Part shown: positions 1 through 64,000 of the stretch, one piece after another
Layout of the letters: each line of letters opens with the position of its first letter
Numbering within the stretch: position 1 is the stretch's first letter
Origin: Sapientia aquatica
GTDB taxonomy: Bacteria; Pseudomonadota; Gammaproteobacteria; Burkholderiales; Burkholderiaceae_D
DNA: 64,000 nucleotides
Reading direction: 5' to 3'
Assembly: GCF_004358105.1 (NCBI RefSeq)
Contig: NZ_SMYL01000002.1
Location: forward strand, 248,001 to 312,000
Position numbers and translations under genes: made by a program
The notes under the pieces: generated by a model
Seen by the model: only the letters and a program-made list of their open reading frames with translations
The model's database searches: none
Told to the model about the DNA's origin: nothing

Positions 1-675
1 TTTGTCGATGTGATCGTTCCGCGCGGCGGCAAAGGTTTGATCGAACGTTTGATCAAAGAAGGCACGGTTCCGATGATTAAACATCTGGACGGAATCTGCC
101 ACGTTTATATCGATGACAAAGCCGATTTAAGCAAAGCTGCCGATATCGCCTTTAACGCTAAATGCCATCGTTACGGCACCTGCAATACGATGGAAACATT
201 GTTGGTCGCACGTTCGGTTGCAGAGCAAATTTTGCCGACTTTGGCGACGCTATACGCTGATAAACAAGTTGAATTGCGTTGTGACCCAGAAGCATTGGCG
301 ATACTCAATGGCTACCCGCATTTGGCAGCAGCCCAAGAGCTTGATTGGAGCACCGAATATTTAGCACCAATTTTGGCGATCAAAGTCGTCGCGGATTTGG
401 ATGAAGCGATTGAGCACATCAACACCTATTCGTCGCAGCACACCGATACGGTCGTTACGGAAGATTATTCCCGTGCGCTGCGCTTTATGCGCGAGGTGGA
501 TTCTGCATCGGTAATGGTCAACGCCTCAACCCGCTTTGCGGATGGTTTTGAATTTGGTTTAGGAGCAGAAATTGGTATTTCAACCGACAAGCTGCATGCG
601 CGCGGTCCGGTCGGCTTGAATGGCTTAACGTCAGTAAAATATATCGTTTTTGGACATGGAGAAGTACGCAGTTAA
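1..675 (+). CDS. proA: Glutamate-5-semialdehyde dehydrogenase, C-terminal part (cut by window edge)
   Basis: The reading frame is open from the first base, so this is the 3' part of a gene that begins upstream. ProA reduces L-glutamyl 5-phosphate to glutamate-5-semialdehyde with NADPH, the second step of cytosolic proline synthesis. The ProA hallmark around the catalytic cysteine is visible as [14 protein letters not shown], with the Cys codon at 181-183. The family's C-terminal [15 protein letters not shown] segment closes the protein. The stop is TAA. About 224 of the usual 420 or so residues are present. The next gene begins 56 bases on, with no obvious terminator between, so read-through is possible. 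Confidence 0.93.
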
Positions 676-731
676 TTAAGTGTGGGTTTGATTAAACAAA
701 AAACGTCGGCATTAAAACTAAAGGATTAATC

Positions 732-1154
732 ATGTTGTGGATTAAAGCATTGCACATTGTTTTCGTTGCGTCTTGGTTTGCGGGTTTGTTTTATTTGCCA
801 CGGATTTTTGTCAATCTGGCCGAAGAAGGTCCCGGCGCTGCGACTGAGCGCCTATTAAAAATGGCGCGCAAGTTATACCGCTTCACAGGAATACTAAGCG
901 TGGTTGCGATTATTCTCGGCGGTATTTTGTACCTGTATTACGGCATCGGTTTGGGTCCCGGCAATGCGTGGATGCACGCTAAATTGGGCTTGGTAATTTT
1001 AGTTGTCGGCTACCAGCATGCGTGCGGTAGTTTGCTGAAAAAATTTGAGCATGGCAAAAATCAACGTAGCCATGTTTGGTACCGCTACTTTAATGAAGTC
1101 CCGGTTGTTTTGTTACTCGCCATCGTTTGTTTAGTCGTCGTTAAACCTTTCTAG
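732..1154 (+). CDS. hemJ: CopD/HemJ-family four-helix membrane protein, probable protoporphyrinogen IX oxidase
   Basis: A 140-residue, very hydrophobic protein with about four membrane helices. It opens with MLWIKALHIVFVASWFAGLF and contains the conserved histidine (H8) and the MHAKLGL segment typical of HemJ (UPF0093/CopD-like). HemJ oxidises protoporphyrinogen IX to protoporphyrin IX in the inner membrane during haem synthesis in bacteria lacking HemG or HemY. The assignment rests on length and these motifs. Many databases call the betaproteobacterial members only 'CopD family', so the enzymatic role is inferred. An AAAGGA ribosome-binding site lies just before the ATG. The next gene starts 8 bases after the stop, indicating co-transcription. 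Confidence 0.75.
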   Translation: MLWIKALHIVFVASWFAGLFYLPRIFVNLAEEGPGAATERLLKMARKLYRFTGILSVVAIILGGILYLYYGIGLGPGNAWMHAKLGLVILVVGYQHACGSLLKKFEHGKNQRSHVWYRYFNEVPVVLLLAIVCLVVVKPF

Positions 1155-1162
1155 GATTATCC

Positions 1163-1792
1163 ATGGGCGCTAAAACTGTACGAGTGTGTGAGTATTATTT
1201 CTCGCCAATTTCGCCGTGGTCGTATTTGGGCCACGAACGACTGTTGAAATTGGCACAGCAATACAACATCAAAATCGATATGAAGCCGGTCGATATTGGT
1301 CAGGTCTTCGGCGCATCTGGCGGTGTTCCATTGGCTAAGCGTGCGCCGCAGCGGCAAGCGTACCGATTGCAAGAATTGCAGCGTTGGAGCGAGTTTTTAG
1401 CGATTCCGATGAATATTCAACCGGCTTTTTTTCCGGTGTCCGGCGATTTGGCGTCTAAACTATTGATCGCAACGCAATTGACGCACGGCACGGAAGTCGC
1501 CTTGAATTTGTGCACGGAAATCATGCGCGCAATTTGGGCTGAGCAAAAGAATATTTCTGACGGTGGCACCTTGATCGAGTTGGCCGAGCAGATCGAATTA
1601 GACGGCCCAGCTTTACTCAAATCAGCCGATACCGCCAGCGTGGCAGCCGAATACCAACGTCACACGCAACAAGCCATCGCGGCCAATGTGTTTGGTATGC
1701 CTTGGTATGTATTTGAAGATCAGCCGTATTGGGGCCAAGACCGCTTAGATTTCTTGGAGCGCGCTTTCGCGTCAAATCCAGCTTTAAAGTAA
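1163..1792 (+). CDS. 2-hydroxychromene-2-carboxylate isomerase / kappa-GST-like DsbA-fold protein
   Basis: A 209-residue cytosolic thioredoxin-fold protein of the DsbA/kappa-GST family. The N-terminal YYFSPISPWSYLG motif carries the serine that replaces the DsbA CXXC cysteine in the NahD isomerase group. The C-terminal VFGMPWYVFEDQPYWGQDRL matches the family's GVPT.V...YWGQDRL motif. NahD-type members use glutathione to isomerise 2-hydroxychromene-2-carboxylate in naphthalene breakdown. No such pathway is nearby, so the natural substrate is unknown and the family name should be read structurally. It is 8 bases downstream of the HemJ-like gene, probably in one transcript. Confidence 0.8.
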   Translation: MGAKTVRVCEYYFSPISPWSYLGHERLLKLAQQYNIKIDMKPVDIGQVFGASGGVPLAKRAPQRQAYRLQELQRWSEFLAIPMNIQPAFFPVSGDLASKLLIATQLTHGTEVALNLCTEIMRAIWAEQKNISDGGTLIELAEQIELDGPALLKSADTASVAAEYQRHTQQAIAANVFGMPWYVFEDQPYWGQDRLDFLERAFASNPALK

Positions 1793-1901
1793 TGAAGTAG
1801 CAAATTAGTAAAACGTAGTGAGTTTCAAAGCAAGCAGGTAGCGCATTTTCAGAAAGTGTCCTACCTTGATATAAGCAATTAACGGATAAAGGGTATCCAA
1901 C

Positions 1902-3119
1902 ATGACACAACGACATTCCTATTTTTGTCCTTGCCCGCGCGGCATGGAACAAGCCTTAGCTGACGAGCTGATCGAAATCAAAACACAGCACAGCGCGTCC
2001 ATCCATGTACACAATCAAGTTCCTGGCGGCGTGCATTTTTCGGGCGAAATGCTCGATGCTTACCATGTCAATTTGCATTCACGCATTGCATCGCGCGTGT
2101 TGCTGCGCATGGCGCACAAAAGCTACAACAACGAAAACGATATTTACGATTTGACCATGGAGCAAGCGTGGGAAGACTGGTTCAGTATTCACCACACGAT
2201 CCGCGTGGACGTTACCGCTATCAAATCGCCATTACGTAGTTTGGAATTTACCACCTTAAAAATTAAAGACGCGGTCTGTGATCGCTTCCGCGATTTATGC
2301 AACGCCCGGCCTTCGGTGGATACCCAAACGCCGGATATACGCTTAGTCGGTTTTCTCGATGCGCGTAATTTCACGTTGTACATTGATACGTCCGGTGAGC
2401 CATTATTTAAACGCGGCTGGCGCTTAGAAACGGGCGACGCGCCGTTGCGCGAAAATTTAGCCGCTGGACTGCTGCGCGTAGCAGGTTGGAAGCCGGGCAT
2501 GACGCTGTTTGATCCGATGTGCGGCTCCGGCACAATCTTGGCGGAAGCAGCACAAATGCTAGCCGGTATTCCACCGGGCTTGCACCGTGAATTTGCATTT
2601 GAAAAATTTGGCAATTACGACGAACAAAGTTGGAAAGCGATTAAAGCGGCAATCAAGATCAAAGAAGTAACCGGCGCACCGACGATTTTTGGTAGCGATA
2701 TCTCCGGCGATATGGTCGTCATGACACGCAATAATTTAAATAAAGCCGGCATTAAATTTGAAGTCCCATTAAAACAAATCGAAGCCCAGCAGATTCAAGC
2801 ACCTCCGTCGGAAATCGCCGGCATCATGTTGACCAATCCGCCGTATGGCGAGCGGATCGGGGTGCGCGGTGACAGCACACTTGAAACCGATGAGTTGGCA
2901 AATTCCTTCTTTAGCTCGTTCGGCACCACGTTAAAGCAGCGCTTTGCTGGATGGCAGGTATTTCTATTCACCGCTGATTTAACCTTGCCGAAAATGCTGC
3001 GTTTGAAAGAAGCGCGTAAAACACCATTTTTTAACGGTGCGCTGGAATGCCGCTTGTTCCGCTTTGATATGGTGGCCGGATTTAATCGGCGCGAGGCTGC
3101 CAAGCCGAAAGAGTCCTAA
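1902..3119 (+). CDS. rlmL: THUMP-domain class I SAM-dependent RNA methyltransferase (RlmL N-terminal-half type)
   Basis: This 405-residue protein has an N-terminal ferredoxin-like/THUMP RNA-binding region (about residues 5-165). A Rossmann-fold N2-guanine methyltransferase domain of the UPF0020 type follows. Motif I is FDPMCGSGTILAEAA at about residue 200, and the catalytic NPPYGERIG motif is near residue 310. In E. coli RlmL the equivalent domain makes m2G2445 in 23S rRNA. The RlmK half (m7G2069) of the E. coli fusion is absent here, as is common outside gammaproteobacteria. Strong similarity to the RlmL N-terminal half is seen; the exact target nucleotide is inferred. A GGATAAAGGG ribosome-binding region precedes the ATG. 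Confidence 0.85.
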   Translation: MTQRHSYFCPCPRGMEQALADELIEIKTQHSASIHVHNQVPGGVHFSGEMLDAYHVNLHSRIASRVLLRMAHKSYNNENDIYDLTMEQAWEDWFSIHHTIRVDVTAIKSPLRSLEFTTLKIKDAVCDRFRDLCNARPSVDTQTPDIRLVGFLDARNFTLYIDTSGEPLFKRGWRLETGDAPLRENLAAGLLRVAGWKPGMTLFDPMCGSGTILAEAAQMLAGIPPGLHREFAFEKFGNYDEQSWKAIKAAIKIKEVTGAPTIFGSDISGDMVVMTRNNLNKAGIKFEVPLKQIEAQQIQAPPSEIAGIMLTNPPYGERIGVRGDSTLETDELANSFFSSFGTTLKQRFAGWQVFLFTADLTLPKMLRLKEARKTPFFNGALECRLFRFDMVAGFNRREAAKPKES

Positions 3120-3282
3120 TTTATAAATTGAACAACTGGTCTTGCCGTATCGCTAAGTTGGTGGAACCCAATTGAAGTTCGTCATTGATGGCTTCCACCA
3201 ACGCCAAATTCCCTCGTTATTCTGCGAAAAACACCTGATTCGGGTATTCTTTGCGGTTTCTTAAATTGTTGGAGCTTTTCAT

Positions 3283-4755
3283 ATGTCGACTGCTACTGGA
3301 CTTACTCTTAACGATCCGACGCTGTTTAAAAATCAAATTTTCATCAACGATGATTGGCACAACGCCGCGCAACAATTTGAAGTACGCAACCCAGCTAACG
3401 GTAATTTATTAGCCCAAGTCGCCAACGCAACGGTTGAACAAGCCCAAACCGCCATCGATGTAGCGCAAGCAGCTTTTCCCGAATGGGCGGCCAAAACTGG
3501 CAAACAACGCGCCGAAGTATTGCGTAAATGGTTTGATTTGATTTTGCAGCACACCGAAGACTTGGCCCACATTCTCACCGCCGAACAAGGCAAACCAATT
3601 ACTGAAGCGCGCGGTGAAGTGGTTTATGCCGCTAGTTTTGTTGAATGGTTTGCCGAGGAAGCCAAGCGTGTTTCTGGTGAAGTGATGTCATCGACCTGGA
3701 CCGACAAACGCATGGTGGTCATCAAGCAGCCGATTGGCGTGTGCGCGGCGATCACTCCGTGGAATTTCCCGCTCGGAATGATTACCCGTAAAGTCGCCCC
3801 AGCTATCGCCGCTGGTTGCAGCATCGTGATTAAACCCGCCGAACAAACACCGCTGTCTGCCTTAGCCTTGGTCGAATTAGCCAAACGCGCGGGCTTACCC
3901 GCTGGCGTGCTCAGTGTTATCACCGCTGATAGCCACAATTCCATTGAAATAGGTAAATTGCTGTGTGCAAGCAAAACAGTGCGTCACATTTCATTTACTG
4001 GTTCAACCCCAGTGGGCCGCATCTTGATGCAGCAATCCGCACCAACCGTTAAAAAATTGGCGTTGGAATTAGGCGGTCACGCTCCGTTTATCGTTTTTGG
4101 CGATGCGGATTTGGATGCGGCGGTCGAAGGAGCGGTGGCCTCCAAATACCGCAACGCGGGTCAAACCTGCGTTTGCACCAACCGCTTTTATGTGCACAGT
4201 TCTTTGTACGATGCGTTTGTCAGTAAGTTGGCGGACAAAGTGAAAACCATTCAAGTCGGTAACGGTATGACCGAGGGCGTTTTACAAGGCCCATTGATTG
4301 ATGGTCAGGCAGTAGAAAAAGTCAGTCAACATGTGCAAGACGCGGTCAGCAAAGGCGCAACGTTAGTCGCGGGCGGTAAAGCCCATGCATTAGGCGGATA
4401 TTTCTACGAACCAACATTACTGGCAAACGTCAGCAACGATATGCAAATTATGTCGGAAGAAACTTTTGGCCCAGTTGCCGCCGTGATGAAGTTTGAAACC
4501 GAAGCCGAAGTCATCAAAGCCGCTAACGACACCGATTTTGGATTGGCCTCTTATTTCTATTCGCGCGACATTGGTCGAATCTGGCGCGTCGCCGAAAAAC
4601 TGGATTACGGCATGGTGGGAATTAATACCGGCCTAATTTCGAATGAAGTTGCTCCATTTGGCGGCGTGAAGCAATCCGGTCTAGGGCGTGAAGGTTCACG
4701 TTTTGGCATGGATGAATATTTAGAAATGAAGTACCTGTGCATGGGCGGTATTTAA
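3283..4755 (+). CDS. gabD: NAD(P)+-dependent succinate-semialdehyde dehydrogenase
   Basis: A 490-residue aldehyde dehydrogenase with the GabD arrangement. It has AITPWNFPLGMITRK for cofactor binding near residue 155, FTGSTPVGR near 245, the general base glutamate in LELGGHAPFIV near 267, and the catalytic cysteine in NAGQTCVCTNRFYV near 300. GabD oxidises succinate semialdehyde to succinate in GABA catabolism. The CVC pair around the active site is typical of NADP-linked GabD. The gene has its own upstream gap (3120-3282) and a hairpin terminator behind it, so it looks monocistronic. No gabT or gabP is adjacent. Confidence 0.9.
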   Translation: MSTATGLTLNDPTLFKNQIFINDDWHNAAQQFEVRNPANGNLLAQVANATVEQAQTAIDVAQAAFPEWAAKTGKQRAEVLRKWFDLILQHTEDLAHILTAEQGKPITEARGEVVYAASFVEWFAEEAKRVSGEVMSSTWTDKRMVVIKQPIGVCAAITPWNFPLGMITRKVAPAIAAGCSIVIKPAEQTPLSALALVELAKRAGLPAGVLSVITADSHNSIEIGKLLCASKTVRHISFTGSTPVGRILMQQSAPTVKKLALELGGHAPFIVFGDADLDAAVEGAVASKYRNAGQTCVCTNRFYVHSSLYDAFVSKLADKVKTIQVGNGMTEGVLQGPLIDGQAVEKVSQHVQDAVSKGATLVAGGKAHALGGYFYEPTLLANVSNDMQIMSEETFGPVAAVMKFETEAEVIKAANDTDFGLASYFYSRDIGRIWRVAEKLDYGMVGINTGLISNEVAPFGGVKQSGLGREGSRFGMDEYLEMKYLCMGGI

Positions 4756-4791
4756 TTCCAAACCGCTAGGTAATTAATTTATTGTTGTTCC

Positions 4792-4836
4792 ATGGACGAG
4801 AAGCGGCTCAGTGAGCTGCTTTAAGTCCATTTTTTG
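4792..4836 (+). terminator. Intrinsic terminator after gabD
   Basis: ATGGAC (4792-4797) pairs with GTCCAT (4825-4830), and an inner imperfect arm AAGCGGCTC/GAGCTGCTT extends the stem. A run of T follows. It separates gabD from the transporter gene. Confidence 0.75.
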
Positions 4837-4853
4837 TGAATGAGTAATTTGTT

Positions 4854-6056
4854 ATGTTTTCAAGTATTGCCCGTCGAAAAAGTACCGGCTTAGCCTTATT
4901 GCTGGCCGCGCTCGCGATGTTGGGCCCTTTTTCGGTCGATACCTATTTACCCGCTTTCCCAGCGATTCAATCTTCTCTGCGCGTCAGTCCAATCGAAGTG
5001 CAGCAGACATTGACAGCATATATGTTGTCTTTTTCTTTCATGATGCTGTGGCACGGCGCGATCTCGGATGCTTTGGGCCGAAGAAACATCATTCTTGTGT
5101 CATTGGTTGTTTTTACCTTTGCCTCATTGGGCTGCGCGATGGCAACGAGCATCCACGCGTTGTGGCTTTGCCGCATTCTGCAAGGATTTTCCGCCGGCGC
5201 AGGCATGGTTGTAGGGCGCGCCATTATTCGTGATTTGTATTCGGGGCCCGCCGCACAACGTTTATTGTCCTTAGTCACCATGATTTTTTCGATAGCGCCA
5301 GCGATTGCCCCGATCTTGGGTGGCTGGGTTGTGACGATCTTGGATTGGCGAGCGATATTCTTCTTTCTATTCGGCTACACAATTTTGCTGGTGTTGGCTT
5401 GTTATTACTATTTACCCGAATCTTTGCCTGCGAAACAACGTCAGCCATTTAGCTTTCCTGTCTTAGTGGAAAGCTATAAAGCTATATTTATATGCCCATC
5501 ATTTCATCTCCAATCAGGAACTGTTGCATTTAACTTCGCCGGATTGTTCCTCTACGTAGCATCCGCACCTGTCTTTTTGACGCAACATTTAGGCCTCTCC
5601 GCGCATCAATTTGGGTGGCAATTCGTGCCGATGGTGGGTGGAATTTTTCTTGGCGCTTTGGGTGCTAACCGCTTGGCCGGCCGAATTTCGTTATTCAAAC
5701 AGGTTCGCATTGGCTACTTTTTCTTGACCGGCGCGGCGGTTTGCAACGTCATTTTTCATGCTATTTTTGCACCGGCAATTCCTTGGTCGGTGGCTCCATT
5801 ATTCTTTTACGCCATCGGCATGTCCCTGGTTGCACCCGGCGTCACGCTTATGACACTGGACCTTTTCCCCAGTACACGCGGCATTGTCGCTTCATGCCAA
5901 TCCTGCGCCGTTACCTTTTTAGGTGCGATCGTTGCCGGAGTAATCGCGCCCTTATTAGAGGACTCCCCAATCTGGTTAGCCCTAGGTCAATTAGGCTTCG
6001 CCCTTTGTGCGATGACGTGTTGGCACTTGTCAAAAAAAGCCCACAGCAGTATCTGA
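4854..6056 (+). CDS. Bcr/CflA-family multidrug MFS efflux transporter
   Basis: A 400-residue major facilitator protein with about 12 membrane helices. The N-terminal LAMLGPFSVDTYLPAFPAI segment is the hallmark of the Bcr/CflA subfamily (DHA1 drug:H+ antiporters). The loop 2-3 motif is GAISDALGRRNIILVSL, and motif C-like LQGFSAGAGMVVGRAIIRDL follows. Relatives export bicyclomycin, chloramphenicol, sulfonamides or cysteine across the inner membrane. The substrate here cannot be told from sequence. The gene is isolated between terminators and shows no adjacent regulator. Confidence 0.87.
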   Translation: MFSSIARRKSTGLALLLAALAMLGPFSVDTYLPAFPAIQSSLRVSPIEVQQTLTAYMLSFSFMMLWHGAISDALGRRNIILVSLVVFTFASLGCAMATSIHALWLCRILQGFSAGAGMVVGRAIIRDLYSGPAAQRLLSLVTMIFSIAPAIAPILGGWVVTILDWRAIFFFLFGYTILLVLACYYYLPESLPAKQRQPFSFPVLVESYKAIFICPSFHLQSGTVAFNFAGLFLYVASAPVFLTQHLGLSAHQFGWQFVPMVGGIFLGALGANRLAGRISLFKQVRIGYFFLTGAAVCNVIFHAIFAPAIPWSVAPLFFYAIGMSLVAPGVTLMTLDLFPSTRGIVASCQSCAVTFLGAIVAGVIAPLLEDSPIWLALGQLGFALCAMTCWHLSKKAHSSI

Positions 6057-6268
6057 CCTGAAAGTCAATTAATTTTTTCATCCCATTTGTTATCGTCCAA
6101 CACTAAGTATTTTCACTAATTGAGGCATCAAGTAGCTAAAGATAAAGTTCGCTCAGCCTAAAGGTGTGCGTTGCAGCAACAAAGCAAAGTAGCTGCACAA
6201 GGTGAACTTCACAGTTTTAGTTACAGCTAGTCGGAAGTCTCATTACTTTTTATTGGGGAAATACAATT

Positions 6269-7324
6269 ATGAAAAAATCATTATTAGCAGTTGCATTATT
6301 GGGTGCATTTGGTGTTGCTTCAGCGCAATCATCAGTAACCGTGTACGGTACATTGGATGCAGGTTTGAACTATTCAAAAGTTGAGTCCGGTAACTCCGTA
6401 ACAGCATTGGAAAGCGGCCAACAATCGTACTCACGTTTAGGCTTCAAAGGTACTGAAGATCTGGGCGACGGTTTGAAAGCATTGTTCGTATTAGAACAAG
6501 CAGTTTCGATCGACACTGGTAACACAACGGATGTATCTGCTCCTGGCTCAACTAACGGTAAAGGTTTGTTCAGTAGCCAAGCTTACGTTGGTTTGTCGAG
6601 CAACAACCTCGGTACATTGAAATTGGGTCGCCAATTTACTCCAATGTACGAAGCTCATGAGCAAATCGATCCATTTAAAGTCGGTTTCGCTGCAAACATC
6701 AACAACTTCTTCGGTGAAGGTCAAGCAGAGCGTATGAGCAATGCGGTAACTTACACCACAGCAGACAACCTGAATGGTTTTAAAGCTTCGGTTGCCTACG
6801 GTTTTGGTGAAGTTGCGGGTAACACTTCGGCATTGAGCCAAGCTGGTGCTTCTTTAGCTTACGCTAACGGCCCGTTGTTAGTAACCTACGCTTACCATCA
6901 AATGAAGAGCGATGTAGCTACTCCAACAACACCGGAGTACACAGCAAAAAGCAATTTCTTGGGTGCTACTTATGACTTCGGCGTAGCGAAAGCACACGTA
7001 GCGTTTGATCAAAACGAATTGAACAACAACTCGTTCAAAACTCAAGACTACTTGGTTGGTGTAACTGTTCCATTCGGCGCGCACGCTGTCTTCGCTGATT
7101 ACACACACAAGAAAGACAAAGTGAATAACAACGCTGATTCTGATCAGTTCGCAGTTGGTTACACATACAGCTTGTCTAAGCGCACAAACTTGTACACAGC
7201 ATACACTTATGTGAAAAATGATGACAACTCTGCAATGACTACTGCAAGCTTGCCATCAACCCTGGTTGGTGTTGACGGTAAGAGCGTAAGCACATTCCAA
7301 GTTGGTGTTCGTCACTCGTTCTAA
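6269..7324 (+). CDS. Gram-negative general porin, first of a tandem pair
   Basis: A 351-residue outer-membrane porin of the betaproteobacterial OmpC/Omp32 type. It begins with a signal peptide (MKKSLLAVALLGAFGVASAQ, cleavage likely after AQ at residue 20). SSVTVYGTLDAGL follows, then repeated beta strands and the terminal aromatic signature VGVRHSF, which ends in the Phe needed for outer-membrane assembly. Such porins form 16-stranded trimers for passive uptake of small solutes. A strong GGGGA ribosome-binding site lies 8 bases before the ATG. Codon choice is markedly biased, as in highly expressed genes. It is followed by a strong terminator and a paralogue. Confidence 0.93.
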   Translation: MKKSLLAVALLGAFGVASAQSSVTVYGTLDAGLNYSKVESGNSVTALESGQQSYSRLGFKGTEDLGDGLKALFVLEQAVSIDTGNTTDVSAPGSTNGKGLFSSQAYVGLSSNNLGTLKLGRQFTPMYEAHEQIDPFKVGFAANINNFFGEGQAERMSNAVTYTTADNLNGFKASVAYGFGEVAGNTSALSQAGASLAYANGPLLVTYAYHQMKSDVATPTTPEYTAKSNFLGATYDFGVAKAHVAFDQNELNNNSFKTQDYLVGVTVPFGAHAVFADYTHKKDKVNNNADSDQFAVGYTYSLSKRTNLYTAYTYVKNDDNSAMTTASLPSTLVGVDGKSVSTFQVGVRHSF

Positions 7325-7368
7325 TGGTCCGGTCTTAACGGATGCGTTAATCGCATTTAACTAAGATA

Positions 7369-7397
7369 AAAAAAGGCAGCTTAGGCTGCCTTTTTTA
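7369..7397 (+). terminator. Intrinsic terminator of first porin
   Basis: GGCAGC (7375-7380), loop TTAG, GCTGCC (7385-7390), flanked by an A run and a T run. The stem and loop are nearly the same as those behind the second porin. Confidence 0.9.
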
Positions 7398-7676
7398 TTG
7401 CCTGTCAATTTATGGTGGTTGTTACATCAACTTTATTTTCAATCAGAAAAAATTAACCTTTAGTTGTAAATAAAGCACATTATTTAAATATTGATTAAAT
7501 TTCACTAAATTGCATTTTGAATAACCAAGATGCTCATAGTAAGATCATTTTCAGATCTTGTTTATTTTTCTAGTTAAATAAATAAAATAGTGTCTGTCTT
7601 CGATGAGCGCTAATGAAGAAATCCATTGTTAGCAAATTTTAGGTTGTTTGAATTGAAATTAAATTGGAGTTTAAAT
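7398..7676. other. AT-rich intergenic region between the tandem porins
   Basis: This gap of about 280 bases carries no convincing ORF. It is clearly richer in A and T than its surroundings and must hold the promoter of the second porin. I could not fix a single -35/-10 pair with confidence. Confidence 0.5.
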
Positions 7677-8693
7677 ATGAAAAAATCATTATTGGCCTTG
7701 AGCTTACTAAGTGCGTTTGGTATTGCATCAGCTCAATCCAGTGTGACGATGTATGGGATAGTGGATGCCGGTATCACCTACGATAATGGTTCTTCGGCTG
7801 GTACCGTGACCAAATTAGAAAGTGGAATTGAATCTGGATCGCGCCTTGGTTTTAGAGGTACGGAAGACTTGGGCAGCGGGTTGAAAGCACTGTTTGTTTT
7901 GGAGCAGGGCTTTGATATTGATACCGGTAAATCTGGACAAGGCGGGCGCTTATTTGGACGTCAAGCGTGGGTTGGTTTGAATAGCGAATACGGGCAGGTT
8001 AGCGCTGGTCGCCAATACACACCAATTTTCAATGCCTATGGTGTCGTTGATCCTTTCGGAAAAGGGACCTCGGGTGATATCTATACATTGTTTGGAAGAG
8101 CTTCAGATTTTCTCTCGGAATATAAACGGATGGATAACTCCGTGGTGTATACAACCCCTTCAAGCTTAGGTGGATTTAACGCGGCGGTTGCGTACAGTTT
8201 CGGTGAGGTCGCTGGCGACGAGAAGAAACAAGCGCAAGCGGGTCTGTCCTTGGGATATAACAATGGACCGCTTAGCGTGGTGTATGCCTACCACAAAGCA
8301 AATAATGCCCTAGCGAAACCACCAGCAAGTACCGAGACTTACCAAGCGCATTTAGTCGGCGGAACCTATGATTTTAAGGTTGTGAAACTTCACGTCGCGG
8401 CTGAACAAGTTAAACATGGCGACAACCATAAAACAGAAAGCTATTTGTTAGGTGCTACAGTTCCAGTTGGTCAGCATTCCTTATTTGCCGACTACACCTA
8501 CCGCAACGACAAAATGAACGACGATTCCAACAGTGATCAATTCGCGATTGGCTACAATCACAACCTATCTAAGCGCACCAATTTATACACAATTTTGGCC
8601 TACACGACTAACGATCCTAAGGCAAAAATTAATGTTGATGTCTACGGTAAATCCTACAAGAGTGTTCAACTGGGTATTCGCCACGCCTTCTGA
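7677..8693 (+). CDS. Gram-negative general porin, second of a tandem pair
   Basis: A 338-residue paralogue of the preceding porin. It has a signal peptide (MKKSLLALSLLSAFGIASAQ), SSVTMYGIVDAG, and the terminal QLGIRHAF with the assembly-signalling Phe. An upstream in-frame ATG at 7626 exists. I chose the start at 7677 because it has a TTGGAG ribosome-binding site and begins the signal peptide. Codon use is less biased than in the first porin, suggesting lower or conditional expression. The two copies differ mostly in surface-loop stretches, as expected for porins of differing selectivity. It has its own terminator. Confidence 0.92.
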   Translation: MKKSLLALSLLSAFGIASAQSSVTMYGIVDAGITYDNGSSAGTVTKLESGIESGSRLGFRGTEDLGSGLKALFVLEQGFDIDTGKSGQGGRLFGRQAWVGLNSEYGQVSAGRQYTPIFNAYGVVDPFGKGTSGDIYTLFGRASDFLSEYKRMDNSVVYTTPSSLGGFNAAVAYSFGEVAGDEKKQAQAGLSLGYNNGPLSVVYAYHKANNALAKPPASTETYQAHLVGGTYDFKVVKLHVAAEQVKHGDNHKTESYLLGATVPVGQHSLFADYTYRNDKMNDDSNSDQFAIGYNHNLSKRTNLYTILAYTTNDPKAKINVDVYGKSYKSVQLGIRHAF

Positions 8694-8724
8694 CGAGCGT
8701 CTAGCCTGAGTAAATTAAATAATA

Positions 8725-8750
8725 GAAAAAGCAGCTTAGGCTGCTTTTTT
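8725..8750 (+). terminator. Intrinsic terminator of second porin
   Basis: AGCAGC (8730-8735), TTAG loop, GCTGCT, then a T run. It shares the loop with the first porin's terminator, suggesting that the duplication included the 3' end. Confidence 0.88.
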
Positions 8751-8856
8751 CGTATGGGGCATTGGAACCAAGGTTAGAACTTAAACTCGAGTTTATATGG
8801 AGTTGGCTTCAGGCTAACAGCGCTATTTTTTTGGGGGGGATGTTGCCCTGAGTGGT

Positions 8857-9465
8857 TTATAGAACAGGGCGTGACAATTTCAGTCTATCTCGCGTCGTTG
8901 CATAGTTATCGCCGCCGAGCTTACCCAAAGTATCCAATAATTCGGGTGCAATTAGTTGCTCGCCGTTAAGTTCATCGCTCACGAAAATATTAACGACATT
9001 CAATAGCATCATCGTTCCTCCAGTTGGTAACTCTGAAATTGGAATGATTTCCCTTAACTGGCATTCAAATCTAACCAAAGATGCTTTTACTCCAGCGGGT
9101 TTGACTTTTAAACTCTCGATGCGCTCGATGCCCACTGCTTCAAATTCGCTCACGTCTGGAGGATAGTCGGCGCAACTAGCGTTCATTATTTCTAAACAGT
9201 TGGTGCTGACGATGTTAATCACGCATTCTTTGGTTGCCTGTAAATTGGTGAGCGTATCTTTGTTGCGCCGATTACGCGGATTGACTTGAGTGACCAGCAA
9301 AACTGGCGGATTGCAGCTGGCAACGGTGAAGAATGAATAGGGCGCTAGATTCAAAGTTCCTGTTTCCGATAGGCTACTTATCCACGCAATAGGTCGTGGA
9401 GTTACGCTGTTTGCCATTAATTGATAGCAAAGCTGAGGGTTGAGAGTGAGTGGGTCAAAGTCCAT
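8857..9465 (-). CDS. Flavin reductase-like (FMN-binding split-barrel) domain protein
   Basis: A 202-residue protein of the flavin reductase-like family. It begins with the characteristic LMANSVTPRPIAWISSLSE, followed by NLAPYSFFTVASCNPP, and later RNRRNKDTLTNL and a segment near residue 85 ending CVINIV. Family members bind FMN or FAD in a split beta-barrel and either reduce flavins or act as flavoproteins of unknown partner. No monooxygenase partner is adjacent, so the role is open. It faces the porins convergently. The bidirectional terminator at 9543-9581 separates it from the kelch gene, which is also on the minus strand. Confidence 0.82.
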   Translation of the reverse strand: MDFDPLTLNPQLCYQLMANSVTPRPIAWISSLSETGTLNLAPYSFFTVASCNPPVLLVTQVNPRNRRNKDTLTNLQATKECVINIVSTNCLEIMNASCADYPPDVSEFEAVGIERIESLKVKPAGVKASLVRFECQLREIIPISELPTGGTMMLLNVVNIFVSDELNGEQLIAPELLDTLGKLGGDNYATTRDRLKLSRPVL

Positions 9466-9542
9466 AAATTATCGATCAAATTCTCGCTAGTAAAATCATA
9501 CAAAAATTAAACATCGATTATTTCACATTAAACGAAGGCATA

Positions 9543-9581
9543 AAAAAACGACTCGATTTTTTAAGGATCGAGTCGTTTTTC
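9543..9581. terminator. Bidirectional intrinsic terminator
   Basis: AAAAACGACTCGAT pairs with ATCGAGTCGTTTTT around a short T-rich loop. On the minus strand it terminates the kelch lipoprotein transcript before the flavin reductase-like gene. Confidence 0.88.
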
Positions 9582-9628
9582 AGACGGTAATTTAAGTCAA
9601 CTAAACTACCAATATGTAGCGGAGTCAA

Positions 9629-11002
9629 TTACGGTAAGAATTTCCACATATCCGAGAGTCTGCCGTTAGAGCCGGCCGCATCGTACCCAGCTCCGCCAAA
9701 CAACCAGAAGTTACCCGATCCGTCATTCCAGCCGTTAGCACCTAAACGACTGCCTGGCATATTCGAAGACGAGAGAACGCTGATCGTGCCATAGTAGCCG
9801 CCTACGTTGCCGTTATACGATCCGTTGATCCAGACCCATTGGCCCGAGCTTACTTGGAATTTCCATAAATCATTGAGATAGGTTAATGTACCCGATGCGT
9901 TGATTCCAGTGCCGCCGAATAACCACAAATTGCCCAAAGAATCAGTCCAGCCGATTCCGCCTGAGCGAGCGCCGGGTTGATTGGTTGATGCGGCTACGTT
10001 GTTGGTGCCGTAATTGCCGAGCGCATTAATCGTGTTGGAACCCGTTACCCAAGTCCATTGTTTGGTTGTTGGGTTAAATTTCCATAAATCGTTGAGCTGT
10101 CCGTTTGCGCCAGCGCTATCAAGCCCAGTTCCACCTAACATCCAAAAAGTGCCGGTTGAGTCTGTCCAAGTTACAGGTTGTTGACGCGCGCCAGGTTGGT
10201 TGCTAGCCGCTGTGGTTCCGGCTGTGCCGTAAGTTCCTTGGGCGTTGAGTGCGGTGGAGCCACCGATCATGGTCCATTGGTTTGTCGTTGGTGAGTATTG
10301 CCATAAGTCGTTTTGGACGCCGACTGTGCCACCTAAATACACTTGACCGCCGAACAGATAAAAGTTGCCTGAGGCATCTTTCCATGTGGCAGCCGAGTTA
10401 CGTGGATTTGGGAAACCGGCCACTGCAGCACCTGAGCCGCCGTTTTTCGAGCCGCCAACCCAAGTCCATTGATTAGTGGCGGGGCTGTATGACCATAAAT
10501 CATTCAGGTATCCGATTAAGCCGCTTGAATCTGTACCGTAACCGCCCAATAGCCAGAAATTGCCTGCGGTATCTGACCAAGCTGCGCCGTTGGTGCGTGC
10601 GCCTGGCATGTTTGTGGCGGCTGCCGTGCCTTGAGTGCCGTAAATTCCCGGCGCAGAGGTATTAACGTTTGCACCCGCTTTCCAAATCCAGCCTAGATTA
10701 GTTGTGTTAAAAACCCACATGTCGCTAAATCCACCCGCGCCGCTGAATACCCAGAATTGTCCTTGGCTGTCTTTCCAGCTCATTGCGCCACTGCGACCGC
10801 TTGGTTGATTGGTTGTGGCGGCGACCCCGATCGTGCCGAAGTTACCGGCGCTGCCAGCGACGTTGGTACCAGCTTCCCATGTCCAGTTGGTCAGCGATGC
10901 AGGAATTGATGTACCCGATGAGCTCTTGCCCTTGCATCCGACCAGTAAAAAACCCGCTATTGCAGCGGCCAACAAAACACGGTTAACTTTTATTGCAGAC
11001 AT
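9629..11002 (-). CDS. Kelch-type beta-propeller lipoprotein with six repeats
   Basis: A 457-residue exported protein. The N-terminus is a lipoprotein signal (LLAAAIAGFLLVGC), so it is probably anchored in the outer membrane by Cys23. The rest is six repeats of about 65-72 residues. Each has the pattern WTW..GS, then YGT.G.AA..N.PGAR, W.D..GNFWL.GG.G and LNDLWKF.P.T.Q. The paired Gly-Gly, the later aromatic residues and the spacing match kelch motifs, so a six-bladed propeller is expected. The third blade lacks the YGT part. Function is unknown; kelch propellers usually bind proteins or glycans. The codon usage matches its neighbours. Confidence 0.8.
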   Translation of the reverse strand: MSAIKVNRVLLAAAIAGFLLVGCKGKSSSGTSIPASLTNWTWEAGTNVAGSAGNFGTIGVAATTNQPSGRSGAMSWKDSQGQFWVFSGAGGFSDMWVFNTTNLGWIWKAGANVNTSAPGIYGTQGTAAATNMPGARTNGAAWSDTAGNFWLLGGYGTDSSGLIGYLNDLWSYSPATNQWTWVGGSKNGGSGAAVAGFPNPRNSAATWKDASGNFYLFGGQVYLGGTVGVQNDLWQYSPTTNQWTMIGGSTALNAQGTYGTAGTTAASNQPGARQQPVTWTDSTGTFWMLGGTGLDSAGANGQLNDLWKFNPTTKQWTWVTGSNTINALGNYGTNNVAASTNQPGARSGGIGWTDSLGNLWLFGGTGINASGTLTYLNDLWKFQVSSGQWVWINGSYNGNVGGYYGTISVLSSSNMPGSRLGANGWNDGSGNFWLFGGAGYDAAGSNGRLSDMWKFLP

Positions 11003-11315
11003 AATAATTTCTTTTCAGGAATAGGACAGGCATTATCTGGCGGAAAATTAGGTAAAGTCAATACGAAAATTGTAGTTTTATATAATGCCTTCATAGGAGA
11101 AATTACATAAAAACGGCAAAAGCGCGCAATTGGGTTTCCCCAGCTAAAAATTGGCCCAGTTCGGCGTCATTTCTTCGCAGCCTTTGCCAAACAAGGGCTT
11201 AAATCAACGATCCACCAATGCTAAAAGTACATGGGTGCTTTGGGACTCTGAATGCTGCAAGTTTTCATCGACAGCATTGCGAGCCGATTCGGTGATTCAA
11301 GCCCGTGCTGGCAGC
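11003..11315. other. Intergenic region between mgtA end and kelch gene start
   Basis: This gap of 313 bases must contain the promoter of the kelch lipoprotein gene on the minus strand and the 3' end of the mgtA transcript. Several overlapping short ORFs exist, but none has a convincing ribosome-binding site or protein character. I saw no clear terminator. Confidence 0.4.
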
Positions 11316-14069
11316 TTATTGCCAACCGTAATGACGCACGTAGATTCCTTTCATCCATTGCACCAAACCGGCGTAGCCCAACAAAATAGCGGCTAACCAA
11401 GGGAAGTAGGTCATCGGTAGCGCTTCCAATTTGAAATAACTTGCCAACGGGCTCATCGGTAAGGAAATACCGATAATCATGATGCACAGCGTCATTAGCA
11501 ACAAAGGCCAGGCAGCGCGACTTTGGAAGAAGGGTACTTTTGGTGTGCGAATCATATGCACGATTAGCGTTTGCGTGAGCAAGCCCACCACAAACCAGCC
11601 CGATTGAAACAAGGTTTGACTAGCTGCCGTGTTGGCATGAAATACATTCCACATTAACGCGAAAGTGCAAATATCAAAGATCGAGCTGAGCGGCCCAAAA
11701 AACAACATAAAGCGACCGATGTCGGAGGGATTCCAATTGAGTGGCTTTTTAATTGATTCTTCATCCACGTTGTCAAACGAGATCGCAATTTGGGAAATAT
11801 CGTAGAGCAAATTTTGGACTAGCAATTGCAGTGGCAGCATCGGCAAGAACGGCAGGAACGCGCTAGCTACTAAGACGGAAAATACATTGCCAAAATTTGA
11901 GCTAGCCGTCATGCGAATGTATTTGAGCATGTTGCAAAAAGTTTTGCGGCCTTCCAAGACACCTTCTTCGAGCACCATCAAACTTTTTTCGAGCAAAATA
12001 ATATCGGCCGCTTCTTTGGCGATATCCACCGCGCTATCAACCGAAATGCCAATGTCAGCAGCGCGCAGGGCTGGCGCGTCGTTAATTCCATCGCCCATAA
12101 AGCCGACGATGTGACCGTTGCCGCGCAGGGCGTTGACCAGACTTTCTTTGTGTAACGGGTTTAGTTTGGCAAACACGTTATTTGCTTCGACTAGGCGGCC
12201 CAATTCATCGTCGCTCAGCCCATCAATCTGTGACCCGAGAATCACGCCATTTATTGCTAAGCCCACTTCATGGCAAATTTTGCTAGTGACCAGTTCATTA
12301 TCACCAGTTAGGACTTTGACGGCGACGCCATGTTCAGCGAGCGCTTTTAGCGCGGGCGCGGTCGATTCTTTGGGCGGATCTAAAAACGCGATATAGCCGA
12401 TTAATGTGAGTTCGGCTTCATCGTCAGTGCAATACGCCTGTTTATTAGGTGGAACCTCTTTCACAGCCACGGCAACCACGCGTAATCCTTCTTGATTCAG
12501 GCTTTGAGTCACGAGCAGTAGGCGCTCAAGAATGGTGCTGTCCAAGGCGACGGTGTTTTCACCTTCTCTGACGTGGGTGCAGACCGCTAAGATTTCTTCC
12601 ACCGCGCCTTTGCAAATTAATTCGTGATGATCTTGGCGTTCTGATACCACGACCGACATACGACGCCGTCCAAAGTCGAATGGGATTTCATCGATCTTTT
12701 GGTAATCCTGCGCCAGCTTTAATTCGGTCTGCAATTCCACGTGATCTAGCACCGCGCGGTCGAGCAGATTCTTGAGTCCGGTTTGGTAATAGCTGTTGAG
12801 GTAAGCAAACTTGAGGACGTCAGAAGATTCATTTCCCAGCACATCGATGTGACGCGCTAGGAAAATTTTATCTTGCGTGAGCGTGCCGGTTTTATCGGTA
12901 CACAGCACATCCATTGCGCCAAAGTTTTGAATCGCATCCAAGCGCTTAACGATGACCTTTTTGCGGGACAAAATTACCGCACCTTTTGCCAAGGTCGAGG
13001 TGACAATCATCGGCAACATTTCAGGCGTTAAACCGACGGCGACGGACAAGGCAAACAAAAACGCTTCCATCCAATCGCCTTTAGTAAAGCCGTTGATTAA
13101 CAACACAATTGGCACCATGATTAAAGCAAAACGAATCAGCAGCCAGCTCACTTTATTGACGCCGATTTGAAACGATGTCGGCGCGCGATCAGCGGAAGTC
13201 ACGCGCGTAGCAATCGTTCCAAAATAAGTTTGATTACCGGTATTGAGCACGATCGCAAGCGCCGATCCCGATACTACGTTGGTACCCATAAATAAAATAG
13301 TATCCAGTTCCAAAATTGTGTTGCCGTCGGTTTTGGAAGCGTCAGCAAATTTTTCTACCGGAAGCGATTCGCCCGTCATCGCCGCTTGGCTGACGAATAA
13401 ATCTTTGGTTGACAGAATGCGGCAATCAGCCGGAATCATGTCGCCGGCAGACAGCATGATGATGTCGCCGGGGACCAATTGTCGAATTGGTAGTTCACGC
13501 TGATTCGAGGGACGCAAAGTTTGATCTGCGGCTGAATTGTCGGTAAAAGAGTGGGCCGAAATTGCACCGCGCCGAAGCACAGTCGCGGTATTGGTGACTA
13601 ACGCGATTAGCTGTTCCGCTGCGCGATTCGATTTTCCTTCTTGAATGAATCGAATCAGGGTCGATAAGCCGACCATTGTGCCAATGACGATGGTCGCTTT
13701 GAGATCATCGGTGCAGTACGAAATGATCGCTAATACCGTCAACAATAAATTGAACGGATTTTTGTAGCACAGCCATAGGTGCTGCCAAGCGGGCAGTGGC
13801 TTTTCGTGTTCGACTTCGTTCGGGCCGACTGTTTCGCGGATGATTGCGGCTTCCTCGTCGTTGAGCCTGTCGAGGCGTGAATGCAGGCGCTGGATTAACG
13901 CATTCTGTGGCATATGCGACGCATCAATGAGCTGACGCGTTAGATGCTCTGGAGCGGCGGGCGATTGCGTGGTTGGCGCGCCAGAACCGATTATTTTGGA
14001 ACGTTGAAAGTAATGTTGGGACCGCCGACTTTTCAGAAAGCGCGCGAAGCGTGTGGTGAAGAAATTCAT
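11316..14069 (-). CDS. mgtA: Magnesium-translocating P-type ATPase (P3B)
   Basis: A 917-residue P-type ATPase of the MgtA/MgtB class that imports Mg2+ across the inner membrane. The actuator motif is AAMTGESLPVEK. The phosphorylated aspartate lies in CTDKTGTLTQ (about residue 392), and the hinge is GFMGDGINDAPALR near residue 660. The C-terminal helices carry the QNLLYDISQ segment typical of magnesium pumps. No heavy-metal-binding domain is present. An in-frame ATG at 14090 exists. I chose 14069 because an AAAAAGGAAAA ribosome-binding site sits 5 bases before it. It lies downstream of mgtC with a 362-base gap holding a MEPDP leader ORF, so magnesium-dependent leader control is likely. Confidence 0.95.
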   Translation of the reverse strand: MNFFTTRFARFLKSRRSQHYFQRSKIIGSGAPTTQSPAAPEHLTRQLIDASHMPQNALIQRLHSRLDRLNDEEAAIIRETVGPNEVEHEKPLPAWQHLWLCYKNPFNLLLTVLAIISYCTDDLKATIVIGTMVGLSTLIRFIQEGKSNRAAEQLIALVTNTATVLRRGAISAHSFTDNSAADQTLRPSNQRELPIRQLVPGDIIMLSAGDMIPADCRILSTKDLFVSQAAMTGESLPVEKFADASKTDGNTILELDTILFMGTNVVSGSALAIVLNTGNQTYFGTIATRVTSADRAPTSFQIGVNKVSWLLIRFALIMVPIVLLINGFTKGDWMEAFLFALSVAVGLTPEMLPMIVTSTLAKGAVILSRKKVIVKRLDAIQNFGAMDVLCTDKTGTLTQDKIFLARHIDVLGNESSDVLKFAYLNSYYQTGLKNLLDRAVLDHVELQTELKLAQDYQKIDEIPFDFGRRRMSVVVSERQDHHELICKGAVEEILAVCTHVREGENTVALDSTILERLLLVTQSLNQEGLRVVAVAVKEVPPNKQAYCTDDEAELTLIGYIAFLDPPKESTAPALKALAEHGVAVKVLTGDNELVTSKICHEVGLAINGVILGSQIDGLSDDELGRLVEANNVFAKLNPLHKESLVNALRGNGHIVGFMGDGINDAPALRAADIGISVDSAVDIAKEAADIILLEKSLMVLEEGVLEGRKTFCNMLKYIRMTASSNFGNVFSVLVASAFLPFLPMLPLQLLVQNLLYDISQIAISFDNVDEESIKKPLNWNPSDIGRFMLFFGPLSSIFDICTFALMWNVFHANTAASQTLFQSGWFVVGLLTQTLIVHMIRTPKVPFFQSRAAWPLLLMTLCIMIIGISLPMSPLASYFKLEALPMTYFPWLAAILLGYAGLVQWMKGIYVRHYGWQ

Positions 14070-14431
14070 CTGTTTTCCTTTTTTTAGCAATACTTGAGCT
14101 GTTTGTAAGCCCGTGCAAAGTGGGTATTGCTCCCAATTGACTTGTGCGCGACGAGCCTAAACCCACTCAACGAAAAGTCGGAGTGAAACGCGGTGCGGTG
14201 CTAACAGAGGTCGATCGATTGGAGCGCGTAACATTGCGCCAAAGTAGGAAGGGGATGTGGTGTTGCGGTCTTAATTAAACTGACATGGTCTTGCTAAGTG
14301 TTGATTCGCTTTGGGAGCGGGGGCCTGCCAGTCGTCAATGATCTGCTTATCCAAAATCCGCCATTACTTTGGCGCATCGTAGATTCGGGGTCTGGTTCCA
14401 TTTGCTTCTCCTAATGTGAGGTGGCGATGAG
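14070..14431 (-). promoter_or_regulatory. mgtA 5' leader: candidate Mg2+-responsive, translation-coupled RNA switch
   Basis: This mgtC-mgtA spacer is mostly non-coding on the minus strand. It holds the 35-codon leader ORF (14294-14401) and then 224 bases before mgtA. Bases 14365-14376, inside that ORF, are perfectly complementary over 12 nt to 14235-14246, so the RNA can form a long-range helix. The downstream strand can instead form a local hairpin (14219-14242; GGCGC region with GCG and CCAA). Nearer to mgtA, AGTGGGT and ACCCACT form another inverted repeat. Mutually exclusive pairing beside a leader peptide is the layout of an attenuator. The structure is seen by eye; function is inferred. 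Confidence 0.6.
14294..14401 (-). CDS. mgtL: MgtL-like leader peptide (35 aa, starts MEPDP)
   Basis: A small ORF lies between mgtC and mgtA. It starts with ATG at 14401, 30 bases after the mgtC stop, and has a near-perfect TAGGAG ribosome-binding site at 14408-14413 (6-base spacer). The product begins MEPDPESTMRQ and later contains GRPPLPKR. The MEPDP opening is the same as in the enterobacterial MgtL leader peptide. There, the Glu-Pro-Asp-Pro run destabilises the translating ribosome when Mg2+ is low and thereby raises mgtA expression. The present peptide is twice as long as E. coli MgtL. Homology or convergence cannot be told apart here. The gene symbol is by analogy. Confidence 0.7.
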   Translation of the reverse strand: MEPDPESTMRQSNGGFWISRSLTTGRPPLPKRINT

Positions 14432-15136
14432 TTAGTCTAGCGTGCTGTTTAAGTTGGCCCATCGGACTAATGAGACACTTTTTTCCATGCTGACTCGGCT
14501 GACTATTTGTTCCAATAAATTGTGGTGGCCGGGCACAGCTAGCACATCAGCACGGACTTCAATTTTGCCGCCTTGTGGCACATCTTCGCTGTGCAGCGAT
14601 TGCAGTACTAGCGGTGCCATGCCTTGAATAGTGTGCAACAACAAGGTGCGAACATGGACTTCTTCAGTCGAACAGCACACCACATTGATGCGATACACCT
14701 GTTCGATTTCAATGCCGGCCGCGACACTTTGACGGTTCATGCGTTGTGCAACATCACGCAAAACAAAGTTAGCGCCAAGAATAAAAAAAGTGCCAATAGC
14801 AGCTTCTGCTGAATGACCCAAGCCAGACAGGATGCCGACCGCAGCCGAGCACCACAGCGTGGCTGCGGTATTCAAGCCACGCACGTTTAAACCTTCGCGC
14901 ATGATGACGCCTGCGCCCAAAAAGCCTATCCCTGAAACGACCTGCGCAGAAATTCGCATCCCTTCAATCGGAAAAGCAGACAGCGAAGCGGTTGAGACGA
15001 ACAAGGCCGAGCCAGCGGCGACCAAAGCGTTGGTGCGTAATCCGGCCATACGTTGGCGCAATTGGCGTTCGGTTCCGATGATGGAACCTAAAAATAGCGC
15101 GAGTAAAACGCGCAGAGTGAATTCATACCAGATCAT
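14432..15136 (-). CDS. mgtC: MgtC/SapB-family inner-membrane protein
   Basis: A 234-residue protein. Its N-terminal half has four to five membrane helices with the MgtC signature LLALFLGSIIGTERQLRQRMAGLRTNALVAAGSALFV (given by position, residues 11-47), then GIGFLGAGVIM. A soluble C-terminal ACT-like domain of about 90 residues follows. MgtC proteins are induced at low Mg2+ and act on F1Fo ATP synthase, phosphate uptake or intracellular survival in Salmonella and other bacteria. It is the first gene of an mgtC-mgtA operon. A GGGAG ribosome-binding site and a strong promoter about 310 bases upstream support this. Confidence 0.9.
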   Translation of the reverse strand: MIWYEFTLRVLLALFLGSIIGTERQLRQRMAGLRTNALVAAGSALFVSTASLSAFPIEGMRISAQVVSGIGFLGAGVIMREGLNVRGLNTAATLWCSAAVGILSGLGHSAEAAIGTFFILGANFVLRDVAQRMNRQSVAAGIEIEQVYRINVVCCSTEEVHVRTLLLHTIQGMAPLVLQSLHSEDVPQGGKIEVRADVLAVPGHHNLLEQIVSRVSMEKSVSLVRWANLNSTLD

Positions 15137-15609
15137 GATAACTCCCTGTGATCAGGCGCAATGGGAGTGCCTCGTTTTGCTGCGTTCGCGTAAATGCGTC
15201 AGACCAGATCAGCGTGAAAATGTCGTCGACAAATTCATGCCAAATCTAGAGAGCTAGAATGCATATTGCGAATTGAAAAAATAGTTTTGAATTAGTGTTG
15301 GTCAGAGATTTGACCGAGACGCCGCGCCAAGTTAGGCACAGCAAAAGGAAGAATTGCAGGGCCCGAATTATGCGGTGGTGTTTAACAGTAATCGACAACT
15401 ATCACCAGAACAAGTACTCACAGAGCGCCCTTTTTGTTTGTAATAGCGCGATTGTAATGACGCGCTGCAGCATTGTCAATTAGGAATCGAAGAATTTAAG
15501 GAGGAACTAAATCTGCCGACTTGCTATGCTCAATTTCATTGATGTAACTAGGTACGAAATTGAGGACCAATAAGCCGGCAGAAGGTGGCAGCGCACAGTG
15601 CGCTTAGAC
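15137..15609. other. Long intergenic region upstream of mgtC (leader, promoter, hemL 3' structures)
   Basis: These 473 bases hold no supported protein gene. On the minus strand, in transcript order, there are three things. First come the hemL 3' hairpins, with a GCGCACAGTGCGC palindrome at 15591-15603 and a nested stem using 15513-15518/15576-15581 and 15529-15537/15556-15564. Next is a near-consensus promoter at 15451-15479. Last is a predicted mgtC leader of about 308 bases. The leader contains only tiny ORFs (for example 17 and 9 codons) without strong ribosome-binding sites, and a GGTCA/TGACC hairpin at about 15300-15315. Confidence 0.5.
15451..15479 (-). promoter_or_regulatory. Sigma-70 promoter for the mgtC-mgtA operon
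   Basis: On the minus strand, TTGACA (15474-15479) is followed after exactly 17 bases by TACAAT (15451-15456). This is a perfect -35 box with a one-mismatch -10 box. Transcription would start near 15444, leaving an untranslated leader of about 308 bases before mgtC. Confidence 0.75.
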
Positions 15610-16887
15610 TTAGTTGAGCTGCGCGAAAGCGTGGCGAGCAACTTCCAACGTTGCGTTAATAATCGCGTCATCGTGCTGTGCCGAAACAAAGCCCGCCTCA
15701 AATGCCGAAGGAGCTAAATACACGCCACCGTCCAACATCAAATGGAACAGCCGATTAAATTGCTCTTTATTCGATTGCATAACGGCGGTGTAGCTGGTTG
15801 GCACTTCTTTTGAGAAATACAAACCGAACATGCCGCCTATGGAATCTGCGCAGAAATCCATATTGGCTTGCTGTGCGATTGCCGTTAAGCCTTGCGCTAA
15901 TTTCGCTGTTTGTGCAGTCAGATTGTCATAGAAGCCCGCCGATTGAATCAGCTTTAGCGTCGTTAATCCCGCCGCAACAGCAACCGGGTTGCCCGACAGA
16001 GTTCCTGCTTGATACACGCCGCCTAACGGAGCCATGTGCGCCATTAGATCTGCTCGTCCACCAAATGCGGCGACTGGTAATCCGCCGCCGATCACTTTGC
16101 CCAAAGCAGTCAAATCTGGTTTGATGTTGTAGAGCGATTGCGCGCCGCCAAGCGCAACCCGGAAGCCGCACATCACTTCGTCAAAAATCAACACAGCGCC
16201 GTGTTCAGTGCAAAGGCGACGCATCGTTTGCAAAAACTCGGGCGTAGCTTTTATCAAGTTCATGTTGCCAGCCACTGGTTCCACAATGACGCAAGCGATT
16301 TGATCGCCCATGGCTTTGAAGGTGTCTTCCAACTGCTGGGTATTGTTGTAATCCAATACCAAAGTGTGTTTGGTAAAGTCAGCCGGAACTCCTGACGAGC
16401 TTGGGTTGCCTAGTGTTAGCAAACCGGACCCAGCTTTGACTAACAATGCGTCGGCATGACCGTGATAACACCCTTCAAACTTGATAATTTTGTCGCGTCC
16501 GGTCGCGCCCCGTGCCAAACGTAAGGCGCTCATGGTGGCTTCTGTGCCAGATGACACCAAGCGAACTTGTTCGATTGATGGGACGAGTTTGCAGATTTCT
16601 TCTGCCATTAAGATTTCGCCTTCAGTCGGCGCACCAAAACTCAAACCTAATGCAGCCGCTGCTTGCACCGCTTTAACGACGTCGGGATGGGCATGTCCAA
16701 CAATGGCTGGGCCCCATGAGCCGATGTAATCGATGTAGCGCTTTTGTTCTGCGTCCCAAAAATAAGGACCTTCAGCACGGGTTATAAAACGTGGAGTGCC
16801 GCCGACCGAGCGAAATGCTCGCACGGGTGAATTGACGCCGCCTGGCGTAGTAATTTGTGCACGTTCAAAGAGTTCGGTATTACGCAT
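15610..16887 (-). CDS. hemL: Glutamate-1-semialdehyde 2,1-aminomutase
   Basis: A 425-residue class III PLP enzyme that converts glutamate-1-semialdehyde to 5-aminolevulinate, the committed C5 step of haem synthesis. It has the N-terminal [27 protein letters not shown] near residue 115, and the [11 protein letters not shown] segment. [11 protein letters not shown] carries the PLP-ring aspartate near residue 238, and the Schiff-base region is around [11 protein letters not shown] (Lys about 265). Full length for the family. The start codon ATG at 16887 has only a weak ribosome-binding site. It is followed 60 bases upstream in the genome by the thiD-like gene on the same strand, so the two probably share a transcript. 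Confidence 0.95.
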
Positions 16888-16947
16888 AGTTATTGGTTTT
16901 TAAAAGTAAGTAAGAAAGAGTTGTCGATCAATGGCGCTGCTGATTAA

Positions 16948-17787
16948 TTACTGCTGATCTAAATCCTGCATTTCAGCCGGTTCGCGCGCCCAGAAATAAC
17001 GGTCGGGAACTAATTTACCCATGCCAAAGCGTTGTGCATGAGCCAAGGCTGCGTTGGTAAATTCTTGGGCTTCCAAGACCGCTTCGGGAATATCAATGCC
17101 ATTGGCAACCAAGCCAGCAATCGCCGCTGACAGCGTCGACCCAGCTCCCAGGAACGAGCCACTCAGACGCGGCCAACTGTCGTGGCGAATAATGCCGGAT
17201 TGATCAAATAGGCAGTTGGCGATTTCGGTATTGGTAATGGTTGTGCCGGTAACGAACACATATTCGCAGCCCGATTCGATCAGTCGTTGCACGTCTTGGG
17301 CCAAATTATCCTCAGTCGACGGTTCGCGCCACGTTTCCGCCAAGCGGGAGATTTCAACGGCCGAGGCGATCAGCACGGTGGTTTGAGGAATCAGCAATTC
17401 ACTCGCGGCGACGAAAATATCTTCGCTGTCTTGCCCTTGATCGGGAATGAGTGTTGCAAACGGATCGAAAATTAAAGGCACTTCAGGATAGTCGGACACG
17501 ATTTCGGCAATGGCGCTGACGTTTTCGATGCTGCCGATAGTGCCTAATTTAAAGGCGGCGACCGGCACATCTTCTAAAATCGTGCGCGCTTGTTCGACTA
17601 AGATTTCTGCGTCTATTGGTTCAATATCGGTGATTTGGGTTGTATCGCCGACCAAAATTGCCGTTATTACCGTTAAACCGTGACAACCCATGGCAGCAAA
17701 ACTACCTAGGTCAGCCTGAATGCCGATAGCGCCGAGCGGATCGGAGCTACCGAAGCTTAAAACGAGAGGAGAAATTTGGTTTTGCAC
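16948..17787 (-). CDS. thiD: Hydroxymethylpyrimidine/phosphomethylpyrimidine kinase-like protein (degenerate ThiD)
   Basis: A 279-residue ribokinase-fold protein related to ThiD, which phosphorylates HMP and HMP-P for thiamine synthesis. It keeps GIQADLGSFAAMGCHGLTVITAI and PLIFDPF. However, the usual N-terminal GGAGIQAD glycine pair reads LGAIGIQAD. The catalytic anion-hole GTGCT region reads GAGSTLSAAIAGLV, with Ser in place of the Cys found in enterobacterial ThiD. The C-terminal part is family-like (GKLVPDRYF). The start is GTG at 17787. Because core motifs are altered, kinase activity on HMP is uncertain and the symbol indicates family only. It is divergent from the rubredoxin gene, 56 bases away. 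Confidence 0.72.
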   Translation of the reverse strand: MQNQISPLVLSFGSSDPLGAIGIQADLGSFAAMGCHGLTVITAILVGDTTQITDIEPIDAEILVEQARTILEDVPVAAFKLGTIGSIENVSAIAEIVSDYPEVPLIFDPFATLIPDQGQDSEDIFVAASELLIPQTTVLIASAVEISRLAETWREPSTEDNLAQDVQRLIESGCEYVFVTGTTITNTEIANCLFDQSGIIRHDSWPRLSGSFLGAGSTLSAAIAGLVANGIDIPEAVLEAQEFTNAALAHAQRFGMGKLVPDRYFWAREPAEMQDLDQQ

Positions 17788-17843
17788 GTCGGGTAGATTA
17801 AGATGTGAGACTTTGTATTTTACTAGATAGAAGGATGAAAACC

Positions 17844-18062
17844 GTGAGTAATACTAATGGAAACGAAAATTCTGGAAATTCGGCTCAAAATGATGAATTT
17901 AAGACATGGATGTGTTTAATCTGTGGCTGGATGTACGATGAAGCGGCTGGATTACCCGATGAAGGCATTGCGCCAGGCACTCGTTGGAAAGACGTTCCAA
18001 TGAATTGGACTTGCCCAGAATGCGGCGCGCGCAAAGAAGATTTCGAAATGATTGCGGTCTAG
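17844..18062 (+). CDS. Rubredoxin with short N-terminal extension
   Basis: A 72-residue electron carrier. The two iron-binding knuckles are CLICGW and CPECGARK, and the middle is YDEAAGLPDEGIAPGTRWKDVP, typical of rubredoxin. It shuttles single electrons in the cytosol, for example to oxygenases or in redox-stress responses. I chose GTG at 17844, preceded by AAGGA 8 bases upstream. In-frame ATGs at 17805 and 17835 have poorer context. The first 20 residues are polar and Asn/Ser-rich and lie outside the domain. It lies next to the pil cluster, an arrangement common in Burkholderiales. A hairpin follows, so it is probably not co-transcribed with pilG at full level. Confidence 0.88.
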   Translation: MSNTNGNENSGNSAQNDEFKTWMCLICGWMYDEAAGLPDEGIAPGTRWKDVPMNWTCPECGARKEDFEMIAV

Positions 18063-18120
18063 AATTAAGTTAATTTATTAGCATCAAGTGAAATAATGTT
18101 AAATAAATGAAACATTTCCT

Positions 18121-18146
18121 TGAGGTATTCTTCAAATACCTCAGAT
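18121..18146 (+). terminator. Hairpin after rubredoxin, probable weak terminator
   Basis: GAGGTATT and AATACCTC form an 8-bp stem with a tight loop. A T-rich but interrupted tail follows. It could partly insulate rubredoxin from the pil operon. Confidence 0.55.
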
Positions 18147-18249
18147 TTATTTGAATTTTTTAGTAATCTTGAGGTAATTTAGCGGAGATGCCTGTAATAT
18201 TGAAATAAGGCAACATTATGATGTCGCAACTGTTAATTCGAGATGAGTC

Positions 18250-18636
18250 ATGACTATAGTGTCAGAAAAACAGAATTTGAAAATTATGGTGATCGACGAT
18301 AGCAGCACTATTCGTCGCTCTGCCGAAATTTTCTTAGGGCAAGTTGGATATCAGGTCATATTGGCTGAGGATGGATTTGATGCCTTGGCGAAAATTAATG
18401 ATTACCATCCAGATTTGATCTTTTGCGACATTTTGATGCCGCGCTTGGACGGATATCAAACGTGCGCGCTAATTAAGAAGAGCGCCAAGTTTCGCGATAC
18501 GCCGGTCATCATGTTGTCATCGAAAGATGGTTTGTTTGATCGTGCGCGAGGTTCCATTGTGGGCTCGAATGAGTATCTGACCAAACCATTTACTAAAGAT
18601 AGCTTATTAAAAACAGTGCGCAACTACACGGATTAG
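18250..18636 (+). CDS. pilG: Twitching-motility response regulator PilG
   Basis: A 128-residue single-domain CheY-like receiver. The acidic pocket is MVIDDSS (Asp-Asp), the phospho-acceptor Asp is in LIFCDILMPRLDGY (about residue 58), the switch Ser is in VIMLSSKDG and the Lys in YLTKPF. PilG receives phosphate from ChpA and promotes type IV pilus extension and cAMP production in Pseudomonas. It is the first gene of pilG-H-I-J-chpA. The start ATG at 18250 has a GAGATGAG region just upstream. A perfect inverted repeat lies in the gap to pilH. Confidence 0.9.
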   Translation: MTIVSEKQNLKIMVIDDSSTIRRSAEIFLGQVGYQVILAEDGFDALAKINDYHPDLIFCDILMPRLDGYQTCALIKKSAKFRDTPVIMLSSKDGLFDRARGSIVGSNEYLTKPFTKDSLLKTVRNYTD

Positions 18637-18684
18637 CGGCTTAATGAGGCAGCAATCCGCAGAGTTGAAGGTGCAAAAGTTCCG

Positions 18685-18711
18685 TAGCCGCTAGTTAGTA
18701 ATTAGCGGCTA
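18685..18711 (+). repeat. Perfect 9-bp inverted repeat between pilG and pilH
   Basis: TAGCCGCTA (18685-18693) and TAGCGGCTA (18703-18711) flank a 9-base loop. There is no T run, so this is more likely an mRNA processing or stability hairpin than a terminator. Confidence 0.6.
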
Positions 18712-18742
18712 ACTGTAATTTAGGATAATCAAAGGAAGAAAC

Positions 18743-19108
18743 ATGGCAATTCAAAAAATTCTGGTGGTTGATGATTCTCCTACCGAGCGTTATTTTCTCA
18801 CCGATATTTTGGCTAAAAATGGCTTCTCCGTTTCTACCGCAGAAAATGGCGAAGAAGCATTATTAAAGATTAAGGCTGACAAACCGCATTTGATCTTGAT
18901 GGACGTGGTCATGCCGGGTCAAAACGGATTCCAAATTACCCGCGCCATTGCGCGTGATGCGGAGACGCAAGACGTACCAGTCATTATTTGCACCAGCAAA
19001 AATCAAGAAACCGATCGTATTTGGGGATTGCGCCAAGGTGCGCGTGATTACTTGGTTAAACCAATTGATCCGCAAGAGCTATTAGCAAAAATCGCCAGCT
19101 TAAGTTGA
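18743..19108 (+). CDS. pilH: Twitching-motility response regulator PilH
   Basis: A 121-residue single-domain receiver. It has ILVVDDSPTERYFLTDIL, the phosphorylated Asp in LILMDVVMPGQNGF (about residue 52), and KPIDPQEL with the conserved Lys near 102. PilH acts with PilG downstream of ChpA, as a phosphate sink or retraction regulator in Pseudomonas. The N-terminal DDSPTERY is typical of PilH rather than PilG. A GGAAGAAAC ribosome-binding region precedes the ATG. It is 25-50 bases from pilI, in the same transcript. Confidence 0.9.
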   Translation: MAIQKILVVDDSPTERYFLTDILAKNGFSVSTAENGEEALLKIKADKPHLILMDVVMPGQNGFQITRAIARDAETQDVPVIICTSKNQETDRIWGLRQGARDYLVKPIDPQELLAKIASLS

Positions 19109-19157
19109 TTCAAACGAAGCCCATTTTTGAGCTATGGCTACCATTAACGGAACCGAC

Positions 19158-19724
19158 ATGAATCAAGTCACTACCGCAAAACTAGATAAATCCAGCGAGG
19201 AAAAGCGCGGAGATCGACGTGAGCGTTTGCGCGAGTTTCAATCGCAATTGTTGGAACGGATGCAGGCGGCGCGCTCTAGTGAGGCTGCCAGCGCTAATCA
19301 ATTAGGTGTGATGATTGGTCAGACGCGCTATTTATTAAATCTGCGTGAAGCCGGTGAGATTGTCTCGGTTGGTCATATCACGCCGGTTCCGCTGACGCGC
19401 GACTGGTACTTGGGCTTACTCAATATTCGCGGTAATTTGATTGGCGTGATTGATATTCAACGATTTCAGGGGCACCCACTCGTTGAAATCAATTCCGATT
19501 GTCGCGTGATTGCGTTTTCGACCGGTTTGGCCTTTAACGCAGGTTTATTAGTCACTAAAGTGCTGGGTTTGCGTAACGTCGCCGAAATGACGGCACAGCA
19601 AATTGGCACTGACGAAAATGGCTGGATGCAACAAAGTTATGTCGATGGTAATGCACAAACTTGGTTTGAATTAAATCTGTCGAACTTAATTCAAGACGGT
19701 AGTTTTTTGCACATAGGTTTATAG
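19158..19724 (+). CDS. pilI: CheW-like coupling protein PilI
   Basis: A CheW-domain protein that links the PilJ receptor to the ChpA kinase. The N-terminal 40 residues are a charged, helical leader (EEKRGDRRERLREFQSQLLE region). The CheW core then follows with GQTRYLLNLREAGEIVSV, LTRDWYLGLLNIRGNLIGVIDI and a C-terminal WFELNLSNL. I chose ATG 19158, preceded by CGGAA, giving 188 residues. An in-frame ATG at 19134 would add eight residues but has poor spacing. It sits between pilH and pilJ, as in the Pseudomonas and Burkholderiales clusters. Confidence 0.88.
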   Translation: MNQVTTAKLDKSSEEKRGDRRERLREFQSQLLERMQAARSSEAASANQLGVMIGQTRYLLNLREAGEIVSVGHITPVPLTRDWYLGLLNIRGNLIGVIDIQRFQGHPLVEINSDCRVIAFSTGLAFNAGLLVTKVLGLRNVAEMTAQQIGTDENGWMQQSYVDGNAQTWFELNLSNLIQDGSFLHIGL

Positions 19725-19862
19725 AATCACTTACTGATCTGATGTGGCATCACTAACTGGTTTACAAGAATAAATAGTTAAAGCAATTAAACATAGCTCG
19801 CCGCGCAGCGGCTTAAAACAGATTTACCGATTAGTATTCAATTGGAATTAGGAGATTTTGTA

Positions 19863-22175
19863 ATGGCATTAAATTCACCGTTGCCTTCCGAAGTAGAGAC
19901 AACCCCAGAGTTTGAAGGGGAAAAATTATCTCAAGACGTCAATCCCGTTACCTTGGTCGATATCGATGCGACCCAGACCGGATTTATGCCTTCACCTAAT
20001 TCGCTCAAAAACGCGAATAAAAAAGACGATCACGACGCGAATCTGACCTTTATCGGTGACGTGTTAGAAAAAGGCCGCGACATTAAGTTACCGTTGATCG
20101 GTCATTTATCGCTGCAACGTCAGGTGCGTTTCCTGTTTGCAGGGATGGCGATTGCGTTGATTTTTGGTGCTATTTTCGTTTTTATTAATTCCAGCCAAAA
20201 AACGCTCGCATCTAACCAAGCTCAGATCGCGGGTGACGCGCTGATGCACTCGCAGCGGATTGGTAAAGCGGCACCGAATGCGATTCAAGGTACGCCAGCA
20301 GCGTTTAAACAGTTGGAAGAAAGTCGCGCTGAGTTGAACAACGACTTAACGATTCTGACCAAAGGTGGTAGCTACAAAGGTGCAAACATTAGCGCTGCCA
20401 AATCAGGCGATTTAGCCGTTTTAGCTGAGAGCCAAAAAATCTGGGCTAATACTGATAAAGCCGCTGAAACGATTTTGAAATTGAAAAAAGAATTGACCGG
20501 TTTTGGTCAAACCTTAGAAAAGCTCAATGAAATTTCTCCAGTATTGTTGGAATTGACCGAGCAAATTTCCGCACAAAAAGTGCAGGGCGGTGGCTCAGCG
20601 CGGGAAGTTTCTGCGTCCGGTCAGTTAGTCATGTTGACCCAACGTTTGGGCCGCAGCGCGAGTGAATTCTTGACCGCAGAGGGTGTTAATCCTGAAACGG
20701 CTTTCCTGTTGGGTAAAGATACCAATACCTTCCGTGATTTGGTCGATGGTTTTTTAAACGGTAGCGACGTATTGAAATTAACACCAACTAAAGATGCTGA
20801 CACACGCGAAAAATTGACCGAATTGAAAAAGACGTTCGGCGACTACCAACAATCTGTTTCGAACATTTTGGGTAATCTGCAAAACTTTATTGCAGCGAAA
20901 CAAGCTGAACAATTAGTGTTTACGGATAACGAAGACTTGCGTTTGCGTCTCATCGACGTACAAAAAACCTACCGCGATCATTTGGATTCAAACGGTTTTA
21001 GTTTTTACATGATGTTCGTGTCGTTTGCGATTGCGTTGTTGGCAGCCGCCGGTGTTGCAGCGGTTCTGTTGCAAGACAGTCGTAACCGCGCCAAAGAAGC
21101 GAATGCGCGCCGTGTTGACGCCGATATTCAGATGATGCAAGCGATCAAACAAGAAAACGAAGCGAAATTAGCTAACGATCAAAACCAAGCAGCGATTTTG
21201 CGATTAATGAATGAATTGCAAGAAGTGGCGGATGGAGATTTGACCGTGCAAGCAACGGTTTCGGAAGATATTACTGGTGCGATTGCCGACTCGGTTAACT
21301 ACACGGTGGAAGAGTTGCGCGGACTGGTTGGCCGGGTTACGACCACGGCAGAACAAGTTACCTCAGCGTCTAACCAAGCGGAAGGCGTGTCCGTTGCTTT
21401 GTTGAACGCATCTCAACAACAATCGCGTGAGATTAAAGACGCCGGTGAAGCGATGTTGACCATGGCCAACGATATTACCGAAGTTTCTAAATCGGCGAAT
21501 GAATCGGCTGACGTTGCGCGTAACTCGGTTGCTGCGGCGGAGCAGGGCGCGCAGGCGGTACAAAATGCGATTAAAGGTATGGATGAAATTCGCGAGCAAA
21601 TTCAAGAAACATCCAAACGTATTAAACGACTCGGTGAATCGTCCCAAGAGATTGGTGAAATTACCGAACTGATTTCAGACATTACTGAACAGACCAACGT
21701 GTTGGCGTTGAACGCGGCGATTCAGGCGGCGTCTGCCGGTGAAGCGGGTCGAGGCTTCTCGGTGGTTGCGGAAGAGGTTCAGCGATTGGCGGAACGTTCA
21801 GCCGAAGCGACCAAGCAGATTGGTGCCTTGGTTAAAACGATTCAAACCGATACTCACGATGCGGTATCCGCGATGGAAAAATCCACGCAGGGTGTGGTTG
21901 AGGGAGCAAAACTATCTGATGCGGCGGGTACAGCGTTGGCCGAGATTCGCCGGATTTCGAACCAGTTAGCGGACCTGATTCAAGGTATTTCGCACTCCAC
22001 CGAACAGCAAGCAACATCGGCTAACGGCGTGGCACAAAACATTCAACACATTTTGGAAATTACCGAGCAAACGCAAAGCGGTACGCAGCAAACGGCGCAG
22101 TCGATTCGTGACTTGTCCGCGTTAGCGCAAGAGTTGAAAAACTCCGTGTCGCGGTTCCGTGTTAGCGTAAATTAA
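19863..22175 (+). CDS. pilJ: Type IV pilus methyl-accepting chemoreceptor PilJ
   Basis: A receptor of about 770 residues. It has a long cytoplasmic N-terminus (about 80 residues) and a first membrane helix near residues 83-105 ([18 protein letters not shown]). The periplasmic PilJ-type helical sensor region follows, then a second helix around 385-407 and a HAMP-like segment. The C-terminal signalling hairpin centres on [20 protein letters not shown]. It senses surface or pilin contact and drives ChpA. The start at 19863 is supported by TTAGGAG; an upstream in-frame ATG at 19842 is not. No PilK methyltransferase or ChpB methylesterase gene follows, unlike in Pseudomonas. Confidence 0.92.
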
Positions 22176-22197
22176 GCTCGCTAAGATAGCGGAAATG

Positions 22198-22233
22198 GAC
22201 GATAAACTGCACACGCGGAATATCGTCTTTTTT
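22198..22233 (+). terminator. Possible attenuator between pilJ and chpA
   Basis: GACGATA (22198-22204) and TATCGTC (22221-22227) form a 7-bp stem with a 16-base loop, followed by six T. Inside an operon this would reduce rather than abolish chpA transcription. Confidence 0.55.
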
Positions 22234-22261
22234 AAATGAGCGCCTTATTTAATAGGTTTTC

Positions 22262-25200
22262 ATGATCTCTTCTGGTGCAACGCAAAACATGCAAACTAAA
22301 TTTGATACCGGCCCGTTGTCGTGGGTGATGGCTGAAACGCGCGAAGCATTAATGAATGCCAAACGCGCTTTACGTGATGCAGTAGAGCAAAGCGCCGAAT
22401 CGCAATCGACTTTATTAAAACACGCCAAAATATATTTGCACCAAGCGCATGGCGCCCTGCAAATGGTGGATGTCGATGGCGTTGCGTTATTGTCAGAGAA
22501 CATCGAAATTTTGTTGGACAGAATGGCCGATGGCGAGCTGGCGATTACACCAGTGACTAGCGGCGCAATTGAGCAAGCGCTCGATGCGATTCAAGAATAC
22601 CTCGATGAGTTGTTAGTCAATGGCGTTCAACAGCCAGTCCGCCTCTACCCGTGCTACCGTAATCTGTTGGCCATCAAAGGCATAGACCGAGTTAGTCCGA
22701 CCGATTTGTTTTTTCCTAATTTGTCGGCCAATACAACCTTAACGTTGCTGTCCAGTTCGGGTGCGGCGGTAGATCAAAAGCCTAAAAAAGCCAGTTACGC
22801 CAATATTCGCCAACGGTTTGAAAAAGCCTTGTTGCCCTTCTTAAAGCAATCCGATCCGCAATTGCTCAGCACGAGCGCCAAGCAAATGCAGGGCTTGATT
22901 GCCGAAGTCTGGCATGCGCAAACTAATTCACAAGCGCGTTCGTTTTGGGCGGTCATGCACGGTTTTGCTGAGTTGGTCGCAGAACATCAAGTGTTCCATG
23001 AACAAAACGTAAAGCAGTTATTTGGTCGCATTAATTTACAAATTCGTCGCTTGCACGAAGGCGCGTTAAGTATTCCTGAAAGTTTATTGCGCGATGCATT
23101 GTTCTTTATCGCGCGTGGCCGAAATTTGCCGCCCAACGCCGACAATGTGCGTCGGGCGTATGAGTTGGATGGCCAAGTTCCGAGCAATTTTGAAACGCAA
23201 AGTTTTGGTTCGATTGAACCGGGCGCTTTGTCGATTAGCAAAGAACGCCTGACCCAGATCAAGAATCTGTGGAGCAAAATCGCCAATGGCGAACATGGTT
23301 TGTTCGAGAAATTTGAACAAAAAATGAAAGACTTGGCTGAGGTCGGTCTCAAGCTCCGCTCGCCTCCACTATCGAAGTTGTTGCGCGAATTAACAGGCTT
23401 AACTCGCCATGTTTTGCAAGGCAAACCGAGTGACGCCTTTGCGCTGGAAATGGCGACTAGCTTGCTCTTCATCGAGAGCGCTTTAGATCAAATCACGCAT
23501 TTGCCGTCCGATTTTGCTGAGCGCGCTGATATTTTGGCGGCACGTTTATTGTCGTTGGTCAGCGGCGAATCGCCCGACCAATCTGCACCTTGGTTGGACG
23601 ATATGTCGCGCCAAGCACAGCAACGTCAAACAATGGCTGCTCTGGTAGGCGAGATGCAATCGAGTTTGCGTATCGTTGAAAAAACCTTGGACGAATATTT
23701 TAGATCGCCAACCGAAGTCAATGACTTAGTCCAAATCGACCCAATTATGCATCAGATCGCTGGTGCGTTAGCGATTTTGGATCAGGATGAGGCCAACCTT
23801 GCGCTGTCCCATACGCAAGAGTTAATCCGTGAAATGGCTGGCAGCGAGCAACCGACTGACCCCGCGATCCACGCCAAAGTTGCGCAAAATATTGGCGCAT
23901 TAAGTTTCTTGATTGAAGCGCTGCAAACTCAACCAGAAACAGCAAAAAATAAATTCAGCTTTGACAAAGAAACCGGTATTTTCAAATCCCATTTCTTGGA
24001 TAAGCCAGCAGCACCAGAAGCAGCGCCAGCGGATGAGTTGCAAAGTCACTCACCAGCGGCTGAGATCAAACCAGTTTCGACCGAACAAGAATTAGCGGAT
24101 CAGCAAAAACAGTCGGCTAACTTGGCATCATCCCTAGTTGAACAGCCGCACAACGCGGCGATTCAAGCGCAGTTGTTGGCCAGTTTAGAGCAAGAGCGTT
24201 CGGTAGCGCGCTTGTTAGACGATCCAAACGCCAGTGAGCGCGCCTCGCAAGCCATTGAAGCGTTAACGCAAACCGATTTCAAAGTCGCCGAGCCGCAAAT
24301 GAATAACATCATTAGCGCGGTGGTGGCTGAACAGGCGGCAGTAGCGCCCCCAGCGTTGCCAACTCATGCGCCGATGCCAGTGGGCGACGACGCGATTGAC
24401 GCCGAATTGTTAGAAGTCTTCTTGATGGAAGCCGAGGAGGTACTCGCTAGTGTTAATGAGACCATCCCGCTGTCCAAGGCCGATCCAAGCAATCAAGATC
24501 ATTTGATCACGTTGCGCCGCTCGTTCCATACCCTCAAAGGCAGTAGCCGTATGGTGGGTTTGGGCGCGTTCGGTAATGCGGCCTGGAGCGTAGAGCAAGT
24601 CATGAACGGTTGGTTGTCCGATGCGCGGCACGGCACCGACGATTTGTACGCGCTGTTAGAAAAAGCGTCCGAAGTATTGGCCGCTTGGGTGGCTGATTTC
24701 AACGCAATGGGCACCTCCGATATTACCGGTAAAGCATTGATCGATGCGGCAGATCGCCTCAAAAACGGCGGCGCGTATTCCTACGATGCGCAACTCGAAC
24801 ATCCACCGACGCCAGTGCATAGCGCGCCAACCCAAGCGATTGCAGAAGTCGCTATCGAGACGCCAGCCGCGAATGAGCCAACTCATGCTGAGTCGAGTGT
24901 GGCGGTGGATTCAGCGTCAGTGGAAGCCCATGCAGAAACATTAGCAGCAACGCCAGCAGAACTTCCAGCAACGCCGCCACAAGCTGAAACGGAATCGACG
25001 CCAACTGCCGCTGATCATGCCGCGACAGCCGAAGACGTGTTGGCGGCTTATGCGGCGGTCGATGTTGTTGTTCCAAGTACACCTGCCGCCAGTGCTGACC
25101 ATGGCGCTGCGGCGGAGCTCGATTTGCATGCTCCCGAAATCAATTTTGCCCAAGAGTTGACCGAGTCAAGCAATGTGCTTCATTTCCCTGAATCGCATGC

Positions 25201-28200
25201 GGTGGTCGAATCGGCTGAAGAGTTAGCTAATGAAGTGACAGAATCGTTGTTGCCAGATATTGACTTCGGCAGTCCCGCTGAAGCTATCGAGGCAGTTGAA
25301 CCGGCGCCTGCGTTGATTCCGGAATTAGTTCACATTGAGTCCGATGAGATTGCGGTTGCACCTACAGCTGAACAGGATGTTATCGAACTCACAGAATTAG
25401 AAATCGAGCCAACCGAAGTTGTGGAAGAAGAGGCGACTGCGGTACAGGCCGAAGCGATTGAGGATGCACCGTCCGCTCCAGCTGCGCCAGTGCAAGAAGC
25501 GCAAATTATTGAGTTCCCATCGAGTTTTACGACCTACGAAGACAACGTCAAGAAAATCGGCAACATCGAAATTGGCGTGCCTTTATACAATATCTACCTG
25601 GCAGAAACCGATGAAATCGTGCGCTTTTTGTCGCAAGATTTTTCCGAATGGCGTCATGAAGCGCATCGCCCAGTGACCACTCATTCGGTGCACGCGGCGC
25701 ATTCCTTAGCGGGCAGTTCAGCTACCGTCGGATTTACCGCGTTGCAAGAAGTGGCGCATGCCTTGGAAATGGTATTGCAGCGCGTGGAACGCTACCCCGT
25801 GACACTGCTGCCGGGCGAATTCGATACGCTTGATAATTGCGTTGGCTGTGTAAAAGAAATGCTGCACCGCTTTGCTTTGGCTGAAATGCCACCGCACAAG
25901 CCAGAACAAATTTTGGTGCTTGAACAGTTATTGGGAATGTTGACCGATCGCGCTCAACCGCCAGAAATTGATGCCGCCGCTTTGGATAAAGCCAAAGACG
26001 AGTTTAACGGTCTGTTCAATGAAACCGAAGAAGACCAATTGGTGCTTGCTAGCGCATTGCCAGTTATTGAAGAACCGCTCGTCGCTGCGCCTGAAATCAT
26101 TGCAGCCGAGCCGGTGATCGCTGAACCGCTGATAGTTGAGCCTGCAGTAATCGAACCAGAAATCGTGGTGCAGGCCGCAGCTCCATCGGTTGAAGTTGCA
26201 CCAATTTTAAGTCTGGATGAAACTCGTTTAACCGACGTTGCCGCGTTACCTAAAGATGATTTGGATGCCGATTTATTGCCGGTATTCTTGGAAGAAGGTA
26301 GCGATTTGTTCCCGCAGATCGGCCAAACTTTGCGCGCATGGCAAGACGCTCCAAACGATCAAGAACATGTGCAAGCTTTGCTGCGCTTGCTGCACACTGT
26401 TAAAGGTAGTGCGCGTATGGCTGGTGCGATGGCGCTTGGTCAGCACACCCATGATATGGAAAGCCAGATCGAGCACTTGATGCATGCCGGTGCTCCATCG
26501 GCGGCCGCGTTAGATCATTTGTTGGCGCATCATGACGTCGCGTCAACCATGTTTGAACAATTGCGTAACCCGCAAGCGGTGGTTGCCCCTGCCGTTCAAG
26601 CCGATGACGCCGCTGCGCTCAATGACGAATTACTGCCATCGACTTCCGATAGCCCAGCTCGAACAGGCTTGGTTGAATTGGCGCAGTTAGTGCCGTTAAA
26701 TGCCCCATCGACCGGCGCGGCATCGGCAAATCTACCTGCCAATAAGGCAGCCGCTCCACTAGCCAATGCACTGACCAATCAAGCGTTGGTGCGGGTGCGA
26801 GCCGATATTTTAGATCGCTTAGTCAATCAGGCCGGTGAGGTATCGATCTCGCGTTCACGTTTAGAGAACGAAGTCACCACCTTGCGTTCGTCGTTGCAAG
26901 AGTTGACCGAAAACGTGGGTCGTTTGCGCGACCAGTTACGTGAAGTGGAAATTCAAGCAGAAACGCAAATTTCTTCACGTATGGCGTTGTCCGGTGAACG
27001 TGAATTTGATCCGCTCGAATTCGACCGATTTACACGTTTGCAAGAATTAACGCGGATGATGGCCGAGAGCGTCAACGACGTTTCAACCGTTCAAACCAAC
27101 ATCAGCAAAACCGTCGAAGGCGCAACCAATGATTTGGTCTCGCAAGCGCGCTTAACGCGTGAATTGCAACAAGATTTGATGCGCGTTCGTATGGTGCCGT
27201 TTGCTAGTATTTCCGAGCGTCTGTATCGCATTACCCGCCAGGCATCCAAAGAATTGGATAAGCGCGTCAACTTGGATATACGCGGTACTTCGGTGGAAAT
27301 TGACCGTAGCGTTCTGGAGCGCATGGCCGGTCCGTTTGAACATTTATTGCGTAATGCGATTGTGCATGGAATCGAATCACGTCAGCAGCGCCAAGAATTA
27401 GGTAAAAACGAAATCGGTGAAATCTTGGTGCAGATCCGCCAAGAAGGTAACGAAGTCGTGATTAACTTTAATGACGATGGTCGCGGCTTAGATTTGAATC
27501 GTATCCGCGAGAAAGCGCGCGATTCCGGCTTGTTAGCGATTGGCGATGAAGTGACTGATTCCGAAGCGGTGAATTTGATTTTTGAATCAGGTTTCTCGAC
27601 TGCCAGCGAAGTGACCGAATTAGCGGGTCGCGGCGTCGGTATGGACGTCGTGCGCTCAGAAGCGACCGCGTTGGGTGGCCGTGTATCAGTCGATAGCACG
27701 CCTAATGTTGGTTCTAAATTCACGATTCACTTGCCATTAACTTTGGCGGTAACGCAGGTTGTATTGGTACGCAGCGGTGGAAAAATCTTCGCTGTGCCTT
27801 CCGTTTTAGTGGAACAAGTTCAACAGTTGAAGGCGCAAATGCTCGCGGCAGCCTACAACGACGGCGCGATTATGTGGCAAGGTCAGCGCGTGGCGATGCA
27901 CTATTTATCGACCGTGCTGGGTGATTACACCGCGCTGCCGGATGCACAGCAATACACGCCGATTATCGTTATGCGCAGCGGTAACGACCGCGTTGCTCTG
28001 CACGTTGATCAAGTTATCGGTAACCGCGAGGTGGTTGTTAAAAACATCGGACCGCAATTGGCGCGTATGGTTGGTATTTCTGGCGCGACCGTGCTGGGTT
28101 CGGGCGACATCGTCTTGATCCTGAACCCATTGCCATTGGCGCAAAAGATGGAGCACGACATGTTACGTGCGCCGCGCCTGTTGCAAGAGAATAGCGAAAC

Positions 28201-28669
28201 TCCGCAAGTCACCGCGGCCGACGAGGCCTTGGGCGCCGTGGCGGAAAATGCTCCGACAACGCAACAACCTGTGCAAGGTTTGCGTCGCCACCACATTGTG
28301 ATGGTGGTGGACGATTCGTTGACGGTGCGTAAAGTGTCACAACGTTTGTTAGTGCGCGAAGGTTACCAAGTGATTTTGGCCAAAGACGGTGTTGACGCCT
28401 TGCAGCAGTTGCAAGCGGTAAAACCAGACGTGATGCTGGTTGATATTGAAATGCCGCGCATGGATGGTTTCGATTTGACTCGTAACGTGCGTAATGACGA
28501 ACGGTTAAAAGATGTACCGATCATCATGATCACTTCGCGAACCGCGGATAAACACCGTAACTACGCACAGGAATTAGGCGTCAATGCGTATTTCGGTAAG
28601 CCGTTCCAAGAAGATGTGTTGTTAGAGGCGATTTCGAGCTATTTGCCGCAATTAAATAGCGTCGAATAA
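22262..28669 (+). CDS. chpA: ChpA hybrid chemotaxis histidine kinase of the Pil-Chp system (2135 aa)
   Basis: A very large CheA-type kinase (PilL/ChpA). A degenerate Hpt-like domain sits at the N-terminus (HQAHGALQMVDVDGV, about residue 70). Clear Hpt domains have phospho-histidines in HTLKGSSRMVGLG (about 756), HSLAGSSATVGFT (about 1147) and HTVKGSARMAGAM (about 1378). They are joined by acidic Ala/Pro/Glu-rich linkers. Next come the dimerisation and ATPase domains (LLRNAIVHGIES about 1696, DDGRGLDLNRI, GRGVGMDVV about 1790), then a CheW-like domain. The C-terminal receiver has MVVDDSLTVRKV and the Asp in LVDIEMPRMDGF (about 2060). It phosphorylates PilG and PilH. Spacing to pilJ contains a weak terminator. 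Confidence 0.93.
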   Translation: MISSGATQNMQTKFDTGPLSWVMAETREALMNAKRALRDAVEQSAESQSTLLKHAKIYLHQAHGALQMVDVDGVALLSENIEILLDRMADGELAITPVTSGAIEQALDAIQEYLDELLVNGVQQPVRLYPCYRNLLAIKGIDRVSPTDLFFPNLSANTTLTLLSSSGAAVDQKPKKASYANIRQRFEKALLPFLKQSDPQLLSTSAKQMQGLIAEVWHAQTNSQARSFWAVMHGFAELVAEHQVFHEQNVKQLFGRINLQIRRLHEGALSIPESLLRDALFFIARGRNLPPNADNVRRAYELDGQVPSNFETQSFGSIEPGALSISKERLTQIKNLWSKIANGEHGLFEKFEQKMKDLAEVGLKLRSPPLSKLLRELTGLTRHVLQGKPSDAFALEMATSLLFIESALDQITHLPSDFAERADILAARLLSLVSGESPDQSAPWLDDMSRQAQQRQTMAALVGEMQSSLRIVEKTLDEYFRSPTEVNDLVQIDPIMHQIAGALAILDQDEANLALSHTQELIREMAGSEQPTDPAIHAKVAQNIGALSFLIEALQTQPETAKNKFSFDKETGIFKSHFLDKPAAPEAAPADELQSHSPAAEIKPVSTEQELADQQKQSANLASSLVEQPHNAAIQAQLLASLEQERSVARLLDDPNASERASQAIEALTQTDFKVAEPQMNNIISAVVAEQAAVAPPALPTHAPMPVGDDAIDAELLEVFLMEAEEVLASVNETIPLSKADPSNQDHLITLRRSFHTLKGSSRMVGLGAFGNAAWSVEQVMNGWLSDARHGTDDLYALLEKASEVLAAWVADFNAMGTSDITGKALIDAADRLKNGGAYSYDAQLEHPPTPVHSAPTQAIAEVAIETPAANEPTHAESSVAVDSASVEAHAETLAATPAELPATPPQAETESTPTAADHAATAEDVLAAYAAVDVVVPSTPAASADHGAAAELDLHAPEINFAQELTESSNVLHFPESHAVVESAEELANEVTESLLPDIDFGSPAEAIEAVEPAPALIPELVHIESDEIAVAPTAEQDVIELTELEIEPTEVVEEEATAVQAEAIEDAPSAPAAPVQEAQIIEFPSSFTTYEDNVKKIGNIEIGVPLYNIYLAETDEIVRFLSQDFSEWRHEAHRPVTTHSVHAAHSLAGSSATVGFTALQEVAHALEMVLQRVERYPVTLLPGEFDTLDNCVGCVKEMLHRFALAEMPPHKPEQILVLEQLLGMLTDRAQPPEIDAAALDKAKDEFNGLFNETEEDQLVLASALPVIEEPLVAAPEIIAAEPVIAEPLIVEPAVIEPEIVVQAAAPSVEVAPILSLDETRLTDVAALPKDDLDADLLPVFLEEGSDLFPQIGQTLRAWQDAPNDQEHVQALLRLLHTVKGSARMAGAMALGQHTHDMESQIEHLMHAGAPSAAALDHLLAHHDVASTMFEQLRNPQAVVAPAVQADDAAALNDELLPSTSDSPARTGLVELAQLVPLNAPSTGAASANLPANKAAAPLANALTNQALVRVRADILDRLVNQAGEVSISRSRLENEVTTLRSSLQELTENVGRLRDQLREVEIQAETQISSRMALSGEREFDPLEFDRFTRLQELTRMMAESVNDVSTVQTNISKTVEGATNDLVSQARLTRELQQDLMRVRMVPFASISERLYRITRQASKELDKRVNLDIRGTSVEIDRSVLERMAGPFEHLLRNAIVHGIESRQQRQELGKNEIGEILVQIRQEGNEVVINFNDDGRGLDLNRIREKARDSGLLAIGDEVTDSEAVNLIFESGFSTASEVTELAGRGVGMDVVRSEATALGGRVSVDSTPNVGSKFTIHLPLTLAVTQVVLVRSGGKIFAVPSVLVEQVQQLKAQMLAAAYNDGAIMWQGQRVAMHYLSTVLGDYTALPDAQQYTPIIVMRSGNDRVALHVDQVIGNREVVVKNIGPQLARMVGISGATVLGSGDIVLILNPLPLAQKMEHDMLRAPRLLQENSETPQVTAADEALGAVAENAPTTQQPVQGLRRHHIVMVVDDSLTVRKVSQRLLVREGYQVILAKDGVDALQQLQAVKPDVMLVDIEMPRMDGFDLTRNVRNDERLKDVPIIMITSRTADKHRNYAQELGVNAYFGKPFQEDVLLEAISSYLPQLNSVE

Positions 28670-28689
28670 GACGACATGCTCTTAACAAG

Positions 28690-28717
28690 AAGGCGCTCCT
28701 TGTGGGCGCCTTTTTTA
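28690..28717 (+). terminator. Intrinsic terminator of the pil-chp operon
   Basis: AAGGCGC and GGCGCCTT form a GC-rich stem around a short loop, and a run of T follows. Confidence 0.88.
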
Positions 28718-28863
28718 TTGGGCGAAAATCATATCTAAAAATTATGTTTTTCAGTCCGCCAAGTCATTCTCATGCACCAAAAGCAAAATTCCCCGCTCAA
28801 TCTTTGGGCAATAAATCATTGTGGTGTAACATGCTGCCTTGGCTTTTTGAACTGGAGATTGTT

Positions 28864-30057
28864 ATGTTTCACCATGTAGAACCGTATGCTGGCGACCCGA
28901 TTTTGTCCTTGAATGAAGCGTTTGGCAAAGATCCACGCACCGATAAAATCAACTTATCTATCGGTATTTATTTTGACGACGACGCCAAAATCCCGATGCT
29001 GCCTTCAGTACGTGCCGCAGAATTAAAAGTCGTCGCCGAAGCGGGCGCGCGCCCTTATTTACCGATGGAAGGCGCAGCCAATTTTCGTACCGCTGTCCAG
29101 CATTTATTGTTCGGCGCCGAACACGCCGCGCTTAAAGCCGGTCGCGTAGTAACGATTCAAACTGTCGGTTCAAGTGGTGGTTTAAAGGTTGGCGCTGATT
29201 TTATAAAGCGTTATTTTCCGAATACAACCATTTTGGTCAGCGACCCAACTTGGGACAATCATCGTGCTGTATTCGAAGGTTCTGGCTTAACCGTACAAAC
29301 CTATCCTTACTACGATGCAGCCACCGGCGGCTTGCGTTTTGACGCAATGTTGCAAGCCTTGTCTAAGGCCGAAAAACACAGTGTCGTTCTGTTGCATGCT
29401 TGCTGTCACAATCCAACTGGCGTTGATTTGACCGACGCGCAATGGCAGCAACTGCTACCGGTTTTGCAAGAACGTGAATTAATTCCTTTCCTCGATTTGG
29501 CCTACCAAGGTTATGGTGCAAGCATTGCCGAAGATGCGTTTGCGGTGCGCCTGTTTGCGGATTCGGGCATCAGCTTCTTGGTCGCTAATTCGTTTTCCAA
29601 GAGCATGAGTTTATACGGCGAGCGCTGCGGTGCTTTGACTATTGTGTGTCCTGACGCAGGGCAAGCAGTCAATGTGTTGGGTCAATTAAAAGCCAATGTG
29701 CGTCGTAACTATTCCAACCCGCCTATGCATGGTGGACAGTTGGTTGCGCGCGTATTGACCGATCCAGAATTGCGCGCCATGTGGGAAGCGGAAGTGGTAG
29801 CGATGCGCGATCGGATTCAATTAATGCGTAAAAAATTGTTTGATGTATTAAGCGCTAAATTGCCAGGTCGCGATGTCAGTTACTTCTTAACCCAACGCGG
29901 TATGTTTAGCTACACAGGCTTAAGCCCTGAGCAATGCGATCGTTTGAAGGAAGAATTTGGCGTGTATATTTTGCGTTCGGGGCGCATGTGCGTCGCTGGT
30001 TTGAACAGCCGCAACGTCGAAGCAACAGCCAATGCGATGGCGGCGGTATTAGCCTAA
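28864..30057 (+). CDS. tyrB: Aromatic amino acid aminotransferase (class I)
   Basis: A 397-residue fold-type I PLP enzyme of the aspartate/aromatic aminotransferase Ib group. It starts MFHHVEPYAGDPILSLNEAF and has DKINLSIGIYFDD near residue 35. The Asn and Asp PLP contacts lie in HACCHNPTGVDLT and PFLDLAYQGYG. The Schiff-base Lys is in SNSFSKSMSLYGERCGAL (about residue 246), and the terminal substrate-binding Arg is near LRSGRMCVAGLN. TyrB makes phenylalanine, tyrosine, aspartate or leucine from their 2-oxo acids. I chose 28864, with CTGGAG upstream; the frame is open to 28702 but without a domain there. Confidence 0.9.
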   Translation: MFHHVEPYAGDPILSLNEAFGKDPRTDKINLSIGIYFDDDAKIPMLPSVRAAELKVVAEAGARPYLPMEGAANFRTAVQHLLFGAEHAALKAGRVVTIQTVGSSGGLKVGADFIKRYFPNTTILVSDPTWDNHRAVFEGSGLTVQTYPYYDAATGGLRFDAMLQALSKAEKHSVVLLHACCHNPTGVDLTDAQWQQLLPVLQERELIPFLDLAYQGYGASIAEDAFAVRLFADSGISFLVANSFSKSMSLYGERCGALTIVCPDAGQAVNVLGQLKANVRRNYSNPPMHGGQLVARVLTDPELRAMWEAEVVAMRDRIQLMRKKLFDVLSAKLPGRDVSYFLTQRGMFSYTGLSPEQCDRLKEEFGVYILRSGRMCVAGLNSRNVEATANAMAAVLA

Positions 30058-30079
30058 ATCGGCTGATTTGCTTGCATTA

Positions 30080-30120
30080 AAAAAGGGTGACATTGAACTT
30101 CAATGCCACCCTTTTTTTTA
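30080..30120. terminator. Bidirectional intrinsic terminator after tyrB
   Basis: AAAAAGGGTG..CATTG pairs with CAATG..CACCCTTTTT with one mismatch on each side. It has A and T runs at both ends and serves both tyrB and the convergent minus-strand gene. Confidence 0.88.
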
Positions 30121-30136
30121 TTCAGATTAATTCTAC

Positions 30137-30688
30137 TTAGTGATCAAAACACAGCTTGATCGCTTCGGCAAAAGCATCCTCAGCCGACATACCTTTTTCC
30201 ATCATGCGAGTAATTTCTTCCGAATGTTCACGGATGTCGGACGGCAATGTGGCGCGGTGAGTTTTGTAGTATTCGTACTTTTGAATCGCGATTGCTTCTT
30301 TGGCTTTTGCTAGAGCAGAACCACCACGCGGCGTGGAGGTGCTGCCCACGGTGCCAGCAGCGCGACGTGCGCGGGTTGCCGCGACTTTGACGACGGGTGA
30401 GTTGATCTTGGCTAATAAATCTTGCACTTGCTCGAGCGAATAAATTGGCGAAAAAGTCGTGCCGAGGAATTCGTTATCATCTGGTTGAATCAGCAAGTTG
30501 CTGCTGTCGAACGCCATTTTTTTACCGGACTCATTAATGACTTGGTAATTGGGTCCTTCAACAGTGCCATTTTTAGAGAATTGGGCGCTTGCGCCGTAAG
30601 CCTGCATTTTTTCGATTACGTTTTTTAGGTAATCAGCAGTGAGGTTTTTTACATCGCCATTCCAGCGCTTGGATCGTTTGGTATTCAA
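30137..30688 (-). CDS. Conserved-looking hypothetical protein, basic linker and helical C-terminus
   Basis: I do not recognise this 183-residue protein. It has no signal peptide or membrane helix. The N-terminal third includes KRSKRWNGDVKNLTADYLKN and a central segment with VEGPNYQVINESGKKMAFDSSNLLI. A basic Ala/Arg-rich linker (VAATRARRAAGT) follows at about residues 100-130. A charged helical C-terminus with MEKGMSAEDAFAEAIKLCF closes it. The start is TTG at 30688, with GGAAG upstream; an in-frame stop lies just before, so the end is well bounded. The basic linker suggests nucleic-acid contact, but no DNA-binding fold is evident. It is convergent with tyrB and apparently monocistronic. Confidence 0.65.
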   Translation of the reverse strand: MNTKRSKRWNGDVKNLTADYLKNVIEKMQAYGASAQFSKNGTVEGPNYQVINESGKKMAFDSSNLLIQPDDNEFLGTTFSPIYSLEQVQDLLAKINSPVVKVAATRARRAAGTVGSTSTPRGGSALAKAKEAIAIQKYEYYKTHRATLPSDIREHSEEITRMMEKGMSAEDAFAEAIKLCFDH

Positions 30689-30948
30689 AATGCGTTACTT
30701 CCAAAAAAAGTGAAAAAATTAGCGCTAACTTATGGTTGGCGCAGTCATTCTTAATTCAGCCCTCTATTATCCTATGGGGACTCTTGATTCGGTGGGATGG
30801 GTTCAAAATATATTTGCGGGGGGCGGCGGTTTTGGGTAATAAGATGTTTTGCCTGCAACTTAGTTGTTTTACTGATCAGTGAAACGTGGCAAAACGGAAC
30901 AAACTAGGATGAAATTTTGCGCCCAAGTAATGGTTTTATTAACGTCTG

Positions 30949-31701
30949 TTAATGCGCAGTCGAATTATTAAATAAGGGTTTCAGCCGTTCATAACCAGAA
31001 CGGCTGATCGGCAATTGTTTGCCGCCATTTAAAATTGCCAGCACGCTATCTTTCGTTACCCGTTCAATCCGATTTAATTGCGCCAAATTGATGACATAGG
31101 AGCGATGAATGCGGATGAATTTTTGCGGATCTAATTGGGTTTCAATATCGCTCAACGCTTGCGTTTTCAAGATCGATTTGCCTTCGCTATGAATCATGAT
31201 GTAATCGTCTTGCGCTTCGATGTAATCAATTTTGTCGATCGCAATAAAATGCATTTGGCCGCGATCACGAATCGCAATTCTATCGATTTGTTGATGCCGA
31301 ATCAGCTGGTCGATGTTGCTGCTTTGCGCGCTGGTTGGTTGCTGCCCCAAGCTTAGCAAGTGACGCGCTTGGTTTAACGCCGCATCGAAACGCTCTTGCG
31401 AAAACGGTTTGAGCAAATAATCGACCGCGTGTAATTCAAAGGCTTTTAAGGCGTATTCGTCGTAGGCGGTGGTAAAGATCACACCGCTCTTGCGACCCGT
31501 CACATCCAACACTTCTAGCCCTGACATTTTGGGCATGTGAATATCCAAGAAAATTAAATCTGGGTTGAGCTCAGCAATGGCAGTCACGGCTTGCAGGCCA
31601 TTTTCGCATTCGCCAATGATGTTGATGTCGGCATGATGGGATAAGTATTCGCGCGTTAAGCGACGTGCCAACAATTCATCGTCAATTATGATGACGTTCA
31701 T
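30949..31701 (-). CDS. LytTR-family response regulator (AlgR/LytR type)
   Basis: A 250-residue two-domain regulator. The receiver (residues 1-120) has VIIDDELLARRL, the phospho-Asp in LIFLDIHMPKMSG (about 54), Thr in FTTAYDEYALKAFELHAVDYLLKPF and the conserved Lys. A LytTR DNA-binding domain follows (IDYIEAQDDYIMIHSEGKS, IRIHRSYVINLAQL, LPISRSGYERLKPL). LytTR proteins bind paired direct repeats about 21 bp apart. Its start overlaps the stop of the upstream kinase gene by 4 bases (ATGA), showing translational coupling. It likely autoregulates the operon through the repeats at 34035-34068. Confidence 0.92.
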   Translation of the reverse strand: MNVIIIDDELLARRLTREYLSHHADINIIGECENGLQAVTAIAELNPDLIFLDIHMPKMSGLEVLDVTGRKSGVIFTTAYDEYALKAFELHAVDYLLKPFSQERFDAALNQARHLLSLGQQPTSAQSSNIDQLIRHQQIDRIAIRDRGQMHFIAIDKIDYIEAQDDYIMIHSEGKSILKTQALSDIETQLDPQKFIRIHRSYVINLAQLNRIERVTKDSVLAILNGGKQLPISRSGYERLKPLFNNSTAH

Positions 31702-32774
31702 GATGTAGCCTCAAGAGGTTGCGCTTCATAGTGCAAGGGAAGCGTGATTTCGACGACGAAATCACTACTTGTTTTATCCCAGCGTATGCGCGCCTGGTTA
31801 GCGTAAATATTGATTAAGCGTTGCTTGATGTTAGTCAGGCCCAAACCATTACCGATGGCATTGCTCGGGGTGTGTTCACAGGGATTGCGAATGGCGATGT
31901 GCAGCCATTTATCGCGCGTAAAGACATCGACTTTAATCACGCCACCATCGGATAGATCGCGAATTCCATGCTTTATGGCGTTTTCAATTAATGGTTGTAA
32001 CAGCATGGGCGGAATCAGTGCAGTTTGCGCTATTTCCTCAATAGAAAACTCGTGCTGTAACTTACTGCCAAAGCGTGTTTTTTCCACTTCTAAAAAGCTC
32101 GTGCATAACGCGACTTCCTGATTCAGTGGAATAGTTTCTTGGGTCGATAAGGCTAAGCTTTGACGAAAGAACTGCGCGAGAGAAATCGTCATCGCACGCG
32201 CCGCCGCGCCATCAATAGTCGTTAATGCGCTGATCGAATTAAGGCTATTAAATAGAAAATGCGGATTGATTTGTGCGCGTAGCATCTGCAACTCCGCTTC
32301 GCGAGCCACAATGCTCGATATGGCGGCGTTAAGTTCAGCCTTACGCACGTTATCGCCCGCAATTAACACGTCATGCAACAGAAGCGAAATTAAGTAACAG
32401 CAAAATCCCGCTGAAAACAATAATGTATTGGTGTGCTCAGAGAGCTGAATCGACCACCAACCCATGGTTGAGGCCAGACTGCTCCAGCCCAAACACAGCG
32501 CTAACCAAATACCGCCGGCAAAAACAGAGGCAAGGATAAACACAATGATGGTGGGAATCACGCGCCGCTTATTGATCGGTAACGCTCTGCAAACATAAAA
32601 CGCCGAACACGCGATAAATCCAAAAACCACCACCACAGGTAAGGAAAACTGCAGGGCAGTTTCCCAGACCGCCAAATTTGCGAGCACCATAAATTTTGCA
32701 GTTAACACTCCAAGCAACAGCCAGACGAGAATGGTGCTTGCTAGTTTTCTTTTATCCGAAATCAGTGGGTGCAT
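31698..32774 (-). CDS. LytS-type sensor histidine kinase (His_kinase family)
   Basis: A 358-residue membrane kinase with about four N-terminal helices (residues 12-145) and no large periplasmic domain. A His_kinase phospho-acceptor motif follows in QINPHFLFNSLNSISAL (about residue 170), then a GHKL ATPase with PPMLLQPLIENAIKHGI (N box, about 262) and GNGLGLTNIKQRL (G box). It phosphorylates the downstream LytTR regulator. The sensor part probably detects membrane state, which fits the two LiaF/LiaI-like genes that precede it. The start ATG at 32774 has a weak ribosome-binding site and is 44 bases after the previous gene. Confidence 0.9.
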   Translation of the reverse strand: MHPLISDKRKLASTILVWLLLGVLTAKFMVLANLAVWETALQFSLPVVVVFGFIACSAFYVCRALPINKRRVIPTIIVFILASVFAGGIWLALCLGWSSLASTMGWWSIQLSEHTNTLLFSAGFCCYLISLLLHDVLIAGDNVRKAELNAAISSIVAREAELQMLRAQINPHFLFNSLNSISALTTIDGAAARAMTISLAQFFRQSLALSTQETIPLNQEVALCTSFLEVEKTRFGSKLQHEFSIEEIAQTALIPPMLLQPLIENAIKHGIRDLSDGGVIKVDVFTRDKWLHIAIRNPCEHTPSNAIGNGLGLTNIKQRLINIYANQARIRWDKTSSDFVVEITLPLHYEAQPLEATS

Positions 32775-32818
32775 GGGTTAGCGCAGTCAGTGAACTAGAT
32801 CGATTAGTGAAAGGGAGC

Positions 32819-33568
32819 TTAGTTTTTAATTTCTACGCTACCCATAATTGCTGCACCGGTCACCACTAAACGCTTAGTCGAGTTTAGTGGCGGCACGCTT
32901 TCGTCTTGCATTCCCCCCATGATGGGAACCCCGTTGATGACAACGAACCAATCATTAGGAATCAAAATTTCAATCGAGCCAAAAACTGTCGTAGCGTTAA
33001 TTACCACTTCGTTTTCAAATGAGGCTGTGCGTAAATCGAGTTCGATACTGCCCATGATGGCGGTGAGTTCACCGCCTTGAAAACGAACAGAAGAGTGACT
33101 TGATTTCGTTGAGCTCATCAACGCCGTAATATCCACGAAATCCGACGTGCTCGTTGCCGCGTTGCTATTACCTAACACATCGTTGGCGTAGTTTGGACTG
33201 TTGTTATCGATAACGGCATTTTGATTGATGCCCTTAAAAATATAAGCAACTCCTGCGCCAATGAGAAATACTGGCCACCATTCGCGCCAGTGGAAGACGA
33301 TCAATCCCATATTTTGTAAGGTCAGTAGAGAACCTACGGTGAGGAAAACACTACCAACAAAGAAACCCGATCCATGGCGCGACTGAGTAATTTTTAGTAT
33401 CCCAAGACAGATGAAAATGACGGGCCAAAACGTCAAAATTTGGCCGGTGTCAAATAAACCTAAATTCTGAATTAGGGACAATACGCCCACGATGACGATA
33501 AACGCACCGATGATGAGTCGGTTTTGCGGGCCGTTGTTGCAGTTATTGAATCGACGATTTTTTCTCAT
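32819..33568 (-). CDS. LiaF-like membrane protein (DUF5668 helices plus LiaF C-terminal domain)
   Basis: A 249-residue protein. After a basic start it has about four membrane helices arranged as LiaI/LiaF-like pairs (IIGAFIVIVGVLSLIQNLGLF; FWPVIFICLGILKI; GGSVFL-type helix; WWPVFLIGAGVAYI). Its C-terminal soluble beta-rich domain has repeated 'imGsieidlr' motifs (GELTAIMGSIELDLR, VFGSIEILIPNDW, VTGAAIMGSVEIKN). This matches the cell-wall-active-antibiotic-response (LiaF) C-terminal fold. In Firmicutes, LiaF restrains the LiaRS system. Here it precedes a LytS/LytTR pair, so a similar sensor-damping role is plausible. Its ATG overlaps the previous stop (ATGA). Confidence 0.85.
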   Translation of the reverse strand: MRKNRRFNNCNNGPQNRLIIGAFIVIVGVLSLIQNLGLFDTGQILTFWPVIFICLGILKITQSRHGSGFFVGSVFLTVGSLLTLQNMGLIVFHWREWWPVFLIGAGVAYIFKGINQNAVIDNNSPNYANDVLGNSNAATSTSDFVDITALMSSTKSSHSSVRFQGGELTAIMGSIELDLRTASFENEVVINATTVFGSIEILIPNDWFVVINGVPIMGGMQDESVPPLNSTKRLVVTGAAIMGSVEIKN

Positions 33569-33969
33569 GATGCACTTCCCTTGGTATCGCTGTCCTTAAT
33601 TAATGCAGAACTAATTTTGCACAAGCCAAAAATGATCAAAATAATCGGCCAACTAACTTGAAATGTCCAGCCCCAGAGATGTTCCAAGCAAGCGAAAACC
33701 CAAAAGCTAGCAGCTATTTCGAACAGCCCATTGAGTTTGCGATAGTTTGATTCCGAAAAAACGATTTTTTCGAAGCCAAATAGCGCAAATACCAAAGGCC
33801 AATAATGCGCCATCGCTTGGGATTCGATATAGCCCAAGCGCTCAAATAAAAAAACCAATCCTACGCCGGTTAGGGCAATCCCAATGGTGATGCGTTGGCG
33901 GGATTTGGTCAGTGGTGATTCATCGGAACACAGCATGGAAGACTTAGACAGTTGAGTTTCGGTATTCAT
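33565..33969 (-). CDS. LiaI-like / DUF5668 small membrane protein
   Basis: A 134-residue membrane protein and first gene of the operon. A polar N-terminus of about 28 residues is followed by about four hydrophobic helices (ITIGIALTGVGLVFLFERLG, YWPLVFALFGFEKIV, ASFWVFACLEHLWGW, WPIILIIFGLCKI). The repeated 'hyWPlvfilfGl.ki' pattern is that of LiaI/LiaF transmembrane units. No enzymatic motif is present. It probably works with the adjacent LiaF-like protein in sensing or protecting the membrane. A GGAGT ribosome-binding site lies before the start. Confidence 0.75.
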   Translation of the reverse strand: MNTETQLSKSSMLCSDESPLTKSRQRITIGIALTGVGLVFLFERLGYIESQAMAHYWPLVFALFGFEKIVFSESNYRKLNGLFEIAASFWVFACLEHLWGWTFQVSWPIILIIFGLCKISSALIKDSDTKGSAS

Positions 33970-34020
33970 GTTTTACTCCTATCAGTGAAAGTGAGATCAC
34001 AATATCTGCGCCGAAATAGC

Positions 34021-34080
34021 TTGTCATGCCAAATTCGGCCAATGACGGTGCTAAGTCGGTAAATGACGAATCCATGACAA
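34021..34080. promoter_or_regulatory. Candidate LytTR operator: 21-bp-spaced direct repeats inside an 8-bp inverted repeat
   Basis: TCGGNNAATGACG occurs at 34035-34047 and again at 34056-34068, exactly 21 bp apart. TTGTCATG at 34021-34028 and CATGACAA at 34073-34080 enclose them. Pairs of direct repeats two helical turns apart are the usual LytTR site. The operon transcribed leftward from 33969 encodes a LytTR protein, so autoregulation is likely. The divergent TonB-type gene could also be controlled. Confidence 0.6.
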
Positions 34081-34198
34081 AAGATAAAAAAATTTCAGTC
34101 AGCAACAACGTCGCACACACTTCGGGCTGAGCGCCTATGCGATAATTCCCGACTCCTTCTCGTCCCTATCGAGGTAAATTGATTGTGTTGGTCCAACA

Positions 34199-36268
34199 AT
34201 GACTAGCTGGATTTCATCGTTACAACAATGGTGGCGTCATTCTGATAACGCGACCGCAAGATTGACGCTTGCGGTTGTGCTGTCCGTGGTGTTTCACCTG
34301 TTGATTTTGATGGTGAAATTAGGTGAGTACGGTGAAGGTTTGCCGGGCTTTGATTTATCGCTCGGAGATCGTCGCGCCAAGCTGCCAGAACTGCATCTCA
34401 AGTTACAAAATCCAGTCATATATCCTGCCCCCAGTAACGCGCCAATTCCAATTCCGCCACCTGCAATGGCGCTCGCAACTTCGCCCACAACTTCGCCCAC
34501 TCCAGAACCAACACCAGCAAATCTGCCTTCCGCAATTAAACCAGCGACTGAATTAGCCAAAGCAGAATTTGATTTGGTTGACTTGCCTGCACCGGTTCCG
34601 GCAGAAGTTCCGGCTCCTGTTGCGCGTCCCAAGCAACATAAAAGCAAACCAAAATTAATCACCGCCGTAACAAAAAAGGAGCCGGATTTTAAAGTGACTA
34701 GCGCCGAGCAAGCAGAACTTGGCACCTTGATCGCTGAGGAAAAAACGGACGAACCGAAAGCGATGGCCGATCTTGCGCCTGAAAGCAAAGTGGATGAAGT
34801 TGCGCCTGCTATTGCTGATCTAGAAAAATTAGCCCAAGAAAAAGCCGAGCAAGATCGATTGGCATTTGAAAAATTGGCCTTGGCAAAAGCGGAACAAGCG
34901 AAGTCCGAGCAAATGCAAGCTGAGGCAAAATTAAAGGAGCAACTCACCAAACAACACGAGCAAGAAATGTTGCAAGCGCAGCGTCAAGCGGAGGCGCTAG
35001 CAGCGCAGCAAAAGCAGCAGGAAAAGCAACAGCAAGAAAAACAGCAACAAGAACTGCGCGCTCGGCAGCACGCTGAACTGGAGCAGCAACGTTTAGCACA
35101 ACTCGTGGCCCAACGCGCAGCTGATGAATTGGCTGAAAAACTTAAACAAGAAGAACTGGTCAAGCAACGTGCAAAAGATGCCGCCCAAAAATTAAAACAA
35201 GAGCAGCTGGCGCAAATAGAAAAGGAAAAGCTACAGGAGCAAGAGAAACAAAAGGCCCGTGAAAAAGAGCAACAAGCCTTGGCAATCCGCGCTGCTCAAG
35301 AAGCGGAGCAGCGCAGATTGGCTGAAACCGCGCGGATAGAAAAAGAGCGTGCGGATCAATTGCAGTTGGAAAAATTAAAAGCGGAACAGCAGAAAGAGCA
35401 ACTGCAAAAAGAACAGCAACAACGAGAGCTGCAACAAAGAGAGCAGCAGCGTCAGCAACAAATCGCCGAGCAATTAAAGAGAGAGCAATTGGAGCGCGAG
35501 TTAGTGGAGAAAAATCTAGCGGAAAAAAATTTAGCAGAGAAAAATCGACTAGAGCAAGAACAGCGAATCCGCCAAGCGCAATTAGCTGAGCAATTAGCGG
35601 CGCAAGCCAAAGCTCAGCGCGAGAGTGAATTGCGCCAGGCCGCGCAACGAGCCGCTGAGCAAGCACAAGCCGATGAACGAGCGAGAGCACAAGTACAAGC
35701 CCAAGCTAACGCCAGACAACAAGGCAATGGAATCGACGATTTAATGGGCGCGGGCAGCGCTTCGCAAGGCGCTAATTTCGGTAATGCCAAGCCTGATATG
35801 GATAAATTATTATCCGGTCGCAGCTTTGATTTTGATAAAAATGGTGAGTCATTAAAATCGGCTTCCAGCGCCAATTTACCGACGCCTAAAGCCCCGTCAG
35901 CCAACAGTGCTAGGCGTTCAATTTTTGGCAGTAAAAATATCGACGTAGGCTTGAATTTATACATCCAAAGTTGGCGTCAAAAAGTCGAACGCAATGGTCC
36001 GCTGAATTATTCGCAATCGGCCAAAGATCACATGTACACCGATCCGATTGTGACGGTCTCAGTACGCAGCGATGGCAGCGTAGAAAGCGTGACAATTTTG
36101 CGCTCCAGCGGGCGACCCGAAATGGATGAAGCGGTACGACGAATTGCACTGGTCAACGCGCCTTACAGCGCCTTTCCGCCGAGCTTGGCGCGTAAATATG
36201 ACGTGATCGATATTCGGCAGATTTGGGTATTTGATGATGCCTTGCACATCGTCGATGAAATGCGCTGA
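34199..36268 (+). CDS. TonB/TolA-like energy transducer with very long charged coiled coil
   Basis: A 689-residue protein with three parts. A single N-terminal membrane helix (about residues 22-42) contains the TonB-type Ser...His pattern in VVLSVVFHLLIL. A Pro-rich stretch (about 70-150) follows. Next is a Gln/Glu/Lys/Ala-rich helix of about 270 residues (about 205-480), strongly TolA-like. The C-terminal TonB domain (about 590-689) includes IVTVSVRSDGSVESVTILRSS and MDEAVRRIALVNAPYSAFPP. It would span the periplasm and pass proton-motive energy to outer-membrane partners. No exbB, exbD or tolQR gene is adjacent, so it must use a motor encoded elsewhere. It is divergent from the LiaF-like operon. 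Confidence 0.85.
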   Translation: MTSWISSLQQWWRHSDNATARLTLAVVLSVVFHLLILMVKLGEYGEGLPGFDLSLGDRRAKLPELHLKLQNPVIYPAPSNAPIPIPPPAMALATSPTTSPTPEPTPANLPSAIKPATELAKAEFDLVDLPAPVPAEVPAPVARPKQHKSKPKLITAVTKKEPDFKVTSAEQAELGTLIAEEKTDEPKAMADLAPESKVDEVAPAIADLEKLAQEKAEQDRLAFEKLALAKAEQAKSEQMQAEAKLKEQLTKQHEQEMLQAQRQAEALAAQQKQQEKQQQEKQQQELRARQHAELEQQRLAQLVAQRAADELAEKLKQEELVKQRAKDAAQKLKQEQLAQIEKEKLQEQEKQKAREKEQQALAIRAAQEAEQRRLAETARIEKERADQLQLEKLKAEQQKEQLQKEQQQRELQQREQQRQQQIAEQLKREQLERELVEKNLAEKNLAEKNRLEQEQRIRQAQLAEQLAAQAKAQRESELRQAAQRAAEQAQADERARAQVQAQANARQQGNGIDDLMGAGSASQGANFGNAKPDMDKLLSGRSFDFDKNGESLKSASSANLPTPKAPSANSARRSIFGSKNIDVGLNLYIQSWRQKVERNGPLNYSQSAKDHMYTDPIVTVSVRSDGSVESVTILRSSGRPEMDEAVRRIALVNAPYSAFPPSLARKYDVIDIRQIWVFDDALHIVDEMR

Positions 36269-36324
36269 AGCGCGCCTCGGTACCCGACAATTCCTCTGTA
36301 GCGCCTGAACCACATAGTTGTGTA

Positions 36325-36342
36325 ATGCCCTAAATAGGGCAT
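36325..36342. repeat. Palindrome, copy 1 (ATGCCCTAAATAGGGCAT)
   Basis: An 18-bp near-perfect palindrome upstream of the S41 peptidase gene. The identical 18-mer recurs at 49311-49328, and the flank AGCCAAGC here is the inverse of GCTTGGCT at the other copy. It may be an operator or a small repeated element. Confidence 0.6.
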
Positions 36343-36451
36343 AGCCAAGCATCGAATCTTTCATTATTATTGCTGTTCGGCAATAATAAGTTAATAGAAA
36401 TCGATAGGCCGAATTGTTAAATCTCTGTGGTTGATATTTAAAGGAAAGAAA

Positions 36452-38104
36452 TTGAAAAAACTAACCTCATTTTTAGTGCTCGCCATGTTGGCCGCTTGCG
36501 GAGGCGGAGGCGGCGGTGGATCGAGTAGTTCTGTTTCGCTGGTAACTCCGCCCTCGACCACACCGGTTGCGACGAGTGCGCCAGAACATTGTGCTGCACC
36601 GCGTGCGAGTGGCACGATTAATCCCGATACGAATAAACCGTATGGCGATGTTCAAGGCACTTTGTTTGATGAAATGGCCTGGATTGCGGCCTTTGTGAAT
36701 CAAAGTTATTTGTGGTACTCAGAAGTGCCGGTAGTAAGCTCAGCGCCTTATACGATAGGCGCAACTGTGCCCTACATTAATCCATCGAATAATTCACACA
36801 CGACTAAAACTTTGGCGACCAATTATGACGTCGATGAAGCCTACTTTAATAGTCAACGCACGAGCGCCTTTACTGCGTCCGGCAAGCCGAAAGATCAATT
36901 TCACTTCACCTACAAGACGACCGAGTGGCAAGCCTTATCAAGCGCTGGCAATCAAGGCGGATTCGGATTTGATGTGACGTTATTGGCTTCGTCACCACCG
37001 CGTAAAGCTGTGATTGCATACACGTCTCCTAACACCGTAGCGGCTCAAAACAATTTGGGACGCGGCGCGCAATTTTTGACCGTCAATGGCGTTGATGTGG
37101 TGAACGGTTCTGATGTTGCGACCTTAAATGAGGGTTTATTTAGTCCGGTTGCGGGCAAATCCTATACCTTTTCGGTTTTAGATCAAGGCAGCACAACGCC
37201 GCGCACAGTCACGATGACGGCGGGTACTGTTACCCTGACCCCAGTCCAAAACGTTGCAACGTTGCCAGCTCCGAATTCTAACGTTGGCTATATTTTGTTT
37301 AACGATCACATCGCCACCGCTGAGAGCGAATTGATCGCGGCGGTTAACCAACTCAAAGCAGCCAATAACGGCGCAGGTATTACCGACTTAGTGCTCGATA
37401 TTCGCTACAACGGTGGCGGTTATTTAAGTATCGCCAGCGAACTGGCCTATATGATTGCTGGCCCGACTAATACCGCCGGTAAAATTTTTGAGCAAGATAC
37501 CTTTAACGATAAAAATCCGTTTAGCTTAACTACCGCTCAAACCATCGTTCCTTTCTTGAGCACGACCCAAGGATTGTCTACAACGTCGGGACAACCATTG
37601 CCGCAGTTAGGTTTATCCACGGTGTATGTCTTAACTGGCTCGGGCACCTGTTCGGCGAGTGAAGCTGTGATGAATGGTTTGATTGGCGCTGGTGTAAAAG
37701 TGGTGCAAATTGGATCAACGACTTGCGGCAAACCGTATGGCTTCTATCCGCAGGACAATTGCAGCACGACCTATTTTACGATTCAGTTCAAAGGCGTCAA
37801 TCATGCTGGTTTCGGTGATTATGCGGATGGATTTATTCCAGCAGGCACTGGAACGGCAGCAAATAATTTACCAGGTTGCGCTGTGGCCGATGACTTTACT
37901 AAGCAGTTAGGCGATCCAACCGAAGCGCGATTAGCGGCGGCTCTGCAATACCGCGCAAATGGAACTTGTCCGGCAACGACCACGCCGCAACGCGCTAAGA
38001 AATCCTTGCAAGCGATCGAATCGGGTTTGACCTTGCATCGTCCTGCTGCGCGTGACAATCGTATTGTGACAAGACCCTCACAATTGTCGTGGTTGAATCA
38101 ATGA
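36452..38104 (+). CDS. S41-family (C-terminal processing) peptidase, lipoprotein
   Basis: A protein of about 550 residues. The start is most likely TTG at 36452, preceded by AAGGAAAG and giving MKKLTSFLVLAMLAACGG. This is a lipoprotein signal with lipobox LAAC, followed by a Gly/Ser linker. A PDZ-like region (about 165-265; GFGFDVTLLAS, RGAQFLTVNGVDVV) precedes the S41 protease core. That core has LVLDIRYNGGGYLSIASELAYMI and the catalytic serine in TGSGTCSASEAVMNGL, then STTCGKPYGFYP. Such enzymes cleave substrates from their C-terminal side in the periplasm. The specific substrate is unknown. It is followed by a strong terminator. Confidence 0.85.
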   Translation: MKKLTSFLVLAMLAACGGGGGGGSSSSVSLVTPPSTTPVATSAPEHCAAPRASGTINPDTNKPYGDVQGTLFDEMAWIAAFVNQSYLWYSEVPVVSSAPYTIGATVPYINPSNNSHTTKTLATNYDVDEAYFNSQRTSAFTASGKPKDQFHFTYKTTEWQALSSAGNQGGFGFDVTLLASSPPRKAVIAYTSPNTVAAQNNLGRGAQFLTVNGVDVVNGSDVATLNEGLFSPVAGKSYTFSVLDQGSTTPRTVTMTAGTVTLTPVQNVATLPAPNSNVGYILFNDHIATAESELIAAVNQLKAANNGAGITDLVLDIRYNGGGYLSIASELAYMIAGPTNTAGKIFEQDTFNDKNPFSLTTAQTIVPFLSTTQGLSTTSGQPLPQLGLSTVYVLTGSGTCSASEAVMNGLIGAGVKVVQIGSTTCGKPYGFYPQDNCSTTYFTIQFKGVNHAGFGDYADGFIPAGTGTAANNLPGCAVADDFTKQLGDPTEARLAAALQYRANGTCPATTTPQRAKKSLQAIESGLTLHRPAARDNRIVTRPSQLSWLNQ

Positions 38105-38134
38105 TGCACTGATGCTGATGCAGCAGAAATAGCG

Positions 38135-38171
38135 GAGTTGGTTGATGTAAAAGTCAACCAACTCTTTTTTT
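38135..38171 (+). terminator. Intrinsic terminator of the S41 peptidase gene
   Basis: GAGTTGGTTGA pairs with TCAACCAACTC (11 bp) around a loop of 8 bases, followed by seven T. Confidence 0.9.
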
Positions 38172-38197
38172 GGCAGTGCTTTTGGAGTGAACTTTAA

Positions 38198-38824
38198 CTA
38201 CGCGCCTAATTTATATTCCCCACCTTTTTCTAATGCGCGCTGGTAGGCTGGTCGCGCTTGCAAAGTTTGCGCATAACGCGCGACGTTGGGATAGTTGCCG
38301 AGCAAGCCGCGTGCTTGTGCAATCTCTGCGACAAAACTATTTTGCACATCAGCCGCTGTTAACTGGTCACCGAGTAAAAAGTTTTTACCCTCCAAGGCAT
38401 TATCTAAATAGCTCAAGAAATTAGTGATTTCGCTGCTAATACGTGGTTGCAGCGGCGCGGCGGCTTCGCCCAAACGACTGGTGTAGAGCGCCAATAAAAA
38501 CGGCAACATCGCTGAGCCCTCGGCAAAATGCAGCCATTCCAAATAACGGAAATACGCTTGGGTCGCGGGCGGTGGCGTGAGTTGTCCTTGGCCGTAAGTT
38601 TGGACCAGATATTCAATAATGGCGGCTGATTCGGCGATCACAAAATCGCCATCGCTAATGACGGGCGACTTTCCGAGAGGATGAATTGCTTTTAATTCTG
38701 GCGGTGCAAGCCGTGTTACCGGATCGCGCTGGTAGCGCACAATTTGATAATCCAATTCCAACTCTTCTAACAGCCAAAGTATGCGTTGCGAGCGGGAATT
38801 ATTGAGATGATGAACGGTGATCAT
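38198..38824 (-). CDS. Glutathione S-transferase family protein
   Basis: A 208-residue cytosolic GST. The N-terminal thioredoxin fold has MITVHHLNNSRSQRILWLLEEL, with a Ser at the usual catalytic position. The glutathione-contacting HPLGKSPVISDGDFVIAESAAIIEYL motif follows at about residues 50-78. The all-helical C-terminal domain ends with LTAADVQNSFVAEIAQ. It resembles bacterial GSTs (GstB/beta-like) that handle electrophiles. The substrate is not deducible. I chose ATG 38824 because the longer frame adds 25 residues that do not belong to the fold. It stands alone, on the opposite strand to the S41 gene. Confidence 0.87.
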   Translation of the reverse strand: MITVHHLNNSRSQRILWLLEELELDYQIVRYQRDPVTRLAPPELKAIHPLGKSPVISDGDFVIAESAAIIEYLVQTYGQGQLTPPPATQAYFRYLEWLHFAEGSAMLPFLLALYTSRLGEAAAPLQPRISSEITNFLSYLDNALEGKNFLLGDQLTAADVQNSFVAEIAQARGLLGNYPNVARYAQTLQARPAYQRALEKGGEYKLGA

Positions 38825-38958
38825 GGCGGCCTTGTTTGAAAATACAGCGACAATAAAATGTGACGCTAAGCAGCGTGCTTGGTCACAACAATGTCGCATT
38901 GTAGCGAGGGTTTAGCTTTGCCGCTGAAAGTCGCTTTTACAAAAAATTACAGCGCGAA

Positions 38959-40002
38959 TTAACATTCCACCTGCCAAGCGCCATCGCGATAAATGACTTC
39001 ATTATCGAGGCTGACCGTTTCAGTCGCAGCAAATACATCAACGTGGTATCGGGCTTCAGCGCGGCGGATCTGTGGTTTGGTGTATACGCCATGTTTTGCG
39101 CCGAGCGACAGATGAATTCCGCACATGCGTTCATATGTGCCAATGTCGTTGACGGTCCGATCAACGCTAAAGGCGCGGTTCATGCCGAAACCTAATTCGC
39201 GCAGCCAGACTTCGCCTTCGTCAGCGCGTATTTTTTGCAATACCAAATCAAACTCAGGCGTGGAGTTTTCAACATCAACGACACGGCCTTTTTCGACGAT
39301 GAGCGTAATCGCTTGCTCGGGTTTGTTGACGGTGAAGCTGGTGTCGCCAAAGATAAAAATCCGCACTTTGCCATGCACCGCTTCTAAGTCTTGCGCTTCG
39401 GTGAACACTTCACCAATTGGAAATTGCCCGCCCACATTAGTCATGTCGCTGTAGTCGCCGATGTTGAGTTTGGCCGATTCAAATGGACTGGCAAAATGCA
39501 ATTTAGCGCCATGTCCGGTATCGACTTCGCCGCACTGTGCCTGATCGATGCGGGCTTTTAATGCGCGACCAACGGTGCGGAAGTAATTCGGATCGTAGGC
39601 CAATGCGTCGATGTAAAAGGAGATTTGTTCGTCGCTCATGCGGGCTAAATGCGGATGCTCGATAACTTTGACATGTTGTTTGAATAATTCAACCCGAATG
39701 CGATAGGCGTCCAAGCGGAAGTTGGTTGATTGGATGAGCACCACTAAATCGGACGGTTGCAATTGCGCGAACTCAGCTAACACGGCGTCGGGCGTAACTT
39801 GATCAAAATCGATAAATCGCGCATCAGGTAGGCAGTGTTGATAGGCGGCGGCAAGAATCACGGCTAACTCGCAACGTTGATCAAACACCACAATCGCGCG
39901 CTGCTTTGCGTCGTGTTGGAGTGCGATTGTTAGCGTATCGCTAATGTGTTGATTGGCGCGCTGCGTTAAATCGGTGGAATTGGTCGGTGTGGTATCGCGC
40001 AT
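38959..40002 (-). CDS. M29-aminopeptidase / NicX-like metal-dependent protein
   Basis: A 347-residue protein with features of the M29 aminopeptidase (AmpS) fold, which also includes the 2,5-dihydroxypyridine dioxygenase NicX. Candidate metal ligands are the Glu of PIGEVFTEAQ (about 200), Glu of LRELGFGMN (about 270), His of MCGIHLSLGAKHGVY (about 297) and the His-X-Asp of ARYHVDVFA (about 320). Its length fits NicX (about 350) better than AmpS (about 410). No nicotinate-degradation genes are near. I therefore call the fold but not the reaction. The gene appears monocistronic; the 257 bases upstream are AT-rich and gene-free. Confidence 0.6.
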   Translation of the reverse strand: MRDTTPTNSTDLTQRANQHISDTLTIALQHDAKQRAIVVFDQRCELAVILAAAYQHCLPDARFIDFDQVTPDAVLAEFAQLQPSDLVVLIQSTNFRLDAYRIRVELFKQHVKVIEHPHLARMSDEQISFYIDALAYDPNYFRTVGRALKARIDQAQCGEVDTGHGAKLHFASPFESAKLNIGDYSDMTNVGGQFPIGEVFTEAQDLEAVHGKVRIFIFGDTSFTVNKPEQAITLIVEKGRVVDVENSTPEFDLVLQKIRADEGEVWLRELGFGMNRAFSVDRTVNDIGTYERMCGIHLSLGAKHGVYTKPQIRRAEARYHVDVFAATETVSLDNEVIYRDGAWQVEC

Positions 40003-40259
40003 ACGGAGCTTTATGTCTTGTCTTAAAAATATTTTTGGTTAAATAACTGCTATTTGAGTTGTCGGGATTGTATGAATTTTGTTTTGTTTATATCTAAAAC
40101 GCCGACTTTTATAAAAAAAATCTAAAAATAATCCAAAAATTTATCAAAAGTCTGTCAACTCAATATTGATTTGCTGCGTTTCTAGTCGTACCCACATCAA
40201 CCAAAGAATCCTTGCCAGGAAGTTGCTAGTAAAGAGATTCCTAAATAGAGATAAATATC

Positions 40260-40595
40260 ATGATTTACGAAATTTTAGTACGTAGCAATAATGGTAAAGC
40301 ACCGACATCGGATAACTTAATCTGGATCGAAAGCAATTTACCAACTCGTTCGTTCGAAAAATGGTTAGTAGAACGTAACTTGTTAAATCATTCAGGCAAT
40401 GCGCCGGTAGCTCGTTGGAGCATCGTTCAGACTCAGCGTCCAGCTCACTTTGTGTTGAGCACGCAAGAGAAAGCGTTAGAAAAGCGTATCGCTTCTTTAA
40501 TGAATCCTCCGAAAGCAGTCAAAAAACCAGTGCGCGCAACACAACCGCACGTTTTGCCAAATTTTGCAATCAACGCATTTTCAATGGCGGCTTGA
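40260..40595 (+). CDS. Small basic hypothetical protein (111 aa)
   Basis: I do not recognise this gene. It encodes 111 residues with no signal or membrane helix. It starts MIYEILVRSNNGKAPTSDNL and contains LPTRSFEKWLVERNLLNHSG and ARWSIVQTQRPAHFVLSTQE. The tail is strongly basic and Pro-rich (PPKAVKKPVRATQPH). The codon choice is biased toward common codons, which suggests good expression. A weak TAGAGA ribosome-binding site precedes the ATG. It is convergent with glnS across a bidirectional terminator. A DNA- or RNA-associated role is possible from its charge, but is speculation. Confidence 0.65.
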   Translation: MIYEILVRSNNGKAPTSDNLIWIESNLPTRSFEKWLVERNLLNHSGNAPVARWSIVQTQRPAHFVLSTQEKALEKRIASLMNPPKAVKKPVRATQPHVLPNFAINAFSMAA

Positions 40596-40670
40596 TATTG
40601 GGATAAGTCTTACTTGCCAGCGGAGTTCGCAAACTAACTGGCAACGAGGTTTATAAGCTGTTATTGAGTG

Positions 40671-40699
40671 AAAAGGGCATCGATTAAGATGCCCTTTTT
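40671..40699. terminator. Bidirectional intrinsic terminator (small gene / glnS)
   Basis: AAAAGGGCAT pairs with ATGCCCTTTTT around an 8-base loop. A and T runs on both sides suit the convergent genes. Confidence 0.88.
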
Positions 40700-40743
40700 G
40701 CGCTTTAAGTGGTGTTGTAAAACTTACCTCAACTTACCGCCGC

Positions 40744-42477
40744 TTACTTGCCCCAACTGTCTTTAAGCGTCGTCACGCGATTAAATACAGGCTTGCCGGG
40801 CAAGGAATCCACGCGATCCGCGACAAAATAGCCGTGACGCTCAAACTGGAATTTATCGTCCGGTTGCGCGGTTTCAATCCCTGCTTCTAAATACGCGGTT
40901 ACCACTTCCAATGCGTTCGGATTGAGTAAGGTCATAAAGTCCTTGCCACCCGCATCTGGATTAGCATCGGTAAACAAGCGATCGTATAAGCGTACTTCCG
41001 TCGGAATGGCATGCGCTGCGCTAACCCAGTGAATATTGCCCTTCACTTTGTAATTGGCGCTGCCTTCTGTGCCGCTCTTACTGTCTGGGAAGTAGTTGCA
41101 ATGCACCGCGATCACATTGCCATTTTCGTCTTTATCGCAACCAGTGCATTCCACCACAAACCCATAGCGCAGACGCACTTTATTGCCGGGGAATAGACGG
41201 AAGTAACCTTTGGTCGGCACTTCCATAAAGTCGTCGGCTTCAATCCATAATTCACGGCTGATTTTGAACTCACGATTGCCGCGTTCAGGATGATGTGGAT
41301 GAACTGGCGCGGTGCAGTCGATGCTTTCGTTTTCGGCGAAGTTGTCAATGATGAGTTTTAATGGGCGCAATACCGCAACCGTGCGTGGCGCTTTTGGATC
41401 TAAATCTTCGCGCAAGCAACCTTCTAAGGTGCTGTAATCAATCCATCCGTCCGAGCGTGTGACGCCGATGCGTTCGCAGAATAATTGGATGGACTCGGGC
41501 GTATAACCGCGCCGACGAATACCAACGATGGTTGGCAAACGCGGATCATCCCAGCCAGTGACGGTGCCGTTTTCCACCAATTGGCGCAGTTTGCGTTTGC
41601 TGGTGACCACATAAGTCAGATTTAAACGGGCGAATTCAAATTGATGCGGAACCGGTTGTTGAAAGAAGCCACCTTCAGCGCAGCGTTCAACCACCCAGTC
41701 GTAAAACGGACGGTGATCTTGGAATTCCAAGGTACAAATTGAATGGGTGATTTGTTCAATCGCATCCGATAGTGGATGGGTGTAATCGTACATTGGGTAG
41801 ATGCACCAAGCGTCGCCAGTGCGATGATGATGCGCGTGACGGATGCGATAAATCGCTGGGTCGCGCATATTCATGTTGGGGGACGACATCGCATCTTCGC
41901 TGATTTTGGCGCGCAAAATATGCACGCCGTCGGCGAATTCACCGGCTTTCATGCGGCGGAATAAGTCTAACGATTCTTCGATCGGGCGATTGCGGAAAGG
42001 CGAATTTTTGCCGGGTTCGCCGAAGTTACCGCGATTGGCGGCCATTTCTTCAGCACTTTGGCTATCCACGTAGGCGTAACCAGCTTGGATTAAATATTCC
42101 GCCATGGCGTATAACTGATCAAAATAATCGCTGGCGTAATGTAAATGCTCGACATTGCTGTCGCCTTGGCTCACCGCCCAATCAAAACCCAACCAACGCA
42201 CCGAATCCATAATGGTATCGACGTATTCTTGATCTTCTTTTTCTGGATTGGTGTCGTCAAAGCGCAGGTGGCAGCGGCCAGCGTAATCGCGTGCTAAGCC
42301 AAAGTTGAGGCAGATCGACTTGGCGTGGCCAATGTGTAAATATCCGTTAGGCTCAGGCGGAAAACGGGTAATAACGCTAGGTAAGCCGGGGCGGGTATGC
42401 GTACCTGCAGCCAAATCGGCTTCAATAATGGCGCGTAAAAAGTTGGAACTTGGTGCTGAACTGATTTCGTTGCTCAT
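40744..42477 (-). CDS. glnS: Glutaminyl-tRNA synthetase
   Basis: A 577-residue class I aminoacyl-tRNA synthetase that charges tRNA-Gln with glutamine in the cytosol. The HIGH motif is HIGH at residues 48-51 in PPEPNGYLHIGHAKSI. The KMSKS equivalent is VTSKRKLRQLV (about 280). GlnS-specific features are LRFDDTNPEKED, YPMYDYTHPLSDAIE and the C-terminal beta-barrel anticodon-binding region (FMTLLNPNALEVV). The length is usual for bacterial GlnS. It is monocistronic, with its own terminator. Confidence 0.97.
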   Translation of the reverse strand: MSNEISSAPSSNFLRAIIEADLAAGTHTRPGLPSVITRFPPEPNGYLHIGHAKSICLNFGLARDYAGRCHLRFDDTNPEKEDQEYVDTIMDSVRWLGFDWAVSQGDSNVEHLHYASDYFDQLYAMAEYLIQAGYAYVDSQSAEEMAANRGNFGEPGKNSPFRNRPIEESLDLFRRMKAGEFADGVHILRAKISEDAMSSPNMNMRDPAIYRIRHAHHHRTGDAWCIYPMYDYTHPLSDAIEQITHSICTLEFQDHRPFYDWVVERCAEGGFFQQPVPHQFEFARLNLTYVVTSKRKLRQLVENGTVTGWDDPRLPTIVGIRRRGYTPESIQLFCERIGVTRSDGWIDYSTLEGCLREDLDPKAPRTVAVLRPLKLIIDNFAENESIDCTAPVHPHHPERGNREFKISRELWIEADDFMEVPTKGYFRLFPGNKVRLRYGFVVECTGCDKDENGNVIAVHCNYFPDSKSGTEGSANYKVKGNIHWVSAAHAIPTEVRLYDRLFTDANPDAGGKDFMTLLNPNALEVVTAYLEAGIETAQPDDKFQFERHGYFVADRVDSLPGKPVFNRVTTLKDSWGK

Positions 42478-42612
42478 GTTGTAGGCAATCTAGACAAAAC
42501 GTCCAAAATTAAAATGAATTGGTGATTTTACCTTAGGCGATGCGATATGTAAGCGCTGTGATGAGTATTGTCGGTTCGAAAAGCCGCTCGCCAGTAATAA
42601 AATATAAATTAG

Positions 42613-43521
42613 TTAATTGATTTCGTTAAAACACTGCATCAGCAACTCGCGCAGCCAGCAATTGGCTGGATCGTTTTCTGCATTCTCATGCCAGTACAAA
42701 TAAATATCAAAAGGCGGCATTTTGATCGGTAAGGGCAAAATCTGATTATCTAAATGGCGATTGGCGACTTGGGCATAGTGGCCGGGCATGGTGAGAAGTA
42801 AGTCGGATTCGGAAACAACCAAGCTGGCGGCAAAATAATGTTGGCAGCGCAAACCAATATGGCGCTGATGTCCTTGGCGGGCTAATTCCAAATCTTCGAG
42901 CCCCGGGCCACTGCGTCGGGAAGAAACCAGCACGTGATTTTGTTTTAGGTAATTAGCCAGCGTAAGCTTTTTGTTGATGCCGGGATGGCCCTTGCGTGCA
43001 ACGACCACCATGCTATCGCGCGCAATTAAGCGCCGTCGGATGCTGGTCGGAAAAGGTAGTAACACATCGACTGCCAGATCAATCGAGCCAGACATTAATT
43101 CCGCTTCCAATTCACGCCGCTCGGCTTGTACGCTGGCGAGTTGAATATCGGGCGCGCAGGCGTGCAACGTGTTGAGTAATTTAGGCAGCGTTGTACTTTC
43201 CAATACATCCCGAAATCCCAGCGTAAATTGGCGCGTGTTTAGCGTCGGATCAAAGCGCCGGCTGTTGTTGACGCTGATGTCCAAGGTTTGCAATGCGGTT
43301 CGTATTTGGCCAATTAAGCTATGCGCCAACGGCGTGGGCACCATTTGGCTGCCCATACGTTGAAAGAGCGGATCATTAAATAGCTCGCGCAAGCGCCCCA
43401 GCGCGTGGCTGAGTGCGGGTTGGCTGAGATTCATGGCTTTGGCGGCGCGAGTAATATTGCCCTCGCTGTAAATCGCGTCGAACACCACAAATAGGTTTAA
43501 ATCAATTCGGCTAATATGCAT
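42613..43521 (-). CDS. LysR-family transcriptional regulator
   Basis: A 302-residue LysR regulator. The N-terminal winged helix-turn-helix is ISRIDLNLFVVFDAIYSEGN... ITRAAKAMNLSQPALSHALGRLRELF (residues 3-50, in parts). The C-terminal effector-binding domain follows, of the NodD/LeuO-like group judging by LNLFVVFDAI. It is divergent from the acyl-CoA dehydrogenase operon, 95 bases apart. A symmetrical nested palindrome at 43516-43553 overlaps its own start codon, so it probably controls both itself and the operon. The inducer is unknown, perhaps an acyl-CoA or hydroxy acid. Confidence 0.9.
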   Translation of the reverse strand: MHISRIDLNLFVVFDAIYSEGNITRAAKAMNLSQPALSHALGRLRELFNDPLFQRMGSQMVPTPLAHSLIGQIRTALQTLDISVNNSRRFDPTLNTRQFTLGFRDVLESTTLPKLLNTLHACAPDIQLASVQAERRELEAELMSGSIDLAVDVLLPFPTSIRRRLIARDSMVVVARKGHPGINKKLTLANYLKQNHVLVSSRRSGPGLEDLELARQGHQRHIGLRCQHYFAASLVVSESDLLLTMPGHYAQVANRHLDNQILPLPIKMPPFDIYLYWHENAENDPANCWLRELLMQCFNEIN

Positions 43522-43553
43522 GAAATGAATTATATAGGATTCATACTATGCAT
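43516..43553. promoter_or_regulatory. Nested palindrome between the LysR gene and the acyl-CoA dehydrogenase operon
   Basis: ATGCAT at 43516-43521 and 43548-43553, and ATGAAT/ATTCAT at 43525-43530/43539-43544, share exactly one centre (43534.5). The inner half fits the LysR-type T-N11-A pattern. The left arm includes the LysR start codon. Confidence 0.6.
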
Positions 43554-43616
43554 TGGATTGATTTTTAGATGCTCGCTAGAATAGGCGCTTATTTGTTTCA
43601 TCTTCAGGAGTTCACC

Positions 43617-44852
43617 ATGCATTTCGCCTTCTCTGATACCGCCCAATCCTATATTCATCGCTTGCAGCAATTTATGGACGAACACGTCATTCCGGCTGAA
43701 AGTATTTATTTCAGCCAGCTCAAACGTGGCGAGCGCCCGTGGACAGTGCCGCCGATCATGGTCGCGTTAAAAGCCAAAGCGCGTGCTGAAGGTTTATGGA
43801 ATTTATTTCTAGCCAAAGGCGATCATGGCGCTGAATTTGGTCAAGGTTTAAGCAATGCCGATTACGCGCCGCTGGCCGAAATCATGGGCCGCTCCTTTAT
43901 CGCGCCCGAAGTATTCAACTGCAACGCGCCCGATACCGGCAATATGGAAGTGTTAATTAAATACGGCTCAGCCGAGCAAAAACAGCGCTGGTTGCAACCC
44001 TTATTGAATGCCGAAATTCGCTCCGCATTTTGCATGACCGAACCGGATGTCGCATCGTCCGACGCGACCAATATGCAAGCCACCGCATTGGTTGAAGGCG
44101 ATGAAGTCGTGCTCAACGGCGTGAAATGGTGGAGCACCGGCATCGGGCACCCTGATTGCCGCGTGGTGATCTTTATGGGTTTGTCCGACATCAGTCCAAC
44201 CGCGCCTAAACACCTGCGCCATTCCATGGTTCTGGTTCCGATGGACACACCAGGCGTTAAGATCGAACGCATGTTGTCGGTCTTTGGTGACCAAGATGAA
44301 CCATATGGTCACGGCGAAGTGAGCTTTACCAATGTGCGCCTGCCAATCAGTAGCATTATTGCGGGTGCAGGACGCGGGTTTGAAATTGCCCAAGGCCGCT
44401 TGGGGCCAGGACGAATTCATCATTGCATGCGCGCGATCGGTGCGGCAGAACGCGCTTTGGAATTAATGTGCCAACGTGCACTCAGTCGGGTCGCTTTCGG
44501 CAAGCCCATCGCCGAATTGGGCGGCAATCCCGACATCATCGCCAATGCGCGCATCGCCATTGAACAAGCGCGTTTATTGACGTTAAAAGCGGCATGGATG
44601 ATTGACACAGTCGGCGTGAAAGCCGCCATGAGCGAGATCGCACAAATCAAAGTTGTTGCACCCAATGTGGCCCAAACCGTCATCGATCAAGCGATACAAA
44701 TGCACGGTGGCGCTGGGGTGGGTGCCGATACGCCGTTGGCCTCCATGTTTGCCAATGCGCGTATTTTGCGTTTAGCCGACGGGCCGGACGAAGTGCATCG
44801 CGCCATGATTGCGAAGTTGGAATTGAAACAGTATAAAAAGTCGGCGCATTGA
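43617..44852 (+). CDS. Acyl-CoA dehydrogenase (ACAD10/11-like)
   Basis: A 411-residue flavoenzyme that introduces a double bond into acyl-CoA. It has [16 protein letters not shown] (FAD/substrate loop, about 140), the [17 protein letters not shown] segment, RFGKPI-type [13 protein letters not shown] (about 290) and [15 protein letters not shown] (about 360). Catalytic Glu is expected in the family's C-terminal part. Sequence style ([41 protein letters not shown]-like) matches the ACAD10/11 branch, which works with an APH-type kinase on 4-hydroxyacyl-CoAs. That kinase is the next gene. The start at 43617 has AGGAG; the frame extends upstream to 43569 without support. Confidence 0.92.
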
Positions 44853-44926
44853 TGCACTGGTTTGCCGTCCATATTCAACTAATCGGTGTCATCACGCGCA
44901 CCGCTCATAAACAGTAGGAGACAACA

Positions 44927-46000
44927 ATGGATTTACTCGATCAAGCGCGTGCTGTGCGCCCGGGCGAAGAATTACCGCTAGACCGAATCAGCGCTTTTTT
45001 AACCGACGCTGGAATTCCGCTTTCTGGCACACCCGAATTAACCCAATTCCCCGATGGCGCATCCAATCTGACTTACCTGTTGAAATACCCTGACGGTGAG
45101 TTAATTCTGCGCCGCCCGCCATTCGGACACAAAGCGAAATCCGCTCACGACATGGTGCGCGAGGCCAAATTGATGCAAGCGCTGCATCCGGTGTATCAGT
45201 ACGTTCCGAAGGTGCTGGCGATTTGCGAAGACAGCAACGTGGCCGATTGTGATTTCTATGTAATGGAGCGCATCCACGGCATTATTCCACGCAAGAATTT
45301 GCCCAAAGGTTTAACCCTGAGCGAAGAACAAACGCGCACCTTATGCCTGAACGTGATCGACAAATTAATCGAGCTGCATCAGATTGATTACCAAGCTGCT
45401 GGATTACAAAATCTCGGCAAGGGCGCGGGTTACGTGCAACGCCAAGTGAGCGGTTGGGCTGAACGTTCGGCGCAAGCTAAAACCGATAACTCGGCCGATT
45501 TTTCCGAAGTCGTCGCGTGGTTGCAGCAACATCAACCAGCCCAAGACGCCGCCACCTGCCTAATCCACAACGACTTCCGCTTTGATAACGTGGTGCTCAA
45601 CCCCGATAATCCGCTGGAAGTTATCGGTGTATTGGATTGGGAAATGGCGACCTTGGGTGATCCGCTCATGGATTTAGGAAATACCTTGGCATATTGGGCG
45701 CAAAGCGACGATGATCCGATTTTCTTGTCCATGCGCCGCCAGCCTACGCATTTGCCTGGCATGTTGTCGCGCACCGAAGTCATGGCCTATTACACCGAGA
45801 AAATGGGTTTTGAAATAAGCAATAGCGATTTTTATGTGATCTTTGGTTTATTCCGTTTAGCAATCATCATTCAACAAATCTATTACCGTTATCATCATGG
45901 TCAAACCAAGAATCCGCAGTTCGCTGGTTTCGTCACGATCACCAACTATTTGCAACAACGCTGTTTAGCGCTAATTAATAATCACTCCCAAGGGAAATAA
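44927..46000 (+). CDS. APH-family phosphotransferase (ACAD10/11 kinase-like)
   Basis: A 357-residue kinase-fold protein. It has SNLTYLLKYPDGELILRRPP (nucleotide-binding strand, about residue 45). The HNDFRFDNVVLNP catalytic loop is at about 215, and the DFG-like IGVLDWEMATLGDPLMDLG at about 235. These are the motifs of the 'phosphotransferase family' kinases fused to acyl-CoA dehydrogenase in human ACAD10/11 and encoded beside it in bacteria, such as LvaA of Pseudomonas levulinate breakdown. The expected reaction is ATP-dependent phosphorylation of the 4-hydroxy group of an acyl-CoA. GGAGACAAC precedes the ATG. DUF1304 begins one base after its stop. Confidence 0.88.
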   Translation: MDLLDQARAVRPGEELPLDRISAFLTDAGIPLSGTPELTQFPDGASNLTYLLKYPDGELILRRPPFGHKAKSAHDMVREAKLMQALHPVYQYVPKVLAICEDSNVADCDFYVMERIHGIIPRKNLPKGLTLSEEQTRTLCLNVIDKLIELHQIDYQAAGLQNLGKGAGYVQRQVSGWAERSAQAKTDNSADFSEVVAWLQQHQPAQDAATCLIHNDFRFDNVVLNPDNPLEVIGVLDWEMATLGDPLMDLGNTLAYWAQSDDDPIFLSMRRQPTHLPGMLSRTEVMAYYTEKMGFEISNSDFYVIFGLFRLAIIIQQIYYRYHHGQTKNPQFAGFVTITNYLQQRCLALINNHSQGK

Positions 46001-46001
46001 G

Positions 46002-46367
46002 ATGAACTTAGCAATTGCCGTTTTGGTCGGACTGGTGGCGTTAGAACACAGCTATTTTCTAGTGCTAGAAATGTTTTTGTGGACGACACCCAAAGGCAGA
46101 AAAACCTTTGGTCTAAGCGAACAATTTGCACAAGACTCCAAAGCGCTGGCTGCCAATCAAGGCTTATACAATGGCTTTTTGGCGGCCGGTTTGTTGTGGA
46201 GTTTGATTCATCCTGATCCGCATTTTGCGCTGCAATTACAGTATTTCTTTTTGGGTTGCGTTTTGGTCGCAGCGGCTTTCGGTGGCGCGACGGTAAAACG
46301 CACGATTTTATTTGTGCAAGGCATTCCAGCTTTGATAGCACTACTCGTTATTTTGATAGGAAAATAA
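46002..46367 (+). CDS. DUF1304 family small membrane protein
   Basis: A 121-residue protein with about four membrane helices. It has the DUF1304 pattern: HSYFLVLEMFLWTTPKGRKTFGL near the N-terminus, NQGLYNGFLAAGLLW in the middle, and GCVLVAAAFGGATV. The function is unknown in any organism I can recall. It is embedded in the operon. It begins one base after the kinase stop with AAGGGAAAT upstream, and its TAA overlaps the next ATG (TAATG), so translation is coupled. A role in transport or membrane support of the pathway is possible but unsupported. Confidence 0.85.
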   Translation: MNLAIAVLVGLVALEHSYFLVLEMFLWTTPKGRKTFGLSEQFAQDSKALAANQGLYNGFLAAGLLWSLIHPDPHFALQLQYFFLGCVLVAAAFGGATVKRTILFVQGIPALIALLVILIGK

Positions 46368-47086
46368 TGGCATTAATACATTTAGTTCGGCACGGGCAAG
46401 CTAGTTTTGGGTCCGCCAACTACGATCAACTCTCGGACTTAGGCATGCGCCAATGTTATTTGTTAGGTCAATGGATGCACCAAACGCAGCAACCGGTCGA
46501 ACGCATTATTTTGGGTGGCATGCATAGACATCGCCAAAGCGCACAAGCCTTCGTCGAAGGCTTTGGTTCGCCCGATTATTTAAATGCGAATCACTGGGAG
46601 TTGGACGCAAATTTAAATGAGTTCGATCACGAACAAGTGTTAAAAGTAAGTCGTCCTGACTTGGCGGCGCCGGGCAAATTAATGGAATTTTTAGCCACCC
46701 AAGCGCGCCCGCGTGCCGTGTTTGAGCAAATGTTTGCCGAGGCCTTTGCCCGCTGGATGAGCGGTGCGCACGATGCCGATTACGCCGAGAGTTGGGCTAG
46801 TTTCAAGCATCGAATTGGGAATGCAATTAGCTTATTTCAATCACCTGAATTTCATTCGGAACCACGCAAAAATACCATCGTATTTACCTCGGCTGGACCA
46901 ATCACGGTGCTGTGTCAACAAATAATGGCTGTGCCGGATTCGCATATCATGGGTTTGTTGAGTGTGATGCTCAATAGCAGTGTCAGTAAGCTGATTCATA
47001 CCGATGGCGACTTGCGCGTGGCTGCGATAAATGCCGTGCCGCATCTAGAAATTAAAGCCGACAAATCTCTGATTAGTTACCGCTAA
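46367..47086 (+). CDS. Histidine phosphatase family protein (phosphoglycerate mutase-like)
   Basis: A 239-residue protein of the 2H/branch-1 histidine phosphatase family. The catalytic LVRHGQASFGS motif is at residues 6-16. A supporting Arg-His is in LGGMHRHRQSAQAF (about 58) and the second His region is IVFTSAGPITVLCQQ (about 170), although the usual 'HGG/HG' there reads TSAGP. The phospho-accepting His is therefore present, but the second catalytic histidine is not obvious. In this operon it could remove phosphate from a pathway intermediate. The start at 46367 overlaps the preceding stop; the longer upstream frame lies inside DUF1304 and is rejected. Confidence 0.82.
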   Translation: MALIHLVRHGQASFGSANYDQLSDLGMRQCYLLGQWMHQTQQPVERIILGGMHRHRQSAQAFVEGFGSPDYLNANHWELDANLNEFDHEQVLKVSRPDLAAPGKLMEFLATQARPRAVFEQMFAEAFARWMSGAHDADYAESWASFKHRIGNAISLFQSPEFHSEPRKNTIVFTSAGPITVLCQQIMAVPDSHIMGLLSVMLNSSVSKLIHTDGDLRVAAINAVPHLEIKADKSLISYR

Positions 47087-47122
47087 TCGTTGTTCAACAT
47101 AGACTTACTTAGGATAATAAAA

Positions 47123-47965
47123 ATGGATAATTTAACGAATAAAGTTGCGGTCATTACTGGTGGGGCCGAAGGCATAGGTAAGGCATTAGCCGCTGCGCTG
47201 GCGGCACAAGGCATGAAGTTAGTTTTAGCCGATATTAACGAGGGCAAGTTAGCCGAAACGGTAGCTGAACTGGCTGCCAGCGGTGTGGAAGTGATTGGCG
47301 TAAAAACGGATGTGGCGCAATCGGCGCAAGTTGAGACTCTAGCCGATGCGGCTTTTGCTAAATTCGGCAAGGTTAATTTGCTGATTAATAATGCTGGCGT
47401 TGCGGTTGGCAAAAGCGCGTGGGAAGCGACCGAGAAAGACTGGGAATGGGTCATGGGAATTAATTTGTATGGCGTAACCCATGCTTTACGCGCATTTATC
47501 CCGCGCATGTTAGCCAGCGGCGAAGAAGGCCACATCGTCAATACCGCGTCGATTGCGGGTTTAATTTCTGTGCCTTCGTTATCGACCTATAACGTCACCA
47601 AATTTGGTGTAGTGACTTTATCCGAAGGATTGCACCACGATTTAACGCTGCGTGGGGCAAACATTGGTGTATCTGTTCTCTGTCCGGGTTGGGTCAATAC
47701 GCGGATCGCTGAGTCCGAGCGCAATCGTGCTTCCCAAGATCGCACCGACATGACTAAGCTCGATAAAGTCAGTGTAAAAACCAATATGGCGGTGATGAAA
47801 GCGGTGCAATCTGGCATTAGCCCCGAGGAAGTCGCGCGTGCGACAGTGGATGCAGTGAAGAACAAGCAGTTTTATATTTTGACCCATCCGCATACCTTAA
47901 AAGGCGTTGAAGTCCGCATGCAAGACATTCTGCAAAATCGCGCGCCGACATTATTACCAGTTTGA
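47123..47965 (+). CDS. Short-chain dehydrogenase/reductase
   Basis: A 280-residue classical SDR. The cofactor motif is TGGAEGIGKALAAAL (residues about 13-27), then INNAGVAVGKS (about 92). The catalytic Ser is in NTASIAGLISVPSL (about 144) and the YNVTKFGVVTLSEGL Tyr-X3-Lys pair is at about 158-162. The Asp after beta-2 (LADINEG) suggests NAD(H) preference. As last gene of the operon it may oxidise or reduce a hydroxy- or keto-acyl intermediate, parallel to LvaD in levulinate metabolism. AGGATAATAAAA precedes ATG 47123. A strong terminator follows. Confidence 0.9.
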   Translation: MDNLTNKVAVITGGAEGIGKALAAALAAQGMKLVLADINEGKLAETVAELAASGVEVIGVKTDVAQSAQVETLADAAFAKFGKVNLLINNAGVAVGKSAWEATEKDWEWVMGINLYGVTHALRAFIPRMLASGEEGHIVNTASIAGLISVPSLSTYNVTKFGVVTLSEGLHHDLTLRGANIGVSVLCPGWVNTRIAESERNRASQDRTDMTKLDKVSVKTNMAVMKAVQSGISPEEVARATVDAVKNKQFYILTHPHTLKGVEVRMQDILQNRAPTLLPV

Positions 47966-47981
47966 GTTAGATGCTTGATGC

Positions 47982-48015
47982 AAAAATGGGCTGATTAGAA
48001 TCAGCCCATTTTTTT
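47982..48015. terminator. Intrinsic terminator closing the acyl-CoA dehydrogenase operon
   Basis: AAAAATGGGCTGATT pairs with AATCAGCCCATTTTT. It serves the plus-strand operon and reaches the stop codon of the convergent minus-strand gene. Confidence 0.9.
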
Positions 48016-48316
48016 ATGTTGAGTGCGTCGATTTTTCGTCGCTATCCACATAGCGCCGCTCGCCCGTATTTTCTTGGTATAAAACTTGTTTTAATTTTCC
48101 CGTTTCTGGATCAATAAAACGTTCCTCGGTTTTATCCCAGTTACCCACATTTGCGCCGCCAGATTGCTCATAGCGCCAACGCTCGAACAAGACCGCGATC
48201 AGCAGCAATGCGCCCCAAATGGCGGTCGGCAGTAATTGGCTGTAGCCGATCAGGACACAAATAAAACCAATCTTGGTCATCAAGATGGCAATGATTAAAA
48301 CAGCGTTGCGTAGCAT
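48014..48316 (-). CDS. Small membrane protein of unknown function (downstream of YbjQ-like)
   Basis: I do not recognise this 100-residue protein. It has two predicted membrane helices in residues 5-45 (VLIIAILMTKIGFICVLIGY and LPTAIWGALLLIAVLF). A polar C-terminal tail contains the repeat-like units DKTEERFIDPETGKLKQVLY and NTGERRYV, which resemble short 'DPETG' beta-hairpin repeats. Its ATG overlaps the stop of the YbjQ-like gene (TAATG), so the two are translationally coupled and probably work together. Confidence 0.7.
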   Translation of the reverse strand: MLRNAVLIIAILMTKIGFICVLIGYSQLLPTAIWGALLLIAVLFERWRYEQSGGANVGNWDKTEERFIDPETGKLKQVLYQENTGERRYVDSDEKSTHST

Positions 48317-48636
48317 TAGATTTTTTCGATCACGACGGCGGTGCCGTAGGCCACAATTTCACTCATGGTTTGGCCGATTTCGGATGAATCAAAGCGCATC
48401 ATCACGATGGCATTGCCGCCCATGACGTGGGTGTTTTTCACCATGCGATCTACTGCGTGGCGGCGTGCTTGTTCCAGCAGGGAGGTGTACTCGGTAATTT
48501 CGCCACCGAAAAGGGAGCGCAAGCCTGCCATGATATTGCCGGCTAAGCCGCGGCTGCGCACGACAACGCCAAAGACTTGGCCTTTGACTTCGGTGACGCG
48601 GTAGCCTGGAATGTTTTCCGTGGTGGTAATAAGCAT
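48316..48636 (-). CDS. YbjQ / UPF0145 (heavy-metal-binding-like) family protein
   Basis: A 106-residue protein of the YbjQ family (PF01906). It starts MLITTTENIPGYRVTEVKGQVFG, has VVRSRGLAGNIMAGLRSLFGGEI in the middle and closes with MGGNAIVMMRFDSSEIGQTMSEIVAYGTAVVIEKI (given in part; residues 70-106). Members form pentameric rings. Metal binding was proposed but the cellular role is unknown. It lies upstream of a coupled small membrane protein, forming a two-gene unit. Confidence 0.88.
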   Translation of the reverse strand: MLITTTENIPGYRVTEVKGQVFGVVVRSRGLAGNIMAGLRSLFGGEITEYTSLLEQARRHAVDRMVKNTHVMGGNAIVMMRFDSSEIGQTMSEIVAYGTAVVIEKI

Positions 48637-48720
48637 GACTGTCCTGTGGAAGGGAAAAGGGCACGGAAAATCCGCTACGGTTACTCAGTAGCGGAGTATA
48701 AATCGGGGCGAATAAACCTG

Positions 48721-49260
48721 CTAATTTTTATTGAAAATATCGATGAAGTAGCTGTCTTCGACAAATTTTCCGTCGAAATTGGTGCGCAAGAATTCGTTTA
48801 ATTCGGCGGTAGAAAAGACGTACATTTCAGGCAGCCAAAAGCTAAATTGACCGTTAATATGGCTGATGATGAGTTGCCGACCAGAGTGAAAAAAGCTCGC
48901 TTTGGTGAGTAGAGTTACGGTTTTTATCTCTTTGACGCTCAGGCTATTTTTAGCGAACGGCCAATAGCCAAAGTAGGTTAAGTGGGTCCAATTGACTTCG
49001 ACTAAGGGGTGGCGATATTGATATACCCCGATGATGAGGATGGCGACAAAAATGAAGCTGAGTAAGCCGTACACCCACAGTGGCTTGTTATTATAAAAAT
49101 GCACCGCCACGCTCAATAACAACAATTGGGTTGCCACCAGCGGGATTAATTTATTTTCGCGCGGGACAATAGATTTGGGCGCGAAGGTGGACTTCGCTTC
49201 CTCTAGTAGTTGTTGAGAAATCAAATCAGCCTGCTCTCTGGTGAACACAATAACCTCCAA
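48721..49260 (-). CDS. Two-helix membrane protein with PH-like C-terminal domain (hypothetical)
   Basis: A 179-residue protein of unknown function. A charged N-terminus (about 45 residues) is followed by two membrane helices (LVATQLLLLSVAVHFYNN and LLSFIFVAILIIGVYQY). A cytosolic domain with beta-strand character comes next (WTHLTYFGYWPF, VKEIKTVTLLTKASF, GRQLIISHINGQFSFWLPEMYVF), then a final helix with FSTAELNEFLRTNF. The layout is like YcxB/bPH-type proteins, but I cannot confirm family membership. AGGTTATT precedes the ATG. A repeated palindrome lies about 50 bases upstream. Confidence 0.68.
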   Translation of the reverse strand: MEVIVFTREQADLISQQLLEEAKSTFAPKSIVPRENKLIPLVATQLLLLSVAVHFYNNKPLWVYGLLSFIFVAILIIGVYQYRHPLVEVNWTHLTYFGYWPFAKNSLSVKEIKTVTLLTKASFFHSGRQLIISHINGQFSFWLPEMYVFSTAELNEFLRTNFDGKFVEDSYFIDIFNKN

Positions 49261-49617
49261 TTGATCGGACGCTCCTTATCAAAGCATATCGAGCTCGATT
49301 GCGCTTGGCTATGCCCTAAATAGGGCATTTTGCGAACTATTTAGTGACTTTAATTGTGTTTTTAATACTCTTAATTCGCAGTTTTTTGGTTAGTGGTGTG
49401 TAATTCATCACAAAATCAAAAAAACATCACTCGACCAAGTAATATTTTTTGCACGCACACTTTGGATGAATAGAATCACTCATCGATAGAGTTTTGCAAA
49501 ATTAATCATGGTCTTTGAATTACTCGCGTAATTGCCCTGAAAAGCAGGATGGGGATTTGCTAAACTTGCTCGGTTTTCAAAAATAAATAAACCTTATTTC
49601 AACAAGGAGATCACCAC
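49261..49617. other. Intergenic region upstream of the M2 peptidase gene
   Basis: These 357 bases have no supported ORF. They contain the second copy of the ATGCCCTAAATAGGGCAT palindrome near the left side and an AT-rich stretch. The promoters of the divergent flanking genes must lie here; I could not assign boxes with confidence. Confidence 0.5.
49311..49328. repeat. Palindrome, copy 2 (ATGCCCTAAATAGGGCAT)
   Basis: The same 18-mer as at 36325-36342, here preceded by GCTTGGCT. The two copies share both the palindrome and a flank in inverted orientation. A degenerate relative (CATCCCAAAATAGGGCA) lies near 57832. Confidence 0.6.
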
Positions 49618-51435
49618 ATGAAATTAAAGCCTCTCGTACTCGCTTGCAGCGTGCTATTCGCACCAGTAAGCTGGGCCCAAACTGCTGCACCAACAGCACC
49701 TGCACCAACCACCGCCGAAGCCGAGCAATTTGTCCACGATGCCGAAGCTAAATTAGAACAAGCCGGTATCCGTGCCCAGCGCGCTGAGTGGGTCTATGAA
49801 AACTTCATCACCGACGACACCGAATCCATCACCGCTGAACAAGCCGAACAAATGCTGACCATTTCCGGTGATTTAGCGTTGCAAGCCCGGCGCTTTAATG
49901 GCGTGCCAGTGAGCGAGGCCAGTGCGCGCAAACTGCAGCAAATGCAGTTGACCTTGATGTTGGTCGATCCAACTGAGCGTGCGGCCTATGCGCGTATCGC
50001 GGCGTCGATGTCGGGCAGCTACGGCAAAGCAAAATACTGCTTTAAAAAGGACGATCCAAAGAGCTGCTTGCCATTAGGTGAATTAGAAAAAATCATGGCA
50101 ACGTCGCGTGACCCCGCCAAGTTAAAAGAAACTTGGTTAGGCTGGCATAGCCAATCACCGGCTTACAAAGACGATTACGCTAAGTACGTCGAGCTGTCCA
50201 ATAAAGGTGCGGTGCAAATGGGCTTTGCCGACACCGGCGCATTGTGGCGTTCAAATTATGAAATGACGCCAGAGCAATTTGAAGCCGAAACAGAACGTCT
50301 CTGGCAACAAGTTAAACCGCTCTACGATTCGCTCTATACCTACACGCGCCATCAATTGCAAAAAACCTACGGCGACAAAGTAGTGCCCTCCACCGGCCCA
50401 ATTCCGGCGCATTTATTCGGCAATATGTGGAGTCAAACTTGGAATAATTTGTATCCGATTTTAAAACCAGCCGGACTATCGTCGTCCTACGATTTGAGCA
50501 AAGTGTTAGAGCAACGCAAAGTCACGCCTGAGCAAATGACCGGCTATGCGGAACGTTTTTATACTTCCCTTGGCATGGAAAAATTACCCGCTACGTTCTG
50601 GCAGCGTTCATTGCTGACTAAACCCAAAGACCGCGAAGTGGTGTGTCATGCATCTGCTTGGGACATCGATACTCAAACTGACGTGCGGATCAAAATGTGT
50701 ATCACGCCAACTGCCGAAGACTTCACCACGATTCATCACGAATTAGGTCACGTCTATTACTTCATGGCCTACCGCGATAAGGATGCCATGTTCCGCAACG
50801 GTGCTAACGACGGTTTCCACGAAGCCATTGGTGACACGGTCGCGTTGTCGGTAACGCCGGAGTATTTGAAAAAAGTCGGCCTGCGCGACACCTTGCCAAC
50901 CAAAGAGCAAGAAATCGGCACGCTGTTGAATAAAGCGTTGGAAAAAGTCGCCTTCTTGCCGTTCGGTTATCTAGTCGATAAATGGCGCTGGGAAGTCTAT
51001 TCTGGCAAAGTAAAGCCGGCTGATTACGATAAAGCATGGTGGGAATTGCGTCAGCAGTATCAAGGTATTAGCCGCCCAGCACCGATGGAAGCCAATGGGT
51101 TTGACGCAGGGGCCAAATTCCACGTCGCGTCCGATACGCCGTATGCCCGTTATTTCTTAGCCGATATTTTGCAATTCCAATTCCATCGCGCCTTGTGTAA
51201 AGAAGCTGGCTATACCGGCCCGCTGAATCGCTGCTCGATTTTTGAAAACAAAAAAGCGGGCGAGAAATTCCAAGCGATGCTGAAAATGGGTTCCAGCAAA
51301 CCTTGGACGGAAGCGTTAAAAACAATTACTGGCGAAGATAAGATGGATGCGACGGCGATTTTGGATTATTTCGCGCCGTTGAAAGTCTGGTTGGATGAGC
51401 AAAACGCGCAGTTTGAAAAAACAGCGAAGAAGTAA
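49618..51435 (+). CDS. M2-family peptidyl-dipeptidase (ACE-like)
   Basis: A 605-residue zinc metallopeptidase with a Sec signal peptide (MKLKPLVLACSVLFAPVSWAQ), so it is periplasmic. The zinc site is HHELGHVYYF (HEXXH, about residue 377). The third ligand Glu lies in GFHEAIGDTVALS (about 405), and the chloride/substrate region in APMEANGFDAGAKFHVASDTPYARYFLADILQFQFH (about 490-525). Bacterial M2 enzymes remove C-terminal dipeptides from peptides, like angiotensin-converting enzyme. Full length for a single-domain member. AAGGAGATC lies 8 bases before the ATG. A strong terminator follows. Confidence 0.93.
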   Translation: MKLKPLVLACSVLFAPVSWAQTAAPTAPAPTTAEAEQFVHDAEAKLEQAGIRAQRAEWVYENFITDDTESITAEQAEQMLTISGDLALQARRFNGVPVSEASARKLQQMQLTLMLVDPTERAAYARIAASMSGSYGKAKYCFKKDDPKSCLPLGELEKIMATSRDPAKLKETWLGWHSQSPAYKDDYAKYVELSNKGAVQMGFADTGALWRSNYEMTPEQFEAETERLWQQVKPLYDSLYTYTRHQLQKTYGDKVVPSTGPIPAHLFGNMWSQTWNNLYPILKPAGLSSSYDLSKVLEQRKVTPEQMTGYAERFYTSLGMEKLPATFWQRSLLTKPKDREVVCHASAWDIDTQTDVRIKMCITPTAEDFTTIHHELGHVYYFMAYRDKDAMFRNGANDGFHEAIGDTVALSVTPEYLKKVGLRDTLPTKEQEIGTLLNKALEKVAFLPFGYLVDKWRWEVYSGKVKPADYDKAWWELRQQYQGISRPAPMEANGFDAGAKFHVASDTPYARYFLADILQFQFHRALCKEAGYTGPLNRCSIFENKKAGEKFQAMLKMGSSKPWTEALKTITGEDKMDATAILDYFAPLKVWLDEQNAQFEKTAKK

Positions 51436-51458
51436 TTCAACCGTTTAAGTTGTCAGTG

Positions 51459-51492
51459 AAAAAGGGCGTTCATTGTTGAACGCCCTTTTTTT
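51459..51492. terminator. Intrinsic terminator (M2 peptidase / zinc-ribbon gene)
   Basis: AAAAGGGCGTTCA pairs with TGAACGCCCTTTTTTT. It serves the M2 peptidase gene and lies behind the convergent minus-strand gene. Confidence 0.9.
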
Positions 51493-51526
51493 GTGCTCGC
51501 AAATTTGGCATAAGCGCGAACGATTT

Positions 51527-52582
51527 TCAGGTTGGCTTGACCAGCGCCGAATGCGAACTTGTTCCGCAAGAATGGCAGAATTTAGTAAAGGCATTTTTAC
51601 GTGTGGAACATTTGCCGCAACGATCAAATAAACAGATGCCGCAGTGTTCGCAATAATCGTTGGCCGGATTTTTTAAATCTAAAGCGCGCTCGCAACCCGG
51701 ACAGACGCTCTTGGCTAAGCGCGATAACGCCACGTCGTAGCTTAGCTCCTCGCGTCGTTGTTCGTTGGGCAGTTGCTCGACCAATTTCTGACGCTCCAAA
51801 TACGCGTTGAGCGCCACAATCGCATAGCGCCCGATCAATACCGTGATGATGATCCCAACCGTGTAGCGCACGTAGCCGCCATAACTCGGCAAGTACGGGA
51901 CCAATTCAACAAAGAATGTGAAGGCAGCAAATAGCACAAAGCCACACACGAATGGCCAATAGGTACTGTGACGCTTTTTAGCAAGCAACCACCCAGCCAA
52001 AACCAATAACGGCAAGGTCAACGCTAATCGGTAGCCAAAGACGCGTAATTCTTGCAGATGTTGTTCGGCCGATAAAGCTTGGCGGGCCGCTTGCTCAAGT
52101 TGGCTTATGTGGCCTTGTACCTGTTGGATTTGTGCGGACAGATTGCGCTGTTGTTCGCCCAATTTCTCCACTTCAGACAGGCTCATGCGCTCGGTAACTT
52201 TTAACTTATCGAGCTGCTGATTGCGGGTGATTAAATCCTTGTCCTGGGAAGCCAATTCAGTCGCGTGACGAGTGGCGATCCATGTATTAAACGATTCAGG
52301 CGCGGTGGCCGAATCGGCTTGCGCGGATTGATATTTACGTTGCGCTTGATCGAGATTGTCATTGAGTTCGCGTTCTTGCTGACGCAAATGATTGAGCGTG
52401 TCGTGCGCTTGCGCCGCGGCCGGCTTATCAATAAAATCGTTCATTTGATAGCGGTGCTCAACTAGCGGCAAATTCTGGACAATGTTGCTGCCCAAGCCAA
52501 TTAAGAACGACGCGAATACTAGCGCGACTATCCACAAGCCAAAGCGAAACCATTTTTCAGATAATCGTAAAGCTTTACTCAT
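51527..52582 (-). CDS. Membrane protein with periplasmic coiled coil and C-terminal double zinc ribbon
   Basis: A 351-residue protein that I cannot assign to a named family. It has one N-terminal membrane helix (WIVALVFASFLIGLGSNI, residues 17-34). An alpha-helical coiled coil runs over residues 55-165 (LRQQERELNDNLDQAQRKY and similar). Two to three helices follow (about 180-260), and then a cytosolic tail with eight or more cysteines. Its four knuckles include CPGC, CEHC, CGKC and CHSC, which form a double zinc ribbon. The topology suggests a sensor or scaffold joining a periplasmic coiled coil to a cytosolic metal-stabilised domain. It is monocistronic, with GGGAGA before the ATG. Confidence 0.72.
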   Translation of the reverse strand: MSKALRLSEKWFRFGLWIVALVFASFLIGLGSNIVQNLPLVEHRYQMNDFIDKPAAAQAHDTLNHLRQQERELNDNLDQAQRKYQSAQADSATAPESFNTWIATRHATELASQDKDLITRNQQLDKLKVTERMSLSEVEKLGEQQRNLSAQIQQVQGHISQLEQAARQALSAEQHLQELRVFGYRLALTLPLLVLAGWLLAKKRHSTYWPFVCGFVLFAAFTFFVELVPYLPSYGGYVRYTVGIIITVLIGRYAIVALNAYLERQKLVEQLPNEQRREELSYDVALSRLAKSVCPGCERALDLKNPANDYCEHCGICLFDRCGKCSTRKNAFTKFCHSCGTSSHSALVKPT

Positions 52583-52648
52583 ACTTGTTTTCTCCCAAGG
52601 ACGTGATGCGAACTGGCTGATTAATCGGGGTGCACTTGACGCTTAAAT

Positions 52649-53887
52649 TTAGATAACTTTTTTCTCGCGCAATTGCGCTAGTTGGTCGGCAGAATAACCC
52701 AACAATTCATGCAAAATTTGATCGGTATGTTGCCCCAGCAAGGGCGGAGCGACGTCGTAACGCGGCGGAGTTTCTGACATGCGAATCGGGCTGGCAACCA
52801 ATTTGACATTGCCTGCTGTGGGATGCGGTAATTTGATTTCGCATTCACGCGCTTGGACTTGCGGATCAGCGAACACTTCATCTAATCGGTTGATCGGGCC
52901 GCAAGGCACGCCCGCGTCTTCAAGCAGTGCTAGCCATTCGGCCTTGGATTTCTTCTTTACCATTTCAGCCAGCAACGGCACCAAGGTGTCGCGCAATTCT
53001 ACGCGCTGTGGATTGGTTAAAAAGCGCTCATCGGTTGCTAATTCAGGACAACCACCGGCGAGCACAAACTGGCGGTATTGGCCATCATTGCCCGCGGCCA
53101 CAATGATATGTCCGTCCGAGGTGGCGAAGGTTTGATAAGGCACGATATTGGCGTGCGCGTTGCCCCAGCGATTCGGTGTTTTACCGCTGCTTAAATAATT
53201 GCTGCCGACGTTAGCCAGCATCGCCACTTGCACATCCAATAAAGCCAAATCGATGTATTGCCCAACGCCAGTGCGTTCTTTGTGGGTAAGAGCGGCCAAG
53301 ATCGCAATCGTGGCGTACATACCAGTCATTAAATCGGTAATCGCCACACCAGCCTTTTGTGGCCCGCCACCGGGCAATTCATCGCGCTCACCGGTAATCG
53401 ACATTAAGCCGCCCATGCCTTGAATAATAAAATCGTAGCCGGAGCGCGAGGCATAAGGTCCGGTTTGACCAAAGCCAGTAATCGAGCAATAAACCAAGTC
53501 TGGTTTTAATGCGGACAAGGACGCGTAATCTAAACCGTATTTTTTGAGTTGATCGACCTTGTAGTTTTCAATCACCACATCCGATTGCATCACTAAATGG
53601 CGGATCACTTGCTGGCCTTCGGGCGTGGCAATGTCCAAGGTAATTGAGCGCTTACCGCGATTGGCGGTCAGGTAATAAGCTGCCTCGCTGCTGTTTTTGC
53701 CCTCGGCATCAGGCGCGTATGGTGGGCCCCAACTGCGAGTATCATCTCCCACGCCGGGACGCTCGACTTTGATCACGTCAGCGCCCAAGTCGGCTAAGTT
53801 TTGCGTGCACCAAGGGCCGGCCAGCACGCGGGTTAAATCGAGTACGCGAATATGTTGCAGAGAAGTTGGTTGGGTGTTGTTTGTCAT
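52649..53887 (-). CDS. CaiB/BaiF-type (class III) CoA-transferase
   Basis: A 412-residue family III CoA-transferase. It has IRVLDLTRVLAGPWCTQNLADLGADVIKVERPGVGDDTR near the N-terminus (given by position, residues 13-50). The catalytic Asp is in AGVAITDLMTGMYATIAIL (about 180) and GFGQTGPYASRSGYD is upstream of it. Members move CoA between carboxylic acids, such as succinyl-CoA to a hydroxy- or dicarboxylate. The acceptor is unknown. I chose ATG 53887. It lies only 3 bases from the end of a MITE-like element and has no recognisable ribosome-binding site. Upstream in-frame ATGs lie inside the element. Confidence 0.88.
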   Translation of the reverse strand: MTNNTQPTSLQHIRVLDLTRVLAGPWCTQNLADLGADVIKVERPGVGDDTRSWGPPYAPDAEGKNSSEAAYYLTANRGKRSITLDIATPEGQQVIRHLVMQSDVVIENYKVDQLKKYGLDYASLSALKPDLVYCSITGFGQTGPYASRSGYDFIIQGMGGLMSITGERDELPGGGPQKAGVAITDLMTGMYATIAILAALTHKERTGVGQYIDLALLDVQVAMLANVGSNYLSSGKTPNRWGNAHANIVPYQTFATSDGHIIVAAGNDGQYRQFVLAGGCPELATDERFLTNPQRVELRDTLVPLLAEMVKKKSKAEWLALLEDAGVPCGPINRLDEVFADPQVQARECEIKLPHPTAGNVKLVASPIRMSETPPRYDVAPPLLGQHTDQILHELLGYSADQLAQLREKKVI

Positions 53888-53890
53888 TCT

Positions 53891-54157
53891 AGGGCGTGTT
53901 GACATATGATTTAGGAGTGCGAAAGCGGCAGAATAGGTGCAGGGCAAGGCGCAGACTGCGACGCAGTGCGAGCACTGTCAGCAGGATGCAACGTAGCCAT
54001 GCGCCTATTCTGTCCCTTTCCCTACGGGTTCAACCCAAAACGCACGCTGGACTGCGTTGAATCTCTTGTTGGGGCACTAGCCCCAACTGCGAGCTCCGCC
54101 TTGTCAGCCCGCGTTTTGGGTCGAACGCATCTCTCAAATCATATGTCAACACGCCCT
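53891..54157. mobile_element. MITE-like element, 267 bp, with long terminal inverted repeats
   Basis: AGGGCGTGTTGACATATGAT (53891-53910) is repeated inverted at 54138-54157, and similarity continues inward. Including the flanking CATTC/GAATG, the match covers about 28 bp with one mismatch. Two internal modules are each palindromic: GCAGAATAGG/CCTATTCTG (53928-53937/54004-54012) and ACCCAAAACGC/GCGTTTTGGGT (54033-54043/54111-54121). A perfect GTTGGGGC/GCCCCAAC hairpin lies at 54068-54087. No transposase is present, so it would need one supplied elsewhere. A target duplication is not clear. Confidence 0.7.
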
Positions 54158-54206
54158 GGAATGTCTCAAATTATTTTCTAACGTAAGTACTTTAGCGGGA
54201 ACAATC

Positions 54207-54944
54207 ATGTGGCCTTATCCCAAAATAATTGCGCATCGCGGAGGCGGTAGCTTAGCACCAGAAAACACCTTGGCGGCGTTTGAATGTGGATTTAATCACG
54301 GTTTTCGGGCCGTGGAGTTTGACGTAATGCTAACAAAAGACCTGATTCCGGTCGTGGTGCACGACGAAGAGTTGGGGCGCACGATCGCTGGGGAAGGGTT
54401 AATTTGCGATACGCTGGCAGCCGATCTTGTGCAAATGGACGCGGGCAGTTGGTTTGGTGCTAAATTCGCCCATTGCCGTGTTCCGCTGTATCAAGAAGTG
54501 TTGGATTTTTGCTCGCAGCGCGGGATTTGGATGAATGTGGAGATCAAGCCAGCGACTGGTTTTGAGCAAATAACCGGGCAAATTGTCGCGCAATTTACTT
54601 CCGATTTTTATCAACACAAGAGCGCGCAATTACCGTTATTTTCGTCCTTCTCGTTAACCGCAATTGCGGCCGCTAGAGCAACGGCGGCCCATATTCCACG
54701 CGGGGTTTTATTCGACCAAATTCCCATCAATTGGCTGGCGCATTTGCGTGAGTTGGAGGCGATCACCTTGCACACCAATCAACGGCATTTAAGCCAACTC
54801 GTCGCCGAACAAATTCAACGCGCCGGTTATGGCTTGAGTTGCTACACCGTGAATGAAATTAGCCGCGCGCAAGAATTGCTTGCGTGGGGCGTGGATGCGT
54901 TATTTACCGATCGATTGACCTTAATCGGACCGGATTTTGCCTAA
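54207..54944 (+). CDS. ugpQ: Glycerophosphodiester phosphodiesterase (UgpQ/GDPD family)
   Basis: A 245-residue cytosolic TIM-barrel enzyme that hydrolyses glycerophosphodiesters to glycerol-3-phosphate and an alcohol. The catalytic core is IAHRGGGSLAPENTLAAF (first His and Arg, about residue 10), VEFDVMLTKDLIPVVVHDE (Glu, Asp and second His, about 36-54) and MNVEIKP (about 110). No signal peptide is present, so it is the UgpQ rather than periplasmic GlpQ type. GGGAAC precedes the ATG. It is directly right of the MITE-like element and may have lost part of its native upstream region. Confidence 0.9.
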   Translation: MWPYPKIIAHRGGGSLAPENTLAAFECGFNHGFRAVEFDVMLTKDLIPVVVHDEELGRTIAGEGLICDTLAADLVQMDAGSWFGAKFAHCRVPLYQEVLDFCSQRGIWMNVEIKPATGFEQITGQIVAQFTSDFYQHKSAQLPLFSSFSLTAIAAARATAAHIPRGVLFDQIPINWLAHLRELEAITLHTNQRHLSQLVAEQIQRAGYGLSCYTVNEISRAQELLAWGVDALFTDRLTLIGPDFA

Positions 54945-55046
54945 ATGCTGCGTTTTTAGCGGATTTTCTGACTAAATAAGCGAAAAGCGCGGCTTTTTGG
55001 CGGCTTTATGGCAATTGTTTGCTGTAGAAAAAGCCCTTAGATCACG

Positions 55047-55052
55047 TATAAT
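55047..55052 (+). promoter_or_regulatory. Probable -10 box of alaS
   Basis: TATAAT lies 49 bases before the alaS ATG. No good TTGACA-like -35 box is found 16-18 bases upstream, so the call rests on the -10 alone. Confidence 0.4.
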
Positions 55053-55100
55053 CACCCACCAACTTTGCAGTTTCCCCCATTTTTTATAGCCAATCCGAAC

Positions 55101-57710
55101 ATGAAATCGTCAGAAATCCGCGAAAAATTCCTTAAATTCTTTGAATCCAAGGGCCACAGCATCGTGCGCTCTTCTAGCCTGATCCCCGGCAACGATCCAA
55201 CCTTGTTGTTCACCAATTCAGGCATGGTGCAGTTTAAAGACGTGTTTTTAGGTCAGGATCAACGCGCATACACCCGCGCCACAACCGCGCAACGCTGCGT
55301 GCGTGCGGGCGGTAAGCATAACGATTTAGAAAACGTCGGCTATACCGCGCGTCACCATACATTCTTTGAAATGCTGGGTAATTTTTCGTTTGGCGATTAT
55401 TTCAAACGCGATGCGATTCACTATGCGTGGGAATTGCTGACCAAAGTCTACGGCCTGCCAAAAGATAAACTGACCGTGACTGTGTACCAGTCTGACGATG
55501 AAGCCTACGCGATTTGGTTAAACGAAATCGGTGTACCCGCTGAGCGCATTATTCGCATTGGCGACAATAAAGGCGCGCCTTACGCATCGGACAATTTCTG
55601 GCAAATGGCCGACACCGGACCTTGCGGCCCATGTACCGAGATTTTCTACGATCACGGCGCAGAAATCTGGGGTGGCCCTCCGGGTTCAGCCGAAGAAGAT
55701 GGCGACCGTTTTATCGAAATCTGGAACTTGGTGTTCATGCAATACAACAAGGATGAGCAAGGCGTATTGCATCCATTGCCAAAACCTTGTGTCGATACGG
55801 GTATGGGTTTGGAACGTTTGGCCGCGGTATTGCAGCATGTGCATTCCAACTATGAAATCGACGCTTTCCAACAATTAATTAAAGCCGCCGCACGCGAAAC
55901 AGCCTGTACCGATTTAAATCACAACTCGTTAAAAGTCATCGCGGACCACATTCGTTGTGCTGCATTTTTGATCGTCGATGGCATTATCCCCGGCAACGAA
56001 GGCCGTGGTTATGTATTGCGCCGCATTACTCGCCGCGCTTTGCGTCATGGTCACAAACTAGGCCAAACTAAGCCATTCTTTTATAAATTAGTCGCAGATT
56101 TAGTGTTGGAAATGGGCTCAGCCTATCCAGAATTAGCGCAAAACGCGGACCGCGTAGCGCAAGTGTTGCAGCAAGAAGAAGAACGTTTTGGCGAAACGCT
56201 GGAACATGGCATGAAGATTTTAGAAGCAGCGTTAGCGAAAGACGACAAGCGTCTAGATGGCCGCACTGCATTCACTTTGTATGACACCTACGGCTTCCCA
56301 TTAGATTTAACCGCTGATATTTGCCGCGAACGTAATGTGGAATTGGATCAAGCCGGTTTCGACGCAGCGATGGAACACCAAAAGCAAACCGCGCGCGCAG
56401 CCGGTAAGTTCAAAATGAACGCTGGTATCGAATACAGCGGCGCGAAAACCAATTTCGTCGGTTACGACAAATTAGCGCAAGAAGGCAAAGTCATTGCTTT
56501 GTACGTTGAAGGCAGTCCAGTGCAGCAAATCAGCGCCGGCCAACCTGCCTTGGTCGTTTTGGATACCACACCGTTTTACGCTGAATCAGGCGGACAGTGC
56601 GGCGACCGTGGTGCCTTGTCCGCTGCTGGCGTCACTTTCCAAGTAACCGACACGACTAAAGTGCAGCCCGATGTGTTCGGTCACCATGGCGAATTAGTGC
56701 ACGGTACTCTGACAATCGGTCAAACCTTAGAAGCACACGTGGACGAGCAAGTGCGCGCCCAAACCATGCGTAATCATTCAGCCACGCACTTGATGCACAA
56801 AGCATTACGTGAAGTTCTCGGTTCACATGTTTCGCAAAAAGGGTCGTTAGTTGACGCCGAAAAAACCCGTTTCGACTTCAGCCACAACGCCGGCATGACC
56901 GCTGAAGAAATTCGTCAAGTCGAAGATATCGTCAACCGCGAAATCCTCGCCAATAACGCGACTCAAGCACAAGTTATGGCGTTTGACGATGCGGTTAAGC
57001 ACGGCGCGATGGCGCTGTTTGGTGAAAAATACGGCGACGAAGTGCGCGTCTTGGATATCGGTAGCTCGCGCGAATTATGTGGCGGTACGCATGTAAAACG
57101 TACCGGTGATATCGGCTTGTTTAAGATTGTCTCCGAAGGCGGTATCGCAGCAGGTATTCGTCGTGTCGAAGCGGTGACCGGTGAAGTCGCTGTGCAGTTA
57201 GTGCAAAACTTAACGGCCCGCATTGCCGAGGCATCGAGCTTATTAAAAACCCAGCCGGACGATTTATTACAGCGCATTATGTTGGTCCAAGACCAAGTTA
57301 AGTCGCTGGAAAAAGAAATGAACCAATTGAAGTCAAAATTGGCTGCCAATCAAGGTAACGAGCTGGCTTCGCAAGCGATCGAGATCAATGGCGTTAAAGT
57401 GTTAGCCGCCGTTTTGGATGGCGCTGACTCCACCGCGTTGCGTGAAGTCACCGAGAAACTCAAGGAATCCTTAAAATCTGCCGTTATCCTGTTAGCTGCA
57501 GTGCAGGACGGCAAAGTCAGCTTGGTTGCGGGTGTGACTTCTAATGTCACTAGCAAAGTAAAAGCCGGTGAATTAGTCAATTTCGTCGCGCAGCAAGTTG
57601 GCGGCAAAGGCGGTGGTCGCCCTGACATCGCTCAAGCGGGTGGAGCGAATCCCGATGGTTTGGCGGCTGCTTTGGCCAGTGTGACGGCGTGGGTTACTGA
57701 GCGCGTTTAA
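55101..57710 (+). CDS. alaS: Alanyl-tRNA synthetase
   Basis: An 869-residue class II synthetase that charges tRNA-Ala. The catalytic domain has the N-terminal [24 protein letters not shown], class II motif 2 [16 protein letters not shown] and motif 3 [12 protein letters not shown] (about 235). An editing domain follows with the zinc ligands in [16 protein letters not shown] (about 560) and [15 protein letters not shown] (about 660). The C-Ala oligomerisation/tRNA-binding domain ends with the Gly-rich [15 protein letters not shown]. The start is ATG 55101; the frame is open to 55065. A clean terminator follows. Confidence 0.96.
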
Positions 57711-57745
57711 TTCTGTTGTTCTTTCTATTTGCAGAAATAAAACCT

Positions 57746-57780
57746 AACCTAGCTTAACGGTGTTTAAGCTAGGTTTTTTT
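57746..57780 (+). terminator. Intrinsic terminator of alaS
   Basis: AACCTAGCTTAA pairs with TTAAGCTAGGTT (12 bp) around a 5-base loop, followed by seven T. Confidence 0.9.
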
Positions 57781-58046
57781 GAGTAATTTGGCCGTAAGAA
57801 TTAGGGGCTACCCTCAAGAAACGCTGCACTGCATCCCAAAATAGGGCAATTTTGATGTGCGGGAATAGCATAAATAGGGTGTTTTTAGTTGGAATCTGCA
57901 TTAATTCATCAATTTGATGCAAAAATTCCGTTAAAAATGGTTAAATTGTGTTGCTTTGAGACAGTTCTTTGTTGCGACGCACCATGATGGTATATTTGCG
58001 GTAAAATTAGCTTATTGTTTGTCCCAATTAATACTGGATGGAAATT

Positions 58047-58274
58047 ATGCAATTCAATAAAGAACTGGACGCTCGCGGTTTAAATTGTCCTCTTCCAATT
58101 CTCAAAGCCAAAAAAGCCCTCGCTGACATGATTAGCGGAGAAATTCTGCATGTGATCTCGACCGACCCTGGTTCGATACGCGATTTCCAAGCTTTCTCCA
58201 AGCAAACTGGGAACGAGCTAATTGCTCATGAAGAACATTTGCAAGAATTTGAATACTATATAAAACGTAAATAA
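58047..58274 (+). CDS. TusA/SirA-family sulfur carrier-like protein
   Basis: A 75-residue protein with the TusA fold. It has ELDARGLNCPLPILKAKKALADM (the conserved CPLP with sulfur-binding Cys at about residue 14) and a C-terminal GNELIAHEEHLQEFEYYIKRK. TusA proteins accept persulfide from IscS and pass it to tRNA 2-thiouridine synthesis or other sulfur pathways. The betaproteobacterial stand-alone members are less well defined, so the partner is unknown. I chose ATG 58047 with GGATGGA upstream; ATG 58038 is in frame and equally possible. It is monocistronic. Confidence 0.85.
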   Translation: MQFNKELDARGLNCPLPILKAKKALADMISGEILHVISTDPGSIRDFQAFSKQTGNELIAHEEHLQEFEYYIKRK

Positions 58275-58305
58275 GTATGTTTTAGCTGCTAATAACGTCA
58301 TTTAG

Positions 58306-58334
58306 AAAGCCCGCCATTATTTGCGGGCTTTTTT
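58306..58334 (+). terminator. Intrinsic terminator of the TusA-like gene
   Basis: AAAGCCCGC pairs with GCGGGCTTT around a short loop, followed by a T run. Confidence 0.9.
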
Positions 58335-58537
58335 ATTGCAATCAGGCATTCCAGCAATTAATCTGAAACCAGCGCAAATTGTGAGTCACATTGTTGTATT
58401 TAGGAGTTTTGCTCTAGTAGTGGGATGGAATAAATAGTACGGTCGTGCTAAATTACGGCCGGTAGATTAGAACCGCTACACAGTTTATAATCTTCGCTTT
58501 ACGTGAACGTCAATTGAACTTTGCACAGGCAAAAAAT

Positions 58538-59287
58538 ATGAAAATTCTAGTACCAGTCAAACGCGTGGTTGACTATAACGTCAAGGTACGCGTCAAATCC
58601 GACCATTCAGGTATGGATATCGCCAACGTTAAGATGTCGATGAATCCCTTCGATGAAATTGCGATTGAAGAAGCGGTTCGTTTGAAAGAAGCTGGCGTTG
58701 CGGCCGAAATTATTGCCGTGTCTTGCGGCGTTGCACAATGTCAAGAAACCCTGCGTACCGCCATGGCAATTGGCGCCGATCGCGGCATTTTGGTGGAAAC
58801 CGATGCTGATTTGCAGCCATTGGCGGTAGCCAAATTACTCAAAGCGTTGGCTGACAAAGAACAACCCTCTTTAATCATTTTGGGCAAACAAGCGATCGAT
58901 GACGATAGCAACCAAACTGGTCAAATGTTGGCTGCGTTGTTGGGCTGGCCCCAAGCTACTTTTGCCTCCAAAGTTGTTGTCGCTGACGGTAAAGTTAGCG
59001 TGACGCGCGAAGTTGACGGCGGTTTAGAAACCTTGTCCCTCACTTTGCCAGCGATTGTTACTACCGACTTGCGCTTGAATGAGCCGCGTTATGTGACATT
59101 GCCTAACATCATGAAGGCCAAGAAAAAACAATTGGATAACGTTAAACCTGCTGACTTAAGCGTTGACGTTACTCCGCGTGTAACAACCTTAAAAGTGGTC
59201 GAGCCAGCGCAACGCAGCGCCGGAATTATCGTTCCAGACGTGGCTACTTTAGTCGCCAAACTTAAAAATGAAGCCAAGGTGATATAA
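58538..59287 (+). CDS. etfB: Electron transfer flavoprotein subunit beta
   Basis: A 249-residue AMP-binding subunit of ETF, which takes electrons from acyl-CoA dehydrogenases and passes them to ETF:ubiquinone oxidoreductase. It begins [20 protein letters not shown]. It has [19 protein letters not shown] (about 38), [26 protein letters not shown] (about 118) and the ETF-beta signature [20 protein letters not shown] (about 183). ATG 58538 is chosen over an upstream in-frame start at 58514. etfA begins directly after its TAA, so the genes are coupled. The following acyl-CoA dehydrogenase gene is a natural partner. Confidence 0.95.
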
Positions 59288-60217
59288 ATGACGACACTTG
59301 TTATTGCTGAACACGACAACCTCAGTTTAAAAGGCAGCACAGCCAATACAGTGACCGCCGCAGTGCAATGCGGTGGCGATGTTCACGTATTAGTTGCTGG
59401 TCACAATGCGTCCGCTGCAGCCCAAGCCGCGGCTCAATTAGCGGGTGTGAGCAAGGTAATCGTCGCTGATGCGCCGTATTTTGCCGATGGTTTGGCGGAA
59501 AACTGTGCCGCGCAAGTCATCGCCATCGCTGCTGGTTATAGCCATATTTTGGCGCCAGCAACCGCTTACGGTAAAAACATTCTGCCACGCGTTGCAGCGT
59601 TATTAGACGTTGCCCAAGTTTCTGAAATTACAAAAGTGATTTCACCGGATACGTTTGAGCGCCCAATCTACGCAGGTAATGCGATTGCAACGGTGCAGTC
59701 CAAAGACGCAGTGAAAGTCATTACCGTACGTACCACTGGTTTTGATGCAGCGGCAACTGGCGGATCTGCCACGATTGAAAATATCGCTGCGGTGGCTGAT
59801 TCTGGCAAGTCCAGTTTCGTCTCACGTGAAGTCGCAAAATCAGATCGTCCAGAATTGACAGCGGCCAAGATCATTGTTTCAGGTGGTCGCGGTATGGGCT
59901 CGGGCGATAACTTCAAATTATTGGAACCGTTGGCCGATAAATTGGGCGCAGCAATGGGTGCTTCCCGCGCTGCGGTGGATGCGGGCTATGTGCCGAATGA
60001 CTGGCAAGTTGGTCAAACCGGTAAGATCGTAGCTCCTACGTTGTATATTGCTGTCGGTATTTCTGGCGCGATCCAACATTTGGCTGGGATGAAAGATTCC
60101 AAAACCATCGTTGCGATCAACAAAGATCCAGAAGCGCCGATTTTCTCAGTCGCTGATTACGGTATCGTCGGTGATTTATTTGAAGTTGTGCCACAACTGA
60201 TCGCTGAGCTCGGTTAA
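59288..60217 (+). CDS. etfA: Electron transfer flavoprotein subunit alpha
   Basis: A 309-residue FAD-binding subunit. The N-terminal domain I starts [19 protein letters not shown]. The C-terminal FAD domain has [28 protein letters not shown] (about 195) and the signature [39 protein letters not shown] (given by position, about 238-276). It forms a heterodimer with EtfB. The gene starts immediately after the etfB stop. A 95-base gap separates it from the acyl-CoA dehydrogenase gene. Confidence 0.96.
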
Positions 60218-60312
60218 TTAACAGACGTTACGTTAAGTCCGTATTCTGTATTGCAATCAAAGACAGGTGGTAAGTTTTCAAACTTCCACCTGTTTATTTT
60301 TTGGAGTAATCA

Positions 60313-62103
60313 ATGAGCTATAACGCCCCTTTAAAAGACATGCTGTTCGTATTGAACGAATTAGCTGGATTAAAACAAATTAACGCGCTGCCAAATTGCG
60401 AAGATGCTACCCCTGATACGGTGGAAGCGATTCTGGAAGAAAACGCCAAGTTCGCCGGTGAAGTGATTGCTCCATTAAATTGGCCTAGCGACCAAGCGCC
60501 AAGTTCATGGAAAGACGGCCAAGTCACTACGACCAAAGGTTTTAAAGAAGCCTTTAAACAATTTGCCGAAGCTGGTTGGCAAGGCGTGCAGCACCCGACC
60601 GAGTTTGGTGGTCAGGGTTTGCCAAAGCTGGTGGCAACGCCGTGTCTAGAAATGCTAAATTCCGCATCGATTTCCTTTGCTCTGTGCCCGTTATTGTCCG
60701 ATGGCGCAATCGAAGCCTTGTTGACGGCTGGTAGCGATGAACTCAAAGCGATTTATTTGGAAAAGCTCGTCAGCGGTCAATGGACCGGCACGATGAATCT
60801 GACCGAGCCACAAGCCGGTTCGGATTTGGCGATGGTACGTAGCCGCGCTGTGCCGCGTGACGATGGCACGTTTGCTGTATTCGGCACCAAGATTTACATC
60901 ACTTACGGTGAACACGATATGGCAGAAAATATCGTGCATCTGGTCTTGGCTCGCACGCCCAACGCACCAGAAGGCGTAAAAGGCATTTCACTGTTTTTAG
61001 TGCCTAAATTCTTGGTGAATGCCGACGGTAGTTTAGGTGCGCGTAACGATGTGCATTGTGTATCGATTGAACACAAATTAGGTATCAAAGCTAGCCCAAC
61101 AGCGGTACTGCAATTTGGCGATAACGGCGGCGCAATTGGTACCTTGATCGGCGAAGAAAATCGCGGCTTGGAATACATGTTCATCATGATGAACGCGGCG
61201 CGGTTTGGCGTGGGTATGCAAGGTATTGGTATTGCTGAACGTGCTTACCAAAAAGCGGTGTCCTACGCCAAAGATCGTATTCAATCGCGTGATTTAGCGG
61301 GTTCCGCTGGTCCGGTGGCGATCATTCATCACCCAGACGTTAAACGTATGTTGATGACCATGCGCGCGCAAACCGAAGCGGCGCGTGCCTTGGCTTATGT
61401 GGCTGCGGCTAAGTTAGATATTGCGCACAATCACACGGACGCAGACGTGCGCAAACAGAATCAAGCAGTCTATGAATACTTGGTGCCGATTGTAAAAGGC
61501 TGGTCCACTGAGATGTCGTTGGATGTCACTTCAACTGGTGTGCAAGTGCACGGCGGTATGGGCTTTATCGAAGAAACCGGCGCAGCGCAACATTACCGCG
61601 ATTCGCGTATTTTGACGATTTACGAAGGCACAACTGCGATTCAAGCGAACGATTTAGTGGGTCGTAAAACGGTACGCGATGCAGGTGCAACCGCTAAATC
61701 CTTGTTGGCCGAAGCACGCGCGACGGCAGAGCAATTAAAGGCTAGCAAGCACGCTGATTTAGTCGCGATTGAAGCGCAACTCTCTAGCGCGATTACGGCG
61801 TTGGAAGAAGTTGTGATTTACGTGGCTGGCAATATGAAGTCCGATATCAAAGCCGTGTTTGCAGGCAGCGTGCCTTATTTGAAATTAGCTGGAATCGTTT
61901 TGGGCGGATGGCAAATGGCACGTGCGGCGTTAGTGTCGGTTGACAAGTTGAATCAAGGCGCAGCCGATGCATCGTTCTACCAAGCAAAAGTAGGTACCGC
62001 ACGTTTCTTCGCTGAGCATTATTTAGTGCAAGCCCAAGGCTTAAAAACAAGCATTGTGTTGGGCAGCGTCGGTACGTTAGCGTTAGCTGCAGAACAGTTC
62101 TAA
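60313..62103 (+). CDS. Large acyl-CoA dehydrogenase with C-terminal extension domain
   Basis: A 596-residue flavoenzyme of the class with an extra C-terminal domain, as in DmdC and in Pseudomonas FadE-type enzymes. The core has MNLTEPQAGSDLAMVRSRA (about 160), KIYITYGEHDMAENIVHLVLAR and NAARFGVGMQGIGIAERAYQ (about 295). VQVHGGMGFIEETGAAQHYRDSRI and IYEGTTAIQANDLVGRK are at about 415-455. The final 130 residues form the extension. It likely oxidises acyl-CoAs and gives electrons to the ETF encoded just upstream. A GGAGTAATCA ribosome-binding region precedes the ATG. Confidence 0.93.
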   Translation: MSYNAPLKDMLFVLNELAGLKQINALPNCEDATPDTVEAILEENAKFAGEVIAPLNWPSDQAPSSWKDGQVTTTKGFKEAFKQFAEAGWQGVQHPTEFGGQGLPKLVATPCLEMLNSASISFALCPLLSDGAIEALLTAGSDELKAIYLEKLVSGQWTGTMNLTEPQAGSDLAMVRSRAVPRDDGTFAVFGTKIYITYGEHDMAENIVHLVLARTPNAPEGVKGISLFLVPKFLVNADGSLGARNDVHCVSIEHKLGIKASPTAVLQFGDNGGAIGTLIGEENRGLEYMFIMMNAARFGVGMQGIGIAERAYQKAVSYAKDRIQSRDLAGSAGPVAIIHHPDVKRMLMTMRAQTEAARALAYVAAAKLDIAHNHTDADVRKQNQAVYEYLVPIVKGWSTEMSLDVTSTGVQVHGGMGFIEETGAAQHYRDSRILTIYEGTTAIQANDLVGRKTVRDAGATAKSLLAEARATAEQLKASKHADLVAIEAQLSSAITALEEVVIYVAGNMKSDIKAVFAGSVPYLKLAGIVLGGWQMARAALVSVDKLNQGAADASFYQAKVGTARFFAEHYLVQAQGLKTSIVLGSVGTLALAAEQF

Positions 62104-62148
62104 GCTAAATCTAGCTAAGCTAAATCAGGTTTAGTTATGGCAGCAATA

Positions 62149-62184
62149 AAAAACGGCCAGTGATTGTTCACTGGCCGTTTTTTT
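62149..62184. terminator. Strong bidirectional terminator
   Basis: AAAAACGGCCAGTGA pairs with TCACTGGCCGTTTTT around TTGT. It lies between the convergent acyl-CoA dehydrogenase and TM2-like genes. Confidence 0.93.
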
Positions 62185-62206
62185 TATTCGCTGTCGTGGC
62201 TAACGA

Positions 62207-62635
62207 TTAACCGTATAGACCACCCGTAAAAAATAAATCAAAGCTTCTGGCAATCACAGCAATCATTGAACCAGCACTAATTCCCAAGGTGAGCACCAAG
62301 ATTAATGCAATCGGCCAGCCGGTATCGGATTTAGTCGTGCTGTTCGCATTAAATATCGCATCCCATTTTTCGTCCGACATCGTGCCAATAATTAAGCACG
62401 CTAAAAAGCCAATTAAGCCCGAAAGAATTAAAGGCATCGCAGTAAAAAACGGTTGCACTTGCCCGTGGCTGAGCAGATAAAAAATGATCGACGCCGGCAG
62501 GCTAGCTAAATGCAGCCACGCCCATTTGTCGCGGCTGCCGCCCAAATAAAAACGATATAAACCAAGACTGCCACCGAGCGACGCGAGTAGGGCGGCGATG
62601 GACTTATTTTTGAAGGAAGTTGGTGTGCTTGTCAT
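62207..62635 (-). CDS. TM2-domain-like small membrane protein
   Basis: A 142-residue membrane protein with about four helices. Near the N-terminus it has KNKSIAALLASLGGSLGLYRFYLG, close to the TM2 pattern of a helix, then a 'G.h.FYLG' turn. Further helices are at about residues 40-55, 65-85 and 105-130. The short polar loop with GTMSDEKWDAIFNAN separates them. TM2 proteins have no settled function in bacteria. It is monocistronic and faces the acyl-CoA dehydrogenase gene across a strong terminator. Confidence 0.75.
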   Translation of the reverse strand: MTSTPTSFKNKSIAALLASLGGSLGLYRFYLGGSRDKWAWLHLASLPASIIFYLLSHGQVQPFFTAMPLILSGLIGFLACLIIGTMSDEKWDAIFNANSTTKSDTGWPIALILVLTLGISAGSMIAVIARSFDLFFTGGLYG

Positions 62636-62730
62636 AGTGTTCTAACAGGAATGAAGGCCACATTGTACAGAACAATTGCGGCGTGTCAGTGCTAGGTTAG
62701 GATCGCAATTGGATTAAGTGCCGACGTGAT

Positions 62731-63474
62731 TTATTTCACCATAAAAACGGCTAATCTTCCGTCCGTGATGAATTTATCGCCGCCGCCGTTTTTGCCTTCT
62801 AATTGCTGTTGGAAGGGCGCGATCCATTGCAGCACTAGGTCGTTGTCGCGCTGTAAATCGGCGATTAACTTATCGCGCTCTTGGTCGACTTGGGCGGCAA
62901 TGTGATGAGTAATTTGTCCAGTCGTGTGTGAGACCCCAACGCCCGCATCATAAGTTGCTGCACCGACCCACAAAGGGCGATCAATTGCATCCAAGCGGTC
63001 GGCGCGCCAAAAGCGTACGTGATGACGTTTAGAAGGATTGCCGCCATCGGCTTGTTCAAAAGCGTAATTTTGTTTATGACCTTTAACGTATAAATCGCTC
63101 ACCGGCGCATCGGGATAGGGCTTGTGAAACACGCTATCTTTGGCGATGCGTAATGAACTAGTGAGCGTAATTGGATCGGCTGGAAACCAACCCGCGGCCA
63201 ACATTTTCTTGTGCAAATCGTCTTCGCTACCAACAAATGCCACATTAAACGGATCGCCCGGAATACCGACGGAGGTGTAGGAGCGGGTTCCCACATCGTC
63301 CAAGGCTGGATGACGGTGCTCGACGAATTTCCAGGCCATCGGAACAAATTCATAGGCCAAGCAAAAATAACTTAATGCGCTCGCCAGCACAATAAACACA
63401 GCAATAATGGCGACCCGCAGTCCGTGATTTTTGGGAGTCGATTCTGGTACTGGTATTGTCGAGTCATCGCTCAC
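62731..63474 (-). CDS. Stand-alone LssY C-terminal-domain protein with one membrane anchor
   Basis: A 247-residue protein. A polar start (STIPVPESTPKNHG) is followed by one membrane helix (VAIIAVFIVLASALSYFCLA, about 21-40). The LssY C-terminal domain then follows. It has DPFNVAFVGSEDDLHKKMLAAGWFPADPITLTSSLRIAKD (by position, about 74-113), YPDAPVSDLYVKGHKQNYAFEQ (about 118-139) and RHHVRFWRADRLD (about 148). In many bacteria this domain is the tail of a DedA- or PAP2-type membrane protein; here it stands alone. Its function is unknown. The gene ends the annotated part of the window on the minus strand. Confidence 0.78.
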   Translation of the reverse strand: MSDDSTIPVPESTPKNHGLRVAIIAVFIVLASALSYFCLAYEFVPMAWKFVEHRHPALDDVGTRSYTSVGIPGDPFNVAFVGSEDDLHKKMLAAGWFPADPITLTSSLRIAKDSVFHKPYPDAPVSDLYVKGHKQNYAFEQADGGNPSKRHHVRFWRADRLDAIDRPLWVGAATYDAGVGVSHTTGQITHHIAAQVDQERDKLIADLQRDNDLVLQWIAPFQQQLEGKNGGGDKFITDGRLAVFMVK

Positions 63475-63828
63475 AATGGTGCTTCCTTAAAAATTCCATG
63501 CCGCGAAGTGCAGCACGGTTGTGGCGGAAATGTTTCCTGATTCTAATAGCAAATGCTGCGCCTGACTATGCTTGCGGGAAACATTTATGGATGGGAACGT
63601 GATGCTATTTTATGTTCCTCATGGACGCAAAGTGGTCCTACATATCACACAATTCAATTGCTCAATTGCAGCACAATCATTGCCGAACGGATAATTAATA
63701 ATGCCTATTGGAAATCGTTGCTTTTTGGTATTATCGGGTCAAATTATTAAAAGTACTAAAAAAATAACGCCCCATTAATCCGAGACTCATAGGCAGAATC
63801 GAGCGCGTTTTATTTCAATCAGCAGAGC
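63475..63828. other. Gene-poor stretch near the right window edge
   Basis: These 354 bases contain no convincing gene. A 65-codon plus-strand frame (63553-63750) lacks a ribosome-binding site and looks non-coding. The promoter of the LssY-type gene should lie at its left end. Confidence 0.45.
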
Positions 63829-63984
63829 TTATTTGATTGCGATAGAACCCTCGCAGGTATGCCCGTAGCGATAGAAAATCCACGTGACTTCGTTCATCAA
63901 TAACGGTACATCGGTAAGTTTAATTCGGTTGTGTTTATACGCCGTGGCTGCTGCTTTGCTGTTGTCAGATGCGCGACTTAACGC
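63829..63984 (-). pseudogene. Possible gene remnant at the right edge
   Basis: On the minus strand an open frame of 51 codons reads to TAA at 63829-63831. Its product contains NRIKLTDVPLLMNEVTWIFY and ends YRYGHTCEGSIAIK, which has real-protein character. An in-frame TAG at 63985-63987 precedes it. No ATG or GTG, and only a late TTG-ATG, lies in the frame. It could be the tail of a broken gene, or a gene whose frame changes nearby. Confidence is low because the upstream part is outside the window. Confidence 0.3.
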
Positions 63985-64000
63985 CTACAGCGCGCCGCTA

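Follow-up and report, generated by a model that had tools for sequence, protein, structure and literature searches.

A putative MgtL-type leader ORF between mgtC and mgtA in a betaproteobacterium, with conserved complementary RNA arms

The spacer between mgtC and mgtA in the window (the whole 64,000-nucleotide stretch analyzed here) holds a short ORF, leader 2, whose product starts with MEPDP and which has a homologue in another genome of the same genus. Sequence comparison supports its being a conserved element rather than a chance ORF, and likewise supports an MgtL-type leader beyond the Enterobacteria. We consider it very probable that leader 2 is a genuine cis-acting leader. The whole reading, a cis-acting leader of mgtA that acts like MgtL but with an RNA switch of its own, is one toward which we lean, and that Mg2+ is the signal sensed we place just on the better side of even.

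All features of the locus lie on the minus strand, where the order of transcription is a promoter-like site, a GTG-initiated ORF (leader 1), mgtC, the MEPDP ORF, and mgtA. The mgtA gene (positions 11316 to 14069) encodes a magnesium-translocating P-type ATPase (TIGR01524, 1370 bits), and mgtC (14432 to 15136) gave matches to PF02308 and PF21770. Leader 2 (14294 to 14401; ATG start, 35 amino acids, MEPDPESTMRQSNGGFWISRSLTTGRPPLPKRINT) lies 30 nt past mgtC, and its Shine-Dalgarno sequence (SD), TAGGAG (14408 to 14413), is 6 nt ahead of the ATG. A previous sequence-only reading had reported this 35-codon ORF in the spacer, with the same SD; its coordinates and peptide were right, as was the remark that the ORF shares the MEPDP start of Escherichia coli MgtL (NC_000913) and is twice as long. 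Leader 2 was not found at the head of an mgtA transcript: it follows mgtC, and the sole promoter-like site (TTGACA-17-TACAAT, 11/12 matches; 15451 to 15479) stands directly ahead of leader 1. Since the scan of positions 14000 to 15650 gave this one site versus a mean of 1.5 in shuffled sequences, the count is no higher than chance; only its position and the 11/12 matches are suggestive, and the site is probably the transcript start. At gathering thresholds, Rfam, whose mgtA leader model we take to be the one named Mg_sensor, gave no match within the window. A search of 12 mgtA loci up to an E value of 1 returned five matches, all far under the gathering scores and dismissed as chance, and locus L006 had none up to the same limit. 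No plasmid DNA resembling the window spacer was found.

Among five genomes of the window's genus, close mgtA and mgtC genes were found in two, and the particular window-type leader is carried by two species only. In the second of these (G002; 79% for MgtA and 88% for mgtC against the window), the homologous ORF starts MEPESESILRQSHGGF and lies downstream of mgtC. It has an SD, AAGGAGG, followed by ATGGAACCAGAGTCTGAATCT (peptide, MEPESESILRQSHGGFTLADLSCVD), and the surroundings of the SD have diverged from those in the window. The order of genes in G002 is GTG leader, mgtC, a small ORF of the MgtC_SapB_C type, and then the SD and the MEPES leader. The small ORF, directly after mgtC (L219:1363-1716), encodes 117 amino acids that amount to the MgtC_SapB C-terminal domain alone, and PF21770 fits it. 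Past the leader there is a CusB/AcrB/OEP-type efflux operon (L219:2112-7759), with a HlyD/CusB-type adaptor (HlyD_D23, RND-efflux), an AcrB-type pump, and an outer-membrane protein, which separates the leader from mgtA. Given that mgtA is ca. 6 kb further on and that the efflux genes come next, the G002 leader may have been parted from mgtA or may serve other genes too.

Comparison of the two ORFs by codon showed that within codons 1 to 16, 10 were identical, 1 was synonymous, and 5 were changed, while none of codons 17 to 25 was conserved. The conserved part is therefore the start of the ORF together with the first of two complementary arms (arm 1; see below). That five of the six codon changes in this part alter the residue fits an RNA constraint as much as a peptide constraint. 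The EPDP of the window corresponds to EPES in G002: both leaders have acidic residues at 2, 4, and 6, P5 has become serine, and the G002 leader (25 amino acids versus 35 in the window) has a single proline, P3. The PPLPKR stretch, which had been likened to the PLPRRR of MgtL, falls in the part that is not conserved in G002, and we do not retain that likeness. Conservation in close relatives, on which the first reading had been made to depend, is seen in G002 for the ORF, its three acidic residues, and the complementary blocks but not for P5 and the PPLPKR part.

The best-conserved blocks between the window and G002, TGCGCCAAAGnnATGGCGGATTT (in the ORF) and ATCCnCTTCCTACTTTGGCGCA, are mutually complementary in both species. 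Arm 1 (14354 to 14376; TGCGCCAAAGTAATGGCGGATTT) covers codons 9 to 16 of leader 2, and arm 2 (14235 to 14256; ATCCCCTTCCTACTTTGGCGCA) is a C-rich segment ca. 130 nt downstream of it; both are conserved versus G002. The duplex predicted between them comes to −27.8 kcal/mol for the window and −22.3 kcal/mol for G002. By partition-function folding, the mean pair probability was 1.0 for the window; for G002, it varied between 0.52 and 0.97 with the chosen start of the fold (0.52 when it begins 20 nt ahead of the ATG). As an alternative, arm 2 is predicted to form a local hairpin of low stability (−7.3 and −8.2 kcal/mol). No compensatory changes between the arms separate the two species, so the duplex rests on conservation and complementarity rather than on covariation. 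The raw composition of the 78 nt around arm 2 is 38% C and 12% G; C-rich, G-poor segments are typical of Rho loading sites.

A 12-nt perfect inverted repeat in the spacer links the MEPDP ORF with a downstream site. Inverted repeats of at least 12 nt appeared in none of 300 dinucleotide shuffles, the maximum being 11, reached twice. Among long-range repeats in 121 distinct 362-nt stretches upstream of mgtA, only two were longer than that of the window, a string of N in L027 and a repeat of 27 nt in L091. The latter, AGTAGTCAGCCCGGTTAAATTAGTGGG, is a perfect inverted repeat ca. 150 nt upstream of mgtA and may mark the termini of a small mobile element. A search with the block 1 pattern allowing one mismatch was discarded as too loose, matching at least 202 of the 392 genomes of the family; among the matches listed, only the window's site was seen by eye to be at a known mgtA position.

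The start motif itself, ATGGARCCNGAYCC (ATG-GAR-CCN-GAY-CC), is present once in the 4.43-Mb genome to which the window belongs, at the MEPDP ORF. When an SD was required and the motif relaxed to M[ED]P[ED]P (GGAGN{3,9}ATGGANCCNGANCC), we found 13 sites in 12 of the 392 family genomes, versus 9 sites for the reversed-pattern control in the same set (hand count of the table). MgtA or MgtC was encoded within the 1.5-kb flanks at the window's site only, and the strict SD-M[ED]P[ED]P ORF was not found ahead of mgtA in any other of the 392 genomes examined. The same pattern gave 16 sites in 16 of 300 genomes across the order, and in the 28 pattern loci tested (13 from the family and 15 order-wide), MgtA was downstream in two, the window and genome G792. 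Counting instead by mgtA, the strict pattern occurred in 8 of 90 distinct upstream regions, with none on the reverse strand and none in 100 rounds of shuffling; these eight are the window, the E. coli control, three regions recruited through the pattern itself, and L062, L074, and L262.

The last three belong to a set of similar leaders in other betaproteobacteria. In 158 loci, many of them near-duplicates, we scanned the 1,200 nt that precede mgtA for an SD followed by M[ED]P-type starts, and the matches were the window, E. coli mgtL as a positive control, L009, L062, L074, L248/L259, and L262. MDPDP ORFs with an SD precede mgtA in L062 (an Acidovorax MAG), L074 (Delftia tsuruhatensis), L248/L259 (G792, with a leader identical to that of L074), and L262 (G970). 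L062, L074, and L262 had been recruited by similarity of MgtA and not by the motif, the family of L262 having been searched because of G792. In the genus of G970 (g409), the pattern was present in five of six genomes, a denominator that includes all genomes irrespective of the presence of mgtA, and it was upstream of mgtA in four of those five. The six distinct leaders (MDPDPSRSC, MDPDPSRSR, MDPDPSRSC, MDPDPSRSI, MDPDPGPPA, and MDPDPRRRS) differ in codons 2 to 5 by four synonymous changes only, and the peptide varies past residue 5; this constancy is partly built in, since M[DE]P[DE]P was a requirement of the pattern through which three of the six had been selected. In all six sequences, the SD of the next ORF lies inside a predicted hairpin (−16.4 to −29.1 kcal/mol), and in all but L062, this next ORF encodes 118 to 139 amino acids beginning with MQ. 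The examples at L259:1044-1466 and L262:1071-1475 are uncharacterized ORFs of ca. 130 amino acids (MQH/MQR...) between the MDPDP leader and mgtA, with the SD in the predicted hairpin and no Pfam match.

The proposal of the sequence-only reading that MEPDP or acidic-proline ORFs be sought upstream of other mgtA genes was productive in Delftia, the Acidovorax MAG, and four of six genomes of one genus, and the strict leader was not found in most of the Comamonadaceae-type mgtA loci examined. Within ten loci at 65% identity or more, only L259 and L262 had it, and L055, L056, L058, L075, L103, and L105 were without a strict MxPDP leader. Locus L009 (G018:C1) has MEPAPISLFSRC (MEPAP) with an SD, 176 nt ahead of mgtA, together with a GTCSG leader; no long-range repeat was found upstream of its mgtA, and we treat this ORF as a weak lead. 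M[ED]P-type ORFs lacking an SD or having other starts (L008, L011, L020, L131, and others) were not accepted as leaders. In a literature search that lay outside most subscription journals, we found no report of mgtL-like leaders in betaproteobacteria, and the papers retrieved with MDPDP or MEPDP were, among the matches listed, off topic by title.

A tree of 43 MgtA proteins placed the leader-bearing betaproteobacterial rows (L006, L062, L074, L262, and, with MEPAP, L009) in one 19-row clade (100/100), which also includes rows with the other leader, leader 1, and rows without any. L009 was sister to the window plus G002 (98/93). From its place in this tree, the window probably comes from an Oxalobacteraceae-like betaproteobacterium. 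E. coli MgtA, on a long branch, grouped with two Neisseriales (98/95), apart from the betaproteobacterial clade, and the leader-bearing proteins did not group with it as common descent with enteric MgtL would suggest. Because of this placement, convergence is favored as the origin of the MxPDP leaders of betaproteobacteria and E. coli. Mapped on the tree, the M[ED]PDP label takes four changes, of which branches with good support force at least three. Its clustering does not exceed that of shuffled labels (127 of 500 shuffles were as low); within the betaproteobacterial clade, one origin and several would both be compatible with the tree. It had been suggested that the ribosome-based sensor is wider than the Enterobacteria or arose twice. 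The M[ED]PDP leaders with an SD before mgtA in other betaproteobacteria speak for this, with the tree favoring the second option, and the case is weakened by EPES in the nearest relative and by the absence of the strict motif before mgtA in every other family genome examined.

The operon carries, in addition to the ORF of the earlier reading, a second leader at its head. The leader 1 ORF (15368 to 15421; GTG start, MSTCSGDSCRLLLNTTA) lies upstream of mgtC, and G002 has MSTCSSDSSRLSFGTAA at the same place. ORFs of this type (matching MGTCSSDSSRP at 6 or more of 10 positions) were detected in 90 of 129 mgtA loci, after removal of one false match in L104 from 91; many of these loci are near-copies. 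The 89 distinct cores that we collected all have an NTG start (G in 56, A in 29, and T in 4), and 84 have GGAG 6 to 9 nt ahead of it. Codons 4, 6, 8, and 9 show scarcely any third-position variation, suggesting an RNA constraint in addition to coding. Downstream of the ORF, the RNA folds are more stable than those of shuffled sequences (mean z, −3.0; z below −1 in 85 of 89); inside the ORF, the effect is weak (mean z, −1.1; 51 of 89 below −1), and the window itself has +1.7. A covariance model of this RNA built from 34 sequences, R1, scored 48.5 bits (E value, 5.9e-12) at 15319 to 15436 of the window, itself one of the training sequences, and 51.2 bits (E value, 1e-12) in G002 (L210), which is outside the training set. 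R1 also matched upstream of mgtC in Janthinobacterium and Glaciimonas-like genomes. A class-wide search recovered 2 of 274 genomes, the window's own and one with a 22.6-bit match, but weak matches escape its strict filters, and the sample is a poor guide to distribution. The 22.6-bit match, which lies inside an ORF that reads like a protease, presumably of the Deg type, was rejected as chance. No Rfam family matched leader 1 in the window or in the loci tried, and no GTCSS-type leader was found at an E value of ≤0.1 in L062, L074, L259, or L262. ORFs reading M[GS]TCS[SG]DS[SC]R (GTG, ATG, or TTG start) with structured RNA stand before mgtA or mgtC in Pseudomonas and Burkholderiales (L010, L030, L055, L071, L079, L112, and others). 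One plasmid record contained DNA resembling the Pseudomonas leader 1, and "MGTCSS" was not found in the searched papers, a set that excludes most subscription journals.

Several described systems resemble parts of this arrangement. Like MgtL of E. coli and Salmonella, leader 2 is a short ORF with its own SD that precedes the gene for a P-type Mg2+ ATPase and starts with MEPDP. In E. coli MgtL, ORF bases take part in alternative pairing (TCCGGTAA at the end of that ORF can pair upstream or downstream); for leader 2, a duplex with ORF bases and a weaker local hairpin at arm 2 are predicted. However, MgtL has 17 amino acids in E. coli K-12 (NC_000913), against 35 here, stands at the transcript head instead of between mgtC and mgtA, and uses the end of its ORF, whereas arm 1 of the window is in codons 9 to 16. 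Moreover, neither a conserved PLPRRR part nor further homology is found in the window ORF, which has no Rfam match at the gathering threshold, and E. coli MgtA is remote in the tree. The tandem MgtM/MgtP attenuators of Salmonella mgtCBR, as described in PMC3641672, share with this locus an mgtC-linked operon, more than one short leader ORF, and translation-dependent stem-loops; both Salmonella ORFs precede mgtC, whereas the window has one ahead of mgtC and the other in the mgtC-mgtA spacer, and the sequences are unrelated. In CorL, the corA leader, translation of an upstream ORF lowers expression of a Mg2+ transporter gene, with Rho, but the transporter is another one, the start is UUG, and there is, according to PMC11552253, a single conserved proline. 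The MDPDP leaders of Delftia, the Acidovorax MAG, and g409 share the SD and the M-acid-Pro-Asp-Pro start upstream of mgtA and differ in having a predicted hairpin over the SD of the next ORF, versus a long-range duplex with the ORF itself in the window.

For MgtL, PMC11282234 and PMC11552253 describe inefficient translation of acidic and proline residues at low Mg2+, which raises mgtA expression. Early acidic residues one residue apart are linked in PMC11282234 to stalling and drop-off of ribosomes on mgtL and aceB, and EPDP is linked to the control of mgtA. Rho-dependent termination is reported for Salmonella, whereas PMC11552253 states that no evidence of it was found for E. coli mgtA. By analogy, we infer for leader 2 translation, Mg2+-dependent drop-off, a role for Rho, and the direction of the switch. 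Ribosomes initiating at 14401 would meet the acidic/proline run (E2-P3-D4-P5-E6) immediately, and arm 1 comes directly after it, so that early loss of the ribosome would free arm 1 for arm 2. With ample Mg2+, ribosomes would clear the run, translate codons 9 to 16, and prevent arm 1 from pairing; the C-rich arm 2 region would stay open, and transcription would stop ahead of mgtA, most likely by Rho. At low Mg2+, ribosomes would be lost at the run, and the bare arm 1 would pair with arm 2, masking the C-rich segment and letting RNA polymerase reach mgtA. Leader 2 would then be a second gate in a leader 1-mgtC-leader 2-mgtA operon, one that could keep mgtA shut while mgtC is read.

Part of the evidence could also be read with the ORF as a mere track for ribosomes over an RNA attenuator. 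Any slowing or loss of ribosomes before codon 9, from general translation stress and not from Mg2+, would then let arm 1 pair with arm 2, and the likeness to MEPDP would be partly luck. Conservation between the window and G002 does track the pairing blocks over the peptide, P5 is serine in G002, and the C terminus is free to vary. Nevertheless, G002 retains MEP and the acidic residues at 4 and 6, and six distinct MDPDP leaders stand before mgtA in another group, so that we judge this account unlikely, while taking it seriously. The proline codons at positions 3 and 5 would alternatively suit attenuation in which the leader senses scarce charged tRNA-Pro, instead of Mg2+ through acidic residues, for which the proline-responsive leaders MgtL and MgtP before mgtA and mgtC in Salmonella, as presented in PMC3641672, offer a precedent. 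The G002 leader, with P3 as its only proline and its acidic positions retained, makes such a sensor quite improbable.

That the spacer simply contains a chance ORF with a coincidental MEPDP start has in its favor that the motif was chosen after the fact among many windows and was not found before the other mgtA genes examined in the family. A homologue with an SD and conserved complementary blocks in G002, a 12-nt inverted repeat never reached in 300 shuffles, and MDPDP leaders elsewhere are hard to reconcile with coincidence, to which we give slightly less credence still than to proline sensing. Least probable in our view is a small functional protein, for instance, a regulator of MgtC or MgtA, in place of a cis-acting leader. 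Enteric bacteria do have such small proteins acting on MgtC/MgtA systems (MgtR and MgtS), but leader 2 has no Pfam or NCBIfam match, its C-terminal half shows no conservation, and the two species differ in the length of the product (35 versus 25 amino acids).

Leader 2, together with the similar leaders before mgtA in some other betaproteobacteria, suggests that a hard-to-translate peptide start as a magnesium sensor may extend beyond E. coli and its kin. More tentatively, and at somewhat less than even likelihood, the M[ED]P[ED]x start (two to five acidic/proline residues) may be a portable Mg2+ sensor that evolved repeatedly before mgtA and became coupled to various RNA outputs: a long-range duplex masking a C-rich segment in the window's genus, an SD-covering hairpin in the Delftia group, and Rho-linked structures in Salmonella. 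Here, it would act in series with the unrelated and wider leader 1, which has no match among the Rfam families tried and would, in beta- and gammaproteobacteria, stand at the head of transcripts of mgtC and mgtA. If so, ribosome stability on an acidic/proline start would be a general, repeatedly invented way of sensing Mg2+ and not an enteric specialty. The variants MEPDP, MEPES, MEPAP, and MDPDP within one MgtA clade would reveal which residues matter and would provide a direct comparative test of intrinsic ribosome destabilization in nature. Leader 1, for its part, is a distinct candidate for the regulation of Mg2+ transport in many Pseudomonas and Burkholderiales.
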